Source: Kushneria indalinina DSM 14324 (GTDB lineage: Bacteria > Pseudomonadota > Gammaproteobacteria > Pseudomonadales > Halomonadaceae). From it: a stretch of 64,000 nucleotides of DNA. The notes under the pieces were generated by a model. The model was not told the origin of the DNA, did not search any database, and saw only the letters and a list, made by a program, of their open reading frames with translations. Shown in pieces: positions 1 through 64,000 of the stretch (position 1 is its first letter; every line of letters begins with the position of its first letter). The translations under genes and the position numbers were made by a program. Location: positions 771,380 to 835,379 of the forward strand of contig NZ_QRDJ01000007.1 in NCBI RefSeq assembly GCF_003385845.1. The letters run 5' to 3'.

Positions 1-1
1 T

Positions 2-2098
2 GTCACCACGGGCGCCTGTCTGGTCACACCCGTCATCGCCCAGGCCGATGACATCGATACCCTCACCGTCACGGCCACCAATCTTTACGACAACGTCGGC
101 TACACCCGACATGTGACCAGTGCCGGCACCCGCATGAACCTGGCGCCGAAGGAAATCCCGCAGACGGTCAGCATCATGACCGAACAGCGCATCAGGGATC
201 AGAATCTCGAGACGGTCGAAGACGCGCTCATGAACACCACGGGCGTCTCTGTTCGGCGTATCGACAGCGACCGGGTTCGGTTTTTTGCCCGCGGCTTTGA
301 TATCAACAGCTATCAGTACGATGGCATCCCCACGCTGAACACCGACAGCCGCTGGTATTTCGGCGAAGGAGCACAGAACACGGCGATCTACGATCGGATC
401 GAGGTGGTCCGCGGCGCCAACGGGCTGATGACCGGCGCCGGCAACCCGGGTGCCTCGGTCAACTTCGTGCGCAAGCACGCCGACAGCCGCGAACTGACAG
501 GTTCGGTGTCGGGCACGCTGGGCAGCTGGGACAAGCAGCGCGGCGTGGTGGATGTCACCACCCCGCTGACCGACTCCGGCGACGTTCGCGCGCGCTTTAT
601 CGGTGGCTATGAGGACAGCGACGGCTATCTGGATCGTTACGGCAGCCGCAAGAAGTTCGGCTACGGCATTATCGATGCCGATGTCACCGAGAACACCACT
701 GTCTCGGTGGGCTATGACTACCAGAATACCCATAACAGCTCGCCCACCTGGGGCGGCTTCCCGCTGTGGTACAGCGACGGCGGGCGCACCAACTATACTC
801 GCTCGTTCAGCGTGGCGCCGGACTGGTCCTACTACGACTTTGAGTCCGAAAAGGTCTTCGCCATGCTTGAACACCGCTTTGGCAATGACTGGCAGCTGCA
901 CGGCACCGCCACGCATGAGAAAACCGAGGCCGACAGCAAGCTGGCCGCACCCTATTACGAGCCCCTTTTCTCCTCACCCGATCGCGAGACCGGGCAGGGC
1001 AGCTTTTTCTATACCGGCTGGAACAAGGGCGAGCGCAAGGTTGATTCGGTCGATGTCTACGCCAACGGACCGTTTGAGCTGATGGGGCGCCAGCATGAGC
1101 TGGTCATTGGCGGCAGCTACGCAGACCAGAGCAACGACTACGACAACCGTTTCATCGATGGCTTTAACGTAGGGGATCTCGATAACTGGAATGGCTCGGC
1201 GCCCAACACGGGCTGGGGGGATTTCTCTCCGCTTGAGCGCGCCAGCACTCAGCAGAAATCCGTCTATACCGCGGCCAGACTGTCGCTGAGTGACCCGCTG
1301 ACGCTGATCGTCGGTGCGCGCTATACCGATTGGCGCGGCAGAACCTGGGCAAGTGGGCAGGGTAACGACTCGCAGAGCCAGAGCGATGTCACCCCCTACG
1401 GTGGCCTGATTTACGACATCAACGATGTCTGGTCGGTCTACGCCAGCTATACCGAAATCTTCCAGCCGCAGAGCTACCGTCTGGAAGGCGGCAACGGCTA
1501 TCTCGATCCCCTCACGGGCAAGAACTACGAAACCGGCGTCAAGGCCGCCTGGTTTGATGGGCTGGTCAATGCCTCCTTCTCGGTCTTCCGACTTGAGCAG
1601 GACAATGTGGCTGATATCGTCGGCATTCCCGGCTCCTTTATCACCACGGCTACGCCGGTCAGCGATGTGGTCAGTGAAGGGTTCGAGGCCGAAGTGACCG
1701 GTGCGGTGACGGACAACCTCGACATGACCGCCGGTTTTACCCACTACACCGCGACCTCGGCGCAGGGTGATTTCAACCCTGACCGGCCGCGCACCCAGGC
1801 GAATCTGTTCGCCAGCTACCGCGTCCCGCAGCTTGAGCCGCTGACCGTGGGCGGCGGATTCAACTGGCAAAGCCACATCTTCGAGCGTGATGTGCCGGGG
1901 CCGCAGGGTGAGGAGAAGGTCGAGCAGGGCAGCTACACGCTGGTCAACCTGTTCGGGCGCTACGCCTTCACGCCGGATCTCTCGCTACAGGTCAACGTGC
2001 GCAACCTCTTCGACAAGAAGTACTACAGCTACCTCGACGGTTACGGTGTCTACGGCGAGCCGATGAACATTACCTCTACCCTGACGTACTCGTTCTAG
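2..2098 (+). CDS. TonB-dependent siderophore receptor, 5' end outside window
   Basis: Outer-membrane gated barrel that takes up a ferric siderophore using TonB/ExbBD energy. The frame is already open at base 2, so the true start lies upstream of the window. The first residues look like the end of a signal peptide (hydrophobic, ending VIAQA before DDIDT), and DTLTVTA right after it resembles a TonB box. A plug domain follows (KEIPQTVSIMTEQRI, then VEDALMNTTGVSV), with the SDRVRFFARGFDINSYQYDG stretch typical of the FpvA/FhuE type. The rest is beta-barrel, ending NITSTLTYSF with the terminal Phe needed for barrel assembly. About 699 residues are visible. The ligand cannot be told from sequence; hydroxamate-type siderophores are common for this subgroup. 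No Fur box or sigma/anti-sigma gene is visible because the upstream region is missing. Confidence 0.93.
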   Translation, partial: VTTGACLVTPVIAQADDIDTLTVTATNLYDNVGYTRHVTSAGTRMNLAPKEIPQTVSIMTEQRIRDQNLETVEDALMNTTGVSVRRIDSDRVRFFARGFDINSYQYDGIPTLNTDSRWYFGEGAQNTAIYDRIEVVRGANGLMTGAGNPGASVNFVRKHADSRELTGSVSGTLGSWDKQRGVVDVTTPLTDSGDVRARFIGGYEDSDGYLDRYGSRKKFGYGIIDADVTENTTVSVGYDYQNTHNSSPTWGGFPLWYSDGGRTNYTRSFSVAPDWSYYDFESEKVFAMLEHRFGNDWQLHGTATHEKTEADSKLAAPYYEPLFSSPDRETGQGSFFYTGWNKGERKVDSVDVYANGPFELMGRQHELVIGGSYADQSNDYDNRFIDGFNVGDLDNWNGSAPNTGWGDFSPLERASTQQKSVYTAARLSLSDPLTLIVGARYTDWRGRTWASGQGNDSQSQSDVTPYGGLIYDINDVWSVYASYTEIFQPQSYRLEGGNGYLDPLTGKNYETGVKAAWFDGLVNASFSVFRLEQDNVADIVGIPGSFITTATPVSDVVSEGFEAEVTGAVTDNLDMTAGFTHYTATSAQGDFNPDRPRTQANLFASYRVPQLEPLTVGGGFNWQSHIFERDVPGPQGEEKVEQGSYTLVNLFGRYAFTPDLSLQVNVRNLFDKKYYSYLDGYGVYGEPMNITSTLTYSF

Positions 2099-2206
2099 GC
2101 TTTGAGAAGACAAGCGCGGCCGACAGCCCTGTCGGTCGCTCTATTCGAATCGATTCATATTACCGTGCGACACTCACAGCCACCGCCATACTCGTGGAGC
2201 TCTGTG

Positions 2207-2575
2207 ATGGCCACCGGTCCGCTTGTCACCCTCGTTCGCTTTACTTATCCCTTTGAGGCCCATTTGTTCAAGGGTCTGCTTGAATCGCGTGGTCTTGCAG
2301 CCTTCATTGCCGATGAGCACCTGATCACGATGCAGTGGATGTGGGAGATCGCGCTCGATGGGGTGAAGGTGCAGATCCACTCGCATGATCTTGAAGCGGC
2401 TCGTGAGGTGCTCACCGACTATCAGACGCACCGGCTGGCCGAATCCGCCACTCAAGCGGAGGGCCCGCCGCCGCGCAGCGCGGTGCGCTTTTACGGCTGG
2501 CGGGCGTTGGTGGCTGCCTGCTGGGCGGCAACTGGGGTGGTGTTTCCACTGCCGTCATCGAAGGGCAGAACATGA
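2207..2575 (+). CDS. DUF2007-type small protein
   Basis: 122-residue cytosolic protein. Residues about 7-65 (VRFTYPFEAHLFKGLLESRG, then FIADE) match the DUF2007 pattern, a ferredoxin-like fold annotated as a putative signal-transducing domain; its biochemical role is unknown. The family usually has this fold alone in 70-130 residues. I chose ATG 2207 over the longer frame from 2102 because GGAG at 2196-2199 sits 7 nt upstream and the domain begins just after it. The C-terminal third contains a hydrophobic stretch (LVAACWAATGVVFPL) that could be one membrane span. It lies about 110 nt after the TonB receptor and has no obvious functional link to it. Confidence 0.72.
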   Translation: MATGPLVTLVRFTYPFEAHLFKGLLESRGLAAFIADEHLITMQWMWEIALDGVKVQIHSHDLEAAREVLTDYQTHRLAESATQAEGPPPRSAVRFYGWRALVAACWAATGVVFPLPSSKGRT

Positions 2576-2656
2576 CGGCTCTCGCATCTCCTGTAGCGTG
2601 AAGCCGATAATTTATGGCTTATATATAGCGAAAATCGACGCGGCAGGTGATTGAAC

Positions 2657-3436
2657 ATGACAGGCGACACCCACGACATCACCATTGCCCTGGCGCAGCC
2701 ACCGGTCATCAGGGGCGCTGTGGCTGACAATCTGGCCACACACCTGACGTATATCGAGCAGGCCGCCCATTACGGCGCCGATGTGATCGTATTCCCCGAG
2801 CTCTCGCTCATTGGGTACGAGCCGGATCTGCTGGCGCCGCTTGCTATGTCCAGAAGTGCCGAGACCTTTGACACGCTATGCGCGGCCGCCACGACCCACA
2901 ACATGGTCGTGATCGCGGGCTGTCCGCTGCTCAACGAGGGCGGTAAGCCCAGCATTGGGGCGCTCATCTGCTTTCCCGACGGTCAGCACACGCTGTATGC
3001 CAAGCAGCATCTGCATGATGGGGAAGCCGCGTACTGCGCACCCGGGCATGCGGACTGTCTCTTCACCGTCAACGGCGTACGCCTCGCGTTGGCAATCTGC
3101 GCCGACTTTGCCCATCGCGCCCATGCCGAGGCCGCCGCCGCGCAACAGGCGGATGTGTACCTTGTCAGTGCGCTGATTTCAGAAGCAGGTTATGAGACAG
3201 ATGCGCAACTGCTCGCCGGAATTGCCCAGCGCCATCAGTTCCCGGTGCTGCTTTCCAATCATATTTCCAATACGGGCGGCTGGCAGACCTGCGGCAGAAG
3301 CGGCGCGTGGAATGCCCGTGGCGAGCGGGTCGTGGGTGCTGAAGGCAATGATGCTGCTCTGGTGCTCTGCACGATTAGCGGCGGGTCACTGGAGCATGCT
3401 TCGGGGAACGTTGTCTCGATGGAAGGCGCCTTTTGA
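2657..3436 (+). CDS. Carbon-nitrogen hydrolase (nitrilase superfamily)
   Basis: 259-residue cytosolic amidase/nitrilase-fold enzyme that would cleave a non-peptide C-N bond. The Glu-Lys-Cys triad is visible: E48 in VFPELSLIGYEP, K116 in LYAKQHLHDGE and C148 in LAICADFAH. Length matches single-domain members. ATG 2657 is preferred to the upstream TTG at 2651 because AGGTGA at 2645-2650 is spaced 6 nt from it. The residues around the Cys (CADFAHRAHA) differ from the CYDLRFPE of omega-amidases and the CVD/CED of glutamine-amidase domains, so the substrate is not predictable. It is monocistronic and ends in a strong terminator. Confidence 0.88.
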   Translation: MTGDTHDITIALAQPPVIRGAVADNLATHLTYIEQAAHYGADVIVFPELSLIGYEPDLLAPLAMSRSAETFDTLCAAATTHNMVVIAGCPLLNEGGKPSIGALICFPDGQHTLYAKQHLHDGEAAYCAPGHADCLFTVNGVRLALAICADFAHRAHAEAAAAQQADVYLVSALISEAGYETDAQLLAGIAQRHQFPVLLSNHISNTGGWQTCGRSGAWNARGERVVGAEGNDAALVLCTISGGSLEHASGNVVSMEGAF

Positions 3437-3460
3437 GAGGTATCCTATCAGTCGCATAAG

Positions 3461-3484
3461 AAGCCCACCAAACGGTGGGCTTTT
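3461..3484 (+). terminator. Intrinsic terminator, GCCCACC stem copy 1
   Basis: Nine-base-pair perfect stem AAGCCCACC / GGTGGGCTT around an AAAC loop, followed by TTTTAT, 25 nt after the carbon-nitrogen hydrolase stop. The same stem recurs at 3769 and 5848. Confidence 0.88.
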
Positions 3485-3595
3485 ATATGTGCATCTAACA
3501 GAGCTAACGTCTTTTTTATAGATTATTGAGCGAAAGTCTCATTGTTATTTTATGTAATAATTTTAATGTATTTTTTTCTAATTAAAGGAGGCCTT

Positions 3596-3745
3596 ATGGC
3601 TGTCAAGCACATACCTACTGGTGTCGTTCACAGCGGTAATAAAGGCGGGAAAACCGGCTGTGGCTTTGATACAAAAGATCATTCAGATCATTGGGTATCT
3701 TCAGGAAGCAGAATTACCTGTGACAAGAATGGCTGTAAGAATTGA
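3596..3745 (+). CDS. Small cysteine-containing protein, 49 residues, unknown function
   Basis: A 49-residue basic, soluble peptide beginning MAVKHIPTGVVHSG. ATG 3596 has one of the strongest ribosome sites in the window (AAAGGAGG, 4-5 nt upstream), so the upstream in-frame ATG at 3542 is unlikely to be used. It holds three Cys (TGCGFD, RITCDK, NGCKN) and several His, which could form a small metal site or disulphide, but no complete zinc-ribbon pattern is present. Upstream DNA (3510-3595) is markedly AT-rich, unlike the neighbours. It has its own terminator at 3769, so it is an independent transcription unit. I do not recognise a named family; the Gly/Lys-rich segment followed by a DKNGC-like C-terminus is what I would use to search. 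Confidence 0.72.
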   Translation: MAVKHIPTGVVHSGNKGGKTGCGFDTKDHSDHWVSSGSRITCDKNGCKN

Positions 3746-3768
3746 CGTATCCACTTATTTTCACTCCG

Positions 3769-3792
3769 AAGCCCACCGCATGGTGGGCTTTT
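3769..3792 (+). terminator. Intrinsic terminator, GCCCACC stem copy 2
   Basis: AAGCCCACC / GGTGGGCTT stem with GCAT loop and TTTTAT tail, 23 nt after the small-protein stop. The stem is identical to copies 1 and 3; only the loop differs. Confidence 0.88.
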
Positions 3793-3857
3793 ATGTAACC
3801 ACAGCTAGGGTGTTTCTGAGCCACTGCCCGCCAAAAATTGGATGTTTGGCCGACCGG

Positions 3858-4053
3858 CTACCTGTTCGGGCTTGAGGCCTCTTTCAGCTGCCAGTCCATA
3901 AAATGGGCACGGCCGTTAGCGGGTGTCAGCGGGTCGTAGGTCATAGAGGATGCGAGAACATGCCGCTCTATAACGATTATCAGCGGGGCACTGGATGGTG
4001 TGTCAGGACGAGCTTTGCCTGATGAGCAGCGACAGTGCTCGAGTGATGCGTGA
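3858..4053 (-). pseudogene. Possible 3' remnant of an unidentified gene
   Basis: This 260-bp gap between the terminator at 3792 and the LysR gene has no plausible complete gene. On the minus strand one frame stays open from inside the LysR 3' end to a TAG at 3858-3860 and reads protein-like in its last 45 residues (PLIIVIERHV, then ASSMTYDPLTPANGRAHFMD, then WQLKEA), but it has no start codon with a ribosome site. This could be the leftover C-terminus of a lost gene. I do not recognise the family, and the frame could be open by chance. Confidence 0.25.
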
Positions 4054-4959
4054 TCAACCTGAATACTCCGATAATTTTCCGGGCACTGCCATCACCCAGT
4101 CCCGAATGGCCAGAATCGTCGGGTCATTGCGGCGGCTCTCCGGGTAAACCAGAAAGAAGGCGCGGTCTTCCAGCTCGGGGCCAAAGGGTTGCACCAGCCG
4201 CCCTTCCGCCAGCTCGTCTTCAATCAGCTGCCGGCTCATCAGCATGACGCCCTGACCACCCACCGCCGCCGAGATAGCGTGGTTTTCATCAGAGAACGCC
4301 AGACCGGCGTCGATATTTAACTCGGCTAGTCCGGCGAATTTTTGATATCCCGGCCAGTCCATGGGCGAGATAAATATGCCCTGAGGTCGAAAGTGAATCA
4401 GCGGATACCTTGAGACATCTTCCCCCGCTTGTTGAGCAAGCCCCGGGCTGCAGGCAGGCATCAAGGTGGTATTAAACAGCTTTTCGGCAACCATCCCGGG
4501 CCAGCGTCCATCGCCATGGCGAATGGCAAGGTCAGCGGTGACCCCGTCCAGCGCTACGGGCTCGTGGGAGGCATGAAGTCTCAGATCAATGTCGGGGTGG
4601 GATTCGCGCAGTCGATACACCCAGGGGAGCAGCCAGCGTACGGCCACGACGGGTGTCGTTGACAGGGTAATGCTCCGCCGCGCCGGCAGAGCGCTCAGCC
4701 GTTCGATGGTCTGGCTGATGTTATCGAACGAGGATTCCAGCACCTTTTGCAGCTCTCGACCCTGTGGTGTCAGTTCAAGTTGCCTGGGCCTGCGGATAAA
4801 CAGGGCAATGCCCAGCGCCTCTTCAAGCCCACGAACCTGATGACTGATGGCCGTGGCCGTAACCGACAGCTCCAGGGCTGCCTGCTTGGCACTTTCATGG
4901 CGAGCTGCCGCTTCAAAGGCTCGAAGGGCAGACAGCGAGGGCAATCGTCGCGCGCTCAT
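4054..4959 (-). CDS. LysR-family transcriptional regulator (GcvA-like)
   Basis: 301-residue DNA-binding regulator. An N-terminal winged helix-turn-helix (residues about 8-65: SLSALRAFEAAARHESAKQA, AISHQVRGLEEALG) is followed by a periplasmic-binding-protein-like effector domain (about 90-290). The opening PSLSALRAFEAAARH and later RWLLPW / FRPQG features are of the GcvA-like subgroup. It is divergent from the azoreductase gene at 5078, with 118 bp between the starts, the classic arrangement for a LysR protein controlling its neighbour; the inducer is unknown. No clear ribosome site precedes ATG 4959, so initiation may be weak. Confidence 0.93.
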   Translation of the reverse strand: MSARRLPSLSALRAFEAAARHESAKQAALELSVTATAISHQVRGLEEALGIALFIRRPRQLELTPQGRELQKVLESSFDNISQTIERLSALPARRSITLSTTPVVAVRWLLPWVYRLRESHPDIDLRLHASHEPVALDGVTADLAIRHGDGRWPGMVAEKLFNTTLMPACSPGLAQQAGEDVSRYPLIHFRPQGIFISPMDWPGYQKFAGLAELNIDAGLAFSDENHAISAAVGGQGVMLMSRQLIEDELAEGRLVQPFGPELEDRAFFLVYPESRRNDPTILAIRDWVMAVPGKLSEYSG

Positions 4960-5077
4960 GGATGAGTTCTATTCATTTATAGCGGCAAGAAATGGTCGTT
5001 TGTTGCGGTGTATAGCGCCCGCATAAGCTGCATCTGTTGCTCAGCATAGATGAGTTCAGCTTAAAGGGAGACTACCC

Positions 5078-5779
5078 ATGCCGCATATTCTGCATATGGA
5101 CGCCAGCGCTCGCCCCGGTATCGCCGGAACCGATCATCATGGCTCTCATAGCCGCCAGCTGTCCCACCATTTTGTCAGCCAATGGCAGTCACGCCGCGCC
5201 TGCGACACGGTCACCTATCGAGATATAGGCCAGCATCCGCCTTCCTTTATCAGCCACGACTGGATCGCATCGGCGTTCACCCCCGAAGCGCAGCGAAAGC
5301 CCTGGATGAAAGAGGCGCTGAAAGAAAGCGATCAGCTGGTCGATGAGCTGATCGCATCAGACATTCTGGTGATTGGCACGCCGCTCTATAACTTCGGCAT
5401 GCCTGCCGCCCTCAAGGCATGGGTCGATCAGATCATCAGAGCCGAGCGCACGGTGGGCATAGACAGAAACAACCCGCTCGACCCCTATATTCCGGGGCTT
5501 ACGGATCGAGAGCGTCACGCGGTCATCCTTACGGCCAGAGGCGGTGTGAACATGGCGCCGGGCCAGGCGATGGCCCACATGAATCACCTGGAGCCCAATC
5601 TGGTGTCAGCGCTTGGGTTCATCGGCATTACCCGTATTCACACCATCGCCATTGAGGGGCAGGAAATCGGTGGCGACGTGCTGGCGCAATCGATTGCCCA
5701 GGCGCGGCAGAATGTTGAACGGCTCGTGAGAGAACTGCAGGCAGCGATGCAGGACATGCCAACCCCTGAGCCGGTTTGA
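5078..5779 (+). CDS. azoR: FMN-dependent NADH-azoreductase/quinone reductase (AzoR-like)
   Basis: 233-residue flavodoxin-fold oxidoreductase that reduces quinones (and azo dyes in vitro) by two-electron transfer from NAD(P)H. Evidence is the N-terminal nucleotide strand HILHMDASARPG and the family motif IGTPLYNFGMPAALKAWVDQ (about residues 98-117), followed by LTARGG, the FMN-site loop. It is longer than E. coli AzoR (about 200 residues) through an extended N-terminal insertion (GTDHHGSHSRQL) and C-terminal tail. Start ATG 5078 has GGGAG upstream. It is divergent from the LysR gene and ends at a terminator shared with the convergent aldehyde dehydrogenase operon. Confidence 0.86.
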   Translation: MPHILHMDASARPGIAGTDHHGSHSRQLSHHFVSQWQSRRACDTVTYRDIGQHPPSFISHDWIASAFTPEAQRKPWMKEALKESDQLVDELIASDILVIGTPLYNFGMPAALKAWVDQIIRAERTVGIDRNNPLDPYIPGLTDRERHAVILTARGGVNMAPGQAMAHMNHLEPNLVSALGFIGITRIHTIAIEGQEIGGDVLAQSIAQARQNVERLVRELQAAMQDMPTPEPV

Positions 5780-5847
5780 AAACAGGATACAGTGCTCTGC
5801 CACCGTGGGGCGTGACGCCCGCGATGGATCATTCTGTTCGCAGTACA

Positions 5848-5873
5848 AAAAGCCCACCGAACGGTGGGCTTTT
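5848..5873. terminator. Bidirectional intrinsic terminator, GCCCACC stem copy 3
   Basis: AAAAGCCCACC / GGTGGGCTTTT stem with GAAC loop between the convergent azoR-like gene (+) and the aldehyde dehydrogenase gene (-). A tracts and T tracts on both sides allow it to work in both directions. Confidence 0.88.
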
Positions 5874-5901
5874 GCGTCATGCAGTACCTGGAGGGCCTTG
5901 C

Positions 5902-7464
5902 TCACCCAACCCCGTTGCCATACCCCATCGCCACGCTTGCCTGCTCGCCGGTTTCCACCCAGACGCTCTGTGGGATGGTGTATTCCTTTAGCCCCTCCAG
6001 CCCGCTGGAGCGGCCAAAGCCGCTGTCGCCGAAGCCGCCAAACGGCGACATCACGTTGATCGCCTTGTAGCTGTTGATCCAGACCGTGCCGGCGCGCAGT
6101 TTGCCGGCCACCCGGTGAGCGCGCGCAACATCCTGCGTCCACACCGCGCCGGCCAGGCCGAAGCGGGTAGCGTTGGCAAGCCTTACTGCGTCGGCTTCAT
6201 CATCAAAGGGCATGGCAACCACCACCGGGCCGAAGACCTCTTCGCAGGCGATGGCCATGTCGGGGGTCACATCGGCGAGCACGATGGGGGCGAGAAAGTA
6301 GCCGCTGGCGCCTTCGGGCAGGCCGTGCGGGCGATGGCCGCCGGTCACCAGCCGCGCACCGGCCTTGATGGCCGTATCGACCATGGCCGTGACGCGCTCG
6401 AACTGCTGCGCGTTTTGCAGGGGGCCCATGCGGGTGGCGTCCTCCTCCGGCAGGCCGACCGGAATCTGTGCGGCGGCGCGTCCCAGTCGCTCAACGACTT
6501 CGTCGAAACTGTCGCGCTGGATCAAAAGCCGTGACCCCGCCACGCAGCTCTGCCCGGCGGCGGCGAAGATGGCGGCCTGCGCACCGGCCACGGCATCATC
6601 CAGCCGGGCATCGTTGAAGATGATATTGGCGGACTTGCCGCCGAGCTCCAGCACACTCGGCACCAGCCGCCGGGCGCCCGCCTGGGCGATCAGGCGCCCG
6701 CTGTCCGGCGAGCCGACAAAGACCAGCTTCGAAATGCCCTCATGATCGGTCAGGGCCGCGCCCGTGGTGAGTCCTGCCCCGTTGACGATATTGATCAGCC
6801 CCTTTGGCAGGCCACCGACTTCCAGCAGTTTTGCGATCACAACCGACGTGAAGGGCGTCAGCTCCGAGGGCTTGAGCACCGCCGCGTTGCCGGCGGCGAT
6901 GGCGGGCGCCAGTTGCCAGGCGCAGGTGAACATCGGCGCGTTCCACGGCGTAATCTGACCCACCACGCCATAGGGCACGTGGCGCACGTAGTTAAGATGC
7001 GAGGTCGGCACCGGAATCACCTCACCGTGCTGCTTGTCACACCAGCCGGCGTAGTACTCGAACATCTCGCGCACCTTGCCGACCTCGCCGCGGCAGTCGC
7101 TGATCGGCTTGCCGGCCACCACGCTTTCAAGACGGGCCAGCTGTTCTTCTTCTCCCTCGAGCGCCCGCACGGCGGCGTTCATGTGCCGGCCGCGGGCGCT
7201 GGCAGTCAGGGCCATCCATTCCACCTGAGCCCGGGTGCCGGCGCTGACGGCGCGCGACACCAGTGCCTGGCCGGCATCGGGATAGCTCACCAGCACGTTA
7301 CCGGTGACCGGGTTGCGCAGCGTGACCGGCTCGCCCTGGCCGGTGACGGCTTCGCCATCGATCCAGTTGCTCGCCGGGGCGGCGTTGCGGCTCAGCCCGA
7401 AGTGGTCAAGCAGGGTCTCAAGGTGGGCCCGGGCGCGTTCATCCAGTGCTGAAGGGGTCGACAT
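5902..7464 (-). CDS. NAD(P)-dependent aldehyde dehydrogenase
   Basis: 520-residue ALDH-superfamily enzyme oxidising an aldehyde to an acid. Visible motifs: the N-terminal cofactor segment VGQITPWNAPMFTCAWQLAP, catalytic Glu in LELGGKSANIIF, catalytic Cys in AGQSCVAGS and the C-terminal EEVFGPV and PFGGFGDSGFGR motifs. Start at 7464 (MSTPSALDERA) is set by AGGAG 8 nt upstream; the longer frame overlaps the preceding gene without reason. Last gene of a three-gene minus-strand operon: 13 nt separate it from the HIBADH-like gene. The dehydrogenase-reductase pairing suggests successive oxidation of a hydroxy acid/semialdehyde, but the substrate is unknown. Confidence 0.93.
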   Translation of the reverse strand: MSTPSALDERARAHLETLLDHFGLSRNAAPASNWIDGEAVTGQGEPVTLRNPVTGNVLVSYPDAGQALVSRAVSAGTRAQVEWMALTASARGRHMNAAVRALEGEEEQLARLESVVAGKPISDCRGEVGKVREMFEYYAGWCDKQHGEVIPVPTSHLNYVRHVPYGVVGQITPWNAPMFTCAWQLAPAIAAGNAAVLKPSELTPFTSVVIAKLLEVGGLPKGLINIVNGAGLTTGAALTDHEGISKLVFVGSPDSGRLIAQAGARRLVPSVLELGGKSANIIFNDARLDDAVAGAQAAIFAAAGQSCVAGSRLLIQRDSFDEVVERLGRAAAQIPVGLPEEDATRMGPLQNAQQFERVTAMVDTAIKAGARLVTGGHRPHGLPEGASGYFLAPIVLADVTPDMAIACEEVFGPVVVAMPFDDEADAVRLANATRFGLAGAVWTQDVARAHRVAGKLRAGTVWINSYKAINVMSPFGGFGDSGFGRSSGLEGLKEYTIPQSVWVETGEQASVAMGYGNGVG

Positions 7465-7477
7465 GACAGGGCTCCTG

Positions 7478-8350
7478 TTACTTGCGGGCGGTGGCGAGAA
7501 GGGCATCGGCGATACGGTTGAAGTCGTCCTGATCCTCGATGTCGTGCGCCGCATGCCAGCGCTCGACCACGTGATTCAGCAGGGCCATCGGGGTGTCCAG
7601 CTGCTCGGCGGCGTCCCGGGCCAGACGCAGATCCTTGCGCATCAGTCCGGTGGTAAAGCCCGAGTCGAAGCGCTCGGAGAGAATCCACTCGGGGAAGTTG
7701 ACCTCGCTGACCGCGCTGCGCCCCGAGCCGCTGTTGAGCCCGGCCAGGCAGGCGGCTGGATCGACGCCGGCCCTGGCCGCCATGGCGACGGCCTCGCCGG
7801 TGGCGATCAGGTTGGTCGCGCACAGATAGTTGTTGGCCAGTTTCACCACATGACCGCTGCCGGCCGGGCCGACATGGGTGTAGCGCGCCGACAGCGCCTC
7901 GAGCACAGGGGCCACGCGCTCGATGGTGGCGGCCTCGCCGCCCAATAGCATCCCCATCCGGCCCTCGGCAGCACCCTTCGGGCCACCGCTGACCGGGGCA
8001 TCCAGCCATTCAAGGCCGGCCGCCACGACTTTCTGCGCCAGTTCGCGGCTGACGACCGGATCACTGGTCGAGGTGTCCATCACCACACTGCCTTTAGCGG
8101 CGTGTTCGACAAGCCCAGGACTTGACTCGATCACCGTGCGCACATGGACCGCGGTGGGCAGTGACAGCAGATAGACCTCGGCGGAGGGCAGCGCAGCGTC
8201 ACTGGCAACGGTCAGCCCCTGATCACTCAGGCGCTGGCGAGTCTGCTCATCGGGGTCGATACCGGTGACATAAAAGCCGGCACGTTTGAGCGTGAGCGCC
8301 ATGTTGCCTCCCATCTGCCCCAGGCCAATGACGACGATCTTCATGGACAT
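7478..8350 (-). CDS. HIBADH-family NAD(P)-dependent beta-hydroxyacid dehydrogenase
   Basis: 290-residue enzyme of the 3-hydroxyisobutyrate/tartronate-semialdehyde/6-phosphogluconate dehydrogenase family. Motifs: Rossmann GLGQMGGNMA at the N-terminus, substrate-loop DAPVSGGPKGAAEG (about residues 118-131) and catalytic-Lys helix KLANNYLCATNL (Lys near 170). Start 8350 is chosen over the upstream in-frame ATG because GGAGAAACGC precedes it. Middle gene of the operon DUF3100 membrane protein - this gene - aldehyde dehydrogenase. The true substrate (hydroxyisobutyrate, glycerate-type or other) cannot be assigned from motifs. Confidence 0.92.
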   Translation of the reverse strand: MSMKIVVIGLGQMGGNMALTLKRAGFYVTGIDPDEQTRQRLSDQGLTVASDAALPSAEVYLLSLPTAVHVRTVIESSPGLVEHAAKGSVVMDTSTSDPVVSRELAQKVVAAGLEWLDAPVSGGPKGAAEGRMGMLLGGEAATIERVAPVLEALSARYTHVGPAGSGHVVKLANNYLCATNLIATGEAVAMAARAGVDPAACLAGLNSGSGRSAVSEVNFPEWILSERFDSGFTTGLMRKDLRLARDAAEQLDTPMALLNHVVERWHAAHDIEDQDDFNRIADALLATARK

Positions 8351-8425
8351 GCGTTTCTCCGTGATGCGACAGGTGTAAACGTCGGTGTGGCGCTCCGAGT
8401 CAGGAGGGGGCCACACCGTCGCGGA

Positions 8426-9736
8426 TCAGAGCAGCAGCTGGGCGACCACCGCTGAGCCGAGATAGGTGCCGGTAAACACCAGCAGCGAGACCAGCACCAG
8501 CTTCCAGCCGGTACGGCGGAACATGCTGAACTCCTGCTGTGACAGGGCAAAACCGGCGTAGGCCAGCACAGGCGTGACGATGGCCAGGAAATTGACCTGT
8601 GAAAGCTGCTCCACCAGCCAGGCACTGCCGGGGAAAAACGGCAGGGTCATGAGGATGCTGACCAGCGAAATCCAGGCGATCGCCGGCAGGTAAAAGGGCA
8701 CGATTCGGGTAATCACCAGCCCGATCAGGCTCATGACATAGAGAATGATCATGCCGGGCAGGGCACCCCACAGCGTGCCCGAGCTGACCACGTTGGTGAT
8801 CCAGCCCACCGCGCACACGGCGGCCAGCATCGCGGCGGTATGGCCCAGCTGCTGCTCGGGGCGTGGCTCGGCTGCGGTATCAGCGACACTGGCGGTATCG
8901 GGTGCTTCAACATCCACGCCGGCCCCGGCCCCTTTTCTGACGCTCAGACGCTTGTAGAGCCACTCCGCGACCGGCAGGGCGATAAACAGTGACACATACA
9001 GCCCGGTGGCATAGGTCAAAAGGTTACTGGCGCCGGCAAAGGCCAGCAGTTCCTCGCGCATGGCGGGCACCGCTTCGGCAAGCGCGCCCGAACAGGCCGC
9101 CACCATGCTGCCACTGCCCACCCCGCAGGCCATCGCCAGCGCCCTCGGGTCAAACCAGCCCGCCGAGCCGAGAAAGCCCGCCATCAGCGCAAACCAGAGG
9201 GTGCCGAACATGGTGCCGACCACATAGACGCCCATCACGCCGATGCCCTCCGGCCCCTTGAGGCCGTAGCGGTCCGAGATGATCGCAATATTGGGCTCGC
9301 GCGCGATCGAATAGGTCGCCCCGATCGATTCGCGGCCCATTTTCAGCACCAGCACGGCAAAGGGCAGCGCGATCAGCATCGTCCCCAGATTGCCCAGCTC
9401 CTGAAGGATCAGGGCCGGCCCGGCGCTAATGATCTGATCGATCGACGGCCCGATGGTGGAGCCAAAGCGGGCGATAAACGGCATGATCGCAATCAGAATG
9501 ATCGGCGAGGCCGCCGTACTCAGGCGCGGCGGCACCAGCGGATGCACCCGTCTGGAAAGGTGCGGGTTGAGCGCAATCGCCAGCAAAAAGGCATAAAACA
9601 GGGGCAGCAGTAACAGTGTCCCGACGCCCAGCGGAATTTTGATGATGCCGATCCACTCCGCAATCAGCGAAAGGATGACGACCAGTACATGCAGACGTAG
9701 CAGATCGAGCGGTGACGCCCGGTTGGCAGCATTCAT
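8426..9736 (-). CDS. DUF3100-like multi-pass membrane protein, putative transporter
   Basis: 436-residue integral inner-membrane protein with about 10-12 hydrophobic segments in two halves, separated by a charged loop near residues 280-320 (KGAGAGVDVEAPD region). The first segment LHVLVVILSLIAEWIGIIKI followed by PLGVGTLLLLPLFYA matches my recollection of DUF3100 proteins; no member is well characterised. It starts the minus-strand operon with the HIBADH-like and ALDH genes, so uptake or efflux of their substrate is a reasonable inference. Start 9736 (MNAANRASPLDLL) was taken from the position of the first span; upstream GGGAAC is only a fair ribosome site, and an in-frame codon at 9835 would add 33 residues. 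Confidence 0.68.
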   Translation of the reverse strand: MNAANRASPLDLLRLHVLVVILSLIAEWIGIIKIPLGVGTLLLLPLFYAFLLAIALNPHLSRRVHPLVPPRLSTAASPIILIAIMPFIARFGSTIGPSIDQIISAGPALILQELGNLGTMLIALPFAVLVLKMGRESIGATYSIAREPNIAIISDRYGLKGPEGIGVMGVYVVGTMFGTLWFALMAGFLGSAGWFDPRALAMACGVGSGSMVAACSGALAEAVPAMREELLAFAGASNLLTYATGLYVSLFIALPVAEWLYKRLSVRKGAGAGVDVEAPDTASVADTAAEPRPEQQLGHTAAMLAAVCAVGWITNVVSSGTLWGALPGMIILYVMSLIGLVITRIVPFYLPAIAWISLVSILMTLPFFPGSAWLVEQLSQVNFLAIVTPVLAYAGFALSQQEFSMFRRTGWKLVLVSLLVFTGTYLGSAVVAQLLL

Positions 9737-10235
9737 GACAGTGTTCCCATCGTGTTGTTTGGCTAATGGCAGGTCATGACCGGCCGGCGCCTGTTGTATG
9801 GGGCTCGTGTGCGTCACGAGGCCTGTCAGTATCAACGACTCGGGGGGAATGGGAAAGCGCGGCGATATGTCGCTGTGTTGGCAGGTAGGCCTGGCCTTTG
9901 AAAATCAATTTTCTGGCGGGCCGGGTTGTCTTGCTGATCGGTTTGCTGGTGGTGACGCGATAATGGCTTGTCTGGCCCTGATTAAAAACAGGCTGGCAAT
10001 GTCATATTGGCTCGATATACAGACATTCATGGCGCTAGGGCAGTCTGCGTCTTCCGTCTGAAGGTGCCCAAAATCGTTTAGTATCTTGTCGAGTGCCTTA
10101 TCTCATGAGGCTCGATTCAAACAAGTAAACATCAACGTCGTACCAGCCTGAGACTGATAACCATAACTGCCGAATTGCGATGAACTGGCGCAGTGCGTGA
10201 GGTAATTTCATGATTATCCAGCCAAGAGGGTCTAA
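9737..10235. promoter_or_regulatory. 500-bp divergent intergenic region
   Basis: No gene is supported here. It separates the minus-strand DUF3100 operon from the plus-strand dehydratase and must hold both promoters. The half next to the dehydratase (about 10060-10200) is AT-richer than the flanks. A plus-strand frame at 9798-10061 has no ribosome site and no recognisable protein character. I find no convincing operator palindrome or riboswitch core. Confidence 0.5.
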
Positions 10236-11204
10236 ATGAATTCTCTGATTGATTTGAGCACCATACACGACGCTTCAACCCGTCTATCCACTGATATCGT
10301 TCGTACAGCAACGATCATGAGTCCCGGCCTGTCAGCTCTTATAAAACGGCCAACGTATCTCAAGCTGGAGAACACTCAGATAGGGGGATCATTCAAGGCA
10401 CGCGGTGTTTTAAACAAGTTCGCATGCATTCAGGAAGAATTGGCTACCCAACGCTTTGTGGCCGTCAGTGGCGGGAATTTCGGCATAGCAGTTGCTGAGG
10501 CGGCAGCAAGGCTGAAAGCCGATGTGACAGTCGTTATGCCGCAAACTGCTCCCGCGTCGTCGATCAATAGAATTCGAGCCCTGAATATTTCTGTGGTTGT
10601 GGCCGAAAGCGTTCAGGAAGCATTCGCGCACGCCACAGTGCTGAAGCAACAGGGTTATGTTGTTCTTGACGATTGTGCCGATACTGCAATTGCCGAGGGG
10701 CATGGTACGCTCGCGCTGGAGTTCATGGCGGATTGCAAGGAACTGACTGACGTTTTCGTTGCGGTGGGGAGTGGTGCAATGCTGGCTGGTGTTGCCACCG
10801 TATTGAAGGCAGCCAAACCGGATATCCGGATATGGGGAGTTGAAACCGAGGGTGCAAATTCGATGGATAGGGCTCTGCGAAGCGGCAAGCCGGTAGAGAT
10901 AGAAGTGAGCTCCATCGTCTCGACGCTCGGTGTTCCGGTTATAAGCGACATTATGCTTCATCATGCTCAGGCATATTTGGAAGGCATTGTCGTGGTATCA
11001 GATAGCGACGCCATTAGAGGAATGATGTCGTTCGGTGAAGACGGGAAGCAATGGGTTGAACCCGCTGCTGGTTCGTTGGTCGCAGGGGCATTAAAAGTGG
11101 CACCGAAGCTCCCTCCTGATGCAGTGGTCGGACTTGTCGTCTGTGGCGGCAATATTGATCAAAAGGACATGCAGAAGTGGATTCGCACTTTAAATATCTC
11201 CTGA
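10236..11204 (+). CDS. PLP-dependent serine/threonine dehydratase-like enzyme
   Basis: 322-residue fold-type II pyridoxal-phosphate enzyme of the threonine dehydratase/serine racemase group, predicted to deaminate a hydroxy-amino acid. The PLP lysine lies in GGSFKARGVLNK (about residue 52), the phosphate/asparagine loop is VSGGNFGIAVAEAA, and a glycine-rich VAVGSGAMLAGVA follows. There is no C-terminal ACT regulatory domain, so it is of the short catabolic kind. Start 10236 has AGAGGG upstream. Base composition and codon use are visibly AT-richer than in the neighbours (many AAT, ATA, GTT codons), hinting at recent transfer. Its product (a 2-keto acid) could feed the adjacent divergent dehydrogenase operon, but this is inference. 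Confidence 0.85.
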   Translation: MNSLIDLSTIHDASTRLSTDIVRTATIMSPGLSALIKRPTYLKLENTQIGGSFKARGVLNKFACIQEELATQRFVAVSGGNFGIAVAEAAARLKADVTVVMPQTAPASSINRIRALNISVVVAESVQEAFAHATVLKQQGYVVLDDCADTAIAEGHGTLALEFMADCKELTDVFVAVGSGAMLAGVATVLKAAKPDIRIWGVETEGANSMDRALRSGKPVEIEVSSIVSTLGVPVISDIMLHHAQAYLEGIVVVSDSDAIRGMMSFGEDGKQWVEPAAGSLVAGALKVAPKLPPDAVVGLVVCGGNIDQKDMQKWIRTLNIS

Positions 11205-11300
11205 CCATTTGAATCTTTATTTCATGGTCTGCAAATGCCATTTATCACGACAATCAAGCCCATGGCCGCCATCGGCTTACACCAATGTCGGCCATGAGCG

Positions 11301-14300
11301 TCAGGACACATCGCTTATCTTCTCCAGCCGTATCACCAGCTCGTGCGCCTGGCCATCCAGCGCGATGCGCGCCTCGCCGGTGTCTTCAAGCCTTTTCCCA
11401 TCAAGCGTAATACCCGCCGTCTCGCCGGCCTCAACCCGCTCAACGCGAATCGTCACGCGGCTGCCTTCCAGCTCGACGGTGGCTGAATAGCCCGGCCAAT
11501 GGTCGGGAATGGCGGGGGCGACGATCAGCTCGTGCCCTTCGCGGCGAATACCGAGAATGCCGTTCACGCCGGCCTGATAGAACCAGCCGGCGGAGCCGGT
11601 GTACCAGGTCCAGCCGCCGTGGCCCGTATGCGGCGGTTCGGAGTAGACATCCGCGGCGATCACGTAGGGCTCGACGCGGTAGCGCTCGACCGCCTCATCG
11701 GTCAGCGCGTGGTTGATCGGGTTGATCAGCGAGAACAGCCGATGCGCCCGGTCGGCCTGACCCAGCCGGGCAAAGGCGAGAATCGACCAGGTGGCGGCGT
11801 GGGTATACTGCCCGCCGTTTTCACGCAGCCCCGGCGGGTAGCCCTTGATATAGCCGGGCTCCTGAGCGCTTTTGTTAAACGGCGGGGTGAACAGCAGTGC
11901 CAGGCCGTTGTCCTCATCGATCAGATGCTCCGAGACCGAGGCCATCGCCTGCTCGGCCCGCGTCGGGTCGGCACCGCCGGAGAGCACCGCCCAGGACTGG
12001 GCGATCGAGTCGATCCGGCACTCGAGGCTCTCTTTGGCGCCCATCCACTCGCCGTCATCAAAGGTGGCGCGGCGATACCAGGCGCCGTCCCAGGCATGAG
12101 TCTCCAGCGCGGTGCGAAGCGTCTCGCCGCGGTCACGCCAGCGGGCAGCACGCTCAGGGTCGCGAGGCGTAATGAGCGGGTCAAACAGGGCCAGCGTTCG
12201 CAGCAGCATCCAGCCCAGCCAGACGCTCTCGCCCTGGCCACCTTCGCCGACCCGGTTGAAGCCGTCGTTCCAGTCGCCGGTGCCGATCAGCGGCAGTCCG
12301 TGCTCGCCGAACTGCTCGAGCGCCTGCTCCAGTGCCCGCACACAGTGTTCAAACAATGGTGCGGTCTCGGCAGCCGTCGCCGGCTGGGAGAAGTCGTCAT
12401 GGGCGCCGGCCACCAGCGGCGGGGCTTCCAGAAAGCCGACCGATTCATCAAGCACGGCGGGGTCGCCCGCGCTTTGCACATAGCTTGCGGTAGCAAACGC
12501 CAGCCACACCCGGTCATCGGCGATGCGGGTGCGCACGCCCTGGCCGGAGTGTGGCAGCCACCAGTGCTGCACATCGCCTTCGATGAACTGACGCCCGGCG
12601 GCGCGCAGCAGGTGGTGACGCGCCAGTTCGGGCTGGGCAAAGGTGAGCGCCATGCCGTCCTGAAGCTGGTCGCGAAAGCCGTAGGCGCCACTGGCCTGAT
12701 AAAACGCCGAACGGGCCACCACGCGACAGGCCAGCGTCTGATAGGTCAGCCAGCCGTTGACCATCACATCCATCGCCCGGTCCGGCGTTTTGATCTGAAG
12801 CGCGCCGTGTAGCATGCGCCAGTAGTCTTCAACAGCCGTCAGCTCGGCGGCCAGATCCGCCTGGCGGTAGCGCGCAATCAGTGTGCGCGCGGTATCCGCA
12901 TCACCGGCCAGACCCAGCAGGGCGGCCAGGGTGACGGTCTCGCCGGGTTCCAGTGTCAGTGTGCACTGCAGCACCGTGCAGGGATCCATCCCGGCGCCGG
13001 CCCGGCCACTGAGTTGCTGGCGCCCGGAGAGCGCCTCGGGCTCTGCCAGCGTCCCGGCGCCGAGGAACTCGCCGCGATCGGCGGTGAAGGCACGCTGTCG
13101 CGCGTCCAGATCAACAAAGCCGATCCGGTCGGGGAAGGCCATGTTCCACGGGTTGCGCATGAAAAGTGCCCCGGTCTCGGCGTCGTGCTCGGAGATCAGA
13201 AAGGGCGCGTTTTTGGCGCGGGCGTTGCCCATCACCCAGCTGGCGTAATAAGTGAGCATCAGCCGTCGAGGGGTCGCGGTGCGATTGGTCAGGGTGAGCT
13301 GCGAGATTTTGACCGGGTCTTCCAGCGGCACGAACTGCACCAGCGTCATCGCAAGTGCCTGGGTGTCGTGCTCAAAGCGGCTGACGCCGAAGCCGTGGCG
13401 GGCCACAAAGCGCGAGTGCTCGCGGCCGGGGCGATACGGCGCGGCGGTGACGGTGTCGATGGCGCCGCTGTCGGCGTCCTGGATATAGATCACCTCGCCG
13501 GAGGGGTCGCTGACCGCATCGTTGGACCAGGGCGTGAGCTGGTTGTCGCGGCTGTTGTCCGCCCAGACGTAGCTGCTGCCCTCGGCCGAGACCTGAAAGC
13601 CAAAGCCCGGGTTGGCGATGACGTTGATCCAGGGCTGCGGCGTGGTGGCGCCGTCATCAAGGACGCAGACGTACTCGCGCCCCTCGCTGGCAAAACCGCC
13701 GGTGCCGTTGAAAAACTCGAGCGTCTCTTTATCAAGCCTGTCGAGGCTCTCCCGTTCGGGATGAGTCGGGGCGCGCTCGACCGGGGCGTATTCGCTCGGT
13801 GTGGCATCCACCGGTGTGGCATCCGTCGGCGCCTGCTCGATGACCAGCGGCTCGTCGCCTGCCAGCAGCGTGGCGAGCTGGCGATGCAGCGGCCCCTTGT
13901 GGGCGCGCAGCACCACGCGGGCCACGGCCAGCACCAGATCCCGCGCAGACGGGCTCAGCTGATGTCCGCGAAGAGAGATGACATTGCCCAGCGCCGGGTC
14001 GTGGCCGTCGTGCGGCGGCGAGCAGTGGGTGCGCACGGCGGTGTCGATGGCGTCCTGAAGCTCCTGGAGATAGGAGTGGGAACGCTCGTTGAGAATCACC
14101 AGATCAACCCCGAGGCCCTTGGCCATCCAGTATTCGCGGGCGCGCAGCAGGGTCTCCACCCAGCCGATCTCCTCGGTGTCGGCCAGATGCAGTACCACGA
14201 TCGGCAGATCGCCCGAGATGCCCATCGACCAGAGATCGGACTGTTTCGAGAGCCCGCGCAGAAGCGTCGGCTCCGGAGCGCGAAAGCGCGCGTCGTGATA

Positions 14301-17300
14301 GAGAATCGGCGCGGCCAGGCGCTGGAAGTCGGCGGCCTCGTCTAGGGCGATGCCCAGATGGCGCAGCTGCACCTGCGCCTGCGTCCAGGCCATCGTTCTG
14401 GCGCGCTCAAACGCGCCGGCGTCGTGGTGGCGGTCGATCAGCGCGACCAGACTGTCGCGGCTGTCGGCGGCCACGGTCCAGAAGTCGACGTGGGCGACGT
14501 GCCCCGGCGCGATGGAGACCACATGGCGCAGGGAGAAGATCGGGTCGAGCACCGCCCCGGTGCGCCCGTCATGCATCGGCTCGGCGCCGTCAAACGGTGC
14601 GTCACACAGGGCGGCCGCCGTGGACAGCGTGCGGCCACGGCCCAGGAATCGGGCGCGATCCGTCTCGAAGCGAAACCGTCGCGGCGTGGGTGGGGCGTCA
14701 TCGCCGGCCTGTCCGGCCTCGTGTGGCGTCTCGCGGCTGGTGTCGTCGATCCGGATAAAGTGCCCCACCCAGATCGGCGCCTCGTTGGGGTCGCGGTGGC
14801 GGCGGGTGGCCGTCAGCGCCTGATACTCGGGGAGGGTATCGGTCTCGACGAACATTTTGGCAAACGCCGGATGGGCGTCGTCAGTGGCCGGCGTGGTCAG
14901 TACCAGCTCGGCCCAGGAGGTCAGCTCGATGGTGGCCTCGTGCTCGCCGTTGTTGGTGACGCTCACCCGTCTGATCTCGGCGTTGTCCTCACCGGAAACC
15001 CGCACCTCGAGCGTGGTGGTAAACGCCGCGTCATGCCGCACGAAGCGGGCGTGATCCTCGGCGAACTCGACCTCATGCGTGGCGCTATCAAGCTCGCCGT
15101 TATCATTGGCAATCGTGCGGGGGCCGCCGGCGAACCAGCGCCGTCCGGTCTCGCGGTCACGAAGGGCAATGAAGCTGCCCCAGTCATCCGTGGTCGGGTC
15201 CTCGCGCCAGCGCGTGATCGCCAGTTTCCCCCAGCGGCTGAAGCCGGCCCCGGCGTCGGTAAGCATCACCGTGTAGCGGCCGTTGGAGAGCAGATGCGTC
15301 ACCGGCGGGGCGGACGGCCTGCCGGTCAGACGGCGCACCGCGGCCTCGATCGGCGGCTCATCGACGGTGATGACCGGGTCGGTGTCGTTGGGGGAGGGCA
15401 GCGTGGCGACTTCCCGCGGCAGGCGCTCGTGGAGCAGCAGCTCGCTGGCCTGAATCATCGGCTCGGCGTGGAAGTGGGTGCGAAGCCGTCCGCCCAGCAG
15501 GGCATTGGCGATGGCGACCACGGTCATGCCCTGGTGGTGGGCCATGACGTTGCGCACTACCACAAAGCGCCGATCCATCGGCAGGCGGGTGGGGGTGAAG
15601 TCGATGGCATCGAAAAAGCCGTAGCGACCCTCGGCGCCCAGTTCGCGCAGGCGCGCGAAATTATCGATCGCCGCACGCGGGGCGACCATCGCCGCCAGCG
15701 CCGTGGCGTAGGGGGCGAGCACGAAGCTCTCGGCCAGCCCGCGCTTGAGCCCGAGCGAGGGCACGCCGAAGTTGGAATACTGATAGTTGGCCTCAAGATC
15801 GCGCGCGTTGTAGGCCGACTCCGAAATGCCCCAGGGCTCGCCGCGCTGTCTGGCGTAGTCCCGCTGGCACGCCACCACCAGCCGGTTGGTCTGCTCCAGC
15901 AGGCTGTCGCGCGGGGCGCGCATCACCAGTGACGGCATCAGGTACTCAAACATCGAGCCCGACCACGACATCAGCACCACGCCGTCGGGCTGCGGGCTGA
16001 CCGCACGCCCCAGCCGGAACCAGTGACGGGTCGGCAGATCGCCCTTGGCGATGCCGATCAGGCTTGCCAGTCGCGCCTCCGAGGCCAGCAGGTCGTAGCA
16101 GCCCTCATCAAGGCGATCCTCGCGCGGGGCGTAGCCGATCGACATCAGCTTGCGCTCGGCGACCAGCAAAAAGGCAAAGTCCATCTCGTGGGTCAGGGTG
16201 CGGGCGCGCCGGGCCAGCTCGCGCAGGCGCGTTTCCAGACGCAGCGCGGTCTCGATGTCGGCCTCGTGTTCAGCAAGGCAGCGTTCCAGACAGGGCAGCC
16301 AGTACGCCGGGGTCGCGCGTCGGGTCAGGTCATCGACGTCGTTGCCTTCCGGTGCCTCGGGCTCGAGCGCCACGCCCGGGTCATCGTCCTGTGTCGGAAT
16401 GTCTGTCGAGGCGGCGGCCGGGGCATGAGGCGCCGGGGCGCTCTGGCTTGCCAGCAGCACACGCCAGCTTGCCAGCGAGCAGCGAACGTCAGCGGTGCTG
16501 TCGCGCCGGGTCGATTCGCCCTCAAGGCGCGCGATCAGGGCCTCGAGCTCGGCAAGCAGTCGGGTTTTTGTCGCCCCGGGCAGCGTCCGGTCAAGCTCGG
16601 TGTCTTCGTAAAAAAGATGCAGCGTATCGATCAAACCGTCACGCGGGTGGGCGACACAAGGCTCGTCGATCCACGCCTCGCAGGCGTTGGCCATCGCGAT
16701 CAGGTGGCCGGCAAGGTTGCCGCTGTCCACCGCCGAGACGTAACGCGGCTCCAGCGGAACAAGCGTTGCGGTGTCGTACCAGTTGTAGAGATGGCCCCGG
16801 CAGCGCTCGAGCGAATCCAGCGTGTCAAAGGTCGCCTCCAGCCGCTCGACGGCACCGCGAGTTCCGATCCAGGCGAAATCCCGCGCCGCCACGCAGGCGA
16901 GCAGGTAGAGCCCGATATTGGTGGGTGAGGTGCGCTCGGCGATGACCGGCTCGGGGTCGAGCTGAAAGTTGTCGGGCGGCAGCGCGTTCGAGGCGGGTGT
17001 GACAAAGGTTTCAAAAAACTGCCAGGTGCGGCGGGCGATGTGGCGCAGCGTGCGCGACTGAGCCGCGTCGAGTCTGAGATTATCGGTGGTGTCCCCGGGG
17101 GCACGGCTGGTCCACAGTGCCACCAGCGGAGCGGCCAGCCAGGCCGCCAGCAGCGGCAGCAATAGCGGCCAGCCGGGCGTCTCGAACAGCGCCAGAACCA
17201 GCACCACGCCGAAGGCCAGCAGCATGCCGCCGGCCATCGCGCGGGCAAACCCCGCAACGCCCGGGTGGCGGTCCCGGATGAGGGCGGCGGCAGTGGTCCA

Positions 17301-20066
17301 CTCGAGCAAATGTCGCCGGGAGACGTAGACGCGATAGAGCGTGCGCGCGATGGCATCCATCATCTGCCAGGCCTGATTGGCCAGCAGGACCACCGTCAAC
17401 AGACAGCGCCCGGTTTCCAGCGCCAGATCGCGGGCAATCGTGCGCCGGTGATGGCGCCAGTCGCCATCGTAGTGGCGGGGCTTGAGTGCAAAGGTGATCG
17501 GCAACAGCGCCGGGATGACCAGCGCGGCCAAGGTCAGCAATAGAGCGACCAGGGCGACCGGCGCCTGAAACGCCGCACAGACCGCGAAGGCGGCAAACAG
17601 GCTCGGCGCCAGCAGCGAGCGGCGCAGATTGTCGACGATCTTCCAGCAGCCTACCGCGCCGAGCGCGCGCCGGTCGGCGCCCCTGCCCACCACCCAGGGC
17701 AGCAGCTGCCAGTCGCCGCGCACCCAGCGATGCTGGCGGCGGGCGGCCACGTCGTAGCGTTCCGGCTCCGCCTCGACCACCTCGACATCCGAGGCCAGGC
17801 CGGCGCGGGCGAAGATCCCCTCGAGCAGGTCATGGCTGAGCAGGCTGTTGTCCGGAATACGCCCGGCAAGCGCCGTTTCAAACGCGTCCACAGCGTAGAT
17901 GCCCTTGCCCGCGAAAGACCCCTCTCCGAAGAGATCCTGATAGAGATCCGACACCGCAGCACTGTAGACGTCGAGACCGCCAGGGGCGGAGAACAGGCGC
18001 TGATAGCGCGACCCCTGCCGGCCGATGGGCAGTGACGGGGTGACGCGCGGCTGCAGGATGGCGTGGCCGTGGGTCACACGGCCGGTGTTATCGAGCACCG
18101 GCTGGCTGAGCGGATGCGCCATCTTGCCGACCAGTCGGGCGATGGTGTCCCGCGGCAGACGGGTGTCGCTGTCGAGCGTGACCACATAACGGACCCCTGC
18201 CGGAACCCAGGGGGCCCGGCCCCCCACGGCCGCGAAGGAGGTATCGGTGGCACCGCGCAGCAACCGGCTGAGCTCGGCAAGCTTGCCGCGCTTGCGCTCC
18301 CAGCCCATGAATTTGCCTTCGCCCGGATTGTACTGACGCCACCGGTAGAGCAGCACGAAGCGCGGCCCGTCCGGCCCGGGCCCGTGACGGCGATTGAGCG
18401 CGGCCACGGCGTCCCCCGCCAGTTGCAGGCGGCGAGCATCTTCAGGCGTCTCGGCGCTGTCGGCATCGAGCCCGTCAAGCAGCAGCGTAAAGGTCAGCGC
18501 CCCGCCGTTGCCGGAGAGATAGTGCACCTCCAGACGCTCGACCAGCTCGGCAATCTCGTCGTCACTGCCGAGCATGGCGGGGATCACCACCATTGTTCTG
18601 AGCGAGGCAGGTACGCCGTGCTCCAGCGCCAGCCCCGGCAGCGCCTCCCCACCCACCCCCATGCCCAGCATGCGATTCACCAGTGACATGGCGATATCGT
18701 TGGCGGGCAGCACCATCAGTGCCAGCCACACCCAGGCCCAGCCCGAGACCAGCCCGGCCGACATGAGCCCCCACCACGCCAGCAGCAGGATCGCCGCGGT
18801 GAGCAGCCAGCAGGCCCCGGCGTAGCCGGCAAGGCCCATTCCAAGCACCAGCCGGCGAAGCCGCAGAGGCGGCGGGGCGCGAAAGCCCAGCGCGCGCTCA
18901 AGCTCGGGTCGACCGTCATCGATCAGGTAGTAACCGGGGTCGGCGCGGCGGATCGCCCGGGTATCGAGCGTGTCGGACGCAGGGGGCGTCCCGGCGGCCT
19001 CCAGGGCGCGGCGGGCGACCGTGATTTCGTCGCAGCCGGCCCCGCGGGCGAGCTGTTCGATGGCGTTGCGGTAGCGGTCACGGGTGGCGAAATCCATCTC
19101 GCCGAAACGGCTGTGATCGCGCAGGCAGCGATCCACCAGGCTTGTCTGCTCCACCAGGGCGGCCCAGTCAAAGTCGGCAATGTGGCGCAGGCTGGTGATG
19201 GCGTTGCGCACGCTGATGTTGGACGCCCCCTGACGGTGATGGGCGCGCTGGATGACGGTGGCGGTGGTGGTCTCCAGCCGCGTCATCTGCTGTTCCAGCC
19301 AGTAGAGCGCCGGGGAGCGTCCCGGGTCCTGATCGCGCAGGCGCTTGGCCAGCTGGGCGTAAAAGTGCTCGGTAAAATTGCCCAGCGCGTGCAGGTCGAC
19401 CTCGGTCAGCGCCCGGCTGCTGTCGATGTCGGGGCTGAGTATCCGCTCGCACAGCGCGTCGGCGGCGTTGCGGGCATCGCGCGCGCCCACGATCTGCTCG
19501 GCCAGACGACGGATGTTTTCCACCAGTACCAGCCGCAGCGAGATCGCCACTGCCCACAGTTCCCCCAGGGTCAGCACTTCAACGCGCTGATAGGCCTCGA
19601 GAAAGCGAATCAATGTCGGGGCATCGAAGCGGCTGTCGGTGTGGGCGATGTAGGCCCAGGTCAGCCCGAAGACCCGCGGATAGCCGGCAAACGGGCCGTC
19701 GGCAAGTTTGGGCAGCTGGCGGTAGTAGCCCGGCGGCAGGTCGCGGCGAATGTCGCTGACGTGCTTTTCGACGTGGTTATAGTGATCCAGCAGCCACTCG
19801 GCGGCGGGTACGGTGTCGCGGCGATGGGCGGCGTCGACGCTCAGACGATGATGGGTCGCGCCCAGCGCGGTGATGTTGTCGGCAAGGCGCTGATAGAGCG
19901 GCACCGCTGCTGGCGGGCGCGCGGTAATCGGCTGCGCCGCCGCCAGACTCTCGGCGTGCTGCTCGAGCCGCTCCGGCCCGAACAGCTCCTCGCGTACCGG
20001 CTCCAGGCTGTCCCAGGGCGGATCGGACGGCGCGCGCTGGCGTGTGAACCGCTGCCAGAGGTTCAT
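11301..20066 (-). CDS. ndvB: Cyclic beta-1,2-glucan synthase (NdvB/ChvB/Cgs type), 2921 residues
   Basis: Inner-membrane giant that initiates, elongates, cyclises and trims periplasmic cyclic beta-1,2-glucan from UDP-glucose, as in Brucella Cgs and Agrobacterium ChvB (about 2830-2870 residues), so this copy is full length. Order of parts: N-terminal helical cytosolic region (1-400); membrane spans about 402-470; GT84 glycosyltransferase core about 520-810 with TLDSDTRLPRDT near 630; more spans about 815-862 and 942-985; glycoamylase-like domain around 1420 (YNARDLEANYQYSNFGVPSL); and C-terminal GH94 phosphorylase modules with GDWNDGFNRVGEGGQGES near 2600, the catalytic Asp region that controls glucan length. 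I put the start at MNLWQRF (20066) because the upstream ORF ends there as ATGA; M at 20120 would add 18 residues. Transcribed alone; the leader suggests post-transcriptional control. Confidence 0.95.
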   Translation of the reverse strand: MNLWQRFTRQRAPSDPPWDSLEPVREELFGPERLEQHAESLAAAQPITARPPAAVPLYQRLADNITALGATHHRLSVDAAHRRDTVPAAEWLLDHYNHVEKHVSDIRRDLPPGYYRQLPKLADGPFAGYPRVFGLTWAYIAHTDSRFDAPTLIRFLEAYQRVEVLTLGELWAVAISLRLVLVENIRRLAEQIVGARDARNAADALCERILSPDIDSSRALTEVDLHALGNFTEHFYAQLAKRLRDQDPGRSPALYWLEQQMTRLETTTATVIQRAHHRQGASNISVRNAITSLRHIADFDWAALVEQTSLVDRCLRDHSRFGEMDFATRDRYRNAIEQLARGAGCDEITVARRALEAAGTPPASDTLDTRAIRRADPGYYLIDDGRPELERALGFRAPPPLRLRRLVLGMGLAGYAGACWLLTAAILLLAWWGLMSAGLVSGWAWVWLALMVLPANDIAMSLVNRMLGMGVGGEALPGLALEHGVPASLRTMVVIPAMLGSDDEIAELVERLEVHYLSGNGGALTFTLLLDGLDADSAETPEDARRLQLAGDAVAALNRRHGPGPDGPRFVLLYRWRQYNPGEGKFMGWERKRGKLAELSRLLRGATDTSFAAVGGRAPWVPAGVRYVVTLDSDTRLPRDTIARLVGKMAHPLSQPVLDNTGRVTHGHAILQPRVTPSLPIGRQGSRYQRLFSAPGGLDVYSAAVSDLYQDLFGEGSFAGKGIYAVDAFETALAGRIPDNSLLSHDLLEGIFARAGLASDVEVVEAEPERYDVAARRQHRWVRGDWQLLPWVVGRGADRRALGAVGCWKIVDNLRRSLLAPSLFAAFAVCAAFQAPVALVALLLTLAALVIPALLPITFALKPRHYDGDWRHHRRTIARDLALETGRCLLTVVLLANQAWQMMDAIARTLYRVYVSRRHLLEWTTAAALIRDRHPGVAGFARAMAGGMLLAFGVVLVLALFETPGWPLLLPLLAAWLAAPLVALWTSRAPGDTTDNLRLDAAQSRTLRHIARRTWQFFETFVTPASNALPPDNFQLDPEPVIAERTSPTNIGLYLLACVAARDFAWIGTRGAVERLEATFDTLDSLERCRGHLYNWYDTATLVPLEPRYVSAVDSGNLAGHLIAMANACEAWIDEPCVAHPRDGLIDTLHLFYEDTELDRTLPGATKTRLLAELEALIARLEGESTRRDSTADVRCSLASWRVLLASQSAPAPHAPAAASTDIPTQDDDPGVALEPEAPEGNDVDDLTRRATPAYWLPCLERCLAEHEADIETALRLETRLRELARRARTLTHEMDFAFLLVAERKLMSIGYAPREDRLDEGCYDLLASEARLASLIGIAKGDLPTRHWFRLGRAVSPQPDGVVLMSWSGSMFEYLMPSLVMRAPRDSLLEQTNRLVVACQRDYARQRGEPWGISESAYNARDLEANYQYSNFGVPSLGLKRGLAESFVLAPYATALAAMVAPRAAIDNFARLRELGAEGRYGFFDAIDFTPTRLPMDRRFVVVRNVMAHHQGMTVVAIANALLGGRLRTHFHAEPMIQASELLLHERLPREVATLPSPNDTDPVITVDEPPIEAAVRRLTGRPSAPPVTHLLSNGRYTVMLTDAGAGFSRWGKLAITRWREDPTTDDWGSFIALRDRETGRRWFAGGPRTIANDNGELDSATHEVEFAEDHARFVRHDAAFTTTLEVRVSGEDNAEIRRVSVTNNGEHEATIELTSWAELVLTTPATDDAHPAFAKMFVETDTLPEYQALTATRRHRDPNEAPIWVGHFIRIDDTSRETPHEAGQAGDDAPPTPRRFRFETDRARFLGRGRTLSTAAALCDAPFDGAEPMHDGRTGAVLDPIFSLRHVVSIAPGHVAHVDFWTVAADSRDSLVALIDRHHDAGAFERARTMAWTQAQVQLRHLGIALDEAADFQRLAAPILYHDARFRAPEPTLLRGLSKQSDLWSMGISGDLPIVVLHLADTEEIGWVETLLRAREYWMAKGLGVDLVILNERSHSYLQELQDAIDTAVRTHCSPPHDGHDPALGNVISLRGHQLSPSARDLVLAVARVVLRAHKGPLHRQLATLLAGDEPLVIEQAPTDATPVDATPSEYAPVERAPTHPERESLDRLDKETLEFFNGTGGFASEGREYVCVLDDGATTPQPWINVIANPGFGFQVSAEGSSYVWADNSRDNQLTPWSNDAVSDPSGEVIYIQDADSGAIDTVTAAPYRPGREHSRFVARHGFGVSRFEHDTQALAMTLVQFVPLEDPVKISQLTLTNRTATPRRLMLTYYASWVMGNARAKNAPFLISEHDAETGALFMRNPWNMAFPDRIGFVDLDARQRAFTADRGEFLGAGTLAEPEALSGRQQLSGRAGAGMDPCTVLQCTLTLEPGETVTLAALLGLAGDADTARTLIARYRQADLAAELTAVEDYWRMLHGALQIKTPDRAMDVMVNGWLTYQTLACRVVARSAFYQASGAYGFRDQLQDGMALTFAQPELARHHLLRAAGRQFIEGDVQHWWLPHSGQGVRTRIADDRVWLAFATASYVQSAGDPAVLDESVGFLEAPPLVAGAHDDFSQPATAAETAPLFEHCVRALEQALEQFGEHGLPLIGTGDWNDGFNRVGEGGQGESVWLGWMLLRTLALFDPLITPRDPERAARWRDRGETLRTALETHAWDGAWYRRATFDDGEWMGAKESLECRIDSIAQSWAVLSGGADPTRAEQAMASVSEHLIDEDNGLALLFTPPFNKSAQEPGYIKGYPPGLRENGGQYTHAATWSILAFARLGQADRAHRLFSLINPINHALTDEAVERYRVEPYVIAADVYSEPPHTGHGGWTWYTGSAGWFYQAGVNGILGIRREGHELIVAPAIPDHWPGYSATVELEGSRVTIRVERVEAGETAGITLDGKRLEDTGEARIALDGQAHELVIRLEKISDVS

Positions 20067-20128
20067 TGAGCCACCGACAGGGGGCAACACGAGCGGTGAG
20101 CACAGGGGACAGGAAAACATCGATCCAT
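20063..20128 (-). CDS. 21-codon upstream ORF overlapping the ndvB start
   Basis: Minus-strand ATG at 20128 follows AAGGAG (20141-20136) with 7-nt spacing, the only good ribosome site upstream of ndvB. It encodes MDRCFPVPCAHRSCC... and stops with a TGA at 20065-20063 that overlaps the ndvB ATG (20066-20064) as ATGA. ndvB itself has no good ribosome site at that ATG, so ndvB translation is probably coupled to this short ORF. The peptide has four Cys in 21 residues and no family resemblance. It could instead be a chance reading frame if ndvB starts at 20120 with a poorly spaced site. Confidence 0.5.
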   Translation of the reverse strand: MDRCFPVPCAHRSCCPLSVAQ

Positions 20129-20139
20129 CGTCGTTCTCC

Positions 20140-20159
20140 TTCTCGTCACTAGACGAGAA
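20140..20159 (-). promoter_or_regulatory. Perfect palindrome/hairpin touching the upstream-ORF ribosome site
   Basis: TTCTCGTC and GACGAGAA form an 8-bp perfect stem around a 4-nt centre. On the minus-strand transcript its 3' arm ends at the first A pair of the AAGGAG ribosome site, so it can act as an RNA hairpin adjusting access, or as a DNA operator. Confidence 0.5.
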
Positions 20160-20224
20160 TACGGCCGGCACGGACGCGGGTTGCGCGCTGCGTGCTCGGC
20201 CAGAGCCTCACCACGCCGTCACCG

Positions 20225-20257
20225 GCCGGCCGCACTGTCGAGAACAGTGCAGCCGGC
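20225..20257 (-). promoter_or_regulatory. Strong hairpin in the ndvB leader region
   Basis: GCCGGC-GCACTGT pairs with ACAGTGC-GCCGGC (13 pairs, one mismatch, 5-nt loop). There is no T tract on either side, so it is not a plain terminator. Its place about 100 nt upstream of the short ORF suggests a structured 5' leader or an operator. Confidence 0.45.
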
Positions 20258-20413
20258 AAGCGGCATGGTGAACGAGGTGAGAGGCGTCGCGTCAGGGAAA
20301 GCGCGTGGGCCGAAAAAAGAAGCGGCGGGGAGAGACACGCGCCTGACGCGAATCCGGACAGGTCGTCCTGTGCAGTATGGTTCGCGCCGGTGCGGTTGGC
20401 GAGGCGCGTTATC

Positions 20414-21163
20414 TTATATTCGCCAGCGAAGTGGGTGGTCGTTTTTCAAAACACCGGCCTCGTTCCAATCCGCCCAGCCGCTCATGGGAATGGGTCGTTC
20501 TTCGCTCAGCGTTTGAACGCGCGTTGCCCAGCGCATTTTCTCCTTCTCGAGATGGGCACGAAATCCCGCTTCCTGTTGATAGCTCAACCCGCCGCCCTGA
20601 ACGCCGTACGTCAGCTGAGGCACCAGCACCGATAGTCCGACGTAGTAGAGCGAGCAGTGCAGCGGCCACATGAGGGTGGCGATATCGCCGCTGCGACCCA
20701 ACGGGCCGAAAGTCGCTTCTGGTGCACCGGTGGTCACCGAGCAGAGCGCGCGCCGGCCGCTGAGCGGGCCGCGATCGAATCGGCGGCTGCCAGTGTAGAG
20801 ACCGCCATACACGAAGACGCGATCAAACCAGCCCTTGAGCATCGCCGGTACCCCGTGCCACCACAGTGGAAACTGAAAGATCACCGTCTGCGCCCATTTC
20901 AGACGCGCGATTTCTCGGCTGACATCGGCTGCGAGGGCATCGCCCTCGTAGTGCCAGCGCTGCTCGTCCAGCGCCTGAAAATATGACGGTTCGCGGCGGG
21001 TGGCGTAGCGACCGGGGCCTTCGACGGGCTCAAATTCCTCGGCGTAGAGATCACTGACAAGAACTTCATGACCAGCGTGTTCCAGCGTCTCTATCGCGGT
21101 ATCTGTCAGCGCGGCGTTAAAGGATTTTGGTTCGGGATGGCAGTGAACAATCAGAACTTTCAT
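20414..21163 (-). CDS. NAD(P)H-dependent quinone reductase, flavodoxin-like fold (MdaB/KefF/NQO1 type)
   Basis: 249-residue FAD/FMN flavoprotein reducing quinones by two electrons. The N-terminal phosphate loop VLIVHCHPEPKSFNAAL and the central FQFPLWWHGVPAMLKGWFDRV motif (about residues 96-116) are typical of the NQO1-like Flavodoxin_2 family; VFVYGGLYTG and the SVTTGAP loop follow. It is divergent from a LysR gene, the second such quinone-reductase/LysR pair in the window. The ribosome site before 21163 is weak. Which quinone or electrophile it handles is unknown. Confidence 0.9.
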   Translation of the reverse strand: MKVLIVHCHPEPKSFNAALTDTAIETLEHAGHEVLVSDLYAEEFEPVEGPGRYATRREPSYFQALDEQRWHYEGDALAADVSREIARLKWAQTVIFQFPLWWHGVPAMLKGWFDRVFVYGGLYTGSRRFDRGPLSGRRALCSVTTGAPEATFGPLGRSGDIATLMWPLHCSLYYVGLSVLVPQLTYGVQGGGLSYQQEAGFRAHLEKEKMRWATRVQTLSEERPIPMSGWADWNEAGVLKNDHPLRWRI

Positions 21164-21279
21164 GGAGAGCGTCCGTAACGTGGCAGGAATCGCTACAGTA
21201 GGTTGTGCAGAAACCAGGGGAAATTCCCAAAAACCGCAAGCCAGGTTTGCAAGAACGCACAGGGTGGTTAGTGAACTCG

Positions 21280-22122
21280 ATGCTTAAATGGGACGATTAT
21301 CGCTTGGCGCTTGCCATTGCCGAATCGGGATCGCTCTCTGGGGCCGCGCGTCGGCTGGGAGTCAACCACGCCACGATCTTTCGGCGTCTAGGTGCCCTTG
21401 AAGCGCGTGCGGGCACCCAATGCTTCGAGCGCCACGGCAGTGGGTACGTGGCGACCCCCATCGGCGAAATGATCGCAGCGACGGCCCGGCAGATGCATCT
21501 TGCCGTGGCCGGCGCCGAGCGTGCGCTGATGGACAGCGACACCGCTCTGACCGGCACGTTGCGTATTACCACCACGGATGCCCTGCTGGCCCATGTATTG
21601 ATGCCAGTGCTGGCCGAATTTCGTCACGCTCACCCTGGCCTCATGATCGAGACGACGACCTCGGCCGAGTTGCATAACCTCACCCGGCGCGATGCCGACG
21701 TCGCATTACGCCCCACTGACCACCCACCCGAGACACTGACGGGTAGAGAGCTGGGGCAGCTGCGTCAGGCCGTTTATGTCTCGATCGACAATGGGACGGA
21801 TGAATCAATCCTCTGGGTGGGGCCGGATGCGTCGATGGCCTATCGTTCGCTTGAGAAATGGATTAAAGCCCGGGGTGTCGATGAGCAGGTCGGCTTCCGG
21901 GCGGACTCGACCCTCGGCATGACCATGGCTGTGCAGGCAGGTCTGGGGCAGGGCGTATTGCCCTGCTATCTCGCCGAGACAATGGAAGGTCTGGTGCGTG
22001 TCGGCGATCCTGTCCCTGAGCTGGAGACCGGGGTGTGGCTGCTGACCCATCCGGATATTCGACGGACTGCCAGCATTAGTGCCCTGTTTGAAATGCTGAT
22101 TGGCCGTGTACGGTTCGAGTAG
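21280..22122 (+). CDS. LysR-family transcriptional regulator
   Basis: 280-residue regulator with N-terminal helix-turn-helix (MLKWDDYRLALAIAESGSLS, then NHATIFRRLGALEARAG) and a LysR substrate-binding domain (LTGTLRITTTDALLAHVLMP onward). The WDDYRLALAIAESGSLSGAA opening is typical of a subgroup that controls adjacent oxidoreductases. The start is uncertain: ATG 21280 gives the usual family length, while GTG 21271 with AGGGTGG just upstream adds three residues. It is divergent from the quinone reductase at 20414-21163 with about 115 bp between, so that gene is the probable target. Confidence 0.92.
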   Translation: MLKWDDYRLALAIAESGSLSGAARRLGVNHATIFRRLGALEARAGTQCFERHGSGYVATPIGEMIAATARQMHLAVAGAERALMDSDTALTGTLRITTTDALLAHVLMPVLAEFRHAHPGLMIETTTSAELHNLTRRDADVALRPTDHPPETLTGRELGQLRQAVYVSIDNGTDESILWVGPDASMAYRSLEKWIKARGVDEQVGFRADSTLGMTMAVQAGLGQGVLPCYLAETMEGLVRVGDPVPELETGVWLLTHPDIRRTASISALFEMLIGRVRFE

Positions 22123-22151
22123 CTGATCACCGCGTCCGAGGGGAAGCGCCG

Positions 22152-22950
22152 TTACTCATCAATCAGCCCGCGCGCGTCGTGAAATGGATACGGCCCCTCA
22201 TGCTCGCCGATCACGCCGGTGTGAGTGATGAGGCTTCCGTCACGCCAGAGGTGCAGCTGGTAGCCCGGCGGCTCCATCACGAAGGCGGCGTCACCGGGCG
22301 CGCGCAGATCCAGCGATCGGGCAGCAGCTGGCAATGGTGCCGCCGAAGCGGCGAAAGATGCTGCGGTGCACATGGCCGCAGATGATGCGCTCAACGTTGG
22401 GGTAGTCGCGCACCAGCGCTTCCAGTTCACGGGCGCCCGTCAGCCCCTGGGCATCCATGTGGCCGATGCCGGTGGCAAAGGGCGGGTGGTGCATGAACAG
22501 CAACGTGGGCCGCTCGGGCTGCTCGGCAAGGCGCGCTTTTAGCCAGTCCAGGCGCTCGCGGCACAGCTCGCCGCGGCCCTCGCCGGGGACCAGTGTGTCC
22601 AGCCCGATTAGGCGCACCGGGTGATCCTCCAGGGTGTAGTGCATAAACCCTGTCCGGCCCAGATACGTGTGGTCGGGAAAGGCCTCGCGAAGCGCGCCGC
22701 GCGCATCGTGGTTGCCTGGAATGACGTACCAGGGCAGCGCCAGCGCCTTGAGCTGTTCACGCAGGGCGGCGTACTCATCAGGCCGGCCGAAATCGGTCAG
22801 GTCGCCGGTGATCAGTACCACGTCAGGCCGCGGGTCGAGCGCGTTGAGTGCGGCAATGGCCGGCGTCAGGTGGCGGTCGGTTGCCACCACGCGGTAGGCC
22901 TTCTGCCCCGGCATGCGCAGGTGCAGGTCGGTAATCTGGGCAATCAGCAT
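22152..22950 (-). pseudogene. cpdA: CpdA-like metallophosphoesterase with a C-terminal frameshift
   Basis: Homologue of 3',5'-cyclic-AMP phosphodiesterase CpdA. The first frame (22950-22291, 219 residues) has all metal ligands of the calcineurin-like fold: TDLHL, GDLTD, GNHD, FMHHPP and GHVH. After GGTIASCCP it runs into unrelated sequence and a stop at 22291, while a clean family C-terminus (SLDLRAPGDAAFVMEPPGYQ, later GPYPFHD) continues in another frame to 22152. CpdA proteins normally read CPxxAHQ here; that motif is missing. A loss of about 17 nt would account for both the missing motif and the frame change. The catalytic part is intact, so the shortened product may keep some activity. 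The rest of the frame is well preserved, so the event is recent. Confidence 0.82.
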
Positions 22951-23078
22951 GACGGGGTTCCGGGCGCGTAGAGGGTCATGAGTCCTTCCTCTCTGATGAC
23001 AATGTTTTCATCATGGCGGGATTGTTTGACGGGCAGATGACGGCCCAATATCGGTGACCGGAGGCGGGCAAGACAGTA

Positions 23079-23888
23079 ATGCAGCAGGAGAGACAGGCCA
23101 TATGGCTACTGGATTCCAGCATCGGCGGGCTAACGATTGCCCGCGCCATTCGACACCGCCTGCCGGGACTGACGCAGCACTACATTGCCGACCATGCGGC
23201 CTTTCCCTACGGCGATCTGTCCGGTGATGCGCTGGTTGAGCGGGTGTGTGACCTGATGAGTCGCGTCTTGTCGGCCCAGCCGGTCGATGCCGTGGTAATC
23301 GCCTGCAATACCGCCTCGACCGTGGTGCTGCCGGCGCTCAGGGAACGGCTGTCGATCCCGGTGGTAGGCGTGGTGCCGGCGATTCGACCGGCCGCCGCGG
23401 CAAGCGCCAGCGGTGTCATCGGGGTGCTGGCCACACCCGGGACGGTGAGAAGCGCGCATGTCGCTACCCTGATCGAGCGCTTTGCCGACCACTGCCGGAT
23501 ATTGAAAATCGGCGCCCCGAACCTTGCCGCGCTGGCCGAACAGTACTGGTTGAAGGGCACCCTCGACCGCGAGGCGCTGACTCGTGAGCTGGCTCCGCTG
23601 CGTGCACCCGAGTGGTGCTCACTTGATCAGCTGGTATTGGGCTGCACCCACTATCCGCTGCTGCGTGAGGCGATTGCCGCGCAGTTGGGTGATCACGTGA
23701 GCTTGATCGATTCGGGTGATGCCGTCGCCCGGCGGCTGGAAGCCGTGCTGGCGGACCCCGGGCTCAAGCAGGGCGACAGCGCTGGCGGGTGTTTTTATAC
23801 AACCGGTGGGCTGACTGAAAGTGCCGCGCTGGCTGCAAGGATCAGAGACGAGGGGCTGCAAACAGGCAGCATCCGGGCAAGCGTGTAA
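23079..23888 (+). CDS. murI: Glutamate racemase
   Basis: 269-residue cytosolic enzyme making D-glutamate for peptidoglycan. Both catalytic cysteines are present in their motifs: VIACNTASTV (about residue 73) and LGCTHYPLL (about 186), with an N-terminal LLDSSIGGLTIA where most family members read DSGxGG, so the Gly is replaced by Ser. The substrate-binding VGVVPAIRPAA segment is also clear. The ribosome site before ATG 23079 is poorly placed (GGAGG about 13 nt away). It is divergent from the broken cpdA-like gene. Alternatives such as hydantoin or aspartate racemase are less likely given the motif set. Confidence 0.92.
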   Translation: MQQERQAIWLLDSSIGGLTIARAIRHRLPGLTQHYIADHAAFPYGDLSGDALVERVCDLMSRVLSAQPVDAVVIACNTASTVVLPALRERLSIPVVGVVPAIRPAAAASASGVIGVLATPGTVRSAHVATLIERFADHCRILKIGAPNLAALAEQYWLKGTLDREALTRELAPLRAPEWCSLDQLVLGCTHYPLLREAIAAQLGDHVSLIDSGDAVARRLEAVLADPGLKQGDSAGGCFYTTGGLTESAALAARIRDEGLQTGSIRASV

Positions 23889-23924
23889 CGCCGCATGATG
23901 ACCCTGCGGGCAACGGCGCGCGCT

Positions 23925-24389
23925 TCAAAGTCTCGAGTCGGGCTGGAAGGTTAGAGGCTCGGCGCTTGCCACGGCCTGATCAAACAGCGGATGTTCCGGG
24001 TTGAGCATGTAGTTGAACTCTCTGGGGACGACCACGCTGGGCAGCGCCAGGGCCAGACTCTGGCCGGAGGCCAACCAGCCGTCGCCGAGTTCGGCGGTCT
24101 CGGCCGGGGCCGGCGCTTCCTGCCAGTTATCGGGCAGACTTTCTGCGCCAACGCGCAAAATGCTGTCAGCGGGGAGCGTCAGGCGCAGCAGAGCATAGGC
24201 ATCAAGCAGCCGGTAGCTCTCCAGATGCACCATGACTTCCAGCAGCGCCAGCGACTCTGAGCTTGCGACGTAGACACAGGCACGCCCCGGGCTGTTCCAG
24301 CGTCCACCGAAAAGGCGTGCGCCTTCTCCATCAAAGGCGCTGTCCAGATACCGGTGCTTGACCAGTCGATAGGCGTTGACCTTACTCAC
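23925..24389 (-). CDS. RES-domain toxin of a type II toxin-antitoxin pair
   Basis: 154-residue RES-family protein. Characterised relatives (MbcT, ParT, RES-Xre toxins) modify or destroy NAD+ or ADP-ribosylate a target and stop growth. The conserved Arg is R30 in LFGGRWNSPG, with Y40 and E51 in VYVASSESLALLEVMVHLE, and a later Ser in LALPSVVVP, the residues giving the family its name. It starts with GTG at 24389, overlapping the antitoxin stop as GTGA, so translation is coupled and toxin output kept below antitoxin output. It looks complete and active. Confidence 0.92.
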   Translation of the reverse strand: MSKVNAYRLVKHRYLDSAFDGEGARLFGGRWNSPGRACVYVASSESLALLEVMVHLESYRLLDAYALLRLTLPADSILRVGAESLPDNWQEAPAPAETAELGDGWLASGQSLALALPSVVVPREFNYMLNPEHPLFDQAVASAEPLTFQPDSRL

Positions 24390-24835
24390 GCACAGACCCC
24401 GTGCTCCAGCCGACCGATCAGGTTCAGCACCGTCTGATACTCGGCCGAGGTGACGCTCATCTCGATCGGCTTGCGACCTCCCAGACCGATGTTGGGCTTA
24501 AGCAGCCAGGCCCGGGCGCCTTCGGCATCGCCTTCAAACAGATCCAGCGCTGCCTTGAAAAGCTCGGCAAACCGGTACAGACGATCACTCTCTGCCATCT
24601 TGAAGCGGCCCGATCTGGCCCGGCGGCTCAACGTGGCCGAAGGAATATCCACGTAGCGCGCCAGCGCCTTCTGTTCGATGCCAGACACTTTTGCCAGGTT
24701 CGGATAGACCCGGTATTCCACGCCCTCATGCAGCAGTTCATGCAACCTACGCCCCCTGGCAGGCAGGCCAATCTGCTGCCAGAAACCACCTGTTGATGCT
24801 TTCGGAGGATGATATTCGGTAAAGGTCGTAACCAT
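24386..24835 (-). CDS. Xre/MbcA/ParS-type antitoxin
   Basis: 149-residue antitoxin of the RES-Xre system. A Xre-like helix-turn-helix (about 50-85: LAKVSGIEQKALARYVDIPS, LSRRARSGRF) precedes the C-terminal MbcA/ParS toxin-binding domain (about 95-147: FAELFKAALDLFEGDAEGAR, LLKPNIGLGGRKPIE, the hallmark GG.KP segment). Start 24835 (MVTTFTEYHPPK) has TGGAG 8 nt upstream; the longer frame crosses the promoter. It should repress its own operon through the palindrome at 24851-24869. Confidence 0.92.
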   Translation of the reverse strand: MVTTFTEYHPPKASTGGFWQQIGLPARGRRLHELLHEGVEYRVYPNLAKVSGIEQKALARYVDIPSATLSRRARSGRFKMAESDRLYRFAELFKAALDLFEGDAEGARAWLLKPNIGLGGRKPIEMSVTSAEYQTVLNLIGRLEHGVCA

Positions 24836-24850
24836 GACAGCGCTCCAGTA

Positions 24851-24869
24851 GATATATGGATCATATATC
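24851..24869 (-). promoter_or_regulatory. Palindromic operator and promoter of the RES-Xre operon
   Basis: GATATATG-GAT-CATATATC is a perfect 8-bp inverted repeat, 16 nt upstream of the antitoxin start. On the minus strand a -35-like GTGACA (24889-24884) and a -10-like TATGAT (24865-24860) are 18 nt apart, placing the -10 inside the palindrome. This is the expected layout for autorepression by the Xre antitoxin. Confidence 0.72.
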
Positions 24870-24923
24870 AGGTGATAAAAGCGTGTCACGCTGATATCCA
24901 GCCTCAACGCGCTATCGACAGTC

Positions 24924-25505
24924 TCACGGCAGCTGCCGAATCACGCGGGCGGGGTTGCCGACGGCCACGACGTTGGCGGGAATATCCCGGGTGACCACGG
25001 CGCCGGCGCCGATGACGCTGTCCTCGCCAATGGTGACGCCGGCCAGCACGATGACGCCGCCGCCCAGCCAGACATTGTCGTGCAGCACAATGGGGGCGCC
25101 GGCTTCGAGCTTGTCCCGGCGGGCCTGGGCATCGATAGGGTGGGTAGGTGTTAAAAGCTGCACGTTGGGGCCGATTTGCACGTCCCGGCCGATGGTGATG
25201 GGGGCCACGTCGAGTGCCATCAGGCCGAAGTTGGCGAAAACCCCCTCGCCGACACTGATGTTGAAGCCGTAGTCGACATACAGCGGCGCGCGGATATGGG
25301 CAGTGTCGCCCAGTTCCCTGAAAAGCCCCTTCAATACGGCATGCGCCGCGCCAACGTCGTGCTCGTAGCGCCGGGCGAACTCGGCCATGGCGCGTTTGGC
25401 GATGTCGGCGTCCCGGGCAAGTTCCGGGTCATCGGCGATGTAGAGCTCGCCGGCGAGCATCTTCTGCTTTTGTGAACGGGCATCTGCTGCGTGGTCATCG
25501 CCCAT
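24924..25505 (-). CDS. Maltose/galactoside O-acetyltransferase family (left-handed beta-helix)
   Basis: 193-residue hexapeptide-repeat acetyltransferase that moves acetyl from acetyl-CoA to a sugar or similar hydroxyl. Motifs: N-terminal KMLAGELYIADDPEL cap shared by Maa/LacA/NodL, hexapeptide repeats from about residue 75 (VGEGVFANFG ... IGRDVQIGPNV), catalytic His in LLTPTHPID, and the C-terminal GAGAVVTRDIPANVVAVGNP turn. Start 25505 (MGDDHAADARSQ) has CAGGAG 7-8 nt upstream. The physiological acceptor is unknown. Confidence 0.92.
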   Translation of the reverse strand: MGDDHAADARSQKQKMLAGELYIADDPELARDADIAKRAMAEFARRYEHDVGAAHAVLKGLFRELGDTAHIRAPLYVDYGFNISVGEGVFANFGLMALDVAPITIGRDVQIGPNVQLLTPTHPIDAQARRDKLEAGAPIVLHDNVWLGGGVIVLAGVTIGEDSVIGAGAVVTRDIPANVVAVGNPARVIRQLP

Positions 25506-25585
25506 GAGAGGCTCCTGAGGTCTGTGCCATCGATATTTACCCATGCCACGCCCTGATCATATGTCAGCTTTTGACGTCTCGCCTA

Positions 25586-26533
25586 TTAGGCATCAGGCAC
25601 CGGCGTGACCAGCGGTTTGCCGTCACGGAAGGCCTCGAGGTTTTCAATCACTAGATCCACGGTGGCATCCAGCGCCTCGGGTGAGAGGCCGGCGGTATGC
25701 GGCGTCATGATGATGCGCGGGTCGTCCTTGAAGGCCTGAGGCACCTCGGGTTCATGCTCGAAGACGTCCAGCGCGGCGCCGGCGAGGCGCTTTTCGCTCA
25801 CCGCACGGGCCAGGGCGTCGCTGTCCACCACGCTGCCGCGGCCGATGTTGACCACGATGCTCTCAATCTTCATGACACCCAGCAGGGCGTCATCGATCAG
25901 GTGGTGAGTGTCGTCGCCGCCGGGCAGGGCGCTGACCAGCACGTCGGCCTGTTCGGCGACACGTTTGGGGTCCGACTCGTGCTGCCAGTCGAGATCTTCC
26001 TTCGGCTGACGGCTGAAGTAGACAATCGGCATGTCAAAGCCGTAATGGGCGCGACGGGCGATGGCGCGCGCCACGTTACCCATGCCCAGTAGTCCCAGCG
26101 TCTTGCCGTGCAGCACCGGGGCGCCACGGCGGATTTCCTTCCATTGATCCTTTCGCAGGCCGGCATCGCCCTGCGGAATACGGCGCAAACAGGCGAGTAT
26201 CAGCCCGAGGGCGTGGTCAGCGACCGTCTCGGCATTGGTGCCGGGGCCGTGGACGACCTCGATGTCGCGTTCGCGGGCGGCCGACACGTCGATGCCTTCA
26301 AAGCCCACCCCCTGGGCGCAGATCAGCCCCAGATTCGGCAGTTCGTCCATCTCCTGCGCGCTGAAGCCGATGGTGCCGATGGTCATGACCGCGCGGATGT
26401 CGTCGCGATGATGGCTTAGAACCTCGCGTCGGGTCTCGGCGTCCTCGGCCATATGCAGGTGAACGCCGGTGGCTTCGATGCAGGACTGGTGATGGCGTGA
26501 CAGGCGGGTCACGACCAGCAGATGAATCGGCAT
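25586..26533 (-). CDS. D-isomer-specific 2-hydroxyacid dehydrogenase
   Basis: 315-residue NAD(P)-dependent reductase of the glyoxylate/hydroxypyruvate/2-ketogluconate group. The Rossmann loop is GLLGMGNVARAIA (about residue 150), and the catalytic Arg, Glu and His lie in VNIGRGSVVD, FEHEPEVP and TPHTAGLS. NAD versus NADP use is not clear; YFSRQPK after the Rossmann loop, with an Arg, favours NADPH. The start at 26533 (MPIHLLVVTRL) matches where homologues begin and has GGGAG upstream. Monocistronic by spacing. Confidence 0.92.
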   Translation of the reverse strand: MPIHLLVVTRLSRHHQSCIEATGVHLHMAEDAETRREVLSHHRDDIRAVMTIGTIGFSAQEMDELPNLGLICAQGVGFEGIDVSAARERDIEVVHGPGTNAETVADHALGLILACLRRIPQGDAGLRKDQWKEIRRGAPVLHGKTLGLLGMGNVARAIARRAHYGFDMPIVYFSRQPKEDLDWQHESDPKRVAEQADVLVSALPGGDDTHHLIDDALLGVMKIESIVVNIGRGSVVDSDALARAVSEKRLAGAALDVFEHEPEVPQAFKDDPRIIMTPHTAGLSPEALDATVDLVIENLEAFRDGKPLVTPVPDA

Positions 26534-26814
26534 GGCAGGAATCTCCCAGGGTCGGGGTGGTATCGGTCCCGCTACCTTATCGCGGCGGGTCATGGTCATG
26601 GTCAGGGTAGAGCGGCGAGGGGCTGCCCGCGCTGAATATTCGGCGGGCACGTACGACCATCGAAACACAATGCCCGTTGAATGGGTGCTAATGTAATGGC
26701 ATGTGGGCCGGATCGTTCATGCGACGGACCCTGCTGCATCACTCGTTGTGCTGGCTGGCGGATCCCCCTGTCGTGGACAGGGCACCGTCATCCGCCAAAG
26801 GAAGGAGATGAATC

Positions 26815-27297
26815 ATGACGCAGAACATTCTGATACCCCTTGATGGCTCCCGCAGTGGGCGCAGGGCCCTTGAGCACGCGTGTCTGATGCAGCAGGCCGC
26901 CGGCGCTACCCTGCATCTTCTCCACATTGTCGAGCCGCCTCCGGCCACCGACCACATGGGCGCGCAGACCGGTTCGACGCCGGTGGATTACACCCCGACG
27001 AAGGGACACGAGGATGGCGAGGCGCTGTTGAAGGCGACATGGTCGGAAGTCGGTGACCCCGCGGCCGAGGTCCACTTCCATGTCGAGGACAACCCGCCGG
27101 GCCGGCCGGAAAAAACGATCGTGGCGCTGGCCCGGGAGCTGGACGTGGACGCCATCGTGATGGGCAGCCGCGGCCTGAGTGACATGAAGGGACTGGTCGT
27201 GGGCAGCGTGTCGCACAAGGTCTCCCATGTGGCCCACTGTACGGTGATTACGCTCCACGTGCCCGATGCCGAGCCCGATAATGGCAACGCTCACTGA
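26815..27297 (+). CDS. Universal stress protein (UspA family)
   Basis: 160-residue single-domain UspA-fold protein, a small cytosolic ATP-binding stress factor. It opens NILIPLDGSRSGRRALEHAC and has the nucleotide-binding loop GSRGLSDMKGLVVGSVSHKV (consensus G-2X-G-9X-G-S/T) near residues 121-140, so ATP binding is expected. Longer than the common 140-145 residues because of an inserted acidic loop (about 45-65). A strong AAGGAG ribosome site precedes ATG 26815. Usually induced in stationary phase or osmotic stress. Confidence 0.93.
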   Translation: MTQNILIPLDGSRSGRRALEHACLMQQAAGATLHLLHIVEPPPATDHMGAQTGSTPVDYTPTKGHEDGEALLKATWSEVGDPAAEVHFHVEDNPPGRPEKTIVALARELDVDAIVMGSRGLSDMKGLVVGSVSHKVSHVAHCTVITLHVPDAEPDNGNAH

Positions 27298-27314
27298 GCC
27301 ATTCCGGCGCTGCG

Positions 27315-27350
27315 CCGGGGCCGATGCCGTGGCGGCATCGGCCCCGGTTC
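27315..27350. terminator. GC-rich hairpin terminator between convergent genes
   Basis: CCGGGGCCGATGCCG pairs perfectly with CGGCATCGGCCCCGG (15 bp, 3-nt loop), between the universal stress gene (+) and sbmA (-). The following T run is poor (TTCCT), so it may act partly by stem strength. Confidence 0.75.
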
Positions 27351-28595
27351 CTACGGCGTCGATTCGATGCCCGGGCGCGTCCGGGCATCGCCGGCGTCAC
27401 TGTCGATCACGGATTCAAAGGCGCGCAGACGCTTGATGATCGAGAGCAGCTCGATGATGGTCGACCAGGAATTGACCAGATACTGAAAGGATTCGCGTAC
27501 CTGACCGAAGACGTTGAGGATCTGCTGTAAAAGCCCCAGCGTCAGCTTGCCGGCGACGATCGAGGGTGCCAGTACGATCAGTCCGAACACCACGTCGGCC
27601 TGCAGATAGAAGATGCGGGCAATGTTGAAGTAGGCGTAGTGCCAGTAGAGGCGAAAGTAGTTGCGCCGCACCCGGTTGAACAGCGTGGCGACGGTGACCG
27701 GGTCCGCGCGGTCTTGATCGTCCTCGCCGTAGACCAGCTCCTTGCGGTAGGCCGCCTCGACGCGTTGATTGCGAAACTCGAGCCCTGGCAGACGGATGCC
27801 CACCACGGCCAGCAGCACGGTGCCAAACAGCGACCAGGCAATCGCCGACCACACCAGCGCGTTGGGGATGTGACCGACCAGCGGCAGCTCGGTAATGTTT
27901 TCCGACATCGTGACCAAAAGCGGCATGAAGGCGATCAGGGTCATCACCGCCTTGAGCAGATTGACGCCCAGCCCCTCCAGCGTGGTGGAAAAGCGCATGG
28001 TGTCTTCCTGCACGCGCTGGGCGGCACCCTCGATGTGGCGCAGCTGTGACCAGTGACGCATGTAGAAGTTGTTCATCGCCCAGCGCCAGCGAAAGATGTA
28101 GTGGCTGACCACGAAATAGTTGAGCACGCCGACCGTGACGGCCACAAAGGCGATGCCGGCGAAGCTGAACATGCCGGTGTAGATATCGGTCACCGTCACG
28201 TCGCTGTCACCGCCCAGCGCCTGCTGGATCATGTCCCAGAACGGCCCGTACCAGGCGTTGACGGCCACGCTGGTCTGCACCGAAAACCAGGTCATGAAGA
28301 TGATCAGCGCACTGCCAAGAATCGACCAGCGCTGCCAGCGATGGGGGCGGATCAGGGCCCACGCCGCGGCAAAGACCATGACGCACAGTGCATAGTAGAG
28401 ATAAAACCACAGCATCGAGGGCGCCCAGAAGCGCGAGACATCGACGGGCAGGGCCTCACCCTCGGCCAGCGGCGGCAGCCCGATGGCCGCGCCCCAGTCG
28501 CTGACCCCCATCTGCCAGAGACCGATACAGATCAGTGCCCAGATCACAACGCTTGCGAAAAAAACAGGCGGGTTGGGAAAAAAAGACCGTAACAC
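27351..28595 (-). CDS. sbmA: SbmA/BacA-family peptide transporter
   Basis: 414-residue inner-membrane transporter with about 7-8 spans that imports antimicrobial peptides and other oligomers using the proton gradient. SbmA-family features: N-terminal [19 protein letters not shown], the central [18 protein letters not shown] and [19 protein letters not shown] segments, and the C-terminal [21 protein letters not shown]. coli SbmA has 406 residues. I prefer the GTG at 28595 (reads MLRSFFPN) since AGGA lies 8 nt upstream and homologues begin MFKSFFP; ATG 28604 would add three residues. No ATPase domain, so it is the BacA/SbmA form and not the YddA-type ABC exporter. Confidence 0.92.
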
Positions 28596-28769
28596 GATAG
28601 ACATCCTGCAATAGGGGCAACATTGAGGCCGCCCCGATGGGGCCGCGCATCCTTCATCGACCCCATGGGAGACATTGCGTTCCACGATCAACGCACCGGG
28701 CGAACCCGGTGGCTTATATCACGACCGCGTGCCCGGTCGTGTCGTGAAATGGCACCACCCGGTGAATAC

Positions 28770-30515
28770 CTACCAGTTCAGCGTCTCGAAATCCCCCTCC
28801 TGGCGTTGCGCCGCGGTCTTTTCCTGATGTTCGGTGGCGGGGTCATTGGTGGCCCCATCGGCCGGCAACGGGCCGGCGCCCGGGTCGCGGGCGATGCCGT
28901 TGGTCACCGGGTGGTCGCGGAAATACTCGTCAAAGCGCTTTTGCGCCTGGTCACCGAACAGGATCTCGCACGCCTCCATCAGCCCGGCCGACTGGCGGAT
29001 GGTCTCCTGGCGCGAGACAAGGCTGATCTTGGAGCGCCGGCGCAGGAAGTCCTCGAGTTTGGTGATCATCTCGCGACGCGCGGCCTGGCGTACCTCGGCG
29101 CGGATGTATTCGGTGCCCTCGATGAGAATTTCTGCCTGGCGCGGGTCCTCGCGGATGTACTCCAGAATGCCGATGGCATGCGCCGCGTAGCGCCGCCACA
29201 GCCGGGTCGACAGCGGCTCGGAGGCGCTGGCATCGGTGTAGTCGTCGAGCTTCATCAGGCGGGCCTGGTGGAAAAACTCGTCGCGCACGGCGTCCACCGG
29301 CTCGCCGTACCAGCGATAGTCCGGGAAGCGAATGTCGATGCCCATTGTCTTGACCAGATCAACGATCTCCTCGCCGACGTTGATGCAGTCGGTGAGCTTG
29401 CCGCCAAAGATGCTGATAAAGCCCTGATTGATGTCGGAATCGATCTCGTGCTTGCGCGAGAGCTGCAGGAAGTCGCGGTCCTTGCCGCTGGTGTTCTGCA
29501 CCGCCAGCGGCCGTACCCCGCAGCGAGTAGAGATGATGTCGTCGCGATCCAGCGGCTTTCCAAGCGACAACCGCGCGTTGATGTTATCCAGCACGAATTT
29601 GACGTCATCGTCGGTGATGGCGGCGTGGGGGTCTTCGGTGCGGGTATCGGTGGTGCCGATACAGGTGCGCGTGCCCATGGGAATGGCGAAGAAAAGCCGG
29701 CCGTCTTCGTCGAAAAACGCCAGTACGCGCTTGTTGGGCGTTATCTGGTCGACGATCAGGTGGATGCCCTTGGAGAGCACGTGGCGGTGCTCGGTGTGCT
29801 TGTCGGCCAGGGCGTTGGTGCGATCGGCCAGCGGCCCGCAGGCGTTGACCAGGGTCTTCGTCTTGACCGTCCATTCACGGCCGCTCATGACGTCCTTCAG
29901 CCCCACATGCCAGAGATCCCCCTGGCGCTCGAAGCCGGTGGCCTCGACGTAGTTGGCCGCCACGCAGCCGCTGTTCATGGCGGTGCGCACGAAATTCCAC
30001 ACAAAGCGGGCGTCGTTGTCGTGCAAAAAGGCGTCAGAGTATTCGAAACAGCCGATGGCCGGCTCGGTGTTGATCACCGGCTCCTCGCGATTGATGGTCG
30101 AAAGGCTCGGCAGGCGCGGCACTCTGGTAAAGCCGTTGCCGAACAGCCAGTAGATCCAGGTGCCCGCCCACAGCATCAACGGATGCCAGCGAAAGCTTTT
30201 GGTGATCGTGGTAAGAAAGCGGATCTCTTGCACGGTGGAGGGGTAGTGCTTGATCAGGTGGTTGCGCGAGACACACAGTTCGCGCACCAGCTTGAAATCC
30301 CGCGACTCCATGTACTTGATGCCGCCCCAAATGAGGTTGGACGACCACATGCTAGTCATGCCGGCAAAATCGCCCTGCTCCACCAGACCGACCTTCACGC
30401 CGCGCCCGGCCAGCGCCGCGGCGCAGACTGCGCCGTTGATGCCGCCGCCGATGATCAGCGTGTCGTAGACCGCGCCGTCGGCGAGTCTTTCGATATTGCT
30501 CTGCCTGAGTTGCAT
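28770..30515 (-). CDS. glpD: FAD-dependent glycerol-3-phosphate dehydrogenase-like protein
   Basis: 581-residue flavoprotein of the GlpD/GlpA family, which oxidises glycerol-3-phosphate to dihydroxyacetone phosphate at the membrane and passes electrons to quinone. Evidence: FAD dinucleotide loop YDTLIIGGGINGAVCAAALA at residues 17-36, VNACGPLADR, IGTTDTRTEDP and the GIHLIVD strand. It is longer than E. coli GlpD (501) and carries an extra acidic C-terminal tail after about 545. Start 30515 (MQLRQSNIERL) has CGGAG upstream. No glpK, glpF or glpR gene lies nearby, unusual for glycerol catabolism, so another phosphorylated polyol could be the substrate. Confidence 0.87.
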   Translation of the reverse strand: MQLRQSNIERLADGAVYDTLIIGGGINGAVCAAALAGRGVKVGLVEQGDFAGMTSMWSSNLIWGGIKYMESRDFKLVRELCVSRNHLIKHYPSTVQEIRFLTTITKSFRWHPLMLWAGTWIYWLFGNGFTRVPRLPSLSTINREEPVINTEPAIGCFEYSDAFLHDNDARFVWNFVRTAMNSGCVAANYVEATGFERQGDLWHVGLKDVMSGREWTVKTKTLVNACGPLADRTNALADKHTEHRHVLSKGIHLIVDQITPNKRVLAFFDEDGRLFFAIPMGTRTCIGTTDTRTEDPHAAITDDDVKFVLDNINARLSLGKPLDRDDIISTRCGVRPLAVQNTSGKDRDFLQLSRKHEIDSDINQGFISIFGGKLTDCINVGEEIVDLVKTMGIDIRFPDYRWYGEPVDAVRDEFFHQARLMKLDDYTDASASEPLSTRLWRRYAAHAIGILEYIREDPRQAEILIEGTEYIRAEVRQAARREMITKLEDFLRRRSKISLVSRQETIRQSAGLMEACEILFGDQAQKRFDEYFRDHPVTNGIARDPGAGPLPADGATNDPATEHQEKTAAQRQEGDFETLNW

Positions 30516-30656
30516 CGTTGTGCTCCGCGTATCAAAAGAGTGGCGCGCCAGGACGGGGGACCCCGTAGAGGCGTTGTCATCGTTTTCGTGTGTGACGCAC
30601 GTGATATGACTCAAGTGTACTACTGGTGGCCGGTGTTGCATTCGTCAGGGCGGTTT

Positions 30657-31673
30657 TCATGTGCCGGCGCCTGAGCGCACCATCGCCTCGGCCTGTTTGA
30701 GCGCGTAAAAAAGACTTGAGGGGTCGGCATGCCCGGTGCCGGCAATATCAAAGGCGGTGCCGTGATCGACGCTGGTGCGCACAAACGGCAGCCCCACCGT
30801 GATGTTGACGCCGTTCTCTACCCCTAAATACTTCACCGGAATCAGGCCCTGGTCGTGATACTGCGCCACCACCGCGTCAAAGTGGCCGCGGCGGGCGTTC
30901 ATGAAGACCGTATCGCCCGGCCAGGGGCCGGAAGCGTCGATGCCTTCTTCGCGGGCACGAGCGATGGCCGGGGCGATGATGGCCTCATCCTCACCGCCGA
31001 ACAGCCCCCCTTCGCCGGCGTGCGGATTGAGCCCAGCCACCGCAATGCGGGGGTGCTCGATGCCGTAGGCGTGACAGGCGCGCGCGGCCAGGCGGATGGC
31101 GCGCAGTTCGCGCTCGGGAGTGACAGCGTCGATCGCCTGACGCAGCGACAGGTGAATCGAGACCAGCATCACACGCAGCTCGTCGTTGGCCAGCATCATG
31201 CCGAAATCATCGGTGCCGGCGCGGTCGGCGAGAATCTCGGTGTGGCCGGGATACTGGATGCCGGCCGCGGCCATGGCGGCCTTGTTGAGCGGCGCGGTGA
31301 CGATGGCGCTGATCGCGCCGTCGAGGGCGAAGTCGATGGCGCGACTGACGTATGCATAGGCGGCGGCACCGGCCCGGGCATCCACTTGTCCATAGGGCAG
31401 ATCGGTCGGCAGCGGCTCGCCGGCCGGCAGAACGGCCAGCCGGCCCGGGGTGACGTCATGGCCCTCAAGCTCATTCGGATGTTCGATGGGAAACAGCGTC
31501 AGGGCGAGCCCCAGGTGGTCGGCCATGTCGCGCAGGCGCTGGGTATCGCCAACGACCAGCAGTGGTGTCTCGCCCGGGCGCGGCGTGCAGGCCAGACGAA
31601 CGATGATTTCCGGGCCGATGCCGGCCGGGTCGCCCATGGTGATGGCAATGGGTGCGCGGGTAGGTGCGGACAT
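30657..31673 (-). CDS. pdxA: 4-hydroxythreonine-4-phosphate dehydrogenase family (PdxA)
   Basis: 338-residue NAD-dependent, metal-dependent oxidative decarboxylase. In vitamin B6 synthesis PdxA oxidises 4-phosphohydroxy-L-threonine; sister proteins (PdxA2) act on 4-phosphothreonate/erythronate. Motifs: AITMGDPAGIGPEI at the start, metal His in YPGHTEILAD, NPHAGEGGLFGGE and AQYHDQGLIPVKYLG. Start 31673 has AAGGGG 7 nt upstream. In many gammaproteobacteria pdxA sits between surA and ksgA; here it does not, so this may be a second, catabolic copy. Confidence 0.88.
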   Translation of the reverse strand: MSAPTRAPIAITMGDPAGIGPEIIVRLACTPRPGETPLLVVGDTQRLRDMADHLGLALTLFPIEHPNELEGHDVTPGRLAVLPAGEPLPTDLPYGQVDARAGAAAYAYVSRAIDFALDGAISAIVTAPLNKAAMAAAGIQYPGHTEILADRAGTDDFGMMLANDELRVMLVSIHLSLRQAIDAVTPERELRAIRLAARACHAYGIEHPRIAVAGLNPHAGEGGLFGGEDEAIIAPAIARAREEGIDASGPWPGDTVFMNARRGHFDAVVAQYHDQGLIPVKYLGVENGVNITVGLPFVRTSVDHGTAFDIAGTGHADPSSLFYALKQAEAMVRSGAGT

Positions 31674-31849
31674 GACAGGCCCCTTCGGCAGGTAAGCGCC
31701 CTGAGCACGAGGCCATGGGCGACGGTAATTGTCGGTGCCATAATAGCGCTCTGTCCTGTAGTGCGTCAGGCCTGCCTGCGATGCCTGCATGCTGTTTTGG
31801 CTTTACCTCCTTGCTCCAGTTTCCTGCTCCACCCTTGGCGGCGATTTTG

Positions 31850-32662
31850 ATGACTGACGTGCTGACGCATGATGTTGCTTCCCTTGAAACCCTCTCGGCG
31901 TCGCTGGTCGATCGGCTTGCACGCGCCGGCTATCTGCTGGCGACGGCCGGCGAGGTTGCCCCGATTTTCCGTGACTGGTGCGTCGGGCGCGCTCACCGCA
32001 CGCCGGATTGCGCCGAACTTGCCCGCTACTGGAACGATCTGGCCCCGGATCGCTTCATGGGTGATGGCGGGCGCTACCGGCGCCGGCGTCACGCGGTGTT
32101 CAGCGCGGTCGCCGGGGCGCGTTCGCTGGTGCGAAAGCCGCATCAGGCGCACTTTCAGACCACGAATTTCAATCAGCTCAACGGCGGCATCGAGCGTCAC
32201 TTCGAGCCGGTAGACGAGGGCGCGCTGGCGACAAACGCCTTCGACTTCCTCTGCGAACTCCTGCTGGGCGTGTTCGGCCGCTGTGCGCCCGAGGCCGACT
32301 GGCACGTCGAGATGCATCAGTTTCGTATCGAGGTGGGCGGGGATATCGCCACCGGCCTGCCCACTCCGGAGGGGCTGCACCGCGACGGCGTGGATTTCGT
32401 GGCGATGGTGATGATGGGGCGTGACAACGTGCGCGAGGGCATCTCGCACATTCACGATCTGGACCGTCGCGAGCTGGCGGCCTTTACCTTGGCCGAGCCA
32501 CTGGACATGGCGCTGGTCGATGACACCCGCGTGCTGCATGGCGTGACGCCGATCGTGGCTGATGATGCCACCCGTCCCGGCCAGCGCGACCTGCTGGTGC
32601 TGACCTTCAAGCGCCGCGAATCGGCGCCGGATCAGTCGCCCGGCGGCGCCTCCGGGGTGTGA
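31850..32662 (+). CDS. 2-oxoglutarate/Fe(II) dioxygenase family protein (PF10014-like)
   Basis: 270-residue oxygenase resembling the 2OG-Fe_Oxy_2 group, which includes the L-isoleucine 4-hydroxylase IDO and other free-amino-acid hydroxylases. The iron ligands appear as H and D in EGLHRDGVDFVAM (about 180) and a distal H in DDTRVLHGVTPIV; an Arg for 2-oxoglutarate lies in ATRPGQRDLLVLTFKRR. Start ATG 31850 is chosen by homology-like N-terminus; its ribosome site is weak. The 3' end overlaps the convergent RND gene by 31 bp. Substrate unknown; a hydroxylated amino acid solute would fit a halophile but is speculation. Confidence 0.8.
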   Translation: MTDVLTHDVASLETLSASLVDRLARAGYLLATAGEVAPIFRDWCVGRAHRTPDCAELARYWNDLAPDRFMGDGGRYRRRRHAVFSAVAGARSLVRKPHQAHFQTTNFNQLNGGIERHFEPVDEGALATNAFDFLCELLLGVFGRCAPEADWHVEMHQFRIEVGGDIATGLPTPEGLHRDGVDFVAMVMMGRDNVREGISHIHDLDRRELAAFTLAEPLDMALVDDTRVLHGVTPIVADDATRPGQRDLLVLTFKRRESAPDQSPGGASGV

Positions 32663-35600
32663 CGTTCGAGCGAGGCCCTGAGCTGCTGGCGGCGATGGCC
32701 CGGCGGCTTCTGGTGGCCGGCGAGCCAGTAGTAGGCGATCGGCACCACGCCCAGCGTCAACAGCGTGGCGCTGGCGCAGCCGGCCAGCAGCGTGATGCCC
32801 AGCCCGAAGCGGCTGGCCGCCCCGGCGCCGGTGGCCATGACCAGCGGCAGGGCGCCGGCCATGGTAGACAGCGAGGTCATCAGAATCGGGCGCAGTCGCG
32901 TCTGTGCGGCCTGCAAAATGGCCTCGCGCAGCGCCACGCCCTCATCGCGCAGCTGGTTGGCAAACTCCACGATCAAAATACCGTTTTTGGCCGAGAGGCC
33001 AATCAGCATCAAAAGCCCGATCTGGGCGTAAAGGTTGAGACTCTCGCCCAAAAGCCACAGCGCCATGCCGGCGCCCAGCATCCCCAGCGGTACGGTCAGC
33101 ATCACCACCAGCGGACTGATGAAGTTCTCGAACTGCGCGGCCAGCACCAGCCAGGTCACCGCAATTGCCACGGTAAAGACCAGCAGCAGATCGCGCCCGG
33201 CCTCGAGAAAGTCCTGGGTGGCGCCCTTGTAGTCGATGCGGGCGCGCTCCGGCAGGGTCTGCGCGACCGTGTCGTTCATGTGATCAAGCACCTGCGACAG
33301 GCTGTAGCCGTCGGCGACGTTGGCCGAGAAGGTGACGGCGCGAATCCGGTTGTAGCGGTTGAGCGTCGGCGAGACCGCGATCTCCTCCAGATGGACAAGG
33401 TTGGCCAGACTCACCAGCGTGCCGCTGTCGGTACGTACCCGAATCTCTTCGAGCGCCTCGGGCGTCAGACGCTGCTCGCGCAGGCCCTGCAGAATCACGT
33501 CATAGGACTGGCCGTCGCGCTCGAAGGTGGTCAGGCTGCGCTCGCCGAAAAAGGACTCCAGCGTACGGCCCACCGTCTCGGCACTGACGCCGAGCTGGGC
33601 GGCACGTTCGCGGTCCAGCCGCACCTGCAGCTGCGGCGTGGTCTCGATCAGGTCGCTGTCGAGCGCCTCAAGGCCCGGATAGTCCTGCCAGGCGGCCATC
33701 AGTTGATCGCGCCAGGCGCCCAGGGTGGCGTAGTCCGGCCCGCCGACCACGAACTGCACCGGCGTGGTATTGCCCGAACTCAGCCCGCGCGGCAGCATGG
33801 TGGTGGCGCTGAGCTCGGAGAAGCCCTCGAGCGCCTCGTTGATGCGCGCCGCCACCTCGCGGGTGCTCTCGTCACGATCCTGCCAGGGGGTGAAGCTGAT
33901 GATCCAGCGGCCGTTGTTGACCGCACCTTCGCTGTTGCCGGGCGCGGGCAGACGCAGCGAGGCGTTATCGATCAACGCCTTGTCGCCCAGAATCGGCGCC
34001 AGATGTTGACCCATGGCCGTCATGCGTCGGTGCATCTCCTCGAAATTGACCCCTTCCTCGGCCTGTATGCCGATGCGCAGGGCACCGCGATCATCATAGG
34101 GCTCGTATTCGGTGGGCAGCGTCGTGATGACGGTGGCGGTGACGATCGCCATGGCCACGAAGCCGCCGCTGACCAGCACCGGGCGGTGCAGCATCCGGCC
34201 CAGATGGCGTTGGTAGCGCCGCGCCACACCTGCCATGAGCCGGCCCGCCGGCGAGCCCTGACGGCTCCGGGTCCCGGCGAGCAGCCACGAGGCCATCACC
34301 GGCGTCAGCGTCAGGGACACCAGCGTGGAGAAGGCGATGGTAGCGGCAATGGTGACGGCGAATTCGGTAAACAGCCGCCCGGTCTGGCCGCTCATCAGCG
34401 TGATGGGTAGAAACACGGCCATCAGCACCAGGCTGGTGGCAATGATGGCAAAGGCGACCTGGCGGGCACCGCGAAAGGCGGCGACCAGCGGGGCGTCGCC
34501 CTCTTCCAGATGGCGCTGGATGTTTTCGATCATGACGATGGCGTCATCCACCACCAGCCCGACCGACAGCACCAGCGCCAGCAGGGTCAGCATGTTGAGG
34601 CTGAAGCCCAGCCCCAACAGGATCATGCCGCAGGCCAGCAGCGAGATGGGGATGGCCGTGGCCGCCACCAGCGCGGCGCGCCAGGAGCCCAGAAAGAAGA
34701 TGATCACGGCGACCACCATGGCGACCGCGATGGCCAGCGTGATCAGCACTTCCCTGAGCGCCGCCGAGATATAAAGGGTGTCATCAGAGACGATATCGAT
34801 GCGCATGCCCTCGGGCAGCTCGTCTTGCAGGGTGTCGAGCGTTGCGCGCACGCCGCGGGCAATGGAGAGGGTGTTGGCCGTACTCTGGCGGCTGATGGCG
34901 ATCGAGACGGTGGGCTCGCCGTCGATCTGAAAGCTCTCGCGGCGCGTCTCGGGGCCCAGCGAGACGGTGGCCACATCGCCCAGCGTCACGGTGCGCGTGC
35001 CCTCGCCGCGACGCAGCGGGAGGCGGCGAAAGGACTCGGGCGTCTCATAGCCCGGCAGCAGGCGCACGGTGAACTCGCGGGTGGTGGACTCGATTCGCCC
35101 GCCCGGATACTCCACGTTTTCGCTGGCCAGCGCGCCGGTGATGTCCTCAACGGTAATGTCATGCGCCGTCATGGCGTGGCGATCCAGATCCACCCGCATG
35201 GCCGGCAGCTGCGAGCCCCACAGCCGCACCCGCGAGACGCCGGCGATGGTCGAGAAGCGATCCAGCAGCTGACGGTCGGCATAGTCCGACAGCGCCATGG
35301 CGCTCATGCGATCGGTCTGGACCGACAGAATCATCAGGGTGTCGCTGCCGCCCTGATCCTTGCTGATCTCGGGCGCCTCGGCGCCCACCGGCAGGGCGTC
35401 GGCCACTCTTGAGACCTGGTCGCGCACGTCGTTGGCGGCGGTGTCCAGATCGATGTCGCTGGCAAAGGTCAGGGTGACTTCGGATTCGCCGTCATTGCTT
35501 TCCGATTCGACGCTGACCACCCCTTCGATGCCGGCGACGACGTTTTCGATCGTCTGGGTCACGCGCGACTCCACCACCGCCGCCGAGGCGCCGGGCCAGA

Positions 35601-35748
35601 CGATCTCGACCGAGACCTCCGGCTCCTCGATGGAGGGGTACTCCCTAATGGGCAGCTCCAGAAACCCCAGTGTGCCAAACAGCACCAGCAGCGCCGAGAG
35701 CACCAGCGTGCCAACCGGTCGGGTGACGGCCAGATCGGTCAGGGTCAT
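32632..35748 (-). CDS. RND-family multidrug efflux permease (HAE1 type)
   Basis: 1038-residue inner-membrane proton/drug antiporter with 12 spans and two large periplasmic loops. It begins TLTDLAVTRPVGTLVLSALL, has WPGASAAVVESRVTQTIENV in the porter domain, paired proton-relay Asp in VGLVVDDAIVMIENIQRHLE (TM4) and the C-terminal TSLSTMAGALPLVMATGAGA motif. Full length for the AcrB/MexB class. It is translated with the adaptor gene upstream (ATGA overlap). There is no outer-membrane channel gene next to it, so a TolC/OprM encoded elsewhere must be used. Confidence 0.94.
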   Translation of the reverse strand: MTLTDLAVTRPVGTLVLSALLVLFGTLGFLELPIREYPSIEEPEVSVEIVWPGASAAVVESRVTQTIENVVAGIEGVVSVESESNDGESEVTLTFASDIDLDTAANDVRDQVSRVADALPVGAEAPEISKDQGGSDTLMILSVQTDRMSAMALSDYADRQLLDRFSTIAGVSRVRLWGSQLPAMRVDLDRHAMTAHDITVEDITGALASENVEYPGGRIESTTREFTVRLLPGYETPESFRRLPLRRGEGTRTVTLGDVATVSLGPETRRESFQIDGEPTVSIAISRQSTANTLSIARGVRATLDTLQDELPEGMRIDIVSDDTLYISAALREVLITLAIAVAMVVAVIIFFLGSWRAALVAATAIPISLLACGMILLGLGFSLNMLTLLALVLSVGLVVDDAIVMIENIQRHLEEGDAPLVAAFRGARQVAFAIIATSLVLMAVFLPITLMSGQTGRLFTEFAVTIAATIAFSTLVSLTLTPVMASWLLAGTRSRQGSPAGRLMAGVARRYQRHLGRMLHRPVLVSGGFVAMAIVTATVITTLPTEYEPYDDRGALRIGIQAEEGVNFEEMHRRMTAMGQHLAPILGDKALIDNASLRLPAPGNSEGAVNNGRWIISFTPWQDRDESTREVAARINEALEGFSELSATTMLPRGLSSGNTTPVQFVVGGPDYATLGAWRDQLMAAWQDYPGLEALDSDLIETTPQLQVRLDRERAAQLGVSAETVGRTLESFFGERSLTTFERDGQSYDVILQGLREQRLTPEALEEIRVRTDSGTLVSLANLVHLEEIAVSPTLNRYNRIRAVTFSANVADGYSLSQVLDHMNDTVAQTLPERARIDYKGATQDFLEAGRDLLLVFTVAIAVTWLVLAAQFENFISPLVVMLTVPLGMLGAGMALWLLGESLNLYAQIGLLMLIGLSAKNGILIVEFANQLRDEGVALREAILQAAQTRLRPILMTSLSTMAGALPLVMATGAGAASRFGLGITLLAGCASATLLTLGVVPIAYYWLAGHQKPPGHRRQQLRASLERHTPEAPPGD

Positions 35749-36944
35749 GGGGCGGTGGTCTCCGAAGGCATGACGCGATCATCGCCCCGGGCCTGCTCGG
35801 GCGGAAGCTGCTCGGACGGAGCCTGCTGGAAAAGCGCGCCGGTATCGCGCGCGGCATCCTCATCAAGGACGAGATCGCGATCCTCGCTGATATCGCGCAG
35901 GCCGCTGACGGCGACCGAGGCACCCGGGCGCAACGGACTGTCTTTGTTCGTCGCATGAACGGCCGCCCAGCCGGGAGCGCGCTCGACCACGCGGACAGCG
36001 ACGCGATGGGCGCGGTAGCCGTCTTCTCTTTGGACCACCACGTACACCCACTGCCTGTCGCGCTCGCCCATGATGGCGGTTTCCGGCACGATCAGGCGGC
36101 GCTGTTCGGGGAGCTGGAGAGCGATGTCGAGCAGCATGCCCGGGCGCAGGGCCAGATCAGGATTATCAAACCGGGCGCGGACCATCACCGTGCGGGTGTC
36201 CCGGTCCAGGCGCGGATCAATGGTGGTGATCTCGCCGTGAAAGACGCGATCGGGCCAGGCCACCGAGCGCGCCGTGACCCTCATGCCTCTGTTGATACGG
36301 CGCAGTTCGCGCTCGGGCAACGAGAAATCGACTTGGACCCGGTCGATGCTGTCCAGCGTCACCAGCGGCGTGTCGGCGCTGATTTGCTCGCCGACGCTTA
36401 AATTGCTCAGCCCCATGACGCCGGTCACCGGGGCGGTGATGGTGCGGTCTTCCAGCGCAGCGGTGAGTCGGGCGAGTTCAATGCGGGCGCTCTCCAGCCG
36501 GTTGCGCTGTTCATCGGCCTGCTGGGTGGCGATCGAGCCCTGACGCACCAACGGCTGCAGGCGATCAAACTCGCGCTGTTCCTGCTCGACGATCACGCGC
36601 GCGGCGCGCAGGCCCTGCTGTTCGGCGCGATCATCGAGCTGGATCAGCAGATCGCCCTGCTGGACCCGGTCACCGCTGTCGAAGTTGAGCCCGGTGATGC
36701 GCTCGGTGACCAGTGAGGCGATCTCGATCGAGTCGGTGGCTTCAACATCGCCCACGGCGTTGAGGGTGGCGCTTAAATCCCGTTCGATCACGTCGGCGCG
36801 GCCGACGGCCACGGGCGGTGATGAGCCGGAGGCCTGCGGAGCCCGCTCAAGCGATAGCCACCACCAGAAGATCAGGGCCAGCGCCACACAGATCAGCGCG
36901 ACCAGCCAGGTCAGCGGGCGACGGGCATCGTGGGACTCGGGCAT
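35745..36944 (-). CDS. RND efflux periplasmic adaptor (membrane fusion protein)
   Basis: 399-residue adaptor linking the RND pump to an outer-membrane channel. One N-terminal anchor (LTWLVALICVALALIFWWWL, residues about 11-30, no lipobox), then a lipoyl/barrel-sandwich segment (GDRVQQGDLLIQLDD), a coiled-coil hairpin (about 100-160: ARVIVEQEQREFDRLQPLVR ... NRLESARIELARLTAAL), and beta-barrel/membrane-proximal domains. Start 36944 is favoured by the position of the anchor and a CGGAAA site. The C-terminal tail is rich in Glu and Gln. It overlaps the permease start by 4 nt. Confidence 0.93.
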   Translation of the reverse strand: MPESHDARRPLTWLVALICVALALIFWWWLSLERAPQASGSSPPVAVGRADVIERDLSATLNAVGDVEATDSIEIASLVTERITGLNFDSGDRVQQGDLLIQLDDRAEQQGLRAARVIVEQEQREFDRLQPLVRQGSIATQQADEQRNRLESARIELARLTAALEDRTITAPVTGVMGLSNLSVGEQISADTPLVTLDSIDRVQVDFSLPERELRRINRGMRVTARSVAWPDRVFHGEITTIDPRLDRDTRTVMVRARFDNPDLALRPGMLLDIALQLPEQRRLIVPETAIMGERDRQWVYVVVQREDGYRAHRVAVRVVERAPGWAAVHATNKDSPLRPGASVAVSGLRDISEDRDLVLDEDAARDTGALFQQAPSEQLPPEQARGDDRVMPSETTAP

Positions 36945-37130
36945 GGACAGGTTTCCGCAGACGAAAGGCGTTCGGGGCAGCAGGTGGGCACCGCCTTCTG
37001 ACAGCATACGAGGTTACGAGCGGGTCGCAACGTCCTTTGTTCAAGCGCGCTTAAGACAGAGCATGGAAAGGCAGGGCCCGGGAAGGAAAAAGCAGGCAAC
37101 GATCACGCAGATGCACCAGGCTTGCATCGT

Positions 37131-37151
37131 GTTACACACTAGCGTGTGTTA
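37131..37151 (+). promoter_or_regulatory. Imperfect palindrome in the wrbA promoter
   Basis: CACAC and GTGTG flank TAGC, with TTA at the left and TTAA at the right outer edge. It lies about 30 bp upstream of wrbA and beside a possible -35 TTGCAT at 37122. A redox-sensing repressor (for example MarR or HxlR type) could bind here; no such gene is adjacent. Confidence 0.4.
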
Positions 37152-37182
37152 ATGCCGGAATCTGCACAAGGAGACAGATGCG

Positions 37183-37791
37183 ATGTCCAGAATACTGGTG
37201 CTGTATTACTCGATGTATGGCCATATCGAAACCATGGCTGAAGCGGTGGCCGACGGCGCGCGCTCGATCTCGGGGGCCGAAGTCACCATCAAGCGGGTGC
37301 CTGAAACCATGGATGAGGAAGCCTTCAAGCAGGCCGGGGGCAAGGTGGATCAGTCGGCGCCGATCGCCGAGCCCGGCGAGCTTGCCGATTATGATGCGAT
37401 CATCCTGGGCACGCCGACGCGCTACGGCAACATGGCCGGCCAGATGCGCACCTTTCTGGACCAGACCGGCGGGCTGTGGGCCAGTGGCAAGCTGCGCGGC
37501 AAGCTGGCCAGTGTCTTTACCTCCACCGGGACCGGCGGCGGCGAGGAGATGACCATTACCTCGAGCTGGACGACGCTGGCCCACCACGGGATGGTGATCG
37601 TGCCGATCGGTTACGGGATCGAGGAGCAGTTTGATATTACCGAGGTCAGCGGCGGCACGCCCTATGGCGCCTCGACGCTGGCCGGCGGGGACGGCTCGCG
37701 CCAGCCCAGCGAACGTGAGCTGAAAATTGCCCGCTTTCAGGGCGAGTACGTGGCGGGCTTTGCCAAAAAGCTGAGCGCGCAGGTGCTGTAA
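37183..37791 (+). CDS. wrbA: NAD(P)H:quinone oxidoreductase WrbA
   Basis: 202-residue FMN flavoprotein, tetrameric in relatives, reducing quinones by two electrons. The flavodoxin phosphate loop [19 protein letters not shown], the [27 protein letters not shown] core and the [10 protein letters not shown] and [21 protein letters not shown] segments are diagnostic of WrbA. ATG 37183 has AAGGAG upstream. It shares a bidirectional terminator with the convergent peroxiredoxin gene, and both belong to the oxidative-stress defence set. Confidence 0.97.
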
Positions 37792-37841
37792 CGCCGGCGC
37801 CCCGGCTGATGTAAAAGGCAGGGTGAAAAAGCGCAATCAAA

Positions 37842-37871
37842 AAAACGCCCGGCCAGATGGCCGGGCGTTTT
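37842..37871. terminator. Bidirectional terminator between wrbA and peroxiredoxin
   Basis: AAAACGCCCGGCC / GGCCGGGCGTTTT, 13 perfect pairs with an AGAT loop, A and T tracts on both sides, between two convergent genes. Confidence 0.92.
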
Positions 37872-37913
37872 GCATGGCATGAGGCGGGCCGTAATGCCCG
37901 CGCACTCAGCGTC

Positions 37914-38546
37914 TTACTTGTTGAGTTTGGTCATGCGCAGATAGGGCTTTTTCTCGTCCCAGCCCTGCGGGAAGAGTTTGGCCGCTTCCTCGTTGCTCAG
38001 CGACGGCACGATGATGACGTCATCGCCCTGGCGCCAGTTCACCGGCGTCGCGACCTTTTCGTTGTCGGTCAGCTGCAGGCTGTCGAGCACGCGCAGAATT
38101 TCCTGGAAGTTGCGCCCGGCGCTGGCCGGATAGGTCAGGGTCAGACGGACCTTCTTTTTGGGGTCGATGACGAAGACCGAGCGGACCGTCAGGGTGTCAT
38201 TGGCATTGGGGTGAATCATGCCGTACTTCTCGCTGACACTGCGATCGGCGTCGGCCAGCAGCGGGAAGTTGAGCCCGCAGCCCTGGGTCTCTTCGATATC
38301 ACCCTTCCAGGCGTGGTGGTCGTCCAGCGGATCGACGGACAGGCCGATGGCCTTGGTGTTGCGCTTGTCGAACTCGGATTTCAGACGCGCCACTTCACCC
38401 AGTTCGGTGGTGCACACCGGCGTGAAGTCCTTGGGGTGAGAAAAGAGAATCGCCCAGCTATCGCCCAGCCACTCGTGGAAATTGATTGTCCCTTCAGTGC
38501 TTTCCTGAGAGAAATCCGGTGCAGTATCGCCAAGTTGCAGCGCCAT
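37914..38546 (-). CDS. 1-Cys peroxiredoxin (Prx6 type)
   Basis: 210-residue thiol peroxidase removing H2O2 and organic hydroperoxides. The peroxidatic Cys is in HPKDFTPVCTTELGEVARL (about residue 44), with the catalytic Thr and Pro of PxxxTxxC and a distal Arg in VRSVFVIDPKKKVRLTL. A later Cys in TQGCGLNFP is not at the usual resolving position, and the extended C-terminal domain (VATPVNWRQGDDVIIVPSLS) marks the Prx6 subfamily. Strong AAAGGAG ribosome site before 38546. Confidence 0.94.
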   Translation of the reverse strand: MALQLGDTAPDFSQESTEGTINFHEWLGDSWAILFSHPKDFTPVCTTELGEVARLKSEFDKRNTKAIGLSVDPLDDHHAWKGDIEETQGCGLNFPLLADADRSVSEKYGMIHPNANDTLTVRSVFVIDPKKKVRLTLTYPASAGRNFQEILRVLDSLQLTDNEKVATPVNWRQGDDVIIVPSLSNEEAAKLFPQGWDEKKPYLRMTKLNK

Positions 38547-38718
38547 TTGTCACTCCTTTTGGCCATCAATAAAAGCGGGTGTCGGTAGCGGGGGCCATGA
38601 TCAGGGGCCGATCCGCCAATGAATCATTGTCAGATAATGACGACTTCGGGCCGCAAAACCAAACAACGAGTTGTCCTAACCTGGTTCCATCCGAGTATAA
38701 AAACCCAGCGCTAAAGCA

Positions 38719-39021
38719 TCAATCGCTATAACGGATAAAGGCCCGATCCTTGTCGGGGACCAGTACCGTCTCGCCCTTGCGCAGCCCTTCGTGCTCTTCA
38801 GCACGCTTTTCATCTTCAACGCTGATGCCCAGCACCTCGGCAATCGAAGTGTCGTTGCCGTCCCGGTCCAGCACCTTCATGCGCACATTGGCCTCCATGT
38901 AGCGGGCCGTGATGATGTCGCCCTTTTTGGGCTTCTTGTGCAGGAACTGGGTCAGCTCGTCGTGATCGGCGACGTGATCGACGCCTTCCTGATCCCATGT
39001 CACGGCGCGTGCGTTGCTCAT
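38719..39021 (-). CDS. Conserved-looking small protein, unknown function
   Basis: 100-residue soluble, charged protein beginning MSNARAVTWDQEGVDHVADH. The start at 39021 is clear: AAGGAG lies 8 nt upstream, and the 5' end of the longer frame overlaps ligB on the other strand. The middle (KKPKKGDIITARYMEANVRM, LDRDGNDTSIAEVLG) suggests a small beta-barrel, perhaps OB/TRAM-like, but no family is recognised. No transmembrane or signal segment. It is divergent from ligB and follows the peroxiredoxin gene's promoter region, so it is probably its own unit. Confidence 0.75.
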   Translation of the reverse strand: MSNARAVTWDQEGVDHVADHDELTQFLHKKPKKGDIITARYMEANVRMKVLDRDGNDTSIAEVLGISVEDEKRAEEHEGLRKGETVLVPDKDRAFIRYSD

Positions 39022-39114
39022 GTTCTGTCTCCTTTTCCAATCAGGAAAGTCTAGCAGTTTGCGCCTGTCTCGCTGTATGCATTCGCCTTCAGAATCCTGC
39101 TGCCTCGTCGATAG

Positions 39115-40893
<1,779 letters not shown>

Positions 40894-41205
40894 AGAGGAT
40901 GAGATTTTCCATCATCCGGGTTGTTGAGAAGTCCTAATTTGATAGTTCTTTTCAATAGCCATGATACTAATTACTCAGTGCACATTGCGTTACCTTCTGA
41001 TACATTAAGCATTACAGGGTTACTGGTTCAACGGCTTACCCGGTTAACCCCCTGCCACGCAGGGATACCGATCAGGCAGGGAATCAGCAGCTTGTTGGAG
41101 CACAGCGCCCCAGAGCAGGCGACCACCATCAGGACATGGCTGTGCAGAGTGGCTTCCATTTAAAAAGCGCGTCGCGATAACGCCGCGTTGAGAGGAGATA
41201 GGACC
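40894..41205. other. Intergenic region with AT-rich part, no supported gene
   Basis: About 310 bp between ligB and a small membrane protein. Bases 40915-41035 are clearly AT-richer than the neighbourhood and may hold the promoter for 41206. A plus-strand frame (40921-41163) and a 43-residue minus-strand frame ending near 41030 lack ribosome sites and family features. Confidence 0.5.
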
Positions 41206-41409
41206 ATGGCACTGTTAATCATTGGCGGTCTGGGTTACGCCCTGCTGGTCATGTTCATGCTGGGTGCGATGATGCTTTCCGGGCGCGCATCGGATCGCGA
41301 AACGCGTCGGCTGCAGCCGGTACAGGCCAACACTTCAAAGCCTGTTGCCCGCAGCAACCCTCAGCCGTCCAACGGCTTCTCGGCCATTCCCGGCCGTAAC
41401 GCTGCCTGA
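41206..41409 (+). CDS. Small single-span membrane protein, 67 residues
   Basis: Residues 2-25 form one hydrophobic span (ALLIIGGLGYALLVMFMLGA), followed by a basic soluble tail rich in Ser, Asn and Pro (RASDRETRRLQPVQ...). ATG 41206 is supported by AGGAG 8 nt upstream, and a strong terminator follows at once, so it is an independent small gene. The GxxGYALLxxFxxGAMM pattern allows helix packing. No family recognised; many such small proteins tune larger membrane complexes, but nothing here says which. Confidence 0.72.
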   Translation: MALLIIGGLGYALLVMFMLGAMMLSGRASDRETRRLQPVQANTSKPVARSNPQPSNGFSAIPGRNAA

Positions 41410-41435
41410 TCTTTAGAAGATCGGTGTAGATGACA

Positions 41436-41467
41436 AAAGGCCGCTGCCCGCAAGGGCAGCGGCCTTT
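41436..41467 (+). terminator. Intrinsic terminator after the small membrane protein
   Basis: AAAGGCCGCTGCCC / GGGCAGCGGCCTTT, 14 perfect pairs with a GCAA tetraloop, 26 nt after the stop codon; the T tail is short. Confidence 0.88.
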
Positions 41468-41542
41468 GTGTATCCGCCGTTTGTCGGATCAGGAGGCAGG
41501 GCGACGCTATCCATCTGACCGGGGTTATCTTCAGGACATGAA

Positions 41543-41575
41543 AAAACGGCCTGCATTGCTGCAGGCCGTTTTTTT
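41543..41575. terminator. Terminator downstream of typA (bidirectional)
   Basis: AAAACGGCCTGCA / TGCAGGCCGTTTT stem with TTGC loop, T7 on the plus strand and A6 (T6 on the minus strand) on the other side. It serves typA on the minus strand and backs up the terminator at 41436. Confidence 0.9.
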
Positions 41576-41601
41576 ATCTACCGATACCGTTTCAAGCGTG
41601 C

Positions 41602-43434
41602 TTACTTCTTGTTGCGCTTGCGGTCGGTTTCCTTGAGGTGCTTCTTGCGGATGCGGATGAAGCCGGGCGTGACCTCCACCAGCTCATCGCTGTCCAGAAA
41701 CTCGATGGCCTGTTCCAGCGTGAACCGGATCGGCGGCGTCAGCACGATATTTTCATCGTTGCCGGAGGCGCGCATGTTATCGAGCTTCTTGCCCTTGGTC
41801 GGGTTGACCACCATGTCGTCGGAACGGTTGTTGATGCCGATCAGCATGCCTTCATAGACCTCGGTGCCGTGATCGATGATCAGCTTGCCACGATCCTGCA
41901 GGGCGTAGAGCGCGTAGGCCAGCGCCTTGCCATCGACCATCGAGACCAGTACGCCGTTACGACGCTCGACGCCGGCGCCTTCCTTCAGCGGACCGTAGTG
42001 GTCAAAGCGGCTGGTCAGGATGCCGGTACCGGAGGTCAGGGTCAGAAACTGCGAGCGGAAACCGATCAGACCGCGCGAGGGAATCATGAAGTCCAGACGC
42101 ACACGACCCTTGCCATCCGGGTTCATGTTGGTCAGCTCGCCCTTGCGATAGCCCAGCTCTTCCATGACAGAGCCCTGATGCTGCTCTTCACAGTCGATGA
42201 TGACCTCTTCGTAAGGCTCCTGCTTCATGCCATCAATCTCGCGAATGATGACCTCGGGGCGGCCCACGGCCAGCTCATAGCCTTCACGACGCATGGATTC
42301 GATCAGCACCGACAGGTGCAGCTCGCCACGACCGGAGACCTTGAACTTCTCGGCCGATTCACCCTGCTCGACACGCAGGGCCACGTTGTGGATCAGCTCC
42401 TGATCCAGGCGGTCCTTGATGTTACGGCTGGTGACGTACTTGCCGTCACGGCCGGCAAACGGCGAGTCGTTGACCTGAAAGGTCATCGAGACGGTCGGCT
42501 CATCCACGGTCAGCGCCGGCAGCGCTTCGACGTTGGACGGGTCACAGATCGTATCGGAGATGGCCAGATCGTCGATGCCGGTGATGCAGACGATGTCGCC
42601 GGCACTGACTTCGTCGGCCTGGACACGCTCAAGACCCAGGTGGGTCATGACCTGACCGATCTTGCCCTTGCGGGTCACACCCTGACGGGAAATGATGCTG
42701 ACCTGCTGATTGGGACGCACGCGACCGCGCTTGACGCGGCCCAGGCCGATGACGCCCACGTAGCTGTTGTAGTCCAGTGCCGAAATCTGCATCTGGAAGG
42801 GGCCGTCAAGTTCCACGGTCGGCTGCTCGACGATGTCAACGATCGCCTGGAACATCGGGTCCATGTTCTCGGACAGGTCTTCCGGGTCCATGCCGGCGAT
42901 GCCGTTGAGCGCCGAGCAGTAGATGATCGGGAAGTCGAGCTGTTCGTCGGTGGCGCCCAGGTTGTCGAACAGATCGAAGATCTGGTCGATGACCCAGTCC
43001 GGGCGCGCGCCCGGACGGTCAATCTTGTTGACCACCACGATCGGCTTGAGGCCCTGGGCAAACGCCTTCTGGGTCACAAAACGCGTCTGCGGCATCGGGC
43101 CGTCAACGGCATCAACCAGCAGCAGGACGGAATCCACCATCGACATGACGCGCTCGACCTCACCACCAAAGTCGGCGTGCCCGGGGGTGTCGACGATGTT
43201 GATGTGGTAGTCATGCCAGGTAATGGCCGTGTTCTTGGCCAGGATGGTGATACCGCGTTCCTTCTCCTGGTCGTTGGAATCCATGATGCGTTCCTGGTTT
43301 TCCGCCTTGCGGTCCAGGGTGCCGGATTGCGCCAGCAGCTTGTCGACCAGCGTGGTCTTGCCATGGTCAACGTGGGCAATAATGGCAATATTTCTCAGCT
43401 TCTCGATATTGCCGGAAGTAAGCGTATCGGACAT
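41602..43434 (-). CDS. typA: Translational GTPase TypA/BipA
   Basis: 610-residue ribosome-binding GTPase acting in 50S assembly and stress/cold adaptation. G motifs are intact: [18 protein letters not shown] (G1), RGITILAKN (G2), [15 protein letters not shown] (G3), [13 protein letters not shown] (G4). Domains II, III and V and the BipA-specific C-terminal domain ([17 protein letters not shown], then [20 protein letters not shown]) follow the EF-G-like order. ATG 43434 has AAAGGTG somewhat far upstream. Divergent from glnA, with a 530-bp control region between; the same typA-glnA neighbourhood is found in E. coli. Confidence 0.98.
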
Positions 43435-43650
43435 AACGCGTTTTCACCTTTGTGTACACGCGCCTGTTCTAGGGTAGGAACATGACCGTACGTTGTGATC
43501 AACGGCCATGTCAGCAGCGTGCAATAAATTTGGCCCCGCATTGTATAGGCTAAGTCGTCGGTCGAATAGCTGGAATCGTGGCGCAGGCGCTGTGAAGTGC
43601 AATGAAACAAGCCCCTTGTGACAGCATGACGACAGATCGCTACCTGGTAG

Positions 43651-43698
43651 TGCGCCTTTTTGGTGCAAAAAGAGCGCTTATTGATCCGTGATGGTGCA
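43651..43698 (+). promoter_or_regulatory. Paired NtrC-type enhancer sites upstream of glnA
   Basis: Site 1 (43651-43667) is TGCGCC-TTTTT-GGTGCA, close to the NtrC consensus TGCACYANNNTGGTGCA. Site 2 (43682-43698) has a perfect right half TGGTGCA and a degenerate left half TGATCCG. Their centres are 31 bp apart, about three helical turns, as in the E. coli glnA enhancer pair. Confidence 0.7.
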
Positions 43699-43819
43699 GC
43701 ACGATGCCCCTGCAGCGCTGCTTACGACCCGGTGCCGCCGTATGAAAGAGGGGGATAACACCTGTCTGTGTCCTTAAGATGCTGTATCGACAGCGTTTTT
43801 AAATATCAATAAGCCGCTG

Positions 43820-43836
43820 TGCGCCATTTTGGCACG
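43820..43836 (+). promoter_or_regulatory. NtrC-like site overlapping the glnA sigma-54 promoter
   Basis: TGCGCCA-TTT-TGGCACG is an inverted repeat of the NtrC type. It overlaps the -24 box, so NtrC bound here would limit and not activate the promoter, or it is simply a consequence of the promoter sequence. Confidence 0.5.
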
Positions 43837-43845
43837 CTGCATGCA
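43829..43845 (+). promoter_or_regulatory. Sigma-54 promoter of glnA
   Basis: TTGGCACG-CTGC-ATGCA fits YTGGCACGNNNNTTGCW with GG (43831-43832) and GC (43843-43844) separated by exactly 10 nt; only one -13 base departs. Predicted transcription start is near 43856, leaving a leader of about 110 nt. Confidence 0.7.
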
Positions 43846-43964
43846 TTATTTGGGAACACATCGGGACTTGCATGCACTGTGCTTGCGCGTGATACAACGG
43901 TGGCGAAGTGATGGCGTCCTGTTAACGGTTTTCAAGCAGTATCCCTTTTTATTGGAGGAGTCAC

Positions 43965-45371
43965 ATGTCAGAGAAAACGCTTGCCCTGATCGAAGAGAAC
44001 GACATCAAGTGGGCCGATCTGCGCTTTACCGATACCAAGGGCAAGGAGCAGCACGTCACCATTCCCGCCCGCATGGTCGATGACGAGTTCTTTGAAAACG
44101 GTCAGATGTTCGATGGCTCCTCCATCGCCGGCTGGAAGGGCATCAACGAGTCTGACATGATCCTGCTGCCTCAGGACGGTTCCGGCTACATCGATCCCTT
44201 CACCGAAGACCCCACGATCGTTTTGCGCTGCGACATCATCGAGCCGGCCACCATGCAGGGCTACGAGCGCGATCCGCGCTCGATCGCCAAGCGCGCCGAG
44301 GCCTATCTGGGCAGCACCGGTCTGGGTGATACGGCCTTTTTCGGTCCCGAGCCCGAGTTTTTCATCTTTGATGAAGTGCACTTCAAGAACGACATGCATC
44401 ACTCCTTTTTCCGCATCTCGTCCGAAGAGGGTGCCTGGGAGACCGATGGCAAGTTCGAAGGCGGTAACATGGGCCACCGTCCGCGTGTGAAGGGCGGCTA
44501 TTTCCCGGTCCCGCCGGTCGACTCCTTCCACGACATTCGCAGCGCCATGTGCTCGACGCTTGAAGCCGTGGGCCAGACCGTTGAAGTGCACCACCACGAA
44601 GTCGCCAACGCCGGTCAGAACGAAATCGGTGTGAAGTTCAACACCCTGGTGCAGAAGTGCGACGAAGTGCAGACCATGAAGTATGTGATCCACAACGTGG
44701 CACATGCCTATGGCAAGACCGCGACCTTCATGCCCAAGCCGATGGCCGGTGACAACGGCTCCGGCATGCACGTCCACCAGTCCTTCTGGAAGGATGGCGA
44801 GAACATGTTCGCCGGCGACGAGTACGCAGGTCTCTCCGAAACCGCGCTGTACTACATCGGCGGCGTGATCAAGCATGCGCGTGCCCTGAACGCCTTCACC
44901 AACCCGTCGACCAACTCCTACAAGCGTCTGGTCCCGGGCTTTGAAGCCCCGGTCATGCTGGCCTACAGCGCCCGTAACCGCAGTGCCTCGATTCGTATTC
45001 CCTACACCGCAAGCCCCAAGGGCAAGCGTGTCGAGACGCGTTTCCCCGACCCGATGGCCAACCCGTACCTGGCGTTCTCCGCCCTGCTGATGGCCGGGAT
45101 CGACGGTATCCGCAACAAGATCCATCCGGGCGAAGCGCTGGACAAGAACCTGTACGACCTGCCGGCCGAAGAAGCGCTCAACGTGCCCACGGTCGCTTCC
45201 AGCCTTGAAGAAGCCCTGCAGGCGCTCAAGGATGATCACGCGTTCCTGACCGAAGGTGGCGTGTTCACCGAAGAGATGATCGAGGCCTACATCGAGCTCA
45301 AGATGGAAGACGTGACGGCCGTTCGCATGGTGCCAAGCCCCGTCGAATACGATCTGTATTACAGCCTCTAA
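43965..45371 (+). CDS. glnA: Glutamine synthetase, type I
   Basis: 468-residue dodecameric ATP-dependent ligase of ammonia and glutamate, the entry point of nitrogen assimilation. Signatures: [17 protein letters not shown] near the N-terminus, [34 protein letters not shown] (ATP/metal site), [18 protein letters not shown] and [19 protein letters not shown]. The Tyr of [10 protein letters not shown] (about residue 397) is the adenylylation site, so GlnE-type control is expected. Very strong ribosome site GGAGGAG. Preceded by NtrC sites and a sigma-54 promoter, followed by a terminator. Confidence 0.99.
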
Positions 45372-45424
45372 GGGACAGCCCTCTAGCGTTTGAGGCGCGG
45401 TGCCCGTGTTAGGGCCTGCACAAG

Positions 45425-45452
45425 AAAAGCCCCGCTTTGGCGGGGCTTTTTA
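45425..45452 (+). terminator. glnA terminator
   Basis: AAAAGCCCCGC / GCGGGGCTTTT, 11 pairs with TTTG loop and a T5 tail, 53 nt after the glnA stop. Confidence 0.93.
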
Positions 45453-45514
45453 TCGTCTGGTGCCTGCAGCGTGTCGGTCATAATGCGCTCCCTTGCCTTT
45501 GCGGAACTGCTGCC

Positions 45515-46051
45515 GTGCCGGGTCGCTTTTGTTATCTGATGCTGTGGACTGTTGTGGTCTGGCTGCTGCTGGTGGCCGCCATGCCGCAGGCCCGCGCGGC
45601 GGTCTATCGTCACACGGATGCCCAGGGCAACATCGTCTGGAGCGACCGCCCCGGCGGCACCCGGGCCGAAGTGCGCGCCCCGCGCGTCCTGTCGCCTTCA
45701 AAAGCCTCCGATGCGACCGCCGCAATACCGCCCGCGCCCGCTGTCTTTGTTCCCTATCAGCGCCTGACCCTCAAGCCGCGAACGGCACCGGTGACCCTTG
45801 ATCAGGCACGTCGGGGCATTCCCCTGCGCCTGGAGATCGCGCCGCGCCTGCGTGCCGGCGATCGGGTGCAGCTGCGCGTTGACGGCAGGCGCCATCAGTC
45901 GCCGCTGGCCAGTCGTGTGCTGGTGGCCATGGGGCTGACCCCCGGTCGCCATGCGCTGGTGGCAGAGCTGCTCGACAGTAGTGGCACCGTTCGCCAGCGC
46001 TCCCCCGTCATGACGCTTGAGATACAGCCCGTTCCGGGGGCGCTCAAGTAG
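45515..46051 (+). CDS. DUF4124-domain periplasmic protein
   Basis: 178-residue exported protein of unknown function, common between glnA and glnL in marine gammaproteobacteria. A signal peptide (LMLWTVVVWLLLVAAMPQARA) is followed directly by the DUF4124 pattern VYRHTDAQGNIVWSDRPGG; a proline-rich linker and a C-terminal beta domain (residues about 95-175, LRAGDRVQLRVDGRRHQSP...) resemble an Ig-like/NEAT-free fold that I cannot name. I chose GTG 45515 because it gives a basic n-region (MPGRFCYL) and GGAA lies upstream; ATG 45539 would remove that Arg. Confidence 0.78.
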   Translation: MPGRFCYLMLWTVVVWLLLVAAMPQARAAVYRHTDAQGNIVWSDRPGGTRAEVRAPRVLSPSKASDATAAIPPAPAVFVPYQRLTLKPRTAPVTLDQARRGIPLRLEIAPRLRAGDRVQLRVDGRRHQSPLASRVLVAMGLTPGRHALVAELLDSSGTVRQRSPVMTLEIQPVPGALK

Positions 46052-46072
46052 TGCTCGCAGCGCTGGTCATTT

Positions 46073-46089
46073 TGCACCATAAAGGTGCA
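46073..46089 (+). promoter_or_regulatory. NtrC binding site upstream of glnL
   Basis: TGCACC-ATAAA-GGTGCA: perfect outer arms matching the NtrC consensus, better than the glnA sites. Centre about 120 bp upstream of the predicted sigma-54 start. Confidence 0.82.
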
Positions 46090-46176
46090 TTATATTCTGC
46101 TCGACGTCGGTGCCGTGCCACTTGCGTGCTCACCTGATGACAGGCCTTGCCCTTGTGGTGCGCTACCGGGCACATG

Positions 46177-46192
46177 TGGCGCGCTTTTTGCA
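46177..46192 (+). promoter_or_regulatory. Sigma-54 promoter of glnL-glnG
   Basis: TGGCGCG-CTTT-TTGCA: GG (46178-46179) and GC (46190-46191) 10 nt apart and a full TTGCA at -12; only the A of GGCAC is replaced by G. It lies 35 bp before the glnL start codon. Confidence 0.75.
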
Positions 46193-46226
46193 CTATCAAA
46201 GGGAAATGACGTTAACGAGGTGCTTC

Positions 46227-47312
46227 ATGCATCAACGCCTGCTGGAACATCTCACCACGGCCGTGGTGCTGCTCGATGAGCAGTTGCGTGTCCGCTGGCT
46301 TAATCCGGCGGCAGAAGCCCTGATGGGGCTGAGCCTGTCGCGGGTAGAGGGGGCCTCTCTTGAGTGTCTGGAAGGTGAGGGCGGCCAGATTGCCGCCATG
46401 CTGGCGGACGCCCTGCATCGCCAGCACCCCTACACCCAGCGTGAAACCCAGCTTGCCATGGCGGGCGGCGAGCGCATTACGGTGGATTACACCGCCACGC
46501 CGCTGTCGAAAACCGAGCTGTTGCTGGAGTTCGAGCCGCGCGACCGCCTCATGCGCATCTCGCGCGAAGAGTCCCTGATCGCCCGCCAGGAGATGGTCAA
46601 GGTGCTCACCCGGGGGCTGGCCCACGAGGTCAAAAACCCCCTGGGTGGCATTCGCGGGGCGGCGCAGCTTTTAGAGCGTGACCTGCCCGATGAAAGCCTG
46701 ACCGAATTTACCCGCATCATCATCGAAGAGGCCGACCGCCTGCGCGATCTGGTCGATCGCATGCTGGGGCCCAATCGGCCGGTGGAGCAGCAACCCATCA
46801 ACGTGCATGAGGTGGTCGAGCGGGTGCGCGCGCTCTTGCAGGCTGAAACCGACACCATTGCGCTGGTGCGGGACTACGACCCCAGTCTGCCCGCCATCAT
46901 GGGCGATGCCGATCAGCTCATTCAGGCAGTGTTGAACGTGACCCGCAACGCCGTGCAGGCGCTGAAGGAAAACGCTACCGAGCAGCCGACGGTGACGCTG
47001 CGCACCCGGGCGCGGCGGCAGTTCACTCTCGGCGCCGAGCGCCACCGTCTGGTGTGCGAGGTGTGCGTGATCGACAACGGCCCCGGCGTGCCCGAGACGC
47101 TGGCGGAGTCACTGTTCTACCCGATGATCTCCGGACGTGCCGAGGGCAGTGGGCTGGGGTTGTCCATTGCCCAGTCGATCCTGCATCAGCATCAGGGGCT
47201 GATCGAATGCGACAGCCGCCCCGGCCATACCGAATTTCGTCTTTTGATTCCGCTGGAAGGCTTCAGCGAACCCGAGCACGACCGACATGCCAACGGAGGC
47301 ACCCATGAGTGA
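46227..47312 (+). CDS. glnL: Nitrogen-regulation sensor kinase NtrB/GlnL
   Basis: 361-residue cytosolic PII-controlled histidine kinase/phosphatase acting on NtrC. N-terminal PAS domain (about 10-110, LLDEQLRVRWLNPAAEALMG), H-box RGLAHEVKNPLGGIRGAAQL with the phospho-His, then the ATPase N, G1 and G2 boxes (VLNVTRNAVQAL, VIDNGPGVP, GRAEGSGLGLSIAQS). No transmembrane segment, as expected. Start 46227 (MHQRLLEHL) is set by GAGGTG 5 nt upstream and PAS-domain alignment. It overlaps glnG by 8 nt and follows its own sigma-54 promoter and NtrC site. Confidence 0.97.
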   Translation: MHQRLLEHLTTAVVLLDEQLRVRWLNPAAEALMGLSLSRVEGASLECLEGEGGQIAAMLADALHRQHPYTQRETQLAMAGGERITVDYTATPLSKTELLLEFEPRDRLMRISREESLIARQEMVKVLTRGLAHEVKNPLGGIRGAAQLLERDLPDESLTEFTRIIIEEADRLRDLVDRMLGPNRPVEQQPINVHEVVERVRALLQAETDTIALVRDYDPSLPAIMGDADQLIQAVLNVTRNAVQALKENATEQPTVTLRTRARRQFTLGAERHRLVCEVCVIDNGPGVPETLAESLFYPMISGRAEGSGLGLSIAQSILHQHQGLIECDSRPGHTEFRLLIPLEGFSEPEHDRHANGGTHE

Positions 47313-48720
47313 TACGGCCCGCGTCTATATCGTGGATGATGATCGCGCCATCCGCTGGGTACTCGAACGTACGCTGGCCCAGCCCGATATCGAGGTCTCG
47401 AGCTTTGAGCGGGCCGACCAGGCCGAGGAGGCGATCAACCGCCAGCCTCCGGATGTCCTGCTCACCGACATTCGCATGCCGGGCGTCGACGGACTGGATC
47501 TGATGGCGCGGGTGCGCGAGCGCCACGCCGACATGCCGGTGATCATCATGACCGCGCACTCGGACCTCGACAGCGCCGTGGCCTCCTATCAGGGCGGGGC
47601 GTTCGAGTACCTGCCCAAGCCCTTCGATGTCGACGATGCTCTCTCGCTGGTACGCCGTGCCGTGGCCCATGCCCGTGAGCGCCAGATTCCGGCCCGTGCG
47701 CCGGAGGGCATTCAGGCCGAGATCATCGGCGAGGCGCCGGCCATGCAGGAGGTGTTTCGCGCCATCGGGCGACTGTCGCATTCTCACATTACCGTGATGA
47801 TCAACGGCGAGTCGGGCACCGGCAAGGAGCGGGTCGCCCGCGCCCTGCACCAGCACAGCCCGCGCGGCCATCAGCCCTTTATTGCGCTGAACATGGCGGC
47901 CATCCCGCGCGATCTGATGGAATCAGAGCTGTTCGGTCACGAAAAGGGCGCCTTCACTGGTGCCACCGCCCAGCGCCGCGGTCGCTTCGAGCAGGCCGAC
48001 GGCGGCACGCTCTTTCTCGACGAGATCGGCGACATGCCCTCCGAAACCCAGACGCGACTGCTGCGTGTGCTGGCCGATGGCGAATTCTACCGGGTCGGCG
48101 GTCACGTGTCGGTACGGGTGGACGTGCGCATCATCGCCGCCACTCACCAGCACCTGGAGCGGCTGGTCGAGGAGGGACGCTTTCGCGAGGATCTCTTTCA
48201 CCGGCTCAACGTGATCCGCGTGCATCTGCCCAGGCTCTCCGAGCGCCGTGAGGATATCCCGCGGCTGGCCTGCCACTTTCTGGCCGAGGCGGCGAAGGAG
48301 CTCTCCGCCGAGCCCAAGGTGCTCACCGAGGCTGCCGAGCAGCATCTTTCGCACCTGCCCTGGCCGGGCAACGTGCGCCAGCTGGAAAACACCTGTCGCT
48401 GGCTGACGGTCATGGCCTCCAGCCGCGAGGTGCTCGTCGATGACCTGCCACAGGAGCTGCGCGACCTTGAGCGTCCCGGTGAGGGGACCGGCGACTGGCG
48501 CAGCGCCTTTCGCGAGTGGGCCGACCGGGCGCTGGCCGCCGGCCATACCCATCTGCTGGAAGAGGCCGTGCCGGATTTCGAGCGCATTCTGATCGAGACC
48601 GCCCTCAAGCACACCGGCGGGCGCAAGGGCGAGGCGGCAGAGCTTCTGGGCTGGGGGCGAAACACCCTGACCCGCAAGCTCAAGGTGCTGCTGCCGGCGC
48701 TGGCCGACAGCGCCGACTAG
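47305..48720 (+). CDS. glnG: Nitrogen-regulation response regulator NtrC/GlnG
   Basis: 471-residue sigma-54 activator. Receiver domain with phospho-acceptor Asp in [16 protein letters not shown]+ domain with Walker [15 protein letters not shown], sigma-54-contacting GAFTGA (in [20 protein letters not shown]), Walker [13 protein letters not shown] and a C-terminal Fis-type helix-turn-helix ([20 protein letters not shown]). Start at ATG 47305 with GGAGG upstream, inside the end of glnL. Phosphorylated NtrC should bind the sites before glnA and glnL, making the loop self-regulating. Confidence 0.98.
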
Positions 48721-48848
48721 ATCGAGCGCCTCGGGTGAATATTCCAGACGCGCCGTATTGGTGCGTTATGGGACAAACGTATAAAGTAGGTCGCCATCAA
48801 GGATGGGCCCCGGGGCCCATCGCCGCTTTCTGATGTCCAGGAGTTGTC

Positions 48849-49712
48849 ATGGCTACCCCTTCCCAGCACGATCTGCGCAATCAGTTTCGCGAGCTGCTCG
48901 CCCGCGAAGAGTGCTTTTTCACCGCCTCGACGTTTGATCCCATGTCCGCGCGCATCGCGGAAGATCTGGGCTTTGAGGTCGGCATTCTGGGTGGCTCGGT
49001 CGCCTCGCTGCAGGTACTGGCCGCGCCCGACTTTGCCCTGATCACGTTGAGCGAGTTCGTCGAGCAGGCCACCCGCATCGGTCGCGTGGCGCGTCTGCCG
49101 ATCATTGCCGATGCCGACCACGGCTACGGCAACGCGCTCAACGTCATGCGTACCATCGTCGAGCTCGAACGCGCCGGTGTGGCCGCGCTGACCATCGAGG
49201 ACACCCTGCTGCCTGCCAAGTACGGGCGCAAGTCCACCGATCTGGTGCCGCTGGAGGAGGGCGTGGGCAAGATTCGCGCCGCGCTCGAGGCGCGTATCGA
49301 TCCGGCCATGGCCATCTTTGCCCGCACCAATGCCGGCGTACTCAGCACCGAGGACGCCACGACCCGTGCCATGGCCTACGAGCGCGCCGGCGCCGACGGC
49401 ATCTGCATGGTCGGCGTCCGCGACTTTGATCATCTGGAAAGCATCGCCCAGCATCTGAGCATTCCGCTGATGCTGGTCACCTACGACAACCCCGAGCTGC
49501 GTGATCGCGAGCGTCTCGCGCGCGCCGGCGTGCGCGTGGTGGTCAACGGCCACGGCGCCTACTTTGCCGCCATCAAGGCCACCTATGACTGCCTGCGCGA
49601 ACAGCGCGAGATCGCCGATGGCAACCTCAACGCCTCGGAGCTCTCCACGCGCTACTCGACGCTTGAAGAGAACCGCGAGTGGGCGCGTCGCTATATGGAC
49701 GTTAACGAATAA
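48849..49712 (+). CDS. Oxaloacetate decarboxylase-like member of the isocitrate lyase/PEP mutase superfamily
   Basis: 287-residue TIM-barrel enzyme closely resembling Pseudomonas PA4872, a Mg-dependent oxaloacetate decarboxylase. Features: [20 protein letters not shown], metal-binding Asp cluster in [29 protein letters not shown] where isocitrate lyase has its catalytic KKCGH loop (no Cys here), and IFARTNAG. Absence of the loop Cys excludes lyase activity. ATG 48849 has AGGAG upstream. An 18-bp tandem duplication covers its stop codon. The next gene, dgt, follows 90 nt later, possibly in the same transcript. Confidence 0.9.
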
Positions 49713-49732
49713 GCGGACGTCAACGAATAAGC
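49697..49732 (+). repeat. 18-bp tandem duplication across a stop codon
   Basis: GGACGTTAACGAATAAGC (49697-49714) is followed at once by GGACGTCAACGAATAAGC (49715-49732), one mismatch (T/C). The first copy carries the last codons and TAA of the preceding gene; the second lies in the untranslated gap. Confidence 0.9.
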
Positions 49733-49802
49733 GCCGGCGAGCTTCAAATATTATCAACGAGCGGTTGGTGCCATCGGCACCGTGGCGAAGGGGCGAGGCG
49801 AG

Positions 49803-51140
49803 ATGAGTCAAATGCAGTGGGAGCAGTTGCTGGCCCCCGTGCGTCTGGATGACAAGACGACCGAGCGGGAGCGCGAAATCGGCCGCAGTCCTTTCCACAA
49901 GGACTTTGATCGCATCGTCTTTTCAGGCTCCTTTCGCCGGCTGGGGCGCAAGACGCAGGTCCATCCACTGACCGAAAACGATCATATCCACACCCGGTTG
50001 ACCCACTCGCTGGAAGTCGGCTGCGTGGGGCGAAGCCTGGGGATGATCGTCGGCGAGCGCCTGAGCGATCGTCTGCCGGACTGGATTACCCCGGCCGATA
50101 TGGGGGTGATCGTGCAGGCGGCGTGTCTGAGCCACGACATCGGCAACCCGCCCTTCGGCCATGCCGGCGAGTACGCCATCCGCGACTGGTTCAAGCGCGC
50201 GGAGTCTGACGGCACCGGCTTTCTCGAAGCGCTGACGCCGACCCAGCGGGAAGACCTGCTGACCTATGAAGGCAACGCCCAGGGGTTTCGGGTCGTCACC
50301 CAGATCGAATACAACCAGTTCAACGGCGGCATGCGCCTGACCGCACCGACGCTGGGGGCGATGCTCAAGTACCCCTGGACGGTGGAACGGGCGGGCCTGG
50401 CCGGCAAGTTCGGCGCCTATCAGTCGGAAAGCGAGCAGCTTGAGCGCGTGGCCGGCCTGCTCGGGCTCAAGCGACTCAGCGATCACGCCTGGTGTCGTCA
50501 TCCCTTTGCCTGGCTGGTCGAGGCCGCCGATGACATCTGTTACGCCCTGCTCGATCTCGAGGATGGCCTCGAGATGGGCATTCTGCGCTTTGAGGAAGTC
50601 GCCGGCGTGCTGACCCATATTGCCGGCGGCGAGCCCGAGGAGTACGCCCGCATGGCGCGCGACAGCGTCTCTCAGCGCCGGCGCGTGGCGGCCCTGCGCG
50701 GGGCGGCGATGGAGCGGGCGGTCAATGAGGTGGCAGCAACTTTTGTCACCCATGAACAGGCGCTGCTCGAGGGCAGCCTGGAGGATGATCTGCTCGATCT
50801 GTGTCATCCGGACCTGGGCTGGGGCGTCAGCGAGGCGAAACAGATCGCCCGTGACCGCATTTTTCGCAACGCCCGCAAGGCCAAGCTCGAGATCGGCGCC
50901 TATACCACCCTGGGCATTCTGCTCGAAGCCTTCATCGGCGCGGCGCACGAGCTGCACTTTACCGGCCAGTCCAGCTTCAAGCACCAGCGCGTGCTGGCGC
51001 TCATCGGCGAGAACACCCCGCAGACCCGGTGGCCGCTGTATGACAGCTACCGCCGCATGCTCGATTTCATCGGCGGCATGACCGACAACTTCGCCGTCGA
51101 TCTGGCCCAGGAGATGGGCGGCAAGCTGCGGGGCGAGTAA
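49803..51140 (+). CDS. dgt: Deoxyguanosinetriphosphate triphosphohydrolase-like HD protein
   Basis: 445-residue HD-superfamily dNTP triphosphohydrolase that cuts dNTPs to deoxynucleoside and tripolyphosphate. Metal ligands: His in TRLTHSLEVGCVGRS, HD in CLSHDIGNPPFGHAGEYAIR, and a distal Asp in VEAADDICYALLDLEDG. Start at ATG 49803 (MSQMQWEQLL) with GGCGAGG just upstream; GTG 49782 would add seven residues. Length matches the 440-500-residue group of pseudomonads. Ends at a terminator before the convergent porin gene. Confidence 0.95.
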   Translation: MSQMQWEQLLAPVRLDDKTTEREREIGRSPFHKDFDRIVFSGSFRRLGRKTQVHPLTENDHIHTRLTHSLEVGCVGRSLGMIVGERLSDRLPDWITPADMGVIVQAACLSHDIGNPPFGHAGEYAIRDWFKRAESDGTGFLEALTPTQREDLLTYEGNAQGFRVVTQIEYNQFNGGMRLTAPTLGAMLKYPWTVERAGLAGKFGAYQSESEQLERVAGLLGLKRLSDHAWCRHPFAWLVEAADDICYALLDLEDGLEMGILRFEEVAGVLTHIAGGEPEEYARMARDSVSQRRRVAALRGAAMERAVNEVAATFVTHEQALLEGSLEDDLLDLCHPDLGWGVSEAKQIARDRIFRNARKAKLEIGAYTTLGILLEAFIGAAHELHFTGQSSFKHQRVLALIGENTPQTRWPLYDSYRRMLDFIGGMTDNFAVDLAQEMGGKLRGE

Positions 51141-51167
51141 GGCAGGAAGGGCACGCACCAACCAAGG

Positions 51168-51205
51168 AAGCGGGACGCGGCCCGGCCACGTCCCGCTTTA
51201 TTTTT
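51168..51205 (+). terminator. dgt terminator
   Basis: AAGCGGGACG / CGTCCCGCTT, 10 perfect pairs with an 11-nt loop, then TTATTTTTTG. The T run is on the plus strand only, so it mainly serves dgt. Confidence 0.9.
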
Positions 51206-51223
51206 TGAGCTACCCGGCGTTTT

Positions 51224-54364
<3,141 letters not shown>

Positions 54365-54384
54365 GTCTCTCAAGGGGGCATGAC

Positions 54385-55368
54385 ATGGCGACCGATGAGC
54401 AGGGCATTGCACAGGCGCGCCACGAGGCCTCATCGGATGACACGCCGCCTCGCGGGCGTGGCACCCGGGTAAGACGTCAGCGGGTGCGGGCGGCGTGGCT
54501 GTTTCTTGCGCCCATGCTGATCGTTCTGACGGCGGTGGCCGGCTGGCCGCTGGTGCGTACCTTCTGGTTCAGTCTGACCGATGCCAGCCTGTCGAGTCTC
54601 GACGGGGCGCAGTTCATCGGATTCGACAACTACCTGGTCTTTGACGACGGCTGGTACGGGATTCTCGCCGACCCGCTGTGGTGGCAGTCGGTATGGAATA
54701 CCCTTTACTTCACCCTGGTGTCGGTCTCGCTGGAGGCGGTGCTGGGGGTGATCGTGGCGCTGGTGCTCAACGCCCACTTTCGCGGCCGGACGCTCGTGCG
54801 TGCGGCGATGCTGATCCCCTGGGCCATTCCCACCGTGGTATCGGCCAAAATCTGGGCGTGGATGCTCAATGACCAGTTCGGCATCATCAACCACCTGCTG
54901 CTGACCATCGGCTTGATCGATGCGCCGCTCTCCTGGACGGCGGACGCCAGTCTCTCGATGTGGGCGGTGATCATGGTCGACGTCTGGAAGGCCACGCCCT
55001 TTGTGGCGCTGCTGGTGCTGGCGGCGCTGCAGATGCTGCCCAACGACTGCTATGAGGCCGCGAAGGTCGACGGCATCCATCCAGCAAAGGTTTTTTTCCG
55101 GGTAACGCTGCCGCTGATTACCCCAGCGCTGCTGGTGGCGGTGATCTTCCGCGCGCTGGATGCGCTGCGTGTGTTCGATGTCATCTACGTGCTCACTTCC
55201 AACGCCGCCTCGACCATGACCATGTCGATCTACGCCCGCCAGCAGCTCGTCGAGTTTCAGGACGTGGGCTACGGCAGCGCGGCCTCGACGCTGTTGTTCA
55301 TGATCATCGCGCTGGTCACGGTGATCTATCTCTACCTCGGCCGCCGCCAGCTGGGAGGTGAGCAATGA
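54385..55368 (+). CDS. Alpha-glucoside ABC transporter, permease 1 (MalF-type)
   Basis: 327-residue inner-membrane permease with six predicted spans after a basic, hydrophilic 35-residue N-terminus. First span AAWLFLAPMLIVLTAVAGWP; the EAA loop that docks on the ATPase is YEAAKVDGIHPAKVFFRVTL (about residues 225-245). GGGGG lies 7 nt before ATG 54385. 20 nt after the binding-protein stop, and overlapping the next permease start as ATGA, which ties the two subunits' synthesis. Confidence 0.95.
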   Translation: MATDEQGIAQARHEASSDDTPPRGRGTRVRRQRVRAAWLFLAPMLIVLTAVAGWPLVRTFWFSLTDASLSSLDGAQFIGFDNYLVFDDGWYGILADPLWWQSVWNTLYFTLVSVSLEAVLGVIVALVLNAHFRGRTLVRAAMLIPWAIPTVVSAKIWAWMLNDQFGIINHLLLTIGLIDAPLSWTADASLSMWAVIMVDVWKATPFVALLVLAALQMLPNDCYEAAKVDGIHPAKVFFRVTLPLITPALLVAVIFRALDALRVFDVIYVLTSNAASTMTMSIYARQQLVEFQDVGYGSAASTLLFMIIALVTVIYLYLGRRQLGGEQ

Positions 55369-56207
55369 GTCTGCGTACGCTGAAAGCGGTTCTTCTGAAG
55401 ATCGGCTTCTGGCTGCTGGTGGCGGTGCTGATGGTCTATGCCATCTTCCCGTTTTACTACGCGGTGGTGACCTCGCTGAAGCCCTCGAGCGAGCTGTTCG
55501 AGGTGAGCTACTGGGTCGACAGTGTCGATTTATCCAATTACGCCGCGGTGCTCTCCCAGCCCACCTTTGTCGCCGCCATTCGCAACTCGGTGATCGTGGC
55601 GCTCAGCGTGGTGGCGATTGCGCTGCTGCTGGGTCTGACCGCCGCCTGGGCACTGGGCCGGGTGCGCTTTCGCGGTCGTACCACGGTGATGATGCTGGTG
55701 CTGGGCGTGTCGATGTTTCCACAGGTGGCGGTGCTCTCCGGGCTTTTCGAGGTGATCCGTACGCTGGATCTCTACAACTCGCCGGGCGGCCTGATTCTCA
55801 GCTATACCATTTTCACCCTGCCGTTCACGGTCTGGATTCTGACCACCTTCATGCGCCAGCTGCCCGATGAGCTCGAAGAGGCCGCGATCGTTGATGGCGC
55901 CTCGCCGTGGGTGACGCTGACGAAGGTATTCATGCCGCTTTTGTGGCCGGCGATGGCGACCACCGGGCTGCTGGCGTTTATCGCGGCGTGGAACGAATTT
56001 CTGTTTGCCCTGACCTTTACCCTCACCGATAGCCAGCGCACGGTGCCGGTGGCGATCGCGCTGATCTCCGGCGGCAGCCAGTACGAGCTGCCCTGGGGGC
56101 CGATCATGGCCGCTTCGGTGATCGTGACCGTGCCGCTGGTGGTGCTGGTAGTGATCTTTCAGCGCCGCATTGTTTCGGGCCTGACCGCCGGGGCCGTCAA
56201 GGGCTGA
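55365..56207 (+). CDS. Alpha-glucoside ABC transporter, permease 2 (MalG-type)
   Basis: 280-residue permease with six spans. First span LLKIGFWLLVAVLMVYAIFP; the EAA loop is LEEAAIVDGASPWVTLTKVF (about residues 168-187), followed by the MalG-like AAWNEFLFALTFT. Starts 4 nt before the end of the upstream permease gene. It should form the heterodimeric channel with that protein. Confidence 0.95.
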   Translation: MSLRTLKAVLLKIGFWLLVAVLMVYAIFPFYYAVVTSLKPSSELFEVSYWVDSVDLSNYAAVLSQPTFVAAIRNSVIVALSVVAIALLLGLTAAWALGRVRFRGRTTVMMLVLGVSMFPQVAVLSGLFEVIRTLDLYNSPGGLILSYTIFTLPFTVWILTTFMRQLPDELEEAAIVDGASPWVTLTKVFMPLLWPAMATTGLLAFIAAWNEFLFALTFTLTDSQRTVPVAIALISGGSQYELPWGPIMAASVIVTVPLVVLVVIFQRRIVSGLTAGAVKG

Positions 56208-56258
56208 TATCGAAACAGCCGCTGCGCCAGTGCGCGGTGCGCTCTGCAGGAGATCAAC

Positions 56259-57380
56259 ATGGCTTCCCTGACGCTTGAGAAGATCAACAAGCGCTTTGGC
56301 GCGACCCGGGTGATCGAGGAGGTCTCGCTCGACATCAAGGATGGCGAATTCGTGGTCTTTGTCGGTCCCTCAGGCTGTGGCAAGTCGACGCTGTTGCGCC
56401 TGATTGCGGGGCTGGAGTCGATTACCCATGGCGATCTGATGATCGATGGTCAGAGGGTCAACGACCTGACGCCGCCGGAGCGTGGCATCGGCATGGTGTT
56501 TCAGTCCTACGCGCTTTATCCGCACATGAGTGTGTATGACAACATCGCCTTTGGCCTGAAACTGGCGAAGTCGGAGAAGCAGACCGTCGATGAGCGGGTG
56601 CGCCGGACGGCGAAAATTCTGCAGCTCGACGGCCTGCTGGACCGCCTGCCCAAGGCGCTTTCCGGCGGGCAGCGCCAGCGGGTGGCGATCGGTCGGGCGA
56701 TGGCCCGCGAGCCGAAGATCCTGCTGTTTGACGAGCCACTCTCCAACCTGGACGCTGCGCTGCGGGTTCAGACCCGCAACGAAATCGCCCATCTGCACGA
56801 ACGCCTTGGCTCGACCATGATCTACGTGACCCATGATCAGGTCGAGGCGATGACGCTGGCCGATCGTATCGTGGTGCTCAATGACGGGTACGTTGAGCAG
56901 ACCGGCTCGCCGCGCGAGCTCTACGAGCAGCCCGCCTCGCGCTTTGTGGCCGGCTTTATCGGCTCGCCGAAGATGAACTTTCTCGACGTTGATGCCCGCG
57001 CCGAGGGAGATGCGGGCTGTCGGATTCAGGTACCCGGCATCGGCGAACGGGTGCTGCCGCGCCGGCTGGCAGGCGACAGTGACGACGCGCCCCTGACACT
57101 CGGCGTGCGCCCGGAGCATCTCACGCCGACGACCGCGGCCGGGGAGGCCGGTTTCAGGATTGTCAACGTCGAATATCTGGGCAGTGAGGCCTATCTTTAC
57201 CTGGAAACATCCAATAGCGATACGCTGGTCTGTCGTAGCGAAGCGCCCAGCCCCTTTGCACGCGGTGAGCGCGTCACCCTGGATTTTGCGCCGCAAAGGG
57301 CCCATCTTTTCGATCACGATGGCCGGGCCCTGCCGCCGGCCGATGTCGAGCAGATGAGCACGCAGGCAACGATTTCCTGA
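56259..57380 (+). CDS. Sugar ABC transporter ATP-binding protein (MalK/UgpC/AglK type)
   Basis: 373-residue ATPase. Walker A GPSGCGKSTLLRLIAGL (about residues 36-52), Q-loop in GMVFQSYALYPHMSV, signature ALSGGQRQRVAIGRAMA, Walker B ILLFDEPLSNLDAALR, and switch His in YVTHDQVEAMTLADR. A C-terminal TOBE/MalK regulatory domain (after about 240) is present. GGAG lies upstream of ATG 56259. Being of the MsmK/MalK kind it could also energise other sugar importers. Confidence 0.96.
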   Translation: MASLTLEKINKRFGATRVIEEVSLDIKDGEFVVFVGPSGCGKSTLLRLIAGLESITHGDLMIDGQRVNDLTPPERGIGMVFQSYALYPHMSVYDNIAFGLKLAKSEKQTVDERVRRTAKILQLDGLLDRLPKALSGGQRQRVAIGRAMAREPKILLFDEPLSNLDAALRVQTRNEIAHLHERLGSTMIYVTHDQVEAMTLADRIVVLNDGYVEQTGSPRELYEQPASRFVAGFIGSPKMNFLDVDARAEGDAGCRIQVPGIGERVLPRRLAGDSDDAPLTLGVRPEHLTPTTAAGEAGFRIVNVEYLGSEAYLYLETSNSDTLVCRSEAPSPFARGERVTLDFAPQRAHLFDHDGRALPPADVEQMSTQATIS

Positions 57381-57406
57381 ATCTCTCACACACGACGGAA
57401 GCCCAC

Positions 57407-59038
57407 ATGACTCAGCAGCATTCCCGGCCACAGTGGTGGCATCACGCCGTGATCTATCAGATCTATCCGCGCAGCTTCATGGATGCCAGCGGTGACGGCA
57501 TCGGTGACCTGAACGGCGTCACACAGCGGCTCGACTACCTCGCGAACCTGGGCGTCGATGCGCTCTGGCTGTCGCCCTTTTATCGCTCCCCACAGGCGGA
57601 CGCCGGCTACGACGTGGCCGACTACCGCGATGTCGATCCGCTGTTCGGCACCCTCGAAGACTTTAATGCAATGCTGTCAGGCGCCCATGAGCGGGGCATG
57701 AGGATCATCGTCGATATCGTGCCCAACCATACCTCCAGCGAACATGTCTGGTTTCAGCAGGCCCTGGCGTCGCCTTCCGGCAGCCAGGAGCGGGCGCGCT
57801 ACATCTTCCGCGAAGGGCGTGGAGAAAACGGCGAGCAGCCGCCCAACAACTGGCAGAGCGTGTTCGGCGGTCCGGCCTGGACGCAGGTTCCCGGGGAGCG
57901 CGAGTGGTATCTGCACCTGTTTGACACCAGCCAGCCCGATCTCGACTGGCACAACCCCGAGGTGCTCGAGGAGTTCGACAACGTTTTGCGCTTCTGGCTC
58001 AAGCGCGGGGTCGACGGTTTTCGCATCGACGTCGCCCACGGCATGATCAAGGCGCCGGGGCTGCCGGACTGGGACGGCAGCCAGGCGATGATCGAGGGCG
58101 GCAACCCCGGGCCAATGTGGGATCAGGACGAGGTGCACGACATCTATCGCCGCTGGAACCGGGTGCTGACCGAGTTCGGGCATGATCGCATGATGGTCGC
58201 CGAGGCCTGGGTGCATCCGCCCTCCAAAACGGCGCGCTACGTGCGTTTTGATGAGATGCAGCAGGCCTTCAACTTTGACTATCTGCTCACCCCCTGGGAT
58301 GCGGACAGGCTCAAGGATGTCATCGATACCTCGCTGGAGAGCTACGGTGCGGTCGGGGCGCCCACCACCTGGGTCATGTCCAACCATGACAGCGTGCGCC
58401 ACGCCTCGCGGCTGGGCCTGTCACGTCCCGGGGCGCGGCCCAACGGCATCGATGCCGACAGTGAACAGCCCGACGAGGCGTTGGGACTGCGCCGGGCACG
58501 GGCGCTCATCATGCTGACGCTGGCCCTGCCGGGCTCGGCCTATCTCTATCAGGGTGAGGAGCTGGGGCTGCCGGATCACACCACCATGCCGGATCACTAT
58601 CGTCAGGACCCGACCTTCCATCGCACCAATGGCGAACAGATCGGCCGTGATGGCTGCCGGGTGCCGCTGCCCTGGTACGCCGATGCACCGGCCTTCGGTT
58701 TCAACACTACCGGCGAGAGCTGGCTGCCGCAGCCTGAAAACTATGCCCGCTACGCTGCGGATCGCCAGCTGGAAAATGCAGACTCGACGCTGGAACTCTA
58801 TCGCCGCCTGCTGGCCCTGCGCCACGAGCATGGGCTGGGCCATGGTGAGCTGGTCTGGCAGGAGGGTTCGCGCAGCGATGTTCTGAGCCTGTCCAACGGC
58901 GCCGTCACCCTGGTGCTCAACCTGGGCGAGACGCCGGTGGCGCTGCCCGAGGCCGAAGTGGCCATCCAGAGTGTGCCGGAGGCCGTTGAAGAGGGTCAGC
59001 TGGCCGGCAACGCGGCTGTCTGGCTGACGAGCCGGTGA
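57407..59038 (+). CDS. GH13 alpha-glucosidase
   Basis: 543-residue cytosolic alpha-glucosidase, similar in layout to the characterised enzyme of Halomonas sp. H11 (GH13 subfamily 23). The four GH13 regions are visible: DIVPNHTS, GFRIDVAHG (nucleophile Asp), VAEAWVHPP (acid Glu) and SNHDSVRH (transition-state Asp). N-terminal WWHHAVIYQIYPRSFMDASG is the usual opening. It would hydrolyse imported maltose, sucrose-like or other alpha-glucosides. 26 nt after the ATPase gene, so co-transcribed. Confidence 0.95.
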   Translation: MTQQHSRPQWWHHAVIYQIYPRSFMDASGDGIGDLNGVTQRLDYLANLGVDALWLSPFYRSPQADAGYDVADYRDVDPLFGTLEDFNAMLSGAHERGMRIIVDIVPNHTSSEHVWFQQALASPSGSQERARYIFREGRGENGEQPPNNWQSVFGGPAWTQVPGEREWYLHLFDTSQPDLDWHNPEVLEEFDNVLRFWLKRGVDGFRIDVAHGMIKAPGLPDWDGSQAMIEGGNPGPMWDQDEVHDIYRRWNRVLTEFGHDRMMVAEAWVHPPSKTARYVRFDEMQQAFNFDYLLTPWDADRLKDVIDTSLESYGAVGAPTTWVMSNHDSVRHASRLGLSRPGARPNGIDADSEQPDEALGLRRARALIMLTLALPGSAYLYQGEELGLPDHTTMPDHYRQDPTFHRTNGEQIGRDGCRVPLPWYADAPAFGFNTTGESWLPQPENYARYAADRQLENADSTLELYRRLLALRHEHGLGHGELVWQEGSRSDVLSLSNGAVTLVLNLGETPVALPEAEVAIQSVPEAVEEGQLAGNAAVWLTSR

Positions 59039-59099
59039 TGACGCCAGCGTACCGGTCGGTAGCGCGTGCCGGCGTGTCGGGGTCGAGAGGTGGCGGGGC

Positions 59100-60155
59100 A
59101 TGAGCCGCCGGCGTCGCCCGGCGACGCTCAAGTCGATTGCGGCGCATCTGGGCGTGTCGACGGCGACGGTTTCCAACGCCTTCAACCGGCCCGACCAGCT
59201 CTCCTCGACACGTCGCGAGGAGATTCTGGCGGCGGCCCGGGCGCTGGGCTATGAGGGCCCGAGCAGCCGGGGGCGCACACTGCGTACCGGGCGCACCGAC
59301 ATTATCGGCGTGATGCTCTCGGACGGGCTGGGCTACAGCCTTGGCGACAGCGTCGCCAGCGGCTTTCTGGCCGGCATCGCCGAGGTGCTGGACGCCTCCG
59401 GCCACCACCTGCTGCTGCTGACGGACGCCGCCCGTACCGATCGTCAGCCCCCTTCTCTCAACGGCCTGGCCGACGGCTATCTGATCTACGGCTCGATTCC
59501 CGAGGAGGCTACCGTGGCGCTGCTGCGGCATCAGCATCAGCCGCTGGTGACCGTGGACATGCGACTGCCGGGGCTGGCCTCGGTCCAGATTGACCATCGT
59601 GCGGCAGCACTGGCCATCGCGCGTCATGCGCTGGCCGGCGGGGCGCAGCGGCCGGCGGTTGTGGCGTTGTGCATGACGCTGGATAGCCCGGGTGGGCGGC
59701 TTGAGCGGCGCACGCACTGGTCTCAGCCCAATGCAGTGGCCATCGAACGGCTGGCCGGGTTTGATCAGGCGCTCGAAGAGACCGGCCATGATCCCGACCG
59801 GGTGCCGCTGTGGAATGTCGATGGCAATACCTTTGAAGCGGCCGCTCCGGTGATCGAGGCGCTGCTGGCCGAGTCCTCCCCGGATCTGTTGCTGTGCATG
59901 TCGGACCGTCTGGCACTGACGGCGCTGAGCCTGGCCGAACAGCGCGGCCTGCCCGTGCCCGGGGCGCTGCGGTTGACCGGCTTTGACGGCATCGACGAAG
60001 GCCAGCGCCGTCGGCCCACGCTCACCACGGTCTATCAGGACAGTCACGCCAAGGGCGTCACGGCGGCGCGCATGGTGACCGGCGAGTGCCAGGAGCACGA
60101 CGTGTTGCACCCTGTCTGGCTGATCCACGGCGATACCTGTCCTACTGCTTCCTGA
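59100..60155 (+). CDS. LacI-family transcriptional regulator
   Basis: 351-residue repressor. N-terminal LacI helix-turn-helix (TLKSIAAHLGVSTATVSNAF, NRPDQLS), hinge helix near 50-60, then a periplasmic-binding-protein-like sensor (DIIGVMLSDGLGYSLGDSVA ... LRLTGFDGIDEGQ). ATG 59100 has GAGAGGTGG upstream. Last gene of the alpha-glucoside locus, so the likely local repressor; the candidate operator is at 53043. Confidence 0.93.
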   Translation: MSRRRRPATLKSIAAHLGVSTATVSNAFNRPDQLSSTRREEILAAARALGYEGPSSRGRTLRTGRTDIIGVMLSDGLGYSLGDSVASGFLAGIAEVLDASGHHLLLLTDAARTDRQPPSLNGLADGYLIYGSIPEEATVALLRHQHQPLVTVDMRLPGLASVQIDHRAAALAIARHALAGGAQRPAVVALCMTLDSPGGRLERRTHWSQPNAVAIERLAGFDQALEETGHDPDRVPLWNVDGNTFEAAAPVIEALLAESSPDLLLCMSDRLALTALSLAEQRGLPVPGALRLTGFDGIDEGQRRRPTLTTVYQDSHAKGVTAARMVTGECQEHDVLHPVWLIHGDTCPTAS

Positions 60156-60333
60156 CCCTACCGACCCCATAAAGATCCGAATAAGCTGATATTTTCAGAC
60201 TTTCGTTTTTCGATAAGTATTTTTTTGAACGAGGGGTAAACTGAGGTAACGTCACCCTGCGTCATCGTTAAAAAGCCGTATCCAACAGGGCCGGGACGCT
60301 CTTCCAATCTCCAATAATCAATCAGGAAGACAC

Positions 60334-62394
60334 ATGAGTGAGACAACGAAAGACAACGCCTCTTCAGGGGACAGACTCAATCCGACCGTTTTCTACGGGT
60401 CGTTTATCGGTATCGTGGCGTTTTCGCTGTGGGCGATGATCGCCACCGAACAGGCCAGCGGGGTCATCAACACGGTGCTGGGATGGATTTCCAACACCTT
60501 TGGCTGGTACTACTTTCTCACCGTCGTGATCTATCTCGCCTTCGTGGTGTTTCTCGGCGTGTCACGCTTCGGGAAAATCCGGCTGGGTCCGGAGCATGCC
60601 CGACCGGATTTCAATATCTTCTCCTGGTCGGCGATGCTGTTTTCTGCCGGGATCGGCATCGGTGTCATCTTCTTTGCCCTTGCCGAGCCGCTGACCCAGT
60701 TCTATAACGCACCAAACGCTCCCGAGGATCAGGTCGCCGCGGCGCGTTACGCCATGCAGGTCACCTTCCTGCACTGGGGGCTTTCGGGCTGGGGCATCTA
60801 TACGCTGGTGGGCATGTCACTGGCGTTTTTCAGCTACCGCCACAATCTGCCGCTGACCATCTCAAGCGCGCTCTATCCCATTATCGGCAAGAAAATCTAC
60901 GGCCCCATCGGTCATGCGGTGGATATCGCCGCGGTGCTGGGCACCGTGTTCGGCATTGCGGCCAGTCTCGGGATCGGGGTGATCCAGCTCAACTACGGGC
61001 TGAACTTCATGTTCGGCATCGCCGAGAGCGCCTGGACCCAGACCGCACTGGTACTGCTGATTGTGTTGTTTGCCACCATCTCGGCGGTGACCGGGGTTGA
61101 GCGGGGTATTCGCAGGCTCTCCGAGTTCAACATCCTGCTGGCGGTGGCGCTGCTGCTGTTCGTGCTGTTCGCCGGCGATACCATCTTTCTGCTCAATGCG
61201 CTGGTGATGAACGTCGGCGACTATCTCTCCTCGTTTGTGGAGATGTCGTTTTATACCTACGCCTTTGACCGGCCGATGGACTGGCTCAACGCCTGGACGC
61301 TGTTCTTCTGGGCCTGGTGGATCGCCTGGGGGCCGTTTGTCGGCCTGTTTCTGGCGCGCATCTCGCGCGGGCGCACCATCCGCACCTTTGTGGCCGGCAC
61401 CCTGACGCTGCCGATCGCCTTCATGATGATCTGGATGTCGCTGCTGGGAAACAGCGCCATCGACATGGCGATCAACGGCGCCACCGAGTTCGGTCAGCAG
61501 GTGATGGATAATCCGCCGTCGGGCATCTATCTCTTTTTAGAGCAGTACCCCTTCCCGGTGGTCACCACCATTGCCGTCAGCATTCTGGCGATCATCTTCT
61601 TTGTAACCTCGGGGGACTCCGGGGCGCTGGTACTGTCGAATTTCACCTCGATTCTCAAGGATGTCAGCAGTGATGCCCCGATCTGGATGCGGATTCTCTG
61701 GTCGGCGGTGATCGGGATTCTGACCCTGGCGCTGCTGCTGGCCGGCGGACTGTCCACGCTGCAAAGTGCCGTGGTGATCACGGGGCTGCCGTTCTCGGTG
61801 GTGCTCTTTTTGATGATGGCCGGGCTCTACAAGGCGCTCAAGGTCGAGGCCTTCAAGGAGGAGAGCTATCGGCTGAGTCTGGCCGGGTCGCTGTCCGGTC
61901 GCATGGGCAGCAGCCGTGGCGGGCAGGGCAACTGGGAGCAGCGTCTGGACCGGGCGATGAACTTCCCGGATCGAGGCGAGGCGCAGCGCTTTCTCCAGGA
62001 GCGGGTACACCCGGCCATGACGGCCATCAAGGAAAGGCTCGACAGGCAGGAGGTCGGCGTGTACGTCTGTGGCGGCGAGCAGAACGAGCATGACTATCTC
62101 TCGCTCAACGTCGATTTCGGTAACGAGCAGAACTTTACCTATCAGGTCTGGACGCGTGCCTTTGCCACACCGGCCTTTGCCATGCGCACCAAAAAGGCGT
62201 CGGAAAACTACTATCGCCTCGAGGTGCATCTGCTGGAGGGCAGCCAGGGCTATGACCTGATGGGCTACACCGAGCAGCAGGTGATCGACGACATTCTCGA
62301 TCAGTACGAGCGCCACCTGCAGTTTCTGCATCTCAATCGCATGGAACCCGGCAGCATCAACATGCCGGACAGCCCCGAGCAGCCGCCGGTCTAG
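60334..62394 (+). CDS. betT: BCCT-family betaine/choline transporter (BetT-like)
   Basis: 686-residue inner-membrane secondary carrier with 12 spans, importing choline or glycine betaine as osmoprotectant. BCCT landmarks: FSWSAMLFSAGIGIGVIFFA (the glycine-rich TM3 helix), WGLSGWGIYTLVGMSLAFFS, and FFWAWWIAWGPFVGLFLARI (Trp box in TM8). GMGMG of Na+-coupled BetP is GIGIG here, as in H+-coupled BetT. A long hydrophilic C-terminus (after about 505) is present, the part that senses osmotic stress in BetT. AGGAAG lies upstream of ATG 60334. Ends at a strong terminator. No bet dehydrogenase genes are adjacent. Confidence 0.95.
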   Translation: MSETTKDNASSGDRLNPTVFYGSFIGIVAFSLWAMIATEQASGVINTVLGWISNTFGWYYFLTVVIYLAFVVFLGVSRFGKIRLGPEHARPDFNIFSWSAMLFSAGIGIGVIFFALAEPLTQFYNAPNAPEDQVAAARYAMQVTFLHWGLSGWGIYTLVGMSLAFFSYRHNLPLTISSALYPIIGKKIYGPIGHAVDIAAVLGTVFGIAASLGIGVIQLNYGLNFMFGIAESAWTQTALVLLIVLFATISAVTGVERGIRRLSEFNILLAVALLLFVLFAGDTIFLLNALVMNVGDYLSSFVEMSFYTYAFDRPMDWLNAWTLFFWAWWIAWGPFVGLFLARISRGRTIRTFVAGTLTLPIAFMMIWMSLLGNSAIDMAINGATEFGQQVMDNPPSGIYLFLEQYPFPVVTTIAVSILAIIFFVTSGDSGALVLSNFTSILKDVSSDAPIWMRILWSAVIGILTLALLLAGGLSTLQSAVVITGLPFSVVLFLMMAGLYKALKVEAFKEESYRLSLAGSLSGRMGSSRGGQGNWEQRLDRAMNFPDRGEAQRFLQERVHPAMTAIKERLDRQEVGVYVCGGEQNEHDYLSLNVDFGNEQNFTYQVWTRAFATPAFAMRTKKASENYYRLEVHLLEGSQGYDLMGYTEQQVIDDILDQYERHLQFLHLNRMEPGSINMPDSPEQPPV

Positions 62395-62413
62395 GTGCGT
62401 CTGTTCGCCATGC

Positions 62414-62447
62414 AAAGGGCCCGACCGTTATGGTCGGGCCCTTTTTT
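62414..62447. terminator. betT terminator
   Basis: AAAGGGCCCGACC / GGTCGGGCCCTTT, 13 pairs with GTTAT loop and a T6 tail, between convergent betT and the MFS gene. Confidence 0.93.
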
Positions 62448-62497
62448 ATGGTGCTGATGAGACCCTGGTCGGCCTGCTCGAGTTTCGCCGCCGCCGG

Positions 62498-63661
62498 TCA
62501 GGCCCTGGCCGCCGGACGTGCCAGCACGATGGCCAGTAGAGCGGCCACGGCCAGCGCAATAAAGGCGTAGTGCAGCGTGACGGCCTCGGCCAGAAAGCCC
62601 AGCATCGGCGGGCCGCCGAGCATGCTCAGATAGCCCAGCATGGCCACCGAGGCGATGGCGCCCGACGGCGACATGGATCGGTTGCGCCCGGCCAGGCTCA
62701 GAAGGCACGGAAACAGGGTCGACATGCCAATGCCGGTCAGTGCAAAACCAAGCAGGGCAGCGTTGGGATCGGCCGCGCCGATGGCGAAGGCCAGCCCGGC
62801 AAGGGCCAGCGCGCTGCCGATCTCCAGCGACCGCACGGCGCCAACCCGGTCCAGCCAACGATCACCCAGCAGCCGGCCGACGGCCATGGTGCCGGTGAAG
62901 ACGGCCAGCCCCAGTGCTGCATGTCCGCGCGAGGCGCCAAGCTCGGTGAGAAAGAGCGCCGACCAGTCGGCCATCGAGCCCTCGATGAAGACCACCGCGG
63001 CTGCAATGATGCCCAGTAACCAGACCCGCCCCTTCGGGCGCACGAACAGCGCGCCGACCGGGCGTTCGGCGCGCGGCGGCGGTGCCAGCAGATGACGATG
63101 GCTGATCAGGATGCCTGCCATCAAAACGCCGGCGACCAGCAGCAGGTGCCAGCGCGGTGTCAGTCCCAGCGTGGCCAGCCCGCCGCCGATCAGGGACCCG
63201 GCCATGCCGCCCAGGCTGAACACGCCGTGAAAGGAGGACATGATGGAGCGTCGGTAGCGTCGCTCGAGCGTGGCGGCCTGGTCGTTCATGGCAATATTGA
63301 GCAGCCCCATCCCGGCGCCGAAGAGCGCCAGCGCCGGGCCCAGCGTCAGCGGCGAGACGGCAAGCCCGATCAATACCAGCGAGGCCACGATGGCACAGGC
63401 CGCCACGCGCGTAATGCGCCGGCTGCCAAAGCGGGTATTGAGATAGTTCGATAACAGCGTCAGGCCCAGCGACCCGATGACCGGGCACAGCAGCAGGGCG
63501 CCGAGCTGGGACTGGGACAGATCAAGTCGGGCACTGATGTCGGGAATGCGCACCGCCCAGTTGGAGAAGGAAAGCCCCGAGAGGGCAAAAAACCAGGCAA
63601 TGGCAGCACGGCTGGCAGGTGCGCGCGCGGCGGCAACGCTCTCGTGGGCGGGGTCATTCAT
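62498..63661 (-). CDS. MFS transporter (YbjJ-like)
   Basis: 387-residue, 12-span major facilitator. TM1 AIAWFFALSGLSFSNWAVRI with the following PDISARLDLSQSQLGALL matches the FucP/YbjJ-like branch; the central MNDQAATLERRYRRSIMSSF and HGVFSLGGMAGSLIGG segments are characteristic. Start 63661 (MNDPAHESV) has AAGGAG 7 nt upstream. Substrate unknown; the branch includes sugar and drug carriers. Convergent with betT. Confidence 0.9.
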   Translation of the reverse strand: MNDPAHESVAAARAPASRAAIAWFFALSGLSFSNWAVRIPDISARLDLSQSQLGALLLCPVIGSLGLTLLSNYLNTRFGSRRITRVAACAIVASLVLIGLAVSPLTLGPALALFGAGMGLLNIAMNDQAATLERRYRRSIMSSFHGVFSLGGMAGSLIGGGLATLGLTPRWHLLLVAGVLMAGILISHRHLLAPPPRAERPVGALFVRPKGRVWLLGIIAAAVVFIEGSMADWSALFLTELGASRGHAALGLAVFTGTMAVGRLLGDRWLDRVGAVRSLEIGSALALAGLAFAIGAADPNAALLGFALTGIGMSTLFPCLLSLAGRNRSMSPSGAIASVAMLGYLSMLGGPPMLGFLAEAVTLHYAFIALAVAALLAIVLARPAARA

Positions 63662-63806
63662 GAAGGGCTCCTTGTAAAACTAAAACGCGGTGCACCCGCG
63701 GCCTCCGTCAGGGAGGGCACACCGTTCATCGTCAGCGGTTTCAGGATCGAATCAAACGTCGAATCAGCAGCCGTCAAAACGCTCGACAGCCCCCGGCGCT
63801 CGCGCT

Positions 63807-64000
63807 CTAGCGAGGCGTCGGGGAGAGTCCATGGTGGGTCTGCTGATCATCGGTCAGGCGCACCAGCGCCCTGAGAACATCGTCATGCAACGGTTGTGGC
63901 AGCGCCGGACGTTCGCTGTGCTGCATGAAGTCCGACAGCTCTTTATCACCGAGCACTTGAACATCGTCATTGTCCCTGACCCGCTCGATGCGCCAGCCCG
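63807..64000 (-). CDS. C-terminal end of an unrecognised protein, runs off the window
   Basis: A minus-strand frame enters at base 63998 and ends with TAG at 63809-63807, giving 63 residues (GWRIERVRDNDDVQVLGDKE, LSDFMQHSERPALPQPL, ...). The composition is acidic and Pro/His-rich; I recognise no family. The next gene on the left (MFS) starts 145 nt away on the same strand. Confidence 0.5.
   Translation of the reverse strand, partial: GWRIERVRDNDDVQVLGDKELSDFMQHSERPALPQPLHDDVLRALVRLTDDQQTHHGLSPTPR

Follow-up and report, generated by a model that had tools for sequence, protein, structure and literature searches.

The ndvB locus and its leader

The window analyzed here, a 64-kb stretch of DNA, carries on its minus strand a gene of the cyclic-glucan-synthase type, ndvB, whose product contains glycoamylase-like, GH94 supersandwich and GH94 catalytic domains (Pfam PF10091, PF06165 and PF17167, all above cut-off). 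The gene and the features of its leader are listed in Table 1. A short upstream ORF (uORF) begins with an ATG at 20128, and its TGA (20065-20063) overlaps the ndvB ATG (20066-20064) to form ATGA; the original prediction that AAGGAG serves a 21-codon ORF ending in this overlap was correct. The Shine-Dalgarno (SD) sequence of the uORF is the sole strong SD ahead of ndvB, and the ndvB ATG in the window lacks an SD of its own of at least 4 nt. Of the 11 close leaders in the alignment, all but G180 contain the CATACT element of the putative promoter (10/11), and the alignment fades upstream of the promoter-like region. A consensus promoter scan of 19900-20700 returned no site, and no second copy of the leader was detected in the genome (next best E 0.67).

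Table 1. Features of the ndvB locus, in window coordinates
Feature	Position	Strand	Description and basis
ndvB	11301-20066	minus	cyclic-glucan-synthase-type gene, 2921 aa; Pfam above cut-off
uORF	20063-20128	minus	MDRCFPVPCAHRSCCPLSVAQ followed by stop; 21 codons, stop overlapping the ndvB start
SD of uORF	20141-20136	minus	AAGGAG
Hairpin B	20111-20140	minus	SD side AGGAGAAC paired with uORF codons 4-6 GTTTTCCT; predicted
Hairpin A	20141-20158	minus	palindrome core, adjoining hairpin B; palindrome, folding, alignment A1
Stem-loop H2	20207-20272	minus	long leader stem-loop, contains the 13-pair hairpin; folding, alignment A1
Stem-loop H1	20272-20366	minus	long leader stem-loop; -35.9 kcal/mol, z -3.9
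Promoter-like pair	20374-20402	minus	TCGCCA (20402-20397), 17 nt, CATACT (20379-20374); putative, inferred

Conservation of the uORF

We analyzed 63 of 64 ndvB loci (G245 was left out). The arrangement SD, ATG, short ORF and NTGA is present in all 11 best-matching loci, which come from two genera and represent only 11 related, non-independent genomes. Each of these uORFs has its own SD and spans 20-29 codons; the distances within the arrangement (59, 62, 74 or 86 nt) all keep the frame, and none of the 11 contains a premature stop. Two features of coupled uORFs are thereby seen: (i) the stop/start overlap, as ATGA in the window and NTGA in 11/11 close orthologues, and (ii) a uORF SD combined with an ndvB start that lacks an SD of at least 4 nt, in the window and in 9/11 close orthologues overall, the exceptions being G004 and G186, where ndvB has its own SD. 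The leader is kept among the relatives despite a differing upstream gene: the flavodoxin-like gene that precedes it in the window was present in the examined flank of only 1/10 relatives.

Conservation of the short ORF and overlap had been proposed as a check in Halomonadaceae orthologues, and it holds for the nearest 11, but not for the family at large, where a relaxed test for a coupled uORF was passed by 11 of 52 other loci, mostly with weak GTG/TTG mini-ORFs, and failed by 41. For these non-close loci, 43/52 were aligned and nine skipped by hand; 36 have the motif by a stricter pattern, and 35 entered alignment A3 (G214, with a long insertion, was omitted by hand). Among further matched loci, 9/32 passed the relaxed test, one of them from the genome of G007 itself; 32 of 35 loci were entered, with L036, L037 and L043, whose match starts inside the gene, omitted. 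The background of the relaxed test is 20-25%, and single coupled uORFs can be chance. For the uORF taken alone the chance level is not negligible, and the case for it rests on its conservation in 11/11 nearest orthologues.

The same background is one point in favor of an accidental uORF, in which case ndvB would have a start of its own, either at 20066 or at the in-frame position 20120 (MFSCPLC). Another is that no stop interrupts the ndvB frame downstream of 20120 in the window or in the three type-B relatives that have an ATG there (types A and B are defined below). We consider this explanation improbable, since it is opposed by the 11/11 conservation and by a frame that is closed, or an ATG that is missing, in 7/10 relatives: the position equivalent to 20120 is followed by in-frame stops in 4/4 type-A relatives and lacks the ATG in 3/6 type-B relatives. 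An N-terminal extension of ndvB from 20120 was rejected on these grounds, and initiation at MFSCPLC, which had been named as the refuting case, is contradicted by the stops in the type-A relatives.

The uORF peptide itself, its length and its Cys content drift among the 11 nearest orthologues, and the C-terminal halves cannot be aligned. In the near pairs G188/G175 and G178/G180, 3/6 differing uORF codons are synonymous, a hint that the peptide may be under some constraint. A peptide-sensing leader, for example one on which ribosomes stall at Cys codons when cysteine is scarce, would fit the window peptide, where four of the 21 codons encode Cys, and the retention of Cys4 in 8/11 peptides. The Cys-richness first noted is not kept, however, with 0 to 4 Cys per peptide and one or none in 8/11; Cys9 occurs in 3/11, other Cys are not shared, and there is no conserved Cys run; cysteine-sensing attenuation was rejected for this lack of conservation. 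With C-terminal halves that diverge and no intrinsic terminator found on the ndvB strand, peptide sensing in general is hardly credible.

Folding of the leader

For the 381 nt from 20420 to 20040 the folding z-score is -7.7, with 0/100 shuffles as good, and the folding of the leader is more than chance. In alignment A1, four pairs with two-sided changes support H1 (helix 1, 81.4% of cells paired), and three pairs each support the two helices of H2 (helices 4 and 5, 88.3% and 75.6% of cells paired); the stretch 20275-20205, corresponding to H2, folds at -51.4 kcal/mol (z -7.1). The 13-pair hairpin described earlier is present (14-nt arms 20257-20244 and 20238-20225, 93% complementary, 5-nt loop), but is merely the tip of the larger stem-loop at about 20272-20207. 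The 8-bp palindrome said to end at the ribosome site is exact: TTCTCGTC (20159-20152) and GACGAGAA (20147-20140) enclose a 4-nt loop and run into the SD. Hairpin A, its core, has 96.7% of cells paired in the five type-A leaders (the window and four relatives) and one pair with a two-sided change. A search for a hairpin closing the ndvB start itself was negative, the stretch 20128-20040 folding no better than shuffles (z -0.08).

Compensatory changes had been proposed as a check on the hairpins, and two-sided changes were indeed found in the five type-A leaders: the structure as a whole has 11 such pairs, a number reached by 0/500 shuffles, with slid controls giving at most 5 (68/73 pairs were counted, those outside the long-range helix that joins columns 55-59 to 404-408). 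Extra pair types in this alignment are not above shuffles (180/500), and the RNAalifold covariation term is unfavorable (+3.92), owing to broken pairs. If the palindromes were instead protein-binding DNA sites, the perfect 8-bp repeat in the window would be accounted for, but in type-A leaders the two arms of the corresponding hairpin are separated by anything between 4 and about 40 nt, which is hard to square with a dimer operator and makes this reading highly improbable.

No Rfam model matched the 64-kb window at gathering score. Seven sub-threshold matches fall in 20000-20450, among which a microRNA model scores best (E 0.026); a weak Guanidine-II match (15.2 bits vs 32) was dropped, as judged by eye from a hairpin that is not kept in relatives.

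Predicted occlusion of the uORF SD

Hairpin B places the uORF ATG in or at its loop, AUGGAU. An SD-sequestering hairpin formed with the uORF's own codons had been overlooked in the original prediction. The stretch 20143-20110 folds at -12.2 kcal/mol, with 1/200 shuffles as good, and in 5/5 type-A leaders hairpin B is more stable than 957 to 998 of 1000 shuffles. Across the five leaders 98.2% of its cells are paired and 10/11 pairs are invariant, with no compensatory pair among them; in G007, a change in the SD weakens it. The pattern of hairpin B occurs in 5/275 family genomes, always at a type-A ndvB leader. The window uORF SD is predicted to be closed, with an unpaired value of 0.01 compared to a median of 0.41 for 29 control starts, none lower and none ndvB; these were picked mechanically (44 ORFs, 29 with an SD), and some are surely not true starts. 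The SD of G179 is predicted open (0.85) in a context of ±30 nt, and at 0.04 with ±60 nt.

The codons TGT TTT CCT are invariant in 5/5 type-A leaders, whereas the loop codons vary (GAT/GAC/GAA and CGA/CGG). Because CCT is rare in ndvB (10/172 proline codons; TTT, at 48/97, is not) and the invariance nevertheless holds, uORF codons 4-6 in type-A leaders are probably constrained at the level of RNA rather than peptide.

Six relatives (type B) differ from type A in that the SD and start codon lie inside a different conserved hairpin. In stability the type-B hairpins do not exceed shuffled sequences, 87-287 of 500 being as good; their two covarying pairs, counted for one hairpin (23/91 pairs), are not above shuffles (125/500), and SD accessibility is ordinary in 2/6.

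A proposed translational relay and its candidate signals

From the ORF, its overlap with ndvB, its conservation, the predicted occlusion and the type-A covariation, all read from sequence, we infer coupling, occlusion in the cell and an acting signal. We propose that the ndvB leader probably works as a translational relay: RNA structure would gate initiation on the uORF, and termination-reinitiation would pass ribosomes on to ndvB. Ribosomes loaded at the uORF SD would translate its 20-29 codons, stop at the NTGA overlap and start again on ndvB, the uORF serving to carry ribosomes and not to make a particular peptide. In type A, the pairing that closes the SD would involve codons 4-6 of its own uORF and form hairpin B, which adjoins hairpin A and lies downstream of the two large stem-loops. 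With the loading site held in RNA structure, the default output of ndvB would be low, opening or locking of the hairpin would set the amount of a very large enzyme made, and output would respond to changes in TGTTTTCCT.

A special case of the relay would have CsrA/RsmA as the gate: bound to the AUGGAN loop of hairpin B, the protein would lock the SD and repress the uORF, and through coupling ndvB as well. AUGGAN is located at the loop in 5/5 type-A leaders, with an additional ANGGA at the SD, and a CsrA gene was found over the Pfam cut-off in 7/7 genomes searched. The combination of a paired SD with an ANGGA located in a hairpin loop was seen at 0/29 window starts and 1/197 starts of other loci, which include related loci and unrelated bacteria. 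An ANGGAX hexaloop on a stem is described as the high-affinity form for RsmE (PMC4005645), and precedents are iraD (PMC5574718) and an RsmA-stabilized hairpin that blocks ribosomes (PMC7652899, citing Irie et al. 2010). On the other hand, ATGGA arises whenever codon 2 begins with GA, the loop is a hexaloop in 3/5 type-A leaders but may close to a tetraloop in the other two (G000 and G007), and the closing pair of hairpin B is G-C vs C-G in the RsmZ stem-loops. Furthermore, ANGGA is present in the ribosome-binding region of 0/6 type-B leaders, and CsrB/RsmZ gave no match over threshold in three genomes. On balance, CsrA as the gate is a tentative and somewhat unlikely assignment. Four sub-threshold RsmZ matches were inspected and rejected; each ends in an ordinary terminator, and they contain 0-2 GGA.

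In other bacteria, osmolarity regulates the periplasmic glucans. This background would suit a direct physical RNA switch, in which salt/K+, osmolarity or temperature alters the equilibrium of the hairpin with no protein involved, as would the predicted closure of the SD by a hairpin whose folding energy is about -8 to -12 kcal/mol. Hairpin B is modeled as closed from 15 to 50 °C, however, which argues against a simple thermometer, and we regard a physical switch as decidedly unlikely. An RNA thermometer was rejected: the isolated hairpin stays closed over 15-50 °C in four type-A leaders (unpaired 0.05-0.06) and is constant at 0.25-0.27 in G007.

Comparison with known systems

No paper on translational control of cyclic-glucan synthases was found in the portion of the open-access literature that was searched. 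A leader hairpin stabilized by RsmA, reportedly at psl of P. aeruginosa, offers one likeness to the ndvB leader. It keeps ribosomes from binding and lies upstream of a polysaccharide gene; protein binding is shown there, with no uORF relay in the passages describing it, whereas the ndvB leader has only a candidate site (PMC7652899, citing Irie et al. 2010).

Relays of the iraD and ppe2 types have been shown experimentally (PMC5574718; PMC11260477). In E. coli iraD, CsrA binding and coupling were demonstrated (Park et al. 2017, PMC5574718); the short ORF is ORF27, named idlP (PMC7652899). As at ndvB, this leader ORF has a stop overlapping the main-gene start, and control at its initiation region reaches the main gene via coupling, as we propose for ndvB. 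There are also differences: at iraD the main gene's own SD is occluded, whereas in the ndvB leader uORF codons are predicted to close the uORF SD, and iraD has a demonstrated regulator in CsrA, which for the glucan synthase gene is a candidate. M. tuberculosis uPPE2-ppe2 shares the AUGA overlap and a main gene without an SD, and leader RNA structure controls its uORF, mainly with termination-reinitiation, much as in the proposed relay; its gate is a B12 riboswitch, unlike the ndvB leader, where no Rfam family reaches threshold (Kipkorir et al. 2024, PMC11260477). Termination-reinitiation at ATGA overlaps of co-directed ORFs, as at ndvB, has also been described for overlapping gene pairs in general, as opposed to a gated short leader ORF (Huber et al. 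2019, PMC6728339).

Implications for ndvB expression

The relay could extend to self-gating, in which the early uORF codons act as the anti-SD, an initiating ribosome melts the lock so that the gate stays open for its successor, output of the giant envelope-glucan enzyme becomes switch-like, and CsrA on the AUGGAN loop is the lock, with SD occlusion re-invented through unrelated hairpins across Halomonadaceae lineages (type A, type B, and a CTGGT/ACCAG helix elsewhere). We consider this unlikely; if true, it would imply strong selection for translational gating of ndvB. If the relay that we favor works, it would give the bacterium a way to hold back the costly translation of an enzyme of nearly 3000 residues, and nine bases in a 21-codon uORF would be a concrete site where osmotic, growth-phase or CsrA signals might act.

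A short reading frame overlaps the ndvB start

The ndvB gene is patchily distributed, an N-terminal query finding matches in 3/10 genomes of the genus and 64/275 of the family (63 of the 64 family loci were analyzed). The product in the window has 2921 residues with glycoamylase-like and GH94 domains, as in cyclic glucan synthases. The original prediction placed directly before ndvB a short Cys-rich ORF (uORF) with an AAGGAG Shine-Dalgarno (SD) sequence and an ATGA overlap onto the ndvB start, and this description is accurate. It had also proposed aligning orthologous leaders, and in the 11 best ndvB matches (the close set; three from the window's genus and eight from genus g20) the short ORF and its overlap are kept throughout: all 11 carry an ORF of 20–29 codons with its own SD and an NTGA overlap (ATGA in eight, GTGA in two, TTGA in one).

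Features of the ndvB leader and its surroundings in the window
Feature	Position	Strand	Remarks
SD of uORF, AAGGAG	20141-20136	-	7 nt between SD end and ATG 20128
uORF, 21 codons, MDRCFPVPCAHRSCCPLSVAQ*	ATG at 20128	-	TGA overlaps ndvB ATG as ATGA
Hairpin B	20140-20111	-	directly adjoins hairpin A (palindrome core)
Larger stem-loop including 13-pair hairpin	20272-20207	-	-51.4 kcal/mol, z -7.1
Preceding stem-loop	20366-20272	-	z -3.9
TCGCCA box, 17 nt, then CATACT box	20402-20374	-	promoter-like; putative
Flavodoxin-like gene upstream of leader	ends at 20414
DUF3100 protein near ndvB	8426-9835	-

The uORF start lies 59, 62, 74 or 86 nt from the ndvB start, in frame in every case, and none of the 11 close loci has a premature stop. 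Since a shuffled uORF interior stays open with a probability of 0.37–0.88 per locus, openness alone is weak evidence, but maintenance of frame and overlap over at least three length changes is unlikely to be an accident. Past their first residues the peptides align poorly across the close set, and synonymous changes among differing codons show no clear excess (3/11 for G188/G181, 3/6 for G188/G175 and 3/6 for G178/G180), which argues that the uORF is retained mainly as a reading frame. Eight of the 11 close orthologues encode peptides with one Cys or none. As background, a relaxed coupled-uORF test was passed by 11/52 remaining family loci and also by 9/32 loci of a second set, one of which (L009) is from the same genome as locus G007.

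The leader appears to belong to ndvB

The predicted 8-bp palindrome and 13-pair hairpin are both as described, except that the hairpin is only the tip of a larger stem-loop. The whole 381-nt leader stretch folds with a z of -7.7 (0/100 shuffles fold as well). A leader of ~240 nt ahead of the uORF is plausible because of the TCGCCA and CATACT boxes, the latter conserved in 10/11 close leaders; a promoter scan of the leader region found no site. The window's upstream gene was present in the flanks (about 0.7 to 1.5 kb) of only 1/10 relatives, and the leader thus looks like a unit belonging to ndvB.

uORF codons are predicted to close the uORF ribosome site

In five leaders (type A: the window, G007, G004, G179 and G173), uORF codons 4–6 (GTTTTCCT) base-pair with the SD side (AGGAGAAC), with AUGGAN at the loop (hairpin B). 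Hairpin B outperforms almost every shuffle in folding (6, 43, 2, 14 and 15 of 1000 at least as stable in the five leaders), and the pattern, allowing ≤3 mismatches, occurs in 5/275 family genomes, once each, at ndvB. None of the stem codons varies, not even CCT, an uncommon codon in ndvB (10/172 proline codons; TTT is common), whereas the loop codons do vary, suggesting that it is the pairing that is under constraint. The window SD has a predicted unpaired value of 0.01 and is more closed than all 29 control starts (median 0.41), a set that does not include ndvB. With ±60 nt of context the value is ≤0.04 in four of the five type-A leaders and 0.22 in G007; with ±30 nt it is 0.85 in G179. Proof of hairpin B is incomplete because compensatory changes are absent among the five leaders. 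Over the type-A leader as a whole, 11 pairs show two-sided changes (0/500 shuffles reach this; slid controls, ≤5). Extra pair types, however, are no more numerous than in shuffles (180 of 500 reach the count), and some broken pairs make the RNAalifold covariation term for the type-A alignment unfavourable.

Other leaders carry other sequences at the ribosome site

Six g20 leaders (type B) share another hairpin, in which an upstream GCATGG.GTT..CC pairs with the SD-to-uORF-start region: 98.6% of cells are paired versus 25–49% when slid, and two pairs covary (125 of 500 shuffles reach as many). This hairpin is conserved, yet its stability is no greater than that of shuffles, and SD accessibility is 0.14 to 0.51. 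For the alternative that ndvB initiates at the in-frame start at 20120, independently of the uORF, the frame is open in the window itself but closed by stops in G007, G179, G173 and G004. At the equivalent position ACG replaces ATG in 3/6 type-B relatives, and in the remaining three, which have an in-frame ATG, such a start is possible.

The exact type-B ribosome-site sequence occurs in 7/275 genomes, the six and G172; in ten more the matches all have three mismatches. In G172 it sits ahead of a decayed ndvB remnant (L117, G172:C12): from ~1027, the type-B leader and uORF start are followed by frame-shifted sequence from which most of ndvB is gone, part of the GH94 region being left.

In 35 other Halomonadaceae leaders (L060–L103, alignment A3), the ndvB SD would be engaged in a CTGGT/ACCAG helix. 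Two-sided change affects 19 cells, where shuffles average 6.5 and none of 500 reaches the observed count; on the other hand, extra pair types are fewer than in shuffles (all 500 are as high), RNAalifold credits this stretch with next to no energy, and the 5′ arm may partly be promoter. Nine g23 genomes also have a GTG/TTG mini-ORF ending GWNL* with an NTGA overlap with ndvB. Elsewhere in the Halomonadaceae (L068 near 1396, for example) a block like TGTGCGCTAGCGAACCGAC stands ~105–140 nt ahead of ndvB, followed about 17–18 nt downstream by CATNNT; it is exact in 10/14 genomes searched (two of the 14 Kushneria-type), once each, at ndvB, and is perhaps a dedicated promoter or operator.

A translational relay as a model for ndvB

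We consider, with moderate confidence, that the simplest model for the ndvB leader is a translational relay, in which RNA structure would restrict ribosome loading at the uORF and termination–reinitiation would hand ribosomes over to ndvB. Such relays have been demonstrated for iraD (PMC5574718) and ppe2 (PMC11260477).

The best named candidate for opening or locking such a gate is CsrA, whose gene is present in 7/7 genomes searched. AUGGAN occupies the hairpin B loop in 5/5 type-A leaders, the loop motif together with a paired SD recurs at 0/29 and 1/197 other starts, and for RsmE the high-affinity target is the ANGGAX hexaloop (PMC4005645). However, the motif is at the ribosome site in 0/6 type-B leaders, and neither CsrB nor RsmZ was recognised in three genomes. 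A simple RNA thermometer is disfavoured by temperature modelling of hairpin B. Osmotic control, raised in the original prediction, is speculative.

Coupled uORFs with gated initiation are already known as a kind. In the part of the literature covered, by titles and abstract openings, we found no paper on translational control of ndvB or cyclic glucan synthases; new here are the glucan synthase as the gene and, under the folding model, the putative use of uORF codons as anti-SD of the uORF itself. Across the leaders compared, the sequences are suggestive of loading-site occlusion that may recur in the family with unrelated sequences.
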